From IMG/VR virus record IMGVR_UViG_3300046804_001068, positions 1-28,321 of that record: a stretch of DNA of 28,321 nt; one strand, given 5' to 3'. Source of the DNA: a virus. The notes under the pieces are model-generated. The model made no database searches, was not told the DNA's origin, and saw only the letters and a program-made list of their open reading frames with translations. Shown here piece by piece: positions 1-28,321 of the stretch (positions are counted from its first letter, which is position 1; each line of letters opens with the position of its first letter). Made by a program: the position numbers and the translations under genes.

Positions 1-935
1 CTAAGGTTAAAGCCGTTAGAGATTCCGAGGCCGAGTCTCGCGCAAAAGCGCTTAAAAGCTATCTTGAAGGCTTAGACGCGCAGATTCTTAAGTTAAAAGA
101 AGGCGAAGAAGCAGCGTTACGGTTTGAAGCTGCAAAGCAAGGTGGCCCTGCTGGTCTTGCAAAGATGGAGGAAATAATCCGTCTGCGGCGCGAGGAAGCC
201 GAGCAGCAAGAAGAAATGCAGAGACTGACAAAAGAAGCCAATCAAGAATTGGCTGCGATGGACGATTTAAGACGATTCAACCTTGAGTTAAGGCTAAAGC
301 AGATTGAGCGTGAAATCGAACTAGAAAAAGAATCAGCACAGGTTCTTAATGAGGTTCAAGCGCAAGCCGAAATTACTGCCAATAAAGAACTTGAAGATAT
401 GATGGAAAAGAAGAAGGCGGCAAGCGAGGAACTAGATCTTCTTGAAGATATACGCGACGGATATAAGTCAATCGGCACGACTATTGTCGAGGCTTTTATG
501 TCTGGTAAATCGGCAGCGGATGCTTTTAAGTCTGCGCTTTCTTCGCTTCTTCAAAAACTGGCTTCTCGCTCATTAGATAAATTTTTAGACGCAATCTTCA
601 AATCAGATATAAGGGGCGCTCCTTCATTATTTGAAAACTTTATGTCTAATATTCCTGTCCTTGGAAACATCTTTAACAAGCGAGCCGGCGGCGGTCCGGT
701 TAATTCTGGCGCTCCGTATCTTGTAGGAGAAAGAGGGCCGGAGCTATTTGTTCCAAGCATGGCCGGTCAAGTTATACCGTCTTACGCGATGAGCGGAACA
801 TCCACGGTCAACAACTACAACATACAAGCTATTGACGTTAAGTCTTTCGAGGAACGAATCATGGGCAGCAATCGAGCGGTTTGGGCGGCTAATTCCTACG
901 CTCAGAAATCGCTTTCACCGCGAGGCAGAGCATGA
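1..935 (+). CDS. Tail tape-measure protein, C-terminal part
   Basis: The gene is cut by the left edge; the open frame begins at base 3 and runs to the TGA at 935. The visible part (about 310 residues) starts with a long charged, Lys/Glu/Ala-rich coiled-coil stretch. It then has a short hydrophobic/amphipathic region and ends with a Gly-rich segment containing PYLVGERGPELFVPS. That segment is a hallmark of the C-terminus of siphovirus tape-measure proteins. These proteins set tail length and are ejected through the tail tube. Its place directly upstream of the tail-tip genes fits. The next gene overlaps it by 4 bases (ATGA). Family assignment is firm; the full length is unknown. Confidence 0.85.
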   Translation, partial: KVKAVRDSEAESRAKALKSYLEGLDAQILKLKEGEEAALRFEAAKQGGPAGLAKMEEIIRLRREEAEQQEEMQRLTKEANQELAAMDDLRRFNLELRLKQIEREIELEKESAQVLNEVQAQAEITANKELEDMMEKKKAASEELDLLEDIRDGYKSIGTTIVEAFMSGKSAADAFKSALSSLLQKLASRSLDKFLDAIFKSDIRGAPSLFENFMSNIPVLGNIFNKRAGGGPVNSGAPYLVGERGPELFVPSMAGQVIPSYAMSGTSTVNNYNIQAIDVKSFEERIMGSNRAVWAANSYAQKSLSPRGRA

Positions 936-1579
936 GCTTCCAAACTATCTTAGACATTAGTCAAACCATCACGGTTAACAACCGGCGGATGGTCGGCCAG
1001 CAATATTCAAGATCGGGTCAAGTGAGAACGGCAATGTACGTTACATCCGTTCCTTGGGTGTTCACGGTCAAGCCACATGCTTTTCTTTACTATCCCCAGG
1101 TTCGAGATGTAATCCAGACCATTGATAATCTCGACAGGCAAACAGCAGCGACAATCACGTTCAGCTCAACAAATCTTCAGTGGTTTACCGCTTACCAAGG
1201 CGAGCTCACAAGCGGGCAGGCTGCGGCATTAACGCTTGCGTCTGTTCCGGCTGCAAATGCAACCACGATTTCTGTCGGCAATCTTCCAGCGGTTGCGAGT
1301 ACCGTTATCGTGTTCAAGGCCGGTGATTTTATTCAGTTAGGCAGTTATCCCTACAAAGTCACTACACAGGTCTTGAGAGGCTCAGGATCGACCGTTAACG
1401 TTACTTTGCATCGTCCGGTGATTGGTACACCATCTGCCGGAACGTTAACGGCTGTAGGATCAGCTTGTACGTTTTCGGTGGTTGCTGAGGTTTGCCCAAC
1501 CTATACGCTTAGACCCATGACTAACGGCGCATTCGTTGATTGGGATGCTGATTTTGTCTTTAGGGAGAACGTACAGTGA
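932..1579 (+). CDS. Tail-tip structural protein (distal-tail/minor-tail-like)
   Basis: This 215-residue protein is rich in Ser, Thr, Val and beta-branched residues with no membrane segment, as expected for a beta-rich virion component. It begins MSFQTILDISQTITVNNRR and contains VPWVFTVKPHAFLYYP, a layout I recognise from uncharacterised proteins located after the tape measure in environmental siphophages. It starts in an ATGA overlap with the tape-measure gene and itself overlaps the next gene by 4 bases, so translation is probably coupled. By position it corresponds to the lambda M/L region (tape-measure-to-tip adaptor). The exact role is inferred from order, not from a motif. Confidence 0.7.
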   Translation: MSFQTILDISQTITVNNRRMVGQQYSRSGQVRTAMYVTSVPWVFTVKPHAFLYYPQVRDVIQTIDNLDRQTAATITFSSTNLQWFTAYQGELTSGQAAALTLASVPAANATTISVGNLPAVASTVIVFKAGDFIQLGSYPYKVTTQVLRGSGSTVNVTLHRPVIGTPSAGTLTAVGSACTFSVVAEVCPTYTLRPMTNGAFVDWDADFVFRENVQ

Positions 1580-2226
1580 GTACCCCAATGACAGCGCTGT
1601 CCAGCGCAAGCATTACCCACGGCGAATTCGTCAAACTGACAACCTCAACGTCTACCTATACATTCTGCAATGCTGCCGCTGCAATTACTGTTGGCGGCAA
1701 TACATTTTCAGGATTGGGTAGCCTTCTTTCTGTTGGCGCGGTCAACCGAGAGATCAAGGCGACTTCGATTGATATGGTAATCGGGCTGATAGGCATCGAC
1801 CCGACAAACATTTCGCTAGTCTTGGGAACTAATATCAAAGGCTCGACTGTAGAGATTTGGCGAGGCTTTTTTGACTCTAATTATCAAATCATCACGAGCC
1901 CTTCCACGCAATTTTTCAAGCGCTACCAAGGCATTGTTTCCAACATTTCAATTACCGAAGATTGGAACGAAAACATCCGCAGCCGTACAGCTACCGCGTC
2001 AATCTCTTGTACTTCGTTTCGATCAATTCTTGAGAACAGAATCGCAGGAATTAAAACCAATGTTAAGACTTGGCAGCAGATCTATACATCAGACACGAGC
2101 ATGAGCCGCGTCGCTGCTATCTCGGGCCAGTATTTCGACTTTGGCGCTCCTCCGCAAACAGGGTCTCAATCAGATCCGAATACAGTTACAGAATCTCAAT
2201 CAACGGTTGTTGAAACGGGAGAGTGA
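1576..2226 (+). CDS. Tail-tip/baseplate hub protein, DUF2163-like
   Basis: A 216-residue beta-rich protein that begins with GTG in a 4-base overlap with the preceding gene. The part containing ITHGEFVKLTTSTSTYTF, then a repeated pattern of short strands, and the C-terminal ENRIAGIKTN resemble the N-terminal domain of DUF2163-type tail-assembly proteins, which sit between tape measure and J in many siphophages and in gene-transfer agents. There are no catalytic residues or membrane segments. It lacks the peptidase C-terminal extension found in some relatives. The assignment rests on order and general resemblance. Confidence 0.6.
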   Translation: MSTPMTALSSASITHGEFVKLTTSTSTYTFCNAAAAITVGGNTFSGLGSLLSVGAVNREIKATSIDMVIGLIGIDPTNISLVLGTNIKGSTVEIWRGFFDSNYQIITSPSTQFFKRYQGIVSNISITEDWNENIRSRTATASISCTSFRSILENRIAGIKTNVKTWQQIYTSDTSMSRVAAISGQYFDFGAPPQTGSQSDPNTVTESQSTVVETGE

Positions 2227-2663
2227 TGCGCTACGCAACAAAATACGACATGCCGCATCTTATAGAGATGATGAAAGCATACGCAGATGAGGCAGGGATA
2301 AAAACACTAAAGCACAATCAAAACGAAGGGCATGTAAAAACGCTTTTCTACGAAATGATTAAAGGCCGTGGATTTGTTCTTATAGACGATCAGTTTCGAG
2401 GGTTCTTGGCGGCTTATGTGACAAGTAATTTTTGGAACAGCGCGGTAAAAGAGCTGCACGAGGTAGCGTGGTGGGTAGTTCCAGAGTTCAGAGATACATC
2501 TGTCGGCGGCAAACTATGGTTAAGATTTAACAAGCTCGCGCAAGACATGCTTGATCAAAAACGAGTACAGATTGTATGCACAAGCCTTATGCCTAATTCG
2601 CCAAACATTGACTACACAAGATACAACTACAGACCTTTGCAAGCGACATTCTTCCGAGAGTAG
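2226..2663 (+). CDS. GNAT-like acetyltransferase-fold protein in tail module
   Basis: A 145-residue protein that starts at ATG 2226 in a TGATG overlap with the upstream stop; an in-frame GTG three bases earlier is an alternative. The order of elements fits a GNAT fold: an N-terminal strand and helix (YATKYDMPHLIEMMKAYADE), then FVLIDDQFRGFLAAYV, then HEVAWWVVPEFRDTSVGGKL, where the acetyl-CoA-binding loop would lie. The usual R/Q-x-x-G-x-G/A signature is degenerate here, so catalysis is uncertain. GNAT-like genes of this size occur at this position in other siphophages, where lambda-type phages have the NlpC/P60 gene K. The substrate is unknown. Confidence 0.55.
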   Translation: MRYATKYDMPHLIEMMKAYADEAGIKTLKHNQNEGHVKTLFYEMIKGRGFVLIDDQFRGFLAAYVTSNFWNSAVKELHEVAWWVVPEFRDTSVGGKLWLRFNKLAQDMLDQKRVQIVCTSLMPNSPNIDYTRYNYRPLQATFFRE

Positions 2664-2666
2664 ATC

Positions 2667-5600
2667 ATGCCAGCATCAATTGTTTTATCCACGATTTATG
2701 GTTCTGCGGCAGCGGCAAGCGCTGCTTTAGGGTCAATAGGTGTAGCTGCCGCTACGTTTGCAATCAATTTTGCAGTCTCCTACGTGGTAACTCGCGCATT
2801 TGGATCTAAAGCGTCGCAGTCACAAGACACCGGAGCAAGACAACAAGTTCCTCCTGCCAGCAATAACTCAATTCCCGTTGTTTATGGCGATGCTTGGCTA
2901 GGTGGCGTTTTTGTTGATGCGGTGTTGTCTGGTAACCAGAAAGTTATGTACTACGTCATGGCGATCTCTTCTATATCGTCTGATGCCTCGGCTGCGTTTA
3001 CTTATGACACCACCAAAATGTATTACGGTGATCGTCTAATGACTTTTGACGGTACAGACGGTTCAAAGGTTATATCTCTTACGGATGGCGATGGAAACGT
3101 TGATACAAAAATAAGCGGCAATCTAAATATTTATCTTTACGTTTCCAATCAAGCGGGAACTGTTACAGGCTACAACACAGCAGATTTGCCTTGGTCTAAT
3201 GTTGTCATGGGATCTGGCAATACAGAGATTCCTGCTGGTCTCTCATGGCCTTCTACCGGTCGCAGAATGAATGGCTTGGCTTTTGCGGTTATTCGTTTGG
3301 TCTATAACGCTGATGCAGGAACGACAGGTCTTTTGCCAATTACGTTTTATTGCAAGCATTACCCTAAAGGCGGAACGGTAGCGAAACCTGGAGACGTTTG
3401 GTACGACTACATGACCAATACGCGCTACGGCGCTGGCATGACTGGATTAGTTGATTCTGCAAGCGCAACAGCTCTCAATACTTACTCCGATCAGACAATT
3501 ACTTATACCCCTGCTGGCGGCGGATCATCAACGCAAGCGCGATACAGAATTAACGGCGTTGTTGATACGGGCAGATCTGTTTTAGATAACGTTGAGAAGA
3601 TGCTTGAATGCTGTGATTCTTGGATGGCATACAACGCAGCGTCAGGTCTTTGGTCAATAGTCATAAATAAAGCAGAAACATCTAGCTTCTCATTCAACGA
3701 CACAAATTTAATTGGCGAAATCAGGGTTTCCGCTGTAGACATCAACCAGCAGATCAACCAGATTCAGATTGAGTTTCCATCTAAGCTAAACCGAGATCAG
3801 CCCGATCTGGTTTACATGGAAACACCGGCTGGGCTTTTGTACCCTAACGAACCGGCAAACAGGCAGACAACAACACTAGAGTTTACGAATGACTCTGTAC
3901 AGGCCCAATATCTAGGAAACAGAAGGTTAGAGCAAGCGCGAGAAGATCTAATCGTCACGATTACGTCTACTTATCCTGGCATTCAAGTAGACGCGGGTGA
4001 TGTGGTTGACATTACTAACGCAGACTACGGCTGGACGAACAAACTTTTCCGAGTTATGAAAGTCTCGGAGGCGACAATCGACGATGGGAATCTTGGCGCG
4101 ACACTAGAGCTATCAGAGTACAACGCGCAAGTTTATGATGATGCCAGCATCACTGCGTTTTCTGCCGCCCCTAATTCGAGCCTTCCTTCACCCGCGTACT
4201 TTTCAGCTCTGAATGCTCCGGTCATTGGTGATCTTGCTCCGAGCGCAGCTCCTCCGACATTTTCCGCGACCGTGACTTTGCCGACTAAAGGCAGAGTGAC
4301 AACGATTACTTTGTTTTACACATCGTCTGCAACACCAGCATCAACGGATTGGAAAACATGGGGTTCTGCAATTCTTTCTAACGGCGCTACTTTTACCAAT
4401 TCATCGACGTTTAAGTTTCAAAATATTAGTCTTGCCGCTGGAACTTGGTACTTTGCCTTTTCGGTAGAAAATGAAACTGCAAAGTCAACGCTATCGTCTG
4501 TAAGCGCGGCGCTAACTTGGTCTCCTACAGCTGCGGCTGGCCCAACAGGACCAACGGGGAACACAGGCCCCACGGGAGGTCAGGGGCCAACAGGTAACAC
4601 AGGCCCAACTGGAGCTTCGATTACAGGCCCTACGGGAAGCTCTGGCTTGGTAGGCATAGCATTTATAAACGCTTATTTGGTTCAGTCTCAATCAAGCGCT
4701 GCCCCTACGTTTACTACGCCAACCTCTGGGTCTGCGGTTCCTGCCGGCTGGTCATCAACTGTGCCAGCGGTAGCTATTGGTCAAGTTCTCTGGTATTTAC
4801 AAGGCAGATACAATGCAAACGCCACGACCGTCAATGGTGTGCCGGCGAATTCAACCGCGTGGACAGGCCCAATTGCCGCATCAATCTTTCAAAGTATTAG
4901 ATCGGATAATTACAATGGCCCAAACCCTCCAACTACAACAAACTTTGGAACGGTTGGCTGGTATCTAGATCAGCCTTCAGGTAATTTGTATGCCAATGCC
5001 GCTTATCTGCGCGGCGAGCTAGTCACGGGTGTTAGCGGCGCTCAGCGCATCGAAATCAATAAAAGCGCTGCTAATAAGGTAGCCGTTTACAACTCATCTA
5101 ATCAACTGATCGGGTCTTTCGGTGGAACCGGATCAAACGGTGATCCCGTTTTAGATCTTTCTCCCTTGTTAACGGGAAACTGGGCCAGGGGATCGATCAT
5201 TACAGTTCCTACTTATACAGGCCCATCTGTCGATTCGGCGCAGGGTATCTATGGGAAAACGGTTGATCTAAATTCCTTTGGTGGTTTTATAACCTGGGAC
5301 GGGTTGATACAGGCTCGCTCTGTATTCTCGGCTTCTCAGTACGATACCGGCGGATCTGGTGTTCTTGCTCAGGCAAGGATTGGGTACAAAAGTACAAGCA
5401 TTCACGCAGCCGGTTATTTCACAAATAACAATACATCATCAACAGACGTAAGGATCTGTGATAACAATGGCTATGCAATCAATATAGTTTCCGGCACATT
5501 TAGATTTGGAAGCTACACCATCGCGCAACCATCTGGGGGAACAAGTACATTCTTGCGTAATGATGGTTCGTGGGCAACGGTCGCCGCATCTAATGTTTCT

Positions 5601-6218
5601 GACCTAGCGGCATCAGCAACAACAGATACAACGAATGCAAGCAACATTACTTCAGGCTCTTTATCGGCTGCAAGGCTTGCCTCAGTAACCACAGGAGTTC
5701 TCTATTACAACGGCTCATCGCTTAGCTACAACCCTGCATTCCTAAACTCTGCCCCAACAAACTCAGGAACTGCAACGGTCAACTCAAGTAGCCAGCTAAG
5801 CATTTTGGGTTCCTCATCTACAGGGATTGCCGGCGCTTATGTTGGAACTTCTGGCGCTGGAAGCACTGTCACTCTTGCTGTACAAACTACGTCTCCATCA
5901 GATCGTAGAATCAAACAGGATATTGCCCCTATTGATTTTGGGCTAGATCTAATAAAGGGTCTTAAACCTTACACGTTTAGGCTAAAGCAAGATCCCTCTA
6001 TTCGAGGGTTTGGCTTTATGAGCGATGAGGTAAGGCCCCTAGTCGGAGAGGGTACGGCATTAGTTATGCACGATCCTAAAGCTGAATCTGCGGGGATCGT
6101 TGGGCATGACACTATCCATTATCCAAGTTACATACCAATTCTAGTAAAGGCTATACAAGAGTTGGAGCAGCGCGTAAAGGAATTAGAATTAAAGGTTCAG
6201 GCTAGCAGTACAAAATAA
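2667..6218 (+). CDS. J-like tail-tip attachment protein with collagen stretch and S74 chaperone
   Basis: This 1183-residue protein forms the distal tip of the tail. The N-terminus is small and hydrophobic (residues 1-45), followed by a lambda-J-type region with NSIPVVYGDAWLGGVFVD and, near residues 245-260, GDVWYDYMTNTRYGAGM. Both are typical of phage host-specificity proteins. Fibronectin-like strands follow. A short Gly-X-Y collagen-like stretch ([13 protein letters not shown]) covers residues 625-660, then a receptor-region candidate. The C-terminus is an S74 intramolecular chaperone: SDRRIKQDI at Ser1078-Asp1079 is the expected self-cleavage site, and the last residues form a coiled coil (LVKAIQELEQRVKELELKV). 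Tip and fibre functions therefore appear combined in one chain. Confidence 0.88.
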   Translation: MPASIVLSTIYGSAAAASAALGSIGVAAATFAINFAVSYVVTRAFGSKASQSQDTGARQQVPPASNNSIPVVYGDAWLGGVFVDAVLSGNQKVMYYVMAISSISSDASAAFTYDTTKMYYGDRLMTFDGTDGSKVISLTDGDGNVDTKISGNLNIYLYVSNQAGTVTGYNTADLPWSNVVMGSGNTEIPAGLSWPSTGRRMNGLAFAVIRLVYNADAGTTGLLPITFYCKHYPKGGTVAKPGDVWYDYMTNTRYGAGMTGLVDSASATALNTYSDQTITYTPAGGGSSTQARYRINGVVDTGRSVLDNVEKMLECCDSWMAYNAASGLWSIVINKAETSSFSFNDTNLIGEIRVSAVDINQQINQIQIEFPSKLNRDQPDLVYMETPAGLLYPNEPANRQTTTLEFTNDSVQAQYLGNRRLEQAREDLIVTITSTYPGIQVDAGDVVDITNADYGWTNKLFRVMKVSEATIDDGNLGATLELSEYNAQVYDDASITAFSAAPNSSLPSPAYFSALNAPVIGDLAPSAAPPTFSATVTLPTKGRVTTITLFYTSSATPASTDWKTWGSAILSNGATFTNSSTFKFQNISLAAGTWYFAFSVENETAKSTLSSVSAALTWSPTAAAGPTGPTGNTGPTGGQGPTGNTGPTGASITGPTGSSGLVGIAFINAYLVQSQSSAAPTFTTPTSGSAVPAGWSSTVPAVAIGQVLWYLQGRYNANATTVNGVPANSTAWTGPIAASIFQSIRSDNYNGPNPPTTTNFGTVGWYLDQPSGNLYANAAYLRGELVTGVSGAQRIEINKSAANKVAVYNSSNQLIGSFGGTGSNGDPVLDLSPLLTGNWARGSIITVPTYTGPSVDSAQGIYGKTVDLNSFGGFITWDGLIQARSVFSASQYDTGGSGVLAQARIGYKSTSIHAAGYFTNNNTSSTDVRICDNNGYAINIVSGTFRFGSYTIAQPSGGTSTFLRNDGSWATVAASNVSDLAASATTDTTNASNITSGSLSAARLASVTTGVLYYNGSSLSYNPAFLNSAPTNSGTATVNSSSQLSILGSSSTGIAGAYVGTSGAGSTVTLAVQTTSPSDRRIKQDIAPIDFGLDLIKGLKPYTFRLKQDPSIRGFGFMSDEVRPLVGEGTALVMHDPKAESAGIVGHDTIHYPSYIPILVKAIQELEQRVKELELKVQASSTK

Positions 6219-6310
6219 AATTGATTTCAGATACACTAGAAAAAAATACAAGATAGCCACCCGTTCTGCTGAGAGTGCTTAGCGAACGTCAATTTACCTA
6301 GTGAGGGAAT
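6219..6310 (+). promoter_or_regulatory. Intergenic gap with 11-bp hairpin (6262-6288)
   Basis: This 92-base gap separates the J-like gene from the fibre operon. It contains the stem CGTTC-(T bulge)-GCTGAG, loop AGTG, CTTAGC-GAACG, with one G-U pair. No T-run follows, so it does not look like a standard intrinsic terminator; it may be an mRNA stabilising or processing hairpin. An A-rich stretch lies just upstream, but I cannot pick out a convincing promoter. The next gene has a GAGGG ribosome-binding site at 6303-6307. Confidence 0.4.
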
Positions 6311-6793
6311 ATGGCGATCTTCAACCGTAATACGCTGACACAAGTTAGCGGTTTTGATAATCAAATTATCGCCGGTGAGCTGGTATACAACCAGAAAACT
6401 TACTGGAACCTAACACTTAACAACTCGGATGGAAGCCCAAGAGATCTAACCGGCGCAACCATCACAAGTCAAATTTTACGTCGTCAACTGTCTAATGTTA
6501 GAGACTCTCGATACGGTCTGACATTTGATATTGCCGATTATTCGCCGCCGCCAACTGCGGTAAATTTGACCATTGCAAATCAAAACCTTGCTGGTGGGTC
6601 TTTTACGCTAGTCATTGATGAGTCTACGTGGTCGGTTCTTTCCACTGATCCGCAGCTAGACATAAACGCATCAAGCCCAGTCGGATTCTCTGGGAACATC
6701 ACCATTGCCATACCCGCAAGCGGATCTACGCCGGCTCAAGATTTAATTATCTTCTTGCTATTTTTGGTTAGATCAAATGGAGTTACCAATTGA
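6311..6793 (+). CDS. Putative fibre-connector / baseplate-upper-like protein
   Basis: A 160-residue protein with ATG preceded by GTGAGGGAAT. It has no recognisable catalytic motif. The pattern [31 protein letters not shown] resembles small beta-sandwich proteins such as the N-terminal domain of BppU-type baseplate proteins, in which a polypeptide defines a deviation from a default (DLTGATI). It is immediately upstream of, and overlaps by 4 bases, the collagen-like fibre gene, so it may connect the fibre to the tail tip. Function is inferred from position; it could also be a free virion decoration protein. Confidence 0.5.
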
Positions 6794-9507
6794 GCACGAC
6801 AGTCACAGGCGCAAATCAGATCACCCTGGTTCTTGATCAGGGTGTTATTGGCCCAACGGGGCCGGCGGGAACTCCAGGCGGTCCCACAGGGGCAACGGGT
6901 CCCACGGGTGCAACCGGAGCTACAGGCGCGGCGGGAACTCCAGGCGGACCTACCGGTCCAACCGGTGCTAGCGGCGCAGTAGGAGCCACTGGCTCAACAG
7001 GTCCAACGGGAAGCAATGGTATAAATGGTCCGACGGGTCCTACAGGATCTACTGGCGCGGCAGGACCGACTGGATCAACTGGGAGCCAAGGACCCACTGG
7101 TCCGACTGGTGCGGCTAGCAGTATTGCAGGCCCTACGGGTCCAACGGGAGATTTGGGACCAACCGGTCCGACAGGAGCCGCATCAACTGTGGCTGGGCCT
7201 ACCGGTCCAACTGGAGCGCAAGGCAATGTTGGCGCAGCAGGACCGACCGGACCAACCGGAGATCAAGGTTTAATTGGCCCCACGGGTCCGACAGGGCCAA
7301 CCGGATCGACTGGAGCTGAAGGACCAACAGGTCCAACAGGCAGTCAAGGATTAACTGGCCCAACAGGTCCTACCGGTGACGCTTCTACCGTTCCCGGGCC
7401 TACCGGTCCCACGGGTGACATTGGCCCGACGGGAGCGCAAGGACCGACCGGAGTGCAGGGGCCAACCGGAAGCCAAGGCCCAACAGGAAGCCAAGGTCCC
7501 ACGGGCGATCAAGGCCCAACTGGAGTACAGGGTCCAACTGGGCCAACAGGTAATCAAGGACCGACTGGAGATACTGGCCCAACGGGAGCGCAAGGTCCCA
7601 CAGGAAGTCAGGGTGTAGTCGGGCCGACAGGCCCACAGGGTGACGCTGGGCCTACGGGGGCACAGGGGCCAACCGGACCTACAGGTGGTCAAGGCTTGAC
7701 CGGTCCAACGGGTCCAACCGGTGACGCATCCACGGTTCCTGGGCCTACGGGACCGACAGGCCCAACGGGTACGGGAACTAATATTGCCGTATCAGACGAA
7801 GGGACGCTATTAACTTCTGGCGTTACATCTTTTAATTTTGTGGGTTCTAGCGTAACCGCATCTGCGGCAGGAACAGCAGTAACGGTTACTGTCAGTGGCG
7901 GCGGAACCCCTGGTGGCTCCACTACGCAAGTCCAGTACAACAATGCGGGTGCGTTTGCGGGGTCTTCTGCGTTCACCTTTGATGGCGCACAAATCTCAAT
8001 CAACGGCATCACCGTAGGCCGTGGCGCAGGTGCTGTGGCTTCCAACACTGCGGTGGGTGCGAGTGCTTTGGCGGCGAATACGACTGGTGTAGAAAATGTG
8101 GCGGTTGGTAATCGTGCGGCTGAAAGCACTACCACACCAGCAGATGTGACTGCGGTTGGATTCCGTGCCGCTCGTGCCAATACAACTGGGGGTTCGCTGA
8201 CTGCTTTGGGTGCATATGCATTAGACGCAAATACCACAGGCAGTGCTAATACTGCCGTTGGCGTCACTGCCCTCGCCTCCAACACCACCGCCTCCTACAA
8301 CACAGCTGTTGGCTATCAGGCTGGGTATAGTAATCAGACTGGAGCAAGTAACATCGCTGTTGGCTACCAAGCCCTCTACACCAACGTCTCCGGTAACAAC
8401 AACACTGCTGTCGGTTATCAGGCGGGGAATAGCGGAACTGCTCAGGCAAACAATTCTTGGTTTGGCTACCAAGCGGGTAAATCCGCAACAGGAAACTACA
8501 ATACGGGTGTGGGCGATAGAGCGCTCTTTTCAATGCAAAGTGCTGAGAAGAATGCGGCATTTGGCATGGCGGCGTTATATTCAAACACTACTGCCTCGTA
8601 CAACACAGCCGTAGGTGCTGAAGCGCTTATTTATACCACCACTGGGGCGAACAACACCGCACTTGGATATGCAGCACTTCAAGCCAACACCACCTCCCAA
8701 CAAAACACGGCTGTCGGATACCAAGCACTTTTTAACGCACTCCCAGCAACCATATCGGTTTCCGCAGGAGCGCTTACAAACGGTGTGGAATACACCATTA
8801 CTGGTCTAGGTACGGTTAACTGGACAAGCATTGGTGCTGCATCAGCAACGGTAGGTGTTAAGTTCACCTACAACAACGTCACAATCACTGGTTCTGGTGG
8901 CTCGGTAACGCAAAACGTTAATGCCAAAAACGTGGCAATTGGTTATCAAGCTGGCGATGTAATTACCACGGGTACGGGCAATGTCATCATTGGTGGTGGG
9001 GCAGACCCAAGCGTAAATAGCGCCACAGATCAAATCGTTATTGGTAACGGCGTAACAGGACAAGCCAATACCAACGTCACCATAGGCAACGGCACAGGCA
9101 AGATTTACAACGCTTATACAGTCAACGCCACATGGACGCAAACTTCTGACGGTACGATGAAGAACGTCATTGGGCCTGATAGTTTAGGTCTTTCGTTCAT
9201 TAACCGTTTGAACCCAATCCTCTTTACTTGGAAAGCGCAAAACGACTTACCGCCAGACCATCCGTATTACGCTGAAGAAAACAAGCGTGACACCACTAGA
9301 GTCATCCACGGGTTTGTGGCGCAAGAAGTTAAAGCTGCATTAGATGCAGAGGGATGCTCAACCTTCAACGGCTGGGATCAAGGCGATGATGGTATCCAAG
9401 CTATTAGCCGTGAGATGTTTATCTCGCCGCTAGTTAAAGCCGTTCAAGAACTGTCTGCTCAAGTTGAGCAACTCAAAGCCGAACTTGCTGCACTGAAAGG
9501 AGCCTAA
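6790..9507 (+). CDS. Long tail fibre: collagen-like, beta-roll and S74 chaperone domains
   Basis: A 905-residue fibre. The start is TTG inside a TTGA overlap with the upstream stop, supported by GGAG at 6779-6782 seven bases upstream. Residues 21-327 are uninterrupted or nearly uninterrupted Gly-X-Y triplets, mainly GPTGPTG. Residues from 419 form tandem 17-residue repeats of the NTAVGYQA type, as in YadA/Hia-like trimeric beta-rolls, interrupted by a beta-rich insert at about residues 649-713. The C-terminus is an S74 self-cleaving chaperone with the candidate scissile Ser786-Asp787 and a terminal coiled coil ([17 protein letters not shown]). All three domain types are trimeric in known proteins, so this should be a trimeric receptor-binding fibre cleaved during assembly. 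Confidence 0.9.
6850..7770 (+). repeat. Collagen-like Gly-X-Y coding repeat
   Basis: About 307 codons encode Gly in every third position, mostly as GPT or GAT/GSQ/GDQ triplets. At DNA level the repeat is degenerate: GGT/GGC/GGA and CCA/CCG/CCT/CCC alternate, so it is conserved as protein rather than as identical DNA. The Y position is mostly Thr, with almost no Pro, as in bacterial and phage collagens that lack hydroxyproline. The repeat also produces long false open frames on the opposite strand. Confidence 0.93.
8044..8733 (+). repeat. Tandem 17-residue (51-nt) beta-roll repeats
   Basis: At least 13 consecutive units begin N-[TVI]-A-V-G and end in xSNTTxxx, each 17 residues (one is 16). 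At DNA level the unit is visible at 8305, 8356 and 8407, spaced exactly 51 bases with GTTGGCTA/GTCGGTTATC cores. A short second run of the same repeat resumes at 8929 (NVAIGYQAG) after an unrelated insert. The pattern matches the left-handed parallel beta-roll head of trimeric autotransporter-type adhesins. Confidence 0.88.
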
Positions 9508-9510
9508 GCT

Positions 9511-9828
9511 ATGACTACGTTTACCACCACTATTGAACGCATGTACACCATGCCAACGCCAGAACCTAATTACGTTGTGAACCTACACTGGAAAGTGGTT
9601 GGCGTGGACGGTCAGTACACGGCTGAGATTGATGGCAATACGACGTTCAACTCGGCAGACCAAGAGGGTGCGTTTATTCCCTACGATCAGCTTACGCCTG
9701 AGATTGTCATCGGCTGGATTCCTGCCAACCAGATCGAAAGCGCACAAGCCTGTGTACAAGGCCAGATCGACAGCATGATCACCCCTCCCGTTTCCCCGCA
9801 AAACACACCGCTTCCTTGGGCAGCTTAA
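9511..9828 (+). CDS. Small conserved-type protein downstream of fibre
   Basis: A 105-residue protein with a strong AAGGAG ribosome-binding site at 9497-9502. It starts MTTFTTTIERMYTMPTPEPN and contains VVNLHWKVVGVDGQYTAEIDG followed by a loading of acidic and aromatic residues (FIPYDQLTPEIVIGWIP). It ends in a Pro-rich tail with PPVSPQNTPLPWAA. I recognise this layout from small proteins found next to fibre genes in aquatic phages, but no function is known. A fibre-assembly or virion accessory role is inferred only from position. It is not a membrane protein. Confidence 0.65.
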   Translation: MTTFTTTIERMYTMPTPEPNYVVNLHWKVVGVDGQYTAEIDGNTTFNSADQEGAFIPYDQLTPEIVIGWIPANQIESAQACVQGQIDSMITPPVSPQNTPLPWAA

Positions 9829-9830
9829 CC

Positions 9831-10004
9831 ATGAACCCTGTACAGATCAAATTAGAACTCACGCTTGATGAAGTCAATGCCTGCCTGACCGCGTTGGGTA
9901 ACCTGCCCTTTGTGCAAGTTAGTCCGTTGATTGAAAAGATCCGTGAGCAGACCGTTCCACAGCTTCCGGTTCCCGCGCCACAAGAGGTCAAAGCAGAATC
10001 ATGA
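9831..10004 (+). CDS. Small hypothetical protein (57 aa)
   Basis: It starts at ATG 9831, two bases after the upstream stop. An in-frame TTG at 9816 is less likely. The sequence is MNPVQIKLELTLDEVNACL, then two predicted helices (NACLTALGNL, VSPLIEKIREQ) and a Pro/Ala-rich tail. The pattern 'LTLDEVN..L.AL..LPF..V..LI.KI..Q' recurs in small phage proteins of unknown function next to lysis genes. It overlaps the next gene by 4 bases. No catalytic residues or membrane segment are visible. Confidence 0.55.
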   Translation: MNPVQIKLELTLDEVNACLTALGNLPFVQVSPLIEKIREQTVPQLPVPAPQEVKAES

Positions 10005-10198
10005 GCGAAGATCTGGACAAGCGTCTCTCGGTGCATGAGGCGATTTGCGCCCAGCGTTACGAGCAGATAGAAAAGCGCCTGGGCGACGGCAGCAGGCGTA
10101 TGCGCCACATTGAGTGGCTGCTGTACATCACGATTGCTGCTGTACTGCTTGGGCCAGGAGTCGCCGCGATGTTCGTTAAGAAATTGCTGGGTATCTGA
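10001..10198 (+). CDS. Small membrane protein, XhlA/holin-accessory-like
   Basis: This 65-residue protein has an N-terminal charged, probably cytoplasmic, helical part (residues 1-38, with heptad-like spacing) and a single C-terminal membrane segment (LLYITIAAVLLGPGVAAMF, about residues 40-60) followed by KK. That layout is like haemolysin XhlA-type lysis proteins, which work with a holin. The start is in an ATGA overlap with the preceding gene. A lysis role is inferred from topology and from the downstream holin and endolysin genes; sequence similarity was not tested. Confidence 0.55.
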   Translation: MSEDLDKRLSVHEAICAQRYEQIEKRLGDGSRRMRHIEWLLYITIAAVLLGPGVAAMFVKKLLGI

Positions 10199-10199
10199 C

Positions 10200-10316
10200 G
10201 TGGCTTGGTCAGACGTTCTAAAGGCGGTTATCCCCATCGTAGTAGCTGCGCTTGCGTGGTTGCTCGGGCAGGTGGATGGTACGAAGGGCAATGATTTAGA
10301 TAACAAAAAAGGATAA
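10200..10316 (+). CDS. Tiny membrane protein (38 aa), holin-like
   Basis: The frame starts with GTG at 10200, one base after the upstream stop. It encodes a near-continuous hydrophobic helix (VLKAVIPIVVAALAWLLGQV) and a short polar tail (DGTKGNDLDNKKG). I recall longer phage proteins beginning in the same way, with a coiled-coil extension; here only the first segment is present, so it may be a truncated relative. There is no strong ribosome-binding site, so translation probably depends on coupling to the upstream gene. A holin-like or regulatory membrane role is inferred. Confidence 0.5.
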   Translation: MAWSDVLKAVIPIVVAALAWLLGQVDGTKGNDLDNKKG

Positions 10317-10322
10317 AACACG

Positions 10323-11876
10323 ATGCCTTATAGTTCAAAGCATGGCAAACAATACACGTTAGATCTCATAAACCGTATCAATCCTAAGACGGTTTTGGAT
10401 ATTGGCGCGGGAAGCGGAACTTATGCTGCTTATAAAAAACAAGGGCAGCATTGGACAGCTTTAGAGATATGGCAACCCAATATTGAACAATTTAATCTTA
10501 AACGCTTATATGACGAGGTTATTTGCGGAGACGCTAGAAACGTTGAATTTGGATCTTATGATTTAGTTATTCTTGGCGATATTCTTGAGCATATGTCTAA
10601 AGATGAGGCTAAAAGTCTTTTAGATAAATGTAAAAAATCAAAATACGTCATTGTTAGCATTCCCTTGGGTTATTACCCTCAAGACGAGTTTGAAGGAAAT
10701 CCATACGAAAAACACGTTACAGACAATTGGTCTCGCGATGACTTTATTGAATCTTTCGGTAAGCCCTGGAAGGAACATCAAGAAGGCGAGATTGGCGTTT
10801 TTGTCTACCGTCATTTGAAGATTTGCATCTACGCAATCTCTAAGAACGAAGAGCAATTTATTAAGCGGTGGTCAGATTCATGCAAGGATGCAGATCTTGT
10901 TTTGCTAGCTGATACAGGATCAACTGACAATACTGCCAACCTTGCTAGAGAATGCGGTGTAACGGTATACGATATATCTGTCAAACCCTGGCGTTTTGAT
11001 ATGGCACGAGACACTGCTTTATGCCTTATCCCTGGCGATTATGATGTTTGCGTTTCTTTAGATATTGATGAGGTCATGGAACCCGGCTGGCGTGAGCATA
11101 TTGAGCGCATATGGGAACCCGAGACAACAAGGCTCAGATACAAATTTGACTGGGGGCATAACATTCTTTTCTATTATGAAAAGATACATCACCGAGTTGG
11201 TTATCACTGGCATCATCCAGTACATGAATACCCAAGACCAGATCAGCGAACAAAAGAAATTTACGCGCATACTGATGAGCTTTTAGTTTCGCATCATCCA
11301 GACCCAACTAAAAGCCGTGGGCAATATTTAGACCTTTTGAGAATGGCTGTTAAAGAAGATCCGCGATGCCCGAGAAACGCTTTTTACTTTGCGCGAGAGC
11401 TTACGTTTTACGGTCTTTGGGATGAAGCAATACAGGCTTTGAATACTTATCTTGACATGCCAGAAGCGACATGGCCGAATGAGCGTTGCTATGCGATGCG
11501 GTTACTTGGCAAAGCCTATGACCACAAACAAAACGGATGGGAGGCGCTGAAATGGTACAGAATGGCGATTGCCGAAGCGCCAGGAACTAGAGAGCCCTGG
11601 GTAGATGCGGCGATGTCCTTTTACATGAAGTCAATGTGGCGCGAATGTTTACACGCGGCTACAATGGCGCTAGAGATCAAAGATAAGGAACTGGTTTACA
11701 CCTGTGATCCCGAAGTGTGGGGATCTAAGCCTTATGACTTAGCAGCAATCGCAGCCCATCACCTGGGGCTAAAAGACGAAGCGATACGATACGGGCAATC
11801 GGCGGTGGATCTATCGCCGGGTGATGAACGACTCGCTAGGAATCTTGAATATTATGGACTCGCAAACGCTGCTTAA
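10323..11876 (+). CDS. Fusion of SAM methyltransferase, GT2 glycosyltransferase and TPR repeats
   Basis: A 517-residue protein with an AAGGA site at 10309-10313. Residues 1-165 are a class I SAM-dependent methyltransferase, with VLDIGAGSG around Asp26-Gly32 and VILGDILEHM as the late motif. Residues 168-330 are a family-2 glycosyltransferase: IYAISKNEEQFIKRW, LLADTGSTDNT, and a DxD metal site at Asp247-Ile-Asp249. Residues from about 350 to the end are helical TPR-like repeats (NAFYFARELTFYGLWDEAI, LGKAYDHKQNGWEALKWY). Such enzymes modify glycans or decorate sugars; the acceptor here is unknown. The MTase half is distinctly AT-richer than the TPR half. It sits within the lysis region, unlike typical lysis genes. 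Confidence 0.82.
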   Translation: MPYSSKHGKQYTLDLINRINPKTVLDIGAGSGTYAAYKKQGQHWTALEIWQPNIEQFNLKRLYDEVICGDARNVEFGSYDLVILGDILEHMSKDEAKSLLDKCKKSKYVIVSIPLGYYPQDEFEGNPYEKHVTDNWSRDDFIESFGKPWKEHQEGEIGVFVYRHLKICIYAISKNEEQFIKRWSDSCKDADLVLLADTGSTDNTANLARECGVTVYDISVKPWRFDMARDTALCLIPGDYDVCVSLDIDEVMEPGWREHIERIWEPETTRLRYKFDWGHNILFYYEKIHHRVGYHWHHPVHEYPRPDQRTKEIYAHTDELLVSHHPDPTKSRGQYLDLLRMAVKEDPRCPRNAFYFARELTFYGLWDEAIQALNTYLDMPEATWPNERCYAMRLLGKAYDHKQNGWEALKWYRMAIAEAPGTREPWVDAAMSFYMKSMWRECLHAATMALEIKDKELVYTCDPEVWGSKPYDLAAIAAHHLGLKDEAIRYGQSAVDLSPGDERLARNLEYYGLANAA

Positions 11877-12087
11877 TATCGCTTTCGGTGTTCTCTCGGC
11901 TGCATTCGGTTGGTTCTTCCGTGTGGTTTGGGAAGCTCAACAAGAGTTGCAGCGCGATCTTAGGGACTTAGAAAAAGGCTTACCCCACGCCTATGTTCTA
12001 AAACCGGATTACGAAAAAGACATTAGCGACATAAAAAACATGCTTGCTAAGATCTTTGACAAGCTAGATCATAAGCAAGACAAGTGA
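11854..12087 (+). CDS. Small N-anchored coiled-coil membrane protein
   Basis: A 77-residue protein. ATG 11854 is chosen over the upstream GTG/ATG at 11821/11824, because the protein then begins directly with the membrane segment (LLNIAFGVLSAAFGWFFRVV). A charged coiled coil follows (ELQRDLRDLEKG, then DISDIKNMLAKIFDKLD). It overlaps the end of the fusion gene by 23 bases. The N-terminal anchor plus coiled coil resembles inner-membrane spanins or XhlA-like proteins. I recall close relatives in many phage genomes, ending in 'IKEML..IFDKLD.K.DK', without proven function. Confidence 0.6.
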   Translation: MDSQTLLNIAFGVLSAAFGWFFRVVWEAQQELQRDLRDLEKGLPHAYVLKPDYEKDISDIKNMLAKIFDKLDHKQDK

Positions 12088-12497
12088 TGGATGACAAAGC
12101 CCACGAAATCGCGTTATTAAAAGCTCAGGCAAGAATTAAACTTGAAGAGCTTAAAGCGCAGGATTCGGCTAAAGAAGTCGCTGGCAAAGCGATTGGCGAA
12201 GATGGTCTGCTTTACATCTTCCTCATCGTGTTAGTAGGTGTTGGCGCTTCACTTTTCCTTGAAGGCGAAAAAATTGCTGCTGTTATGGGTCTTTTGGGCG
12301 CTTCACTTACTGCTCTTATTCAAATGCTGAATGGGATAGCGGGAACGGCGGCTAAGCAGGAAAAACCTGAGTTTGAAGTTATTAAAGACTTGATTCACCG
12401 TCTTGATAAATTGGATCGAATCGAGCCTATGCAAGTAGACGTTCAAGGTTCCAAAGTCACAGTCAAAAAAGGTTCGGATCAAATTACAACATCATGA
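12087..12497 (+). CDS. Two-membrane-segment protein, holin-like
   Basis: The start is ATG 12087 in a TGATG overlap (a GTG at 12084 is possible), giving 136 residues. An N-terminal helical Lys/Ala/Glu-rich part is followed by two membrane segments, LLYIFLIVLVGVGASLFL and IAAVMGLLGASLTALIQML, separated by a short charged loop EGEKI. The C-terminus is polar. This is compatible with a holin with two helices or with an antiholin. It overlaps the next gene. Which of this protein and the following one is the actual holin cannot be told from sequence. Confidence 0.6.
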   Translation: MDDKAHEIALLKAQARIKLEELKAQDSAKEVAGKAIGEDGLLYIFLIVLVGVGASLFLEGEKIAAVMGLLGASLTALIQMLNGIAGTAAKQEKPEFEVIKDLIHRLDKLDRIEPMQVDVQGSKVTVKKGSDQITTS

Positions 12498-12976
12498 TGA
12501 CTTTGCTTTCATCCTTGCTTTCCTTCCTGGCCGGTGGCGTTCCCAGGTTGCTCGACATCTGGCAAGACTCAAAAGATAAGGCTCACGAGCTACAGCTTGC
12601 ACAAATGCAGATAGAGCGCGAGCTTGAGCTTGCAAAAGAAGGCTTTGCAGCTCAACAGCGGGTCGAGGAGATACGAACAGAGCAAGTGCAAATACAAGCG
12701 CAAGCAGACGAGATGAAAGCGCTCTACGCGCACGATATAGCCATTGGTGAGGGTGTATCTCAGTGGGTAAAGAATCTACGAGCTTTAGTTAGGCCCGTGA
12801 TTACTTATGGCATGTTTGGGCTACTGGTCTTTGTTGATGTTGCGGGTTTTTGGTATGCGTGGACAATGAATGTACCGTTTGACGAAATGCTGAATCAGCT
12901 TTGGGATGATGAGACGCAGCAGATCTGGGCTGCAATTATTTCATTTCATTTCGGAAGCCGCGCATTTGCAAAGTAA
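12494..12976 (+). CDS. Holin of the GTA three-TM type
   Basis: A 160-residue protein starting at ATG 12494 (second ATG at 12497) in an ATGA overlap. It has a short hydrophobic N-terminus (LLSSLLSFLAGGVPRLLDI), a long amphipathic charged helix (residues 22-85), then two C-terminal membrane segments around VRPVITYGMFGLLVFVDVAG and the segment ending AAIISFHFGSRAFAK. The ALVRPVITY...FHFGSR signature is what I associate with the holin family named for gene-transfer-agent release (GTA_holin_3TM). It is immediately upstream of the endolysin. Holins form membrane lesions that let the endolysin reach the cell wall. Confidence 0.72.
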   Translation: MMTLLSSLLSFLAGGVPRLLDIWQDSKDKAHELQLAQMQIERELELAKEGFAAQQRVEEIRTEQVQIQAQADEMKALYAHDIAIGEGVSQWVKNLRALVRPVITYGMFGLLVFVDVAGFWYAWTMNVPFDEMLNQLWDDETQQIWAAIISFHFGSRAFAK

Positions 12977-13439
12977 ATCTCTTGAGATGCTCAAGCATCA
13001 CGAGGGCGTAAGGCTTAAACCTTACCGTTGCCCTGCGAGACTGTGGACAATCGGCGTAGGCCACGTAATCGACCCATCACACATAAGGGTGAAGTTTGAA
13101 GAGAGACTCTCTTTACCGATCCCAAACGGATGGGATAGGACGCTCACAATGGCAGAGGTCGATGAGATACTTGCGGCGGATCTACAAGCATTTGAGGCTG
13201 GCGTACGCCGATTATGTCCTTTTGCTCTTACTCCTAATCGCCTTGATGCACTCACCAGCTTTGGGTTCAATGTTGGATTAGGAAACCTTCAAAGATCGAC
13301 GATCCGAATGCGGCATAACCGTGGTGACTATGCTGGAGCCGCGCAAGCCTTCATGATGTGGACAAAGGCGGCTGGCAAAGAGTTACCAGGATTAGTAAAG
13401 CGTAGGCGCGATGAGTCTATGCTTTATTTAACCGAATAA
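12966..13439 (+). CDS. Endolysin, GH24 (T4-type) lysozyme
   Basis: The 157-residue version starts at TTG 12966, backed by GGAAG at 12953-12957 eight bases upstream; it gives (M)QSKSLEMLKHHEG, the usual N-terminus of the family. ATG 12906/12909 (177 residues) and ATG 12987 (150 residues) are less likely. It carries the GH24 core EGVRLKPYRCP and LWTIGVGH. The catalytic triad is Glu13, Cys22 (in place of the T4 Asp) and Thr28, the E-C/D-T variant seen in P21-like enzymes. It cleaves the peptidoglycan beta-1,4 bond. There is no signal peptide, so release should depend on the holin. The gene overlaps the holin by 11 bases. Confidence 0.9.
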   Translation: MQSKSLEMLKHHEGVRLKPYRCPARLWTIGVGHVIDPSHIRVKFEERLSLPIPNGWDRTLTMAEVDEILAADLQAFEAGVRRLCPFALTPNRLDALTSFGFNVGLGNLQRSTIRMRHNRGDYAGAAQAFMMWTKAAGKELPGLVKRRRDESMLYLTE

Positions 13440-13792
13440 GAGCGTCTTTCACCATCTGGCCGACGCTCTCTCCGTGGTGTTTAGCTATCTGCTCAATGAG
13501 CGAAAGCCGCCGAGTCTTAGGCTTCGACAAAAGCCAGTGAGCCCAATCCTCGACGACCAGCGGCATAACTTTCTCATAAGCTGCCGCAATTTCCTGTCGA
13601 TCACTGCTCTTGACTTCCTTGATGGTCAAGATCCAGTTCTCCGAGACTCCACGCTCGAAATGCTTTATGTTTTTCGATGGTATCTTCGCACTCTGTGGAG
13701 GGCGGCTTCCAGCCGTACTGTCGCCAGATTTCTTCGACAGGCTTAAAGGTTCTGGGGGTTCTTTGCTCTGCAATCAGCTCTCTCCAGCTCAT
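13417..13792 (-). pseudogene. Last gene of recombination operon, split by a frameshift
   Basis: The minus-strand frame starts at ATG 13792 (MSWRELIAEQRTPRTFKPVEE) but drifts into an unrelated tail that stops at 13601. A second frame from about 13667 to the TAG at 13417 carries the natural continuation (HFERGVSENWILTIKEVKSS ... MVKDALIRLNKA). If one A is removed from the run of five A's in CGAAAAACAT (13661-13670 region), the frames join into a 124-residue protein (375 bases, an exact multiple of three). Third-position GC also switches frame at that point. This could be a real mutation, an assembly error, or programmed +1 shifting. The product is unknown; it begins 4 bases into the YqaJ gene's end and overlaps the endolysin gene by 23 bases. 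Confidence 0.6.
13439..13469. repeat. 8-bp inverted repeat between convergent operons
   Basis: AGAGCGTC (13439-13446) and GACGCTCT (13462-13469) are perfectly complementary, with a 15-base loop. The repeat lies just after the endolysin stop and inside the last codons of the minus-strand gene. On the plus strand no T-run follows; on the minus strand TTATT follows. It could be a weak bidirectional terminator between the converging operons, or just coding sequence by chance. Because minus-strand coding continues past it, a terminator role is doubtful. Confidence 0.35.
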
Positions 13793-14379
13793 CCTAATTT
13801 CCTTTGCATTGTGTCAACTTCTGCTAAAAAAGTCATTACGTCTTTCTCTAGGTCTTCGATGTCTTTGCGCTCTGGTTGAAAACGAACAACAAACAACTGG
13901 AGATGCTCGGGCAACCGTGGATCAAACGATACAAAGTCAACCCACTCTCTACCGGTACAGGCAAGCTGAGCAAGCATCTGGTTTTTGTGTTCAGAAGGTG
14001 GTTCGCCTTTCATCATCCAGCCTAAATGCGTGGATGTTTTTGGGCATTTGATTTCTAGTAATCCATCCGTCCAGACCAAACCATCAGGCGAAGCTGCAAA
14101 GTTTGGAATCGTCGGGTGATTGACAATGGCAATCTGCTCGACCCAAATGCCCGTTTTGATCTCATATGCGGCTCTTGCAAGCGGTTCGTTGGCCGTTCCC
14201 CACTCCATATAAGCGTTGGTGAAAGACTCGATTGGAGAGCCTGTAAGACGCTCTGTAATGATGTCGGCTATGTAGTCGGCTCGAGTTGCCGTACCTTTCT
14301 TTGCTCTAGCGGCGGAGACACGGGAAGCTGTCACCTTCCCGAGCCGAGCAAGTTTCCATTCCTCGGTTCCCTGCTCCAT
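13789..14379 (-). CDS. YqaJ-type exonuclease (lambda-exonuclease family)
   Basis: A 196-residue protein starting at ATG 14379 in a TGATG overlap with ssb. It starts MEQGTEEWKLARLGKVTAS, the family's signature N-terminus, and continues MEWGTANEPLAR. The PD-(D/E)xK active site is Asp99 (AASPDGLV), then Glu109 and Lys111 (LEIKCPK). Such enzymes degrade one strand from double-strand ends to give 3' overhangs for an annealing protein, here the ERF protein encoded in the same operon. It probably promotes phage recombination and concatemer repair. Confidence 0.88.
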   Translation of the reverse strand: MEQGTEEWKLARLGKVTASRVSAARAKKGTATRADYIADIITERLTGSPIESFTNAYMEWGTANEPLARAAYEIKTGIWVEQIAIVNHPTIPNFAASPDGLVWTDGLLEIKCPKTSTHLGWMMKGEPPSEHKNQMLAQLACTGREWVDFVSFDPRLPEHLQLFVVRFQPERKDIEDLEKDVMTFLAEVDTMQRKLG

Positions 14380-14750
14380 CAAAACGGTACCTCATCATCG
14401 TTGTCGACCTCGGCTTTGGGTCTGCCGCTCAACATCTGCATCTGATCGGCAACGATCTCGGTAGTGTACTTATCGTTGCCGTTTTTGTCTGTCCACTTTC
14501 GAGTTTCGATCCTTCCCTCGACGTAGACTTGAGACCCTTTCTTTACATATTTATCGACGATCTCGGCCAGCTTTCCCCAAAAGACAATGCGATGCCATTC
14601 TGTCTTTTCCTGGCGTGTACCGTCTTGTTGCTTCCAAGAATGTTTTGTTGCTAACACCAGGGTACAAACCGCAACTCCAGCATCCGTGTATTTGGTCTCT
14701 GGATCTTTACCAGCGTTACCAATCACTATTGCTTTATTTACTGAACCCAT
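14379..14750 (-). CDS. ssb: Single-stranded DNA-binding protein
   Basis: A 123-residue SSB with an OB-fold pattern: MGSVNKAIVIGNAGKDPETK, then ATKHSW, WHRIVFWGKLAEIVDKYVKKG, and VEGRIETRKW. It ends in the acidic tail DNDDEVPF, the conserved type of C-terminal tip used to recruit partner proteins. It starts at ATG 14750, overlapping the end of the YbcO-like gene by 13 bases. It binds single strands produced during resection and replication, between the exonuclease and annealing functions of this operon. Confidence 0.93.
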   Translation of the reverse strand: MGSVNKAIVIGNAGKDPETKYTDAGVAVCTLVLATKHSWKQQDGTRQEKTEWHRIVFWGKLAEIVDKYVKKGSQVYVEGRIETRKWTDKNGNDKYTTEIVADQMQMLSGRPKAEVDNDDEVPF

Positions 14751-15025
14751 AACTTTCCTCTTTCAAATAAGTAACCGATTGTTTTGCGGTGGGCTTCTTC
14801 CCACATCGCTTCTTTCTCTTGTTTGTTCATACGATGCCCTTGGTCTATAGCCATGTGACACCGATAACACAGGGCGGCAATCCTGTAGTCATGAGCCTTT
14901 ATCCCTTTACCTTTCCCGTCGCGTAGCTGGTTGCTGTGCGCGGCAACGACGGTGCCATCTTCCGCACCACACAAAACACACTCAAACTCACGAACTGTTT
15001 CTAGCAGTTTTTGGTTTCTATACAA
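14738..15025 (-). CDS. YbcO-like (DUF1364) HNH-type nuclease
   Basis: A 95-residue protein starting at TTG 15025. It is the only usable upstream start because a stop lies just before it, and it is backed by GGAG about seven bases upstream. The order CVLCGAEDGTVVAAHSNQL, GKGKGIKAHDYRIAALCYRCH, then DQGHR fits the DUF1364/YbcO zinc-dependent nuclease pattern: paired Cys, an AHS motif, and CYRCHMAIDQG. These small phage nucleases are found in lambdoid recombination regions. It is located between ssb and the small unknown genes, which suggests recombination-associated strand cleavage. The exact substrate is not known. Confidence 0.7.
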   Translation of the reverse strand: MYRNQKLLETVREFECVLCGAEDGTVVAAHSNQLRDGKGKGIKAHDYRIAALCYRCHMAIDQGHRMNKQEKEAMWEEAHRKTIGYLFERGKLWVQ

Positions 15026-15332
15026 GTTTCATCTCCGCTCTGTTAGACGCTTCCTGAGACCTCCAGACCTCGATGTGAGCTTGGGCTGAGATCATCTTCC
15101 ATCTTAGAGCTTCTTCTTGTTCCACAGCCTTTTTAAGCTCTTTTAAAAGCTCTTGGTAATCCTCATGAGCGTAAGCATCACGCTCTTGAGCCGCAACTGA
15201 TCCTTCCATGTCTTGCATCAGGAGAGCTTTCTTTACCTTGCGGAATTCCTCAAGATAAACGCGCTCTGCTTTTGCTTTTGCAATCAGCTCGGAGTGCTTG
15301 TAGATAAATTCAACGGCTTTGTTCGGAGTCAT
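15018..15332 (-). CDS. Conserved-type small helical protein
   Basis: A 104-residue, highly charged and probably all-helical protein. The pattern AYAHEDYQELLKELKKAVEQEEAL, then RWKMISAQAHIEVWRSQEASN, is one I recognise in phage recombination clusters, always without assigned function. ATG at 15332 overlaps the previous gene by 23 bases; the stop is at 15018. Its constant company with SSB/Erf/exonuclease genes suggests a recombination-accessory role, but nothing in the sequence shows activity. Confidence 0.65.
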   Translation of the reverse strand: MTPNKAVEFIYKHSELIAKAKAERVYLEEFRKVKKALLMQDMEGSVAAQERDAYAHEDYQELLKELKKAVEQEEALRWKMISAQAHIEVWRSQEASNRAEMKLV

Positions 15333-15519
15333 ATTTGGCTTTTTGCTTCATCATTTCTTGCGCTACAAAATAAGCAGTTTCCGCTGCGTCCTCATAAATT
15401 TTTTCCAACTGTGGATCTTCGCCAAGACCTCCTTCGTTATACAAATCAACTGAGTTTTTGAAAGTTGCAATAAGAGCTTGACTGGCAAAATAATCAAGCA
15501 ATTTTATGTTCTTTATCAT
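15310..15519 (-). CDS. Small hypothetical phage protein
   Basis: This 69-residue protein begins at ATG 15519 in an ATGA overlap with the ERF gene. It reads IKLLDYFASQALIATFKN, then acidic DPQLEKIYEDAAETAYFVAQ. The 'DYFA.QAL' N-terminus and the 'ET AY..A..M' C-terminus recur in small phage proteins whose function is unknown. It is predicted helical and not membrane-bound. It sits between the annealing protein and the other small operon members. Confidence 0.55.
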   Translation of the reverse strand: MIKNIKLLDYFASQALIATFKNSVDLYNEGGLGEDPQLEKIYEDAAETAYFVAQEMMKQKAKYDSEQSR

Positions 15520-16115
15520 TTAATCCCCAATGCTGTTTTGCGTTGATCTTTAGCGGCCACAATTGCTTTCTGTAATTCAGGCTGGCCTTTGTATTCCGTG
15601 TGTAACGCCTCATAGACTTCCCTCAGCGTTTCTTTTGTCGCTCCGGCTATCAGCATCAGCTTATCGGTAAATTCTGGCGTATGCGCTTTTACTTCGTGCG
15701 TAGTTGCGTCAGCGTCGTTATCGCCTTCTGTTGGTATGCAGAACGCTTGAAAAGCTGCGTACTTGTAAGCTGCTGACATAGCCTTATTCGTTGCTTTATC
15801 GCCGCTATCCATTGCTTCACCAAAGGTCTTAACTGTGTGTTTGGTTCCGTCATGCGACGAGACAAAATCAAACTCAACCTCAACCACGACATAGAACAGC
15901 GAAGATCCGCTTTTTCCCATGCGCTCGCTAACCTCACGGCTAATCACGCGAGGCAGGATTACAAGACCGTGCTTGCTAATGATCGGAGCAAGCGCGTTGT
16001 AGACATCATCTATCCCGCGAAACCCGTATCCCTGCTGAGTGTTTCTGCGGTCTTTAGCGATACCTTGCTGGCAAAGGTCAGCAGATACTTTAGCGATTAA
16101 GTTGTAGACGTTCAT
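15516..16115 (-). CDS. ERF-family single-strand annealing protein
   Basis: A 199-residue protein; the start is ATG 16115, with GAGG just upstream (from position 16125) and six bases of spacing. Longer readings with a start at 16181 are less likely. It shows ERF-type features: YNLIAKVSADLCQQGIAK, YGFRGIDDVYNALAPIISKH, then EAMDSGDKATNKAMSAAYKY and a polar C-terminus. ERF proteins anneal complementary single strands in phages such as P22 and act with an exonuclease; a YqaJ exonuclease is downstream. It is preceded by two bases after a tiny membrane-peptide gene, so translation may be coupled to it. Confidence 0.88.
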   Translation of the reverse strand: MNVYNLIAKVSADLCQQGIAKDRRNTQQGYGFRGIDDVYNALAPIISKHGLVILPRVISREVSERMGKSGSSLFYVVVEVEFDFVSSHDGTKHTVKTFGEAMDSGDKATNKAMSAAYKYAAFQAFCIPTEGDNDADATTHEVKAHTPEFTDKLMLIAGATKETLREVYEALHTEYKGQPELQKAIVAAKDQRKTALGIK

Positions 16116-16117
16116 AG

Positions 16118-16195
16118 TTACCTCACGAACAGGAACAGCAGGAACCCGTAAAACATCCCTAACGCTACGAAAGCTATCCATTCTATTTTCCTCAT
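16118..16195 (-). CDS. 25-residue membrane peptide leading the recombination operon
   Basis: This very short frame starts at ATG 16195 with a perfect GGAG six bases upstream (complement of 16202-16205) and ends in TAA at 16118-16120. It begins MRKIEW and then has a hydrophobic run (about residues 6-24, IAFVALGMFYGFLLFLF) ending VR, that is, one membrane helix with a positive N-terminus. The stop lies two bases before the ERF start. It could be a real single-pass membrane peptide or a leader/coupling peptide. The strong ribosome-binding site argues it is translated. Confidence 0.6.
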   Translation of the reverse strand: MRKIEWIAFVALGMFYGFLLFLFVR

Positions 16196-16282
16196 GTAAA
16201 ACTCCGTTAAGTAAGAAATTTCACTATAAAACAAGTATCTTAGACTTATGCACACCGGCAGACGAAAGGCGGTAACTAACAG
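16196..16282. promoter_or_regulatory. Divergent control region
   Basis: The 87-base, AT-rich gap separates the minus-strand operon from the plus-strand gene at 16283. It must contain promoters for one or both directions. On the minus strand TATAGT (complement of 16223-16228) is a possible -10 element, with only a weak -35. An imperfect 15-bp palindrome, AAGTATCTTAGACTT (16233-16247), overlaps it and could be an operator. No single arrangement is convincing. Confidence 0.4.
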
Positions 16283-16597
16283 ATGAGCGGTAAATCACCA
16301 ACACAAAGATCACTGGAAAAGCTCAGATCTGAAGGCTATCTCTGCCAGATCGTCGAGCGCTGGAACCCTCACGCAAAGATCAGGCAAGACCTATTCGGCA
16401 TAGGCGACATACTGGCTATAAAACCCGGTGAAACGCTACTGGTGCAGACTACAAGCCGGGGTAACGTTGCTGCCAGGGTAACCAAAATTCAAGAATCCGA
16501 GCATCTGTCTACGATTCTGGCGGCAGGCTGGAAGATCACCGTTCACGGATGGGGAAAACTGAAGGCAGGATGGACTTGCAAGATCGTGGATTTCTAA
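16283..16597 (+). CDS. PD-(D/E)xK-like nuclease/resolvase-like protein
   Basis: A 104-residue protein that reads SPTQRSLEKLRSEGYLCQIV, then RQDLFGIGDILAIKPGETLL and VQTTSRGNVAARVTKI. The Asp in GIGD and the strand bearing QTT occupy the positions of the PD-(D/E)xK active site. The second acid is Gln, a variant seen in related phage and resolvase-like proteins. I think it is a small nuclease-fold protein, possibly a Holliday-junction-type or restriction-like enzyme, but activity is not certain. It is the first plus-strand gene of the right-hand early region, followed by the noncoding region. Confidence 0.55.
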   Translation: MSGKSPTQRSLEKLRSEGYLCQIVERWNPHAKIRQDLFGIGDILAIKPGETLLVQTTSRGNVAARVTKIQESEHLSTILAAGWKITVHGWGKLKAGWTCKIVDF

Positions 16598-16603
16598 TAC
16601 AAT
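16576..16603 (+). promoter_or_regulatory. Sigma-70-like promoter of the structured RNA
   Basis: TTGCAA (16576-16581, four of six consensus) is separated by 16 bases from TACAAT (16598-16603, five of six). The predicted start is near 16608-16611, exactly at the GGG that opens the first hairpin of the RNA candidate. The -35 element lies in the last codons of the nuclease-like gene and the -10 begins right after its stop. Activity was not tested. Confidence 0.6.
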
Positions 16604-16607
16604 AAAA

Positions 16608-16755
16608 GGGTCGGTGTGGCAACCGGCAGAGCTGAGTACAACCCCAGAGTATTTAGGTGGGGCTTGTGTGGTCACAATGTCTTACTCAGCAGACTGCGTG
16701 ATTGCCCAACGCCAAAGGGCCTTGCCCCTCCTAAGTGTTCTGGGGTTTTTCTTTT
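16608..16755 (+). ncRNA. Structured small RNA candidate with promoter and terminator
   Basis: About 145 bases between a promoter and TTTTTCTTTT. Predicted pieces: a 5' hairpin (16610-16615 with 16622-16627, loop GTGGCA), and a long helix of CCCCAGAGTATTTAGG (16642-16657) with CCTAAGTGTTCTGGGG (16730-16745). That is 16 uninterrupted pairs including three G-U. After one T-T mismatch, GGGGC (16659-16663) pairs with GCCCC (16724-16728). A 5-bp hairpin sits directly on top (TTGTG/CACAA, 16664-16677) and a small one at 16696-16712. GCTGAGTA (16631-16638) is perfectly complementary to TACTCAGC (16683-16690), which would form a pseudoknot or an alternative fold. No coding sequence fits. No known RNA family was recognised. 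Confidence 0.62.
16724..16755 (+). terminator. Intrinsic-terminator end of the structured RNA
   Basis: The 3' arm of the long helix (GCCCCTCCTAAGTGTTCTGGGG, positions 16724-16745) is followed directly by TTTTTCTTTT. Helix plus U-tract is the layout of a Rho-independent terminator, although the loop is unusually long (about 60 bases). Confidence 0.6.
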
Positions 16756-17001
16756 GGTAGCTGACCGTACTCCGAGCGTTATCAAGATCCTGCATGGGAT
16801 GCGCGGAAGAAAACACCGGCTGGCGAAACACCCCGTTTCATGCCGATCCAGACTGTCAGTGAGGTACTGGACAAAGCCTCTTGTACATGGGTGGGACAAG
16901 CAAGAGGTGGAGAGAATCGCTGGCTTAGGCTGTACTAGGCAGGGAACATCCAGAAGCGACCCCTGCTGGGTAAGGTGAGTGCTACCACCCTTGGGGGAAC
17001 T
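16756..17001. other. GC-rich noncoding stretch with several hairpins
   Basis: No convincing gene is seen. Long readings on both strands (for example 16616-16978) give Arg/Cys-rich, non-protein-like sequences. Local inverted repeats are frequent: GAAAC/GTTTC (16825-16829 and 16835-16839, with GGC/GCC flanks), CCTCTTG/CAAGAGG (16877-16883 and 16901-16907), GCAGGG/CCCTGC (16939-16944 and 16961-16966), and GGTG/CACC (16974-16977 and 16986-16989). It may be a second structured RNA, a leader of the replication operon, or part of an origin. Confidence 0.35.
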
Positions 17002-17175
17002 ATGCCCAAAACTAAACAAATACGCTTATCTGCTGAAATCAACCATTCATCAGCCCAAGAAACAAAACTAAACACTGCTCTTAAATTCCGATCTAGACTT
17101 TCCCTGTCGCAACTACCAGGAGAAATAAATTGGAAGGTTTCGAGGAGTTCTGGCAACAGTACCCACGAAAGGTAG
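17002..17175 (+). CDS. Possible small gene (57 aa), doubtful
   Basis: The ATG at 17002 has a good GGGGGA sequence immediately upstream (16993-16998) and opens a 57-residue frame (MPKTKQIRLSAEINHSS) that overlaps the next gene by 46 bases. The sequence is polar, low-complexity and without recognised features, and it runs across the repeat region. It may be real or may be a by-product of the origin-like sequence. Confidence is low. Confidence 0.2.
   Translation: MPKTKQIRLSAEINHSSAQETKLNTALKFRSRLSLSQLPGEINWKVSRSSGNSTHER
17007..17074 (+). repeat. Two 12-bp direct repeats before the replication-type gene
   Basis: CAAAACTAAACA occurs at 17007-17018 and 17063-17074, 56 bases apart. Between them is an inverted pair GCTGA/TCAGC. 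The area is AT/CA-rich, in contrast with the GC-rich stretch just before it. It lies just upstream of the gene at 17130, which has a replication-protein domain. Iteron-like repeats of this kind are typical of phage replication origins, so this is an origin candidate. With only two repeats it could also be chance. Confidence 0.4.
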
Positions 17176-17495
17176 CCAAGAGAGCAGCGCAAAAGGCTTG
17201 GCTAAAGATGAGCTATCAAGAGCGGCAAGATGCAATACAAGCAGTCAAGAATCACAAGCGGTACTGGACGATCAAATCGACTGCAAGTGAATTTATGCCA
17301 CATCCCGCTACATGGCTTAATCAAGCACGATGGGAAGATGAGCTAGACATGACCCACCACGAGAAAGCAGTTAATTGGTGGGCAACAGAAAAAGGGACCG
17401 CTGAAATGGCGGAAAAAATTGGATGTCCCGCAAGGCCGGGAGAGGATTGGAATCAATGGAAAACACGGATCTCGGAAAAGCTGAAAAGCGCATAG
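17130..17495 (+). CDS. Phage replication protein C-terminal-domain-like protein
   Basis: A 121-residue protein that starts at TTG 17130 with CAGGAG seven bases upstream. It reads (M)EGFEEFWQQYPRKVAKRAAQ, then SYQERQDAIQAVKNHKRYW and EFMPHPATWLNQARWEDEL. This 'FW..YP.K....A..AW' ... 'HPATWLN..RW.DE' module is the C-terminal part of many phage replication-initiation proteins (O/DnaD-type). The usual N-terminal winged-helix part is missing, so it is a stand-alone domain or a reduced initiator. The position next to the origin candidate supports a replication role. Confidence 0.65.
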   Translation: MEGFEEFWQQYPRKVAKRAAQKAWLKMSYQERQDAIQAVKNHKRYWTIKSTASEFMPHPATWLNQARWEDELDMTHHEKAVNWWATEKGTAEMAEKIGCPARPGEDWNQWKTRISEKLKSA

Positions 17496-17620
17496 ACCAA
17501 ACGATCAAAAAAGCAGTCAAGGCTGGCAAATGGCCCTTCGCTGCGTTCGTTGGTAACAAATGGGTTAAGCCTAAAAAGATTAAACCTGAGCCCATTCCTT
17601 TTGAACCAGCGCCGTGGTGA
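17456..17620 (+). CDS. Small basic hypothetical protein
   Basis: A 54-residue protein starting at ATG 17456 (AGAGGA nine bases upstream), preferred over ATG 17423. It begins MENTDLGKAEKRIDQTIKKA and carries AAFVGNKWVKPKKIKPEP with a strongly basic middle and a Pro-rich end. There is no recognised domain. It overlaps both neighbours (40 bases upstream and a GTGA overlap downstream), as usual for early-operon genes. Confidence 0.5.
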   Translation: MENTDLGKAEKRIDQTIKKAVKAGKWPFAAFVGNKWVKPKKIKPEPIPFEPAPW

Positions 17621-18921
17621 ATTATTTATCTGTTTGTTCTGGAATTGAAGCTGCAACAGTGGCATGGCATCCATTGGGATGGAATCCGGTTGCATTTTCA
17701 GAGATAGAAAAATTCCCAAGTAGGGTTTTGGCTCATCACTACCCAGATGTACCCAATGTTGGTGATATGACTAAATTTGAGGAGTGGAATATTGGAGCAA
17801 TTGACCTTTTTGTCGGAGGAACCCCTTGTCAATCCTTCTCAGTTGCAGGACTTAGAAAAGGACTGGATGACCCGCGTGGCAACCTCATGCTTACCTTTGG
17901 TGCGATTGCTAACCGATTTAGGCCCAGATGGTTGGTATGGGAGAACGTCCCCGGCGTTTTGTCAAGCAACGGAGGAAGGGACTTTGGAGCCTTTGTCGGG
18001 ATGTTGGGCGAACTCGGGTATGGGTGGGCGTACAGAGTTCTTGACGCTCAGTACTTTGGAGTGACCCAGCGACGCAGACGTGTGTTCGTTGTCGGATGTC
18101 TTGGAAACTGGCGACATGCCGCGGCGGTACTTTTTGAGCGCTACAGCTTGTCAGGGAATCCTCCGCCGAGCAGAAAAAAGGGGAAAGAAGTTGCCAGATG
18201 CACTGGAACAGGCGCTACGTTCGGTGGCATGTCGCCCGTCGCAGGAACCATCACTGCCAACACAGGAGGGATGACTCGACCTGCTGGTAATGCTAATGAG
18301 TTAGATTTCTGTGTGCCTGTCTTTTCTATGATAACAGCCAATACGGGAGCAAATGGATTAGGTGTCAGTAAAGAAATTGCACCCACCCTTGATCGTGCAC
18401 AGCCTGCTGCTATAGCCCAACCAATTGCATTCAATGCTAGACAAGACCCTGACTCATGGGAAGAGCATACAGGACCACTTGATACAAATGGCAGCACTCA
18501 AGCCATCAGTCATTCAGTTGTGGGGCCATTATTTTGTCATTTAGGAACAATCAATAACCAGGCTGTAGAGGCAGGTCATGTAGTGTATGACCCTATAGCC
18601 ATTCCGATCAGCACTCAAAACGCTTTAGGTAGGGTCAATGGGATTGATGAATGGCCCCTTGGTATATTCAATGATGGTGACCCAGCACCAACACTTAGCA
18701 AGTCACATGGCCATGCAGTAGGAACAAACAAAAGCAGTGATTTTGCGGTGAGAAGGCTCACTCCCGTTGAATGTGAGCGCTTGCAAGGATTTCCTGACAA
18801 TTACACAAACATACCCAATGCGGCAGATGGCCCACGATACAAAGCATTGGGAAACTCAATGGCTGTGCCAGTTATGTATTGGATTGGGAAGCGAATTCAA
18901 TTTATACAGGAGAACATATGA
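17617..18921 (+). CDS. C5-cytosine DNA methyltransferase (Dcm type)
   Basis: The start is GTG 17617 in a GTGA overlap (or GTG 17614), giving 434 residues. Motifs are in the standard order: I, SVCSGIEAATVAWHPLGW; IV, GGTPCQSF with catalytic Cys71; VI, WENVPGVL; VIII, QRRRRVFVVG; IX, RLTPVECERLQGFPDNY; X, YKALGNSMAVPV. Between VIII and IX is the target-recognition region, with repeated ITANTG-type segments and Asp/Gly-rich loops. It transfers a methyl group to C5 of cytosine. No matching restriction endonuclease is nearby, so it is probably an orphan enzyme that protects phage DNA. The target site cannot be read from sequence. Confidence 0.93.
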   Translation: MNYLSVCSGIEAATVAWHPLGWNPVAFSEIEKFPSRVLAHHYPDVPNVGDMTKFEEWNIGAIDLFVGGTPCQSFSVAGLRKGLDDPRGNLMLTFGAIANRFRPRWLVWENVPGVLSSNGGRDFGAFVGMLGELGYGWAYRVLDAQYFGVTQRRRRVFVVGCLGNWRHAAAVLFERYSLSGNPPPSRKKGKEVARCTGTGATFGGMSPVAGTITANTGGMTRPAGNANELDFCVPVFSMITANTGANGLGVSKEIAPTLDRAQPAAIAQPIAFNARQDPDSWEEHTGPLDTNGSTQAISHSVVGPLFCHLGTINNQAVEAGHVVYDPIAIPISTQNALGRVNGIDEWPLGIFNDGDPAPTLSKSHGHAVGTNKSSDFAVRRLTPVECERLQGFPDNYTNIPNAADGPRYKALGNSMAVPVMYWIGKRIQFIQENI

Positions 18922-19319
18922 AAGAACACAAGAAACTAGTTTTTGAACTGGCAAAGCCAGGGCAGGACATTGTTGACGAGCTTACGCCTATGCAAGCATT
19001 TGCTTTGCACATGGCTATAGGTGTGTCTGGTGAGGCTGGTGAGCTACTAGACACCATCAAAAAGTTTGCGATCTACCAAAAGCCTTTGGATTTCACAAAT
19101 CTTGTGGAAGAGCTCGGCGACATAGAGTTTTACCTTGAAGGCATCAGACAGGCATTTAGTTTGGATCGTGAAGACATTTTGAAAGCGAACATTGTAAAAC
19201 TAAGGAAGCGTTACGGCGAGACGTATACAAACGAAGCGGCGCAGCGAAGAGCGGATAAATGCCCACCATGTAACGATAATTGCGACCAGGGAAGAACCTG
19301 TCCAGCGAGGCAGTCATGA
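18918..19319 (+). CDS. MazG-like nucleoside triphosphate pyrophosphohydrolase with Cys-rich tail
   Basis: A 133-residue protein with AGGAG five bases before ATG 18918. The all-alpha NTP-PPase pattern is VSGEAGELLDTI (Glu39, Glu42) and EELGDIEFYLEGI (Glu64, Glu65, Asp68), the metal-binding EXXE...EXXD type. Such enzymes hydrolyse NTPs or (p)ppGpp-like substrates and are common in aquatic phages, where they may influence host nucleotide pools or stress signals. After residue 114 a Cys-rich tail follows (CPPCNDNCDQGRTCPAR), which is not part of the MazG fold and looks like a metal-binding add-on. It overlaps the neighbours by 4 bases on each side. Confidence 0.85.
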   Translation: MKEHKKLVFELAKPGQDIVDELTPMQAFALHMAIGVSGEAGELLDTIKKFAIYQKPLDFTNLVEELGDIEFYLEGIRQAFSLDREDILKANIVKLRKRYGETYTNEAAQRRADKCPPCNDNCDQGRTCPARQS

Positions 19320-19513
19320 AAAATATGGCAAAACCGTTAACTGTTCGCTGGCTAAAACCGGGAGACATGTTTGTGCTTAAACGCTCTCAAGAAAAATACC
19401 AGTATGTTGCTAGAGAAATAAACACACCAGGAGGTATTAAACATTGGGTCAGGAAATTGTTAGAAAAAGAACATAGAACCCTGCATCACTCCTGCCATGT
19501 CGAACTTATTTAG
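19316..19513 (+). CDS. Small hypothetical protein, early operon
   Basis: A 65-residue protein at ATG 19316 in an ATGA overlap (GAGG six bases upstream). It contains LTVRWLKPGDMFVLKRSQEK and YQYVAREINTPGG. The LKPGD...F pattern and small beta-rich content hint at a small barrel-type fold, but I do not recognise a family. It is basic. A regulatory or host-takeover role is only suggested by context. Confidence 0.5.
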   Translation: MKNMAKPLTVRWLKPGDMFVLKRSQEKYQYVAREINTPGGIKHWVRKLLEKEHRTLHHSCHVELI

Positions 19514-19521
19514 GATTGGTT

Positions 19522-19824
19522 ATGAGCAATTGTCGTTTTGAGGAAGTGAGAAAGCTCGTTAAAGACCCGTCGCTTAGGGTTACAGACATTGCAAAGCAAA
19601 CTGGCTACAACAAAGGCCATGTCAGCCGACTACGCAAGGAAGCGACTAAGAAGGAATGGGTCAGTTTGACGAATGAGGAGATTGAAGATGAGTGGGAAAA
19701 GGTAACTGGGCACAGTATTTTTGGTGGTGACCGAAAAGATGGCAGGACTATGTATATCAGCCCCGATGAGGTTGTTGAATTTGCCAAAACTATCGAAACC
19801 AAGCTAAAGGAAAAAAATGGATAA
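19522..19824 (+). CDS. HTH DNA-binding protein
   Basis: A 100-residue protein starting at ATG 19522 with AGGA six bases upstream (upstream TTG 19516 less likely). Residues 17-40 form a helix-turn-helix (RVTDIAKQTGYNKGHVSRLR), followed by a charged C-terminus with YISPDEVVEFAKTI. It is probably a small transcription regulator of the early operon or a DNA-binding structural component. It overlaps the next gene by 8 bases. Confidence 0.65.
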   Translation: MSNCRFEEVRKLVKDPSLRVTDIAKQTGYNKGHVSRLRKEATKKEWVSLTNEEIEDEWEKVTGHSIFGGDRKDGRTMYISPDEVVEFAKTIETKLKEKNG

Positions 19825-20137
19825 GCAAGAAATCCTTGTGCTGGCTCGGACGATGGGTGTGATGGTGTCAGGCAGACCTGAATTCCAAGCGTCTGTGGAA
19901 AAGTTTGGCAAGCGACTTATCAAGCAATTTAGACCGCTGACCAAGACTCAAAAGATCTATCTGGATGCGCTTAATGAACCTAAGTCACTGCAAAACCTAG
20001 CTGATCAGTTTGGCTGCACTACGCAAAACGCTCGCAAGATGATCAGGTCTTTGGAGGTTCGCAAGCTGATTACTAAGGAAAAGCTATTCAAGCAGCATAT
20101 CGGCGCTTGGTCTTATTACTACCAAAGAAAATCATGA
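19817..20137 (+). CDS. Winged-helix-type DNA-binding protein
   Basis: A 106-residue protein at ATG 19817. After a helical N-terminus it shows TKTQKIYLDALNEPKSLQNL, GCTTQNARKMIRSLEVRKLI, then an aromatic end WSYYYQRKS. The recognition-helix pattern NARKMIRSLEVRKLI and the 'wing' strands fit a winged helix. It overlaps the genes on both sides. Probable role: DNA-binding regulator; no specific family is recognised. Confidence 0.6.
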   Translation: MDKQEILVLARTMGVMVSGRPEFQASVEKFGKRLIKQFRPLTKTQKIYLDALNEPKSLQNLADQFGCTTQNARKMIRSLEVRKLITKEKLFKQHIGAWSYYYQRKS

Positions 20138-20391
20138 GCGGCGATCACAATTTGCACGATTCCATCAAATGGAAATCAACAAACAACAAGCAAGCAAAGA
20201 TTTTGACCTATCTTAAAAAGCGCAAAACGCCATCCACGCTCAAACAGATTTGTTTGCAAGTCAAGATTGACAAACGCTCTTGCTATCAGTTTCTTAAACA
20301 ACTTGCACACAAAGGCCGCGTCAATACTTGGCTGGAAACTGGCGCATTTGAGAAAGAAAGATTTTTTTTACTAAAACAGGAAAGCAAATGA
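20134..20391 (+). CDS. Winged-helix-like DNA-binding protein
   Basis: An 85-residue basic protein; ATG 20134 in an ATGA overlap is preferred over an upstream start. The core AKILTYLKKRKTPSTLKQIC ... KRSCYQFLKQLAHKGRVN resembles a small winged helix (helix-turn-helix plus 'GRV' wing), followed by an aromatic end. It has the same size and style as the preceding gene, so the two may be old duplicates that have drifted apart. A DNA-binding role is likely but the target is unknown. Confidence 0.55.
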   Translation: MSGDHNLHDSIKWKSTNNKQAKILTYLKKRKTPSTLKQICLQVKIDKRSCYQFLKQLAHKGRVNTWLETGAFEKERFFLLKQESK

Positions 20392-20579
20392 AAATAGAAG
20401 CAAAGATGCAGGAACACGACTGGGTAAACGTCTACTACGCGCACGAGATCATGATCGTGCCGCATTACAGCAAGAGAAAAACGTTTGTGCTTCCAGGCGG
20501 GCGTGAAGTCAAAGAAAAGACGTTGATCGACAAGGGTTACAAACCAGCAGTGTCTTACTTGTGGCCGAGGCCAGTTTGA
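20388..20579 (+). CDS. Small hypothetical protein
   Basis: A 63-residue protein at ATG 20388, overlapping the preceding gene by 4 bases. It reads MQEHDWVNVYYAHEIMIVPH and PGGREVKEKTLIDKGYK, with alternating hydrophobic residues typical of short beta strands. No motif is recognised. The following gene begins in a TTGA overlap at its end. Confidence 0.5.
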   Translation: MKIEAKMQEHDWVNVYYAHEIMIVPHYSKRKTFVLPGGREVKEKTLIDKGYKPAVSYLWPRPV

Positions 20580-20785
20580 AAACATACATAGCCGGTGAAT
20601 CAAACTGGCGTACACCAGATGATGAAGCGCCGCCGCGAGGTGTAAAGATGCTTTTGCTCAACGCTGGAGGTGTTTGCGTGATTGGAACGTGGACAGACTG
20701 GGCTGTGGCATGGGCTCCGCTGCCCAAGGTTCCCGAGCATATAAAAACGATTCTTATGTCAAAGCATTTGAAAGGAATGCCATGA
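20576..20785 (+). CDS. DUF551-like small protein
   Basis: The start is TTG 20576 in a TTGA overlap, with GAGG at 20565-20568 seven bases upstream; GTG 20561 has no such support. The 69-residue product reads ESNWRTPDDEAPPRGVKMLL ... GTWTDWAVAWAPLPKVPEH. This 'PP.G...LL...G...G.W...W.PLP..P' pattern resembles the DUF551-type phage/bacterial small proteins of unknown function. A regulatory or virion-accessory function cannot be told. Confidence 0.5.
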   Translation: MKTYIAGESNWRTPDDEAPPRGVKMLLLNAGGVCVIGTWTDWAVAWAPLPKVPEHIKTILMSKHLKGMP

Positions 20786-21003
20786 TTTCAGAGATAAGAC
20801 AAGACGAGGTGATCAGGATGGCAAAGATTGCCAAGTTACCAACCTACTTTAGAACAGGTGAGCTGGTAAATCTAAAAGAGCTGGAAGATTTCGCTGAGCT
20901 TGTGAGGTTTAATGTTGGAGAGGCAAGGCTTAATCACTGTATTTATCTTTTAGAAAAACGTGGTCACAAAGATGCAGCAGACTTACTTAGGGGCGAGGGA
21001 TGA
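20782..21003 (+). CDS. Small hypothetical helical protein
   Basis: A 73-residue protein starting at ATG 20782 with AAGGAA six bases upstream, in an ATGA overlap with the previous stop. Sequence features are helical and charged (MISEIRQDEVIRMAKIAKLP, then LKELEDFAELVRFNVGEARL). I recognise the layout from small phage proteins but no function is known. It overlaps the next gene by 4 bases. Confidence 0.5.
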   Translation: MISEIRQDEVIRMAKIAKLPTYFRTGELVNLKELEDFAELVRFNVGEARLNHCIYLLEKRGHKDAADLLRGEG

Positions 21004-21347
21004 TTCCATTTACTTTTCCAACGGCAAGACGCACAGATCCGCTGACTTCACATATGGCGGCAATCGACGCAAGGTTTAAGGCTAACAATCACAGACGAAC
21101 AGCCCTGCTTGCGTTGCTTGAATACGGCAACCTTACCGATTACGAGCTTGCAGATAAAACTGGCTTACAGCAGAACAGCATAGGCAAGCGGAGGAAAGAC
21201 TGCCAGGATGCAGGGCTAGTAACACACTTCCGAGACGACGACGGGAACAAGGTAAAGCGACCCGCTCCGTCTGGAAGCAAGGCTTATGTGTGGATGCTTA
21301 CCGACCGCGGTGAAGAGCTAGCAAAGCAAATTAAGAGGGAACTATGA
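21000..21347 (+). CDS. Winged-helix phage protein
   Basis: A 115-residue protein, ATG 21000 in an ATGA overlap. It begins FPTARRTDPLTSHMAAID, the 'R.TDP.TSH.AA' signature of a small phage family, followed by RRTALLALLEYGNLTDYELA, GLQQNSIGKRRKDCQDAGLV and a basic wing. The first part is characteristic and the second is a winged helix. It probably regulates transcription or DNA metabolism; the operator is unknown. Confidence 0.65.
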   Translation: MIPFTFPTARRTDPLTSHMAAIDARFKANNHRRTALLALLEYGNLTDYELADKTGLQQNSIGKRRKDCQDAGLVTHFRDDDGNKVKRPAPSGSKAYVWMLTDRGEELAKQIKREL

Positions 21348-21526
21348 ACATCAACGACATAGCAAGGCAAGCATTCTTAAACTCGCTGACCGAAAACCTT
21401 AGCGACTTTGACAAACTGATGCTTCAGATGGATGAGCTGTGTGACATGGCTGAAGATCTAGCGGCACGAGCAAAACAGTTAGCCGATGAAGCAGATGAAC
21501 AACTTAGGAGGGCTCGCGGTGAGTGA
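21344..21526 (+). CDS. Small acidic helical protein
   Basis: A 60-residue protein at ATG 21344 (ATGA overlap). After a short Asn/Ile start it is nearly all helix with repeated Asp/Glu/Ala/Lys patterns (DKLMLQMDELCDMAEDLAAR). It could form a coiled coil. There is no recognised domain. It overlaps the next gene. Confidence 0.5.
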   Translation: MNINDIARQAFLNSLTENLSDFDKLMLQMDELCDMAEDLAARAKQLADEADEQLRRARGE

Positions 21527-21710
21527 ATGGGAATCCGTAAAAGGTATCGTGGAGCCCTGGAGAAGGCTTACAGTCGAAGAAATGAAGTCAGTGGGTAGAA
21601 ACCTACTCACAAAGCAAAACGAGGCTGAAATGCTCATATTTGCAACGAGAATCGAGGCGTACATCATGGCATTGAATTCGTCAAGAAGTGGGAGTAAACT
21701 AAAAAAGTGA
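21519..21710 (+). CDS. Small hypothetical protein closing the early operon
   Basis: The start is GTG 21519, with a very strong AGGAGG at 21506-21511 seven bases upstream, preferred over ATG 21486. The 63-residue product (SEWESVKGIVEPWRRLTVEE ... EAEMLIFATRIEAYIMAL) is helical and charged, with a Ser/Lys-rich end. It is the last gene before the clear terminator at 21726-21749. Function unknown. Confidence 0.5.
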   Translation: MSEWESVKGIVEPWRRLTVEEMKSVGRNLLTKQNEAEMLIFATRIEAYIMALNSSRSGSKLKK

Positions 21711-21725
21711 CTCCTTCCTCTCATT

Positions 21726-21749
21726 GCCCTCTGTCTGAGGGCTTTTTTT
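21726..21749 (+). terminator. Intrinsic terminator ending the early operon
   Basis: GCCCTC (21726-21731), loop TGTCT, GAGGGC (21737-21742) followed by seven T's (21743-21749). Six perfect GC-rich pairs with a short loop and a U-tract make a textbook Rho-independent terminator. The next gene's GGAG begins right after it. Confidence 0.92.
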
Positions 21750-21758
21750 GGAGCGCTT

Positions 21759-22436
21759 ATGCCAGTTCCTAATGATGCAATGGTTGCTGAGGCTAAAAAA
21801 GGCTTAGCTTGGCGTGAAGAATTTGGCCGTGGTGGAACGGCCATAGGCGTAGCGAGAGCCCGAGACATCATCAACAAGGCCGATCTTCCCCAACAAACAA
21901 TCAGTCGGATGATTAGCTACTTTGCAAGACATGAAGTTGATAAGCAGGGCGAGGGATGGTCTCCAGGCGAAGATGGTTACCCATCAGCGGGGCGGATAGC
22001 CTGGGCATTGTGGGGCGGTGACGCGGGAAAGAGTTGGGCAAATGCTAACAAGAAAGAGCAAGCGCAGCCACAAGAAGTCTATACGCCGGGCAGATTCATT
22101 ATGTGTCTGCTTCACGCTGTAACCAACGCTCACATACTCCATCTGCAAAGCCAGAGTTATGCTCAACATAAAGCGCTAGGCAGTTTTTACGAGGATTTAG
22201 GTGACTTAGTGGATTCCGTGGTTGAGCAGTGGCAGGGTCTCAACGGCAAGCTGATGAACTACCCCATCGAATATAGACCGCCAGAGAGTACGGCTAAGTC
22301 TGAGCTGGAGTACATGCTGGCATATGTGGCTGACTACAGAAACTCAATGGGCGATGATTCAGCGATACAGAATGGCATTGATGAGATCTCAGGGCTCATG
22401 CAGTCAACGCTCTACAAGCTGACGTTTCTTAAGTAA
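21759..22436 (+). CDS. Two-domain protein: small SAGxIAW domain plus ferritin-like DUF5856-type domain
   Basis: A 225-residue protein with GGAG six bases before ATG 21759. The N-terminal 95 residues contain GRGGTAIGVARARDI, MISYFARHEVDK and GYPSAGRIAWALWGGDAG; I recall this module in phage head-maturation proteins and in stand-alone phage proteins. The C-terminal part (MCLLHAVTNAHILHLQSQSY, AQHKALGSFYEDLGDLVDSV) matches the His/Glu pattern of ferritin-like/Dps-like phage proteins (the DUF5856 type). The two parts usually occur in separate genes. A metal-binding or DNA-protection role is inferred only for the second domain. The gene starts directly after a terminator. Confidence 0.6.
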   Translation: MPVPNDAMVAEAKKGLAWREEFGRGGTAIGVARARDIINKADLPQQTISRMISYFARHEVDKQGEGWSPGEDGYPSAGRIAWALWGGDAGKSWANANKKEQAQPQEVYTPGRFIMCLLHAVTNAHILHLQSQSYAQHKALGSFYEDLGDLVDSVVEQWQGLNGKLMNYPIEYRPPESTAKSELEYMLAYVADYRNSMGDDSAIQNGIDEISGLMQSTLYKLTFLK

Positions 22437-22621
22437 TGCCGTACAAAAAAACCACAAAGGGATGGTTCTGGGGAAATAAAGGGCCATTCCCGACACTACA
22501 AAAGGCTCAAGCAGTAGCAAGAGCTGCCTATGCAGGGGGTTATCGTGAGGATCGAGAAAGCATTGGAACATCTAGCCAACGAGAAAGACTTCATCTTCCA
22601 AGCCGTGTTCAACCAAGATGA
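22436..22621 (+). CDS. Small basic hypothetical protein
   Basis: A 61-residue protein at ATG 22436 in a TAATG overlap. It begins MPYKKTTKGWFWGNKGPFPT and has QKAQAVARAAYAGGYRED, then a less protein-like Arg/Ser-rich tail that overlaps the next ORF. The 'GWFWG..GPFPT...AQ.QARAAYA.GY' type is seen in short phage proteins between early and packaging genes. The tail suggests a recent loss of an earlier stop or a real overlap. Confidence 0.5.
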   Translation: MPYKKTTKGWFWGNKGPFPTLQKAQAVARAAYAGGYREDRESIGTSSQRERLHLPSRVQPR

Positions 22622-22784
22622 TCTGCCTTACTCGCTCTACTGTCTCTTCAACGCGCTTATGGAGCGCGAAGAACTAGAGTCAATAACAAGGCATATGACT
22701 CGCAAAGAGTCAGATCTATTCCTAGACTTAGCCCTATATCCCGTATGCCAAGAACACCCAAGCAGACAACCTGTCGGGAGCTAG
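22545..22784 (+). CDS. Small hypothetical helical protein
   Basis: The frame opens at ATG 22530 but GTG 22545 is chosen because AGGGGG (22532-22537) lies seven bases upstream. The 79-residue product (RIEKALEHLANEKDFIFQAV ... MTRKESDLFLDLALYPVCQE) is helical, with an aromatic and acidic middle. It overlaps the preceding gene by 77 bases and the following HNH gene by 40 bases, an unusually deep overlap. No family is recognised. Confidence 0.45.
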   Translation: MRIEKALEHLANEKDFIFQAVFNQDDLPYSLYCLFNALMEREELESITRHMTRKESDLFLDLALYPVCQEHPSRQPVGS

Positions 22785-23131
22785 GCTGTACAAATCCCAA
22801 GGTCAACGGCTCGACCTTCTGCAACCAGCATGGCGGTGCAATATCTACAGACCGTAAGGCTTTCAATAAACTCTACGGTACTAAGCAATGGCAACAGTTT
22901 CGGCAGATCCAACTGTCAAAACATCCGATCTGCGCTCGATGCCAAAGCCTCGGAAGAATTACGCCAGCTCACCACGTTGACCACATCTTCCCGCACAGAA
23001 TGGATAGAGAAAAATGGATGGGCAACCGTTTTCAGTCGCTCTGCGCTGAATGTCACTCCATAAAGACAGGGCTTGAAAAGAAAGGCGAGGTGCACGATTA
23101 TGTTGCGGGCGAGATACACTTGATTTCATAA
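22745..23131 (+). CDS. HNH endonuclease
   Basis: A 128-residue protein at ATG 22745. An N-terminal zinc-ribbon-like pair (GCTNPKVNGSTFCNQHG) is followed by RCQSLGRITPAHHVDHIFPH, then WMGNRFQSLCAECHSIKT: Cys63/Cys66, Asp79-His80, Asn94, Cys100/Cys103 and His104, the zinc-HNH arrangement. HNH genes near terminase genes in HK97-like phages (such as HK97 gp74) are needed for DNA packaging, and this is likely the same role. A ParB-methyltransferase gene is inserted between it and the small terminase gene. Confidence 0.82.
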   Translation: MPRTPKQTTCRELGCTNPKVNGSTFCNQHGGAISTDRKAFNKLYGTKQWQQFRQIQLSKHPICARCQSLGRITPAHHVDHIFPHRMDREKWMGNRFQSLCAECHSIKTGLEKKGEVHDYVAGEIHLIS

Positions 23132-23250
23132 TGCGGAATGACTTAAAAATTGACGCGTGGGAGATGAGCAAGCGCGGCCTTAACTTTCTGCAAAGGGATA
23201 AAACAGGATGGGTAGGACAAAAAAACAGGGAATTCCCTCAGTCGTCATGA
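23131..23250 (+). CDS. Tiny ORF between HNH and ParB-MTase genes
   Basis: A 39-residue frame starts at ATG 23131 in a TAATG overlap with the HNH stop and runs 43 bases into the next gene. The product (MRNDLKIDAWEMSKRGLNFL ...) is polar and has no recognised domain. The tight start overlap argues for translation; otherwise the stretch would be a 76-base gap, which is unusual here. Low-to-moderate confidence. Confidence 0.35.
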   Translation: MRNDLKIDAWEMSKRGLNFLQRDKTGWVGQKNREFPQSS

Positions 23251-24437
23251 CTCGCGTGGGGGATCTCACCCCTTACGCAAGGAATTCCCGAACGCACTCA
23301 GACGAGCAGATCGCGCAGATCGCTGCGTCCATAAAAGAGTTCGGTTGGACTAACCCGATTCTGATCGACGGCGAGAAAGGAATCATTGCTGGCCACGGAA
23401 GGCTGAAGGCCGCGATGCGGTTAGGCCTTGAGGAAATCCCGGCGATAGAACTGTCGCATTTGACCGAGATTCAAAAGAAGGCTCTTATCATTGCTGACAA
23501 CAAGTTGGCCTTGAATGCCGGATGGGACAATGAGCTTCTCAGTCTGGAGCTTGAGGAGTTGGAGCTTGAGGGGTTAGACTTAAGTCTTACTGGCTTTGGT
23601 GAAGAGGAAATAAGCGCACTTAAGCCCGAGGTTGTAAACGAAGGATTGACCGACGAGGATGCTGTCCCTGAGCCTCCACCGGAGGCTATTACAAAGCCCG
23701 GAGACATCTGGATATTAGGCAAGCATAGGCTTATGTGCGGCGATAGTACGAGCATGGATCATTTAGCAACGCTTACCGCGGGTGCGCTTGTGGATATGTG
23801 GCTTACCGATCCGCCATATAACGTTGCGTACGAAGGCAAGACAAAGGATGCACTAAAGATAAAAAATGACAGCATGGCGGACGATCAGTTTCGTCAGTTC
23901 TTGCGGGATTCTTATACAGCCGCAGATTCAGTTATGAAACCTGGGGCAGTTTTTTATATTTGGCATTCTGATTCAGAAGGCTACAACTTTCGTGGCGCGG
24001 CACATGATTCTGGATGGAAAGTTCGCCAGTGCCTTATATGGAAAAAATCAACCATAGTTATGGGAAGGCAGGATTACCATTGGAAGCATGAACCTTGTTT
24101 GTACGGGTGGAAAGAAGGTGCGGGTCACTTATGGGCCGCTGACAGGAAGCAAACAACGATTCTGGAGTTTGATAAGCCTAGTCGCAACGGCGAGCATCCA
24201 ACCATGAAGCCAGTGGCTTTATTTGAGTACCAGATGCTTAACAACACAAAGGGCGGCGATATAGTGCTAGATAGCTTTGGTGGTTCCGGCACGACATTAA
24301 TAGCCGCAGAAAAGAATGGCCGTATTGCTTATCTTATGGAACTAGACCCAAAATACTGCGACGTCATCGTTAAGCGATGGGAAGAATTCACCGGACAGAA
24401 AGCGAGGCTAGAAAATGCAGCGGAAATATCCACCTGA
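23208..24437 (+). CDS. ParB-domain DNA methyltransferase (beta-class)
   Basis: A 409-residue protein starting at ATG 23208 (AAGGGA nine bases upstream). Residues 10-130 are a ParB-like nuclease/CTP-type fold (PYARNSRTHSDEQIAQIAAS, then EFGWTNPILID and GIIAGHGRLKAAMRLGLEEI). The rest is an amino-methyltransferase with DPPY at Asp201-Tyr204 and FGGSG at Phe357-Gly361; DPPY before FGGSG indicates the beta class (N6-adenine or N4-cytosine). The ParB-MTase fusion is common next to phage terminase genes, where it probably methylates phage DNA. A small-terminase gene overlaps it by 23 bases. The target site is unknown. Confidence 0.92.
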   Translation: MGRTKKQGIPSVVMTRVGDLTPYARNSRTHSDEQIAQIAASIKEFGWTNPILIDGEKGIIAGHGRLKAAMRLGLEEIPAIELSHLTEIQKKALIIADNKLALNAGWDNELLSLELEELELEGLDLSLTGFGEEEISALKPEVVNEGLTDEDAVPEPPPEAITKPGDIWILGKHRLMCGDSTSMDHLATLTAGALVDMWLTDPPYNVAYEGKTKDALKIKNDSMADDQFRQFLRDSYTAADSVMKPGAVFYIWHSDSEGYNFRGAAHDSGWKVRQCLIWKKSTIVMGRQDYHWKHEPCLYGWKEGAGHLWAADRKQTTILEFDKPSRNGEHPTMKPVALFEYQMLNNTKGGDIVLDSFGGSGTTLIAAEKNGRIAYLMELDPKYCDVIVKRWEEFTGQKARLENAAEIST

Positions 24438-24888
24438 AGTTCATTTGGTACACGGCACAAAGGGAGAGAACACGGGCATCCCGCTGCCGGAGAAGGTAAA
24501 GATCAGGGTTCCGTTTGCCGAATGGGCAGACAACCCGGCTTTATTTAACCGCGAGAGATTTGTAAAAGAGACCGCCGACTACTTGTTCGATGTCTACGGT
24601 ATTGGCTCGGATCAAGACAGGCACACGCTCATGATGCTTGCCGATCAGCTTCAGCTCTACATTGACGCAAGGAAAGAGCAGGCAAAGCATCCTTTAGTGG
24701 TTAAGACTAACGGCGGAAAGACTCACGCTCCCAATCCTTACATTAGCCTTGCAAACAAAGCGATGGAGAACTCGATCAAGCTGATGAACGAAATGGGGCT
24801 TACTCCGCGCTCTCGATTGGCGGCAAACAAACTTGAGGATGGCTCTAAGATGGGCGAATTCCTAGCGGGGCCTAAGTTCGGCACATGA
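24415..24888 (+). CDS. Terminase small subunit, P27 type
   Basis: A 157-residue protein with GAGG seven bases before ATG 24415. The C-terminal motif HAPNPYISLANKAMENSIKL plus MNEMGLTPRSR is typical of P27-like small terminases, which recognise the packaging site and recruit the large subunit. The middle is helical (HTLMMLADQLQLYIDARKEQ). It overlaps the large-subunit gene by 4 bases. The packaging site itself was not seen in the window. Confidence 0.9.
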   Translation: MQRKYPPEVHLVHGTKGENTGIPLPEKVKIRVPFAEWADNPALFNRERFVKETADYLFDVYGIGSDQDRHTLMMLADQLQLYIDARKEQAKHPLVVKTNGGKTHAPNPYISLANKAMENSIKLMNEMGLTPRSRLAANKLEDGSKMGEFLAGPKFGT

Positions 24889-26543
24889 GAATAGAAGATG
24901 GTATTGCTTACGCTGTCGGCATCGTAAAAGGCGAGATCGACGCTTGTCGGAATGTTCGCCTAGCCTGCCAGCGGTTTCTTAATCACATAGAAAACAAAGA
25001 ATGGGAATGGGTCTTTGATCCTAGCCCGGTTAATCACTTTCTACAGTTTGCGGGTCTATGCAGGCATGTCAAAGGACAGTGGGCTGGCTATCCTGTAAGC
25101 CTTGAGCCGTTTCAGATCCTTATTGCCTGCGCGATTTACGGCTTTAGACACAAGAAAGACCGCCGTAAACGGATGGTGCAGGATGTCATTGTCTACATCC
25201 CTAGAAAGGCTGGTAAATCGACACTGACGGCTCTTATCGCTCTTTACGAGCTAGCCTTTGGCGAAGCTGGCGCAGAGGTCTACACGCTCGCTACCAACAG
25301 AGATCAAGCGTCAATTGTTTTCACTACCGCTAAGGGATTCGTCGAAACGTTGCCGCAGGAGATCTCGAGGCTCTTTATTCTCGGCAAGTTCACGATTGTG
25401 AAGAACGGCGACAGCCAGAGCATGATGAAAGCTCTCTCCAGAGACACTAAAAAGACCGGAGACGGGCTCAACCCTTCTTGCGCGATCATTGACGAGGCGA
25501 GTCAGATCGTAGACAGGAATGCGATTGAGGTATTGCATTCAGGGATGGTATCTCGACTGAATCCTCTTCGGCTATACATAACCACTGCGAGCTTTACGAG
25601 AGACACAAAGTTCTTTGAGGACTTTCAGGTGATGGAGCATATCCTCCATCAGGACGTTCCTGATAACCCGCGATGGTTTGGCCTTCTTTACTCTCTGGAT
25701 GCTGGAGACGATTGGAGAGACGAAAAGGTATGGGCTAAAGCTAACCCGATGCACAATATCTCGGTTTCGCACGATGCGATTGTTGCGCGCTGCGAAGAGG
25801 CGAAGATTAAGCCCGCTGCGCTCAACGAGTTTCTCTGCAAAACATTAAACGTCTACGTTTCAGCCGAAACTGCGTGGGTAGATAGAGCGCATTGGGATGA
25901 GGCTGTAGGTCTTACAGACCGCGAGCCCGAGGCTGTATTTATCGGTTTTGACTTGGCAGCAACACGAGATCTAAACGCGGTTTGTACCCTTAAGCGTTAT
26001 GCTGAGGATGATTACGAGGCCGAGTGGAAGTTCTTTCTTCCCGAAGATGGTTTCGACCTTCTGCCAGCGCATTACCAGGATATTTTTCGACAGGCTATCA
26101 ATTCGGGCATTTTGCATATCACCGAAGGCAATGTTATGGACGACCGCGAGATTTCGGAGTATATTCTGGGACAAAGCCAGAAATACGACGTTCGTGAGGT
26201 TGGCTACGACGCATATAATGCGGCTGCGCTGGTTGCGCGACTATACGAAGCTGGAATGCCGGTTAAAAAAGTTGGGCAGGGTATGGCGGTACTTTCTAAC
26301 CCTTCCAAGCATGTAGAGCGGCTTATTCTAGGCCATAAAATCAAACACGATGGCAACCCGTTTTTAGGCCACCAATTGGGAAATTGCGAAGTGTTTGTGG
26401 ATGTGCAGGGCAACATCAAGATTAAAAAGGCCGGAGTTGACCGACATGCGAAGGTCGACGGGATCGTCGCCCTCATAATCGCCATGCACTGTAGCTTAGA
26501 CAATCCGATGCCGTCTGAATCATACGGATTCAGGGTCTTTTAG
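24885..26543 (+). CDS. Terminase large subunit
   Basis: A 552-residue protein starting at ATG 24885 in an ATGA overlap. The ATPase has Walker A PRKAGKST at about residues 106-112, then TNRDQASIVF, and Walker B CAIIDEAS at about residues 199-206. The nuclease domain starts GFDLAATRDLNAVC around residue 354, with the first metal-binding Asp, and ends near KVDGIVALIIAMH. It pumps DNA into the prohead and cuts the concatemer. The length is typical for this family (P27-type phages), and the following genes are portal and protease as in HK97. Confidence 0.95.
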   Translation: MRIEDGIAYAVGIVKGEIDACRNVRLACQRFLNHIENKEWEWVFDPSPVNHFLQFAGLCRHVKGQWAGYPVSLEPFQILIACAIYGFRHKKDRRKRMVQDVIVYIPRKAGKSTLTALIALYELAFGEAGAEVYTLATNRDQASIVFTTAKGFVETLPQEISRLFILGKFTIVKNGDSQSMMKALSRDTKKTGDGLNPSCAIIDEASQIVDRNAIEVLHSGMVSRLNPLRLYITTASFTRDTKFFEDFQVMEHILHQDVPDNPRWFGLLYSLDAGDDWRDEKVWAKANPMHNISVSHDAIVARCEEAKIKPAALNEFLCKTLNVYVSAETAWVDRAHWDEAVGLTDREPEAVFIGFDLAATRDLNAVCTLKRYAEDDYEAEWKFFLPEDGFDLLPAHYQDIFRQAINSGILHITEGNVMDDREISEYILGQSQKYDVREVGYDAYNAAALVARLYEAGMPVKKVGQGMAVLSNPSKHVERLILGHKIKHDGNPFLGHQLGNCEVFVDVQGNIKIKKAGVDRHAKVDGIVALIIAMHCSLDNPMPSESYGFRVF

Positions 26544-26551
26544 GGCTAAAA

Positions 26552-27949
26552 ATGGGCATATTCGACAGATTCCGCAAAAAAATAACCCAAAATGAGTCGA
26601 ATTCGTTGTTCGGCAACACTGTTTTGGGTAACAACGTCATGCTCCGAGGTAAGGGGCAAGGCTACGGATCTAATCAGCTTCTTTATGTAACCACTTCGGC
26701 TGTTAATGAAGCTGGACGTTCGCTTGACATTACAACGCTTGCCAGGAACTCGACGGTCATGGCTTGCGTCGGAACTAAGGCTAGAGCGCTTGCACAGCTG
26801 CCCGTAAAGATCATGTCTAGGCAGGCTGACGGTACTTTGGTCGATACGCAGACGGAACCTGGGGTTCCCGAGCGGGAAAAGAATCGCGCCAAGTCGATTC
26901 TTAACTTGCTTGCTCAGCCTAATAACTTCCAAAGTCAATACGAGTTTTGGTATCAGTTCACGATGTGGCATGAGCTGGCCGGCGAAACTTTTGTATTGCT
27001 TTGGAGAAAGAACGAAGCCGATCCTCAGCAAGTTCCGCTTGAAGTCTACGTTCTTGACTCGACGCTGATCGTTCCGCGCATCTCCGAGACTCGCTACCCG
27101 TTTTATACGCTTACAAGCTCAAGTTACGGGTTTAACAAAGACGAGCCCTTGAAATACTTCCAGGTTATGCACGTTAAAAGCGAGCCTTGGCAGGGATCTT
27201 CTTCGTTTAACCGTCTCCAGGCTGTCGAGCTGATCTCGCTCGATCAAGACATTGATCTTTACTCAAACTTCATCATGCTTAACGGCGCTAAGCCTTCTGG
27301 CTTGTTCCGTACCGATCAAGTCATACCCGATTCCAAGTTCAAAGAGATTGCGGCCCGGTTGAAAGAAGCATGGACAAACATGCTCAACAGCCAGCCCTCA
27401 GACTTAAGCAAGCCTGGGCAGTCGATGCTCTTAGACCAAGGTATGATGTACGAAAGTATTAAGCCTTTGACGCTGCAAGACGTAGATGCGCGAGAGCTAA
27501 AGAAACAAACAATGGCGCGGATTGCTGGCTTGTTTGGTGTTCCTCCGGCGATGATCGGCGTTGGTGAGTCTAAGTACAACAACACGCAGACGATGCTCGA
27601 CGAGTTCTACAAGTCAACGATGATGCCGTTCATCACGAACATTGAGCAAAAGCTAAAGACGAGCCTTCTTGGTGGCTATCCCAATTTGTATGTACAGTTT
27701 CAAACGCAGGATTTCCTCAAGGGCGCTCCGCTAGATCAGATGAATTACGTTGTAGCAGGGGTTAAGAATGGCATTCTCACGCCCAACGAAGCTAGAGACT
27801 ATCTTGGGCTTGATAGCGTGGACGATGGTGATTCTCTGCTTGCTGCCGGCGGTGTTGATAAGCCTATTGCCGGCTCTTCGCCGCAGGATACTGGCGGTGG
27901 CGGAAATCTTAAGGTCATAGGTAAGACTGGGCGAGCTGGCAATGCTTAA
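26552..27949 (+). CDS. Portal protein, HK97 type
   Basis: A 465-residue protein with ATG 26552. Typical features include VMACVGTKARALAQLPVKIM, EFWYQFTMWHELAGETFVLL, and the late RIAGLFGVPPAMIGVGESKY with NTQTMLDEFYKSTMMPFITN. The portal forms the dodecameric DNA entry ring of the head. It is eight bases downstream of the large terminase gene, with the protease following. The C-terminus is short and Gly-rich. Confidence 0.94.
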   Translation: MGIFDRFRKKITQNESNSLFGNTVLGNNVMLRGKGQGYGSNQLLYVTTSAVNEAGRSLDITTLARNSTVMACVGTKARALAQLPVKIMSRQADGTLVDTQTEPGVPEREKNRAKSILNLLAQPNNFQSQYEFWYQFTMWHELAGETFVLLWRKNEADPQQVPLEVYVLDSTLIVPRISETRYPFYTLTSSSYGFNKDEPLKYFQVMHVKSEPWQGSSSFNRLQAVELISLDQDIDLYSNFIMLNGAKPSGLFRTDQVIPDSKFKEIAARLKEAWTNMLNSQPSDLSKPGQSMLLDQGMMYESIKPLTLQDVDARELKKQTMARIAGLFGVPPAMIGVGESKYNNTQTMLDEFYKSTMMPFITNIEQKLKTSLLGGYPNLYVQFQTQDFLKGAPLDQMNYVVAGVKNGILTPNEARDYLGLDSVDDGDSLLAAGGVDKPIAGSSPQDTGGGGNLKVIGKTGRAGNA

Positions 27950-28049
27950 GGATGTTTTGAAGCGGTTAAAGGAAGTGGCTGACAAGAGAAAGCCGAAGCC
28001 TAAACCCGAAGATGGGAAAATGAAGGAAAAGGAACCGATACATGGCTAA
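27942..28049 (+). CDS. Tiny Lys-rich ORF between portal and protease
   Basis: A 35-residue frame starts at ATG 27942 inside the end of the portal gene (8-base overlap with its TAA) and ends 8 bases inside the protease gene. The product is strongly basic (KRLKEVADKRKPKPKPEDGK), with a helical start and a Pro/Lys-rich linker. Such basic peptides could be scaffold-like or nucleic-acid-binding, but no relative is recognised. Perfect fit of overlaps on both sides argues that it is real. Confidence 0.5.
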   Translation: MLKDVLKRLKEVADKRKPKPKPEDGKMKEKEPIHG

Positions 28050-28321
28050 GCACATTCAATTCTTCACCGAGGCAAAGGTTGAGCTTGGCCGTATGGCTGA
28101 TGAGGCAACCGGCGAGCCTACCGGCGAGATCGAGGCAACCCTGACAACTTGGGGCGCAAGAGAAGGCGCAGACGGGCGTAGATTTTTCTACACGCCGGCA
28201 GCTTTTGAGATGTGGCATGAAGGCTGGATGGAAGCCGGCAGACCGCTGCCCATGTACTTCCAGCATAGCTCAGACATGATGCCCGTGGGCGAGTGGTCAA
28301 AGTTCGATATTACGGACGAGG
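28042..28321 (+). CDS. Prohead protease, HK97 type, N-terminal part
   Basis: The gene starts at ATG 28042 and runs off the right edge. About 93 residues are visible: MAKHIQFFTEAKVELG, then an acidic loop (EATGEPTGEIEATLTTWGAR) and LPMYFQHSSDMMPVGEWSKF, where His75 fits the catalytic His of S78-type prohead proteases. It would process the capsid protein's N-terminal scaffold in the immature head. Position after portal is standard. The capsid gene is expected just beyond the window. Confidence 0.88.
   Translation, partial: MAKHIQFFTEAKVELGRMADEATGEPTGEIEATLTTWGAREGADGRRFFYTPAAFEMWHEGWMEAGRPLPMYFQHSSDMMPVGEWSKFDITDE

Follow-up and report, generated by a model that had tools for sequence, protein, structure and literature searches.

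A Phage RNA Family with a Helix Crossing Its Terminator-like Stem near Replication and Recombination Genes

Positions 16610–16755 of a 28,321-base virus record (IMG/VR IMGVR_UViG_3300046804_001068; this whole stretch is called the window) encode a phage non-coding RNA, the A1 subtype of a large family that is absent from Rfam 15. The genes for terminase, endolysin, Erf, YqaJ and methyltransferase proteins indicate that the window derives from a tailed phage. We propose that the RNA is promoter-driven and terminator-gated, and that it would occur as a short form (A) and as a long form (A–B) that continues into a second structured RNA, near the replication and recombination genes of the phage. 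We assign this reading a probability of about 0.5.

Results and Discussion

The earlier note on this DNA had described a 5′ hairpin, a long helix with three G-U pairs, a GGGGC/GCCCC extension, an 8-bp pairing and a U-tract. All of these elements are present (Table 1). Folding of positions 16600–16755 gave a minimum free energy of −65.1 kcal/mol (z = −3.99), and none of 200 shuffled sequences was equally stable. The terminator stem P2 consists of 18 unbroken pairs (16640–16657 with 16730–16747, three of them G-U) followed by a U·U mismatch and GGGGC/GCCCC (16659–16663 with 16724–16728). The inner hairpin has UACUCAGC as its entire loop, the complement of the upstream strand GCUGAGUA. These two strands form the helix P1, which crosses P2. 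The stem of H1 contains on average 5.15 bp across the family as opposed to 3.88 bp in shuffled sequences, and all 98 relatives tested carry a U-tract with 5–8 T among the first 8 bases.

Table 1. Features of the RNA locus and its flanking genes in the window
Feature	Positions	Strand	Basis or remark
Erf-like ssDNA-annealing protein gene, divergent	15516–16181	−	Pfam ERF, 7.5e-23
104-aa gene, anchor for finding relatives	16283–16597	+	no Pfam or PHROG match
−35 hexamer TTGCAA	16576–16581	+	sigma70-like match
−10 hexamer TACAAT	16598–16603	+	sigma70-like match; abuts stop codon (16595–16597) of upstream gene
H1, 5′ hairpin GUCGG...CCGGC	16610–16627	+	fold; stem pairs counted in 19 relatives; likely +1 at 16610
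H1 loop GGCA, proposed partner UGCC (16703–16706)	16618–16621	+	4 pairs in 19/19 A1 sequences
P1 5′ strand GCTGAGTA (= GCUGAGUA), hypervariable	16631–16638	+	complementarity to own loop
P2 terminator stem, 5′ arm	16640–16663	+	conserved complementarity
Inner hairpin in P2 loop, presents P1 3′ strand	16672–16701	+	some two-sided changes (e.g. L263, L280)
P1 3′ strand TACTCAGC (= UACUCAGC), inner-hairpin loop	16683–16690	+	complementarity to own strand
P2 terminator stem, 3′ arm	16724–16747	+	fold, conserved complementarity
U-tract TTTTTCTTTT	16746–16755	+	ends at 16755
P0 3′ strand GCUGAC	16760–16765	+	pairs with 16610–16615
Element B, second structured RNA	16765–17006	+	comparative consensus fold
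Replication-initiation-like protein gene	17130–17495	+	phrog_9474, E 1.4e-15

The promoter-like sequence TTGCAA-N16-TACAAT, also claimed before, matches the sigma70 consensus at 9 of 12 positions and is the only such site within 16400–17200, where shuffled sequences contain 0.6 sites on average. It spans positions 16576–16603 and overlaps the 3′ end of the 104-aa gene. The corresponding sequences of relatives score a mean of 9.5 of 12 consensus matches (6.9 in shuffles). In 61 of 65 anchored members, the 5′ strand begins 6–7 nt past the −10 hexamer. Since this spacing holds across the family, transcription more likely starts at G16610 than at the GGG at 16608, where the earlier note had placed it.

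To collect relatives with RNA A we used the upstream 104-aa gene and two RNA patterns. Since alignment with MAFFT misplaces the hypervariable P1 strand, P1 was evaluated by comparing the complementarity of each strand to its own and to swapped loops. Fourteen distinct P1 strands form 7–10 bp with their own loop strand. The summed helix length is 119 bp with the own loops and 63 bp with loops swapped; none of 20,000 permutations reached as high a value, a count that, like the other permutation counts given here, somewhat overstates significance since the sequences are not independent (distinct helices were deduplicated). The two strands change jointly from one relative to another (GCUGAGUA/UACUCAGC, UGAACGAAGA/UCUUCGUUCA, GAAUCGAGA/UCUCGAUUC, CACCCGAUUA/UAAUCGGGUG, CAGGAAG/CUUCCUG and GAAACAAGA/UCUUGUUUC). 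The window and its relative L084 are 36% identical in the P1 columns and 99% identical elsewhere. Because both strands change together, P1 is, at the level of sequence covariation, proved to be a genuine crossing helix. The earlier note had suspected a pseudoknot at this place and had regarded a lack of compensatory changes in related phages as a refutation of the proposed RNA; such changes turned out to be abundant.

P2 itself is nearly invariant, so its assignment has other bases: conserved complementarity, folding energy, and the recurrence of this architecture, built from different sequences, in the other subtypes. Among 19 A1 sequences, 15 of 23 P2 pairs are invariant and 96.6% of cells are paired, a degree of conservation that is overstated because the search patterns themselves fix parts of P2, as well as parts of A2 and B; the covariation tests use variable strands outside these patterns. 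The four pairs proposed between the H1 loop and its partner are invariant in A1 and are therefore not proved by covariation. The equivalent pairing does covary in subtype A2.

A stem with a U-tract directly after a gene might also be nothing but an ordinary intrinsic terminator of that gene, with a loop that is complementary to the preceding strand by chance. Such an account is at odds with the permutation result for P1 and with an architecture that is common to unrelated gene contexts. Covariation refutes chance complementarity, and we give this explanation practically no credence. A coding explanation, which the earlier note had named as a possible refutation of a regulatory RNA, could be rejected as well since the length differences among the A1 members are not multiples of three. 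No reading frame is open in all A1 members, most of which contain stop codons in two or three of the frames. The frames 16614–16760 and 16616–16978 are open in the window and are not conserved.

Linkage between A and B was examined with a subtype-blind test that is anchored on the conserved start of B and covers 109 distinct upstream regions. In 99 of these, a terminator-like stem with a T-run ends 2–33 nt (median 14) before B. In 98 of the 99, the loop of this stem pairs with the 45 nt that precede the stem through 6–13 Watson–Crick pairs (mean 7.74 bp with the own loop, 5.01 bp with swapped and 5.02 bp with shuffled loops). The terminator loop of subtype A2 has the loop of H1 as its partner (19 helices; mean 7.63 bp versus 4.68 bp by permutation, 0/10,000), and for the loop pairing of subtype A3, with 6 helices only, 30 of 10,000 permutations did as well. 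Our simple detector found no A upstream of 10 of the 109 B elements. Family members share a hairpin at +1, a loop-to-5′ pairing across the terminator stem, a U-tract, and a structured RNA that follows directly.

The composition of the loci varies. Four of the A-negative loci (L305, L322, L327 and L387) contain another RNA inserted between A and B, and L298, L321 and L370 carry further structured domains inside B. Both kinds of insertion are often closed by a stem of the GAUGAUGG/CCAUCAUC type. These inserted domains suggest cassettes of RNA modules. At least three RNA-like elements that follow A2 are unrelated in sequence to B; A2 is followed by B3 in L134, L142 and L153, by B4 in L138, L139 and L225, and by another type in L062 and L133.

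Element B is itself supported by 18 divergent homologues, in which 30 of 43 consensus pairs are changed on both sides. Its 5′ hairpin ACUCC/GGAAG is conserved, with GUC/GAC and GAU/AUC in relatives. P0 is a pairing between the very 5′ end of A and the spacer that separates the U-tract from B; it extends precisely to the first C of B. Among 65 anchored members, positions 1–4 of P0 are paired in 92%, and positions 5–10 are paired at a fraction of 0.65 with the own partner and 0.56 with swapped partners (0/5,000 permutations). Examples are GUUGCCGUAGGAA/UUUCUACGGCAGC and GUUGUCGUAG/CUACGACAGC. Sequence comparison also reveals P0, with up to 12 bp, where A2 precedes unrelated elements (L138, L225, L151); it was not found in 14 A2 loci where B3 is next. 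Because the conserved P0 pairing and RNA B reach to about 17006, the feature does not end at 16755 as claimed before.

H1 and P0 exclude each other because they use the same 5′ strand. The P0 duplex has a median energy of −10.1 kcal/mol compared to −5.5 kcal/mol for H1 and is the stronger one in 57 of 65 members. The window is an example of a weak P0, with six pairs, two of them G-U, and −7.5 kcal/mol against −9.7 kcal/mol for H1. The switch that the earlier note had hinted at is therefore borne out in part: mutually exclusive pairings exist, formed by H1 and P0 and not by the 8-bp helix for which an alternative fold had been considered. Since P0 can form only once the polymerase has passed the terminator, selection appears to have acted on the read-through RNA. 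The notion of an independently transcribed regulatory RNA consequently holds for a structured non-coding RNA that has a promoter-like sequence and a terminator of its own, and is incomplete in that the read-through product A–B also appears to be selected, as P0 and B indicate.

These observations bear on a different role, in which A would be a stand-alone trans-acting small RNA that binds, for example, RNA polymerase, a nuclease or an RNA chaperone, with B being independent and read-through incidental. Such a role would agree with the promoter-like sequence and terminator that nearly all members possess, with the compact tertiary fold, with P2 and loop sequences that are nearly invariant in A1, as expected of a bound surface, and with loci where the next gene lies on the opposite strand. 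It is harder to reconcile with the conserved P0, which requires sequence beyond the terminator, and with the position of B. The interval between A and B (median 14 nt) is too short to hold a promoter, and 16400–17200 of the window contains a single promoter-like site. We consider a purely trans-acting role possible but rather unlikely.

The genes around the RNA point to replication and recombination. Of the 109 loci, 45 have an Erf-like gene on the other strand some 2 kb upstream of the RNA, and 22 encode a replication protein downstream in the orientation of the RNA. Exonuclease genes are present in 23 and 18 loci, and SSB-like genes in 14; these families were named by way of window homologues and by inspection. 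The closest conserved reading frame downstream shares the strand of the RNA in 58 loci and lies opposite to it in 24. Many of the opposite-strand frames resemble, on inspection, antisense frames of the replication gene. Genuine opposite-strand next genes are found in L268, L273, L288 and L386, so that the function must go beyond the control of a downstream operon. A–B is tied to the replication region, and is not always an operon leader. Some A–B loci adjoin terminase genes.

This location raises the question of whether A–B might serve as a replication preprimer or origin RNA comparable to ColE1 RNA II, with alternative 5′ pairings deciding on priming. The locus indeed sits at the divergent Erf/Rep junction, where the GC skew of the window switches near 16 kb, and its 5′ strand does have alternative pairings. 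Yet gene orientation confounds the skew, the consensus fold of B pairs its G-rich 3′ part with its beginning, and terminase genes adjoin some of the loci. On balance, we regard an origin function as very improbable.

The P1 c4 and P4 CI RNAs are encoded with short complementary strands in a leader beside replication or antirepressor genes. By analogy, A could act as an immunity or copy-control RNA that provokes premature termination while the leader of a co-infecting phage from the same specificity group is being transcribed. Specificity groups of this kind would explain the hypervariable strands: hypervariability is confined to P1 and the loop-pairing strands while the rest is 97–99% identical, the 5′ strand has two complementary sites within its own leader, and replication genes adjoin the locus. 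In A, however, the complementary strands pair intramolecularly, and this pairing of each strand within its own RNA would compete with pairing in trans. Further copies of either P1 strand were not found in the 28-kb window. We therefore judge immunity by A to be improbable.

None of the cultured phages examined carries the RNA slot. Positions 16250–17150 showed no DNA similarity to cultured phages. The RNA slot after the anchor gene is absent from three cultured phages according to their annotation, and from MW202481 according to its sequence. Searching cultured phages with other family members returned a single match, MW202545, a complete environmental genome with an A5 member that follows a tRNA array and has a consensus promoter. 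In this genome (L395, MW202545.1, 2443–2900) the A5 RNA and the next RNA are annotated as hypothetical proteins. A general association with tRNA clusters could be rejected since only 1 of 60 loci scanned has tRNAs near A–B. Locus L300 encodes a tRNA-like gene (3327–3442, minus strand; Rfam tRNA, 33.7 bits) that ARAGORN missed; a 51-nt stretch of this gene is absent from the alignment shown. Among cellular genomes, the B pattern occurred in one Burkholderiales MAG contig only. Elsewhere in the window, positions 6790–9507 (plus strand) encode, by translation, a 905-aa tail-region protein with long collagen-like GPTG repeats.

In agreement with the earlier note, which had recognized no known family, Rfam 15 gave no match to A, nor to B. 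In the window there were 0 matches at the gathering threshold, and a relaxed search of 16560–17160 returned only MIR831 (14.8 bits versus 100, E 3.1). Another 27 loci gave no credible Rfam match to A or B. We found no account of this arrangement in the open-access literature. The Rfam model for 6S RNA has no match in the window.

Some known RNAs nevertheless share traits with A. The int-alpA RNA (RF02996), which has a different fold and matches relatives and not the window, fills the same promoter slot after the same gene in L005, L017, L027 and L036, and follows A–B in series in L057 and L060. Since int-alpA stands in place of A–B in the first four relatives and behind it in the last two, the slot attracts structured RNAs. 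The int-alpA carriers L005, L017 and L057 are phages close to the window, where this RNA lies directly behind the promoter slot and upstream of HNH or replication genes (3052–3120, 5336–5404 and 5766–5833, respectively). In the case of the lambda pR′-tR′ leader (6S RNA), a strong promoter, a short leader and a terminator open a phage transcription unit that is controlled by Q antitermination. A has the same elements, and differs by its pseudoknotted terminator loop, by P0, and by the second structured RNA past the terminator. None of ten downstream proteins in the window, which is a 28-kb fragment, has a Q-like PHROG match. ToxI of type III toxin–antitoxin systems resembles A as a pseudoknotted RNA with a terminator and a further element. 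In contrast to ToxI, the terminator of A is followed by RNA B and then by a replication-initiation-like protein instead of a toxin, and positions 16500–17150 contain no tandem repeats. GOLLD and ROOL are, like A, structured phage RNAs of unassigned role that are sometimes found near tRNA genes, as is the A5 member of MW202545, but they measure several hundred nucleotides compared to about 145 nt for A, and their Rfam models do not match. The most instructive parallel is offered by the abundant large non-coding RNAs of phage ICP1, which have been likened to GOLLD and ROOL (PMC7567579).

How might a promoter-driven, terminator-gated RNA of this design work? The polymerase would start at 16610 from the strong host-type promoter, and the first bases would form H1. 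The H1 region and the next strand would then pair with the loop of the terminator stem by way of P1 and the loop pairing, affording a compact pseudoknot. Since the 3′ strand of P1 emerges before the 3′ arm of P2, P1 could form first and join the P2 arms despite the large loop. In that case the pseudoknot would favor the terminator instead of impeding it. The product A would be a compact RNA of 140–146 nt that ends at the U-tract. A fraction of polymerases may read through, adding the P0 partner and B to give a differently folded long RNA, in which the first bases would re-pair with the spacer beyond the terminator, displacing H1 and closing the A domain. Termination and read-through, combined with the choice between H1 and P0, would allow the locus to set the ratio and the fold of A and A–B, and possibly to affect the replication genes. 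Several observations count against this reading. An 8-nt loop that is fully paired to a strand one base away from P2 is sterically tight, and the weak P0 of the window, the opposite-strand next genes, the A2–B3 loci without P0 and the few B elements without A must be added to this list. Whether the family constitutes a previously unrecognized class of phage RNA switch, characterized by a loop-pseudoknotted terminator, a 5′ strand that changes partners, interchangeable structured-RNA cassettes and orthogonal hypervariable pairing strands, is a tentative idea that we consider possible rather than probable.

Conclusions

Phage genomes are considered poor in non-coding RNA outside of tRNAs and a few known families. 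RNA A represents a family that is widespread in uncultured phages and whose knotted fold hundreds of related viral sequences retain. Paired mutations prove several of its helices. Annotation has missed this family, as the hypothetical proteins of MW202545 illustrate. Its conserved and mutually exclusive 5′ pairings flank a terminator, and its pairing strands evolve far faster than the rest of the RNA. The family thereby provides a testable case of terminator-linked RNA tertiary structure beside replication genes.
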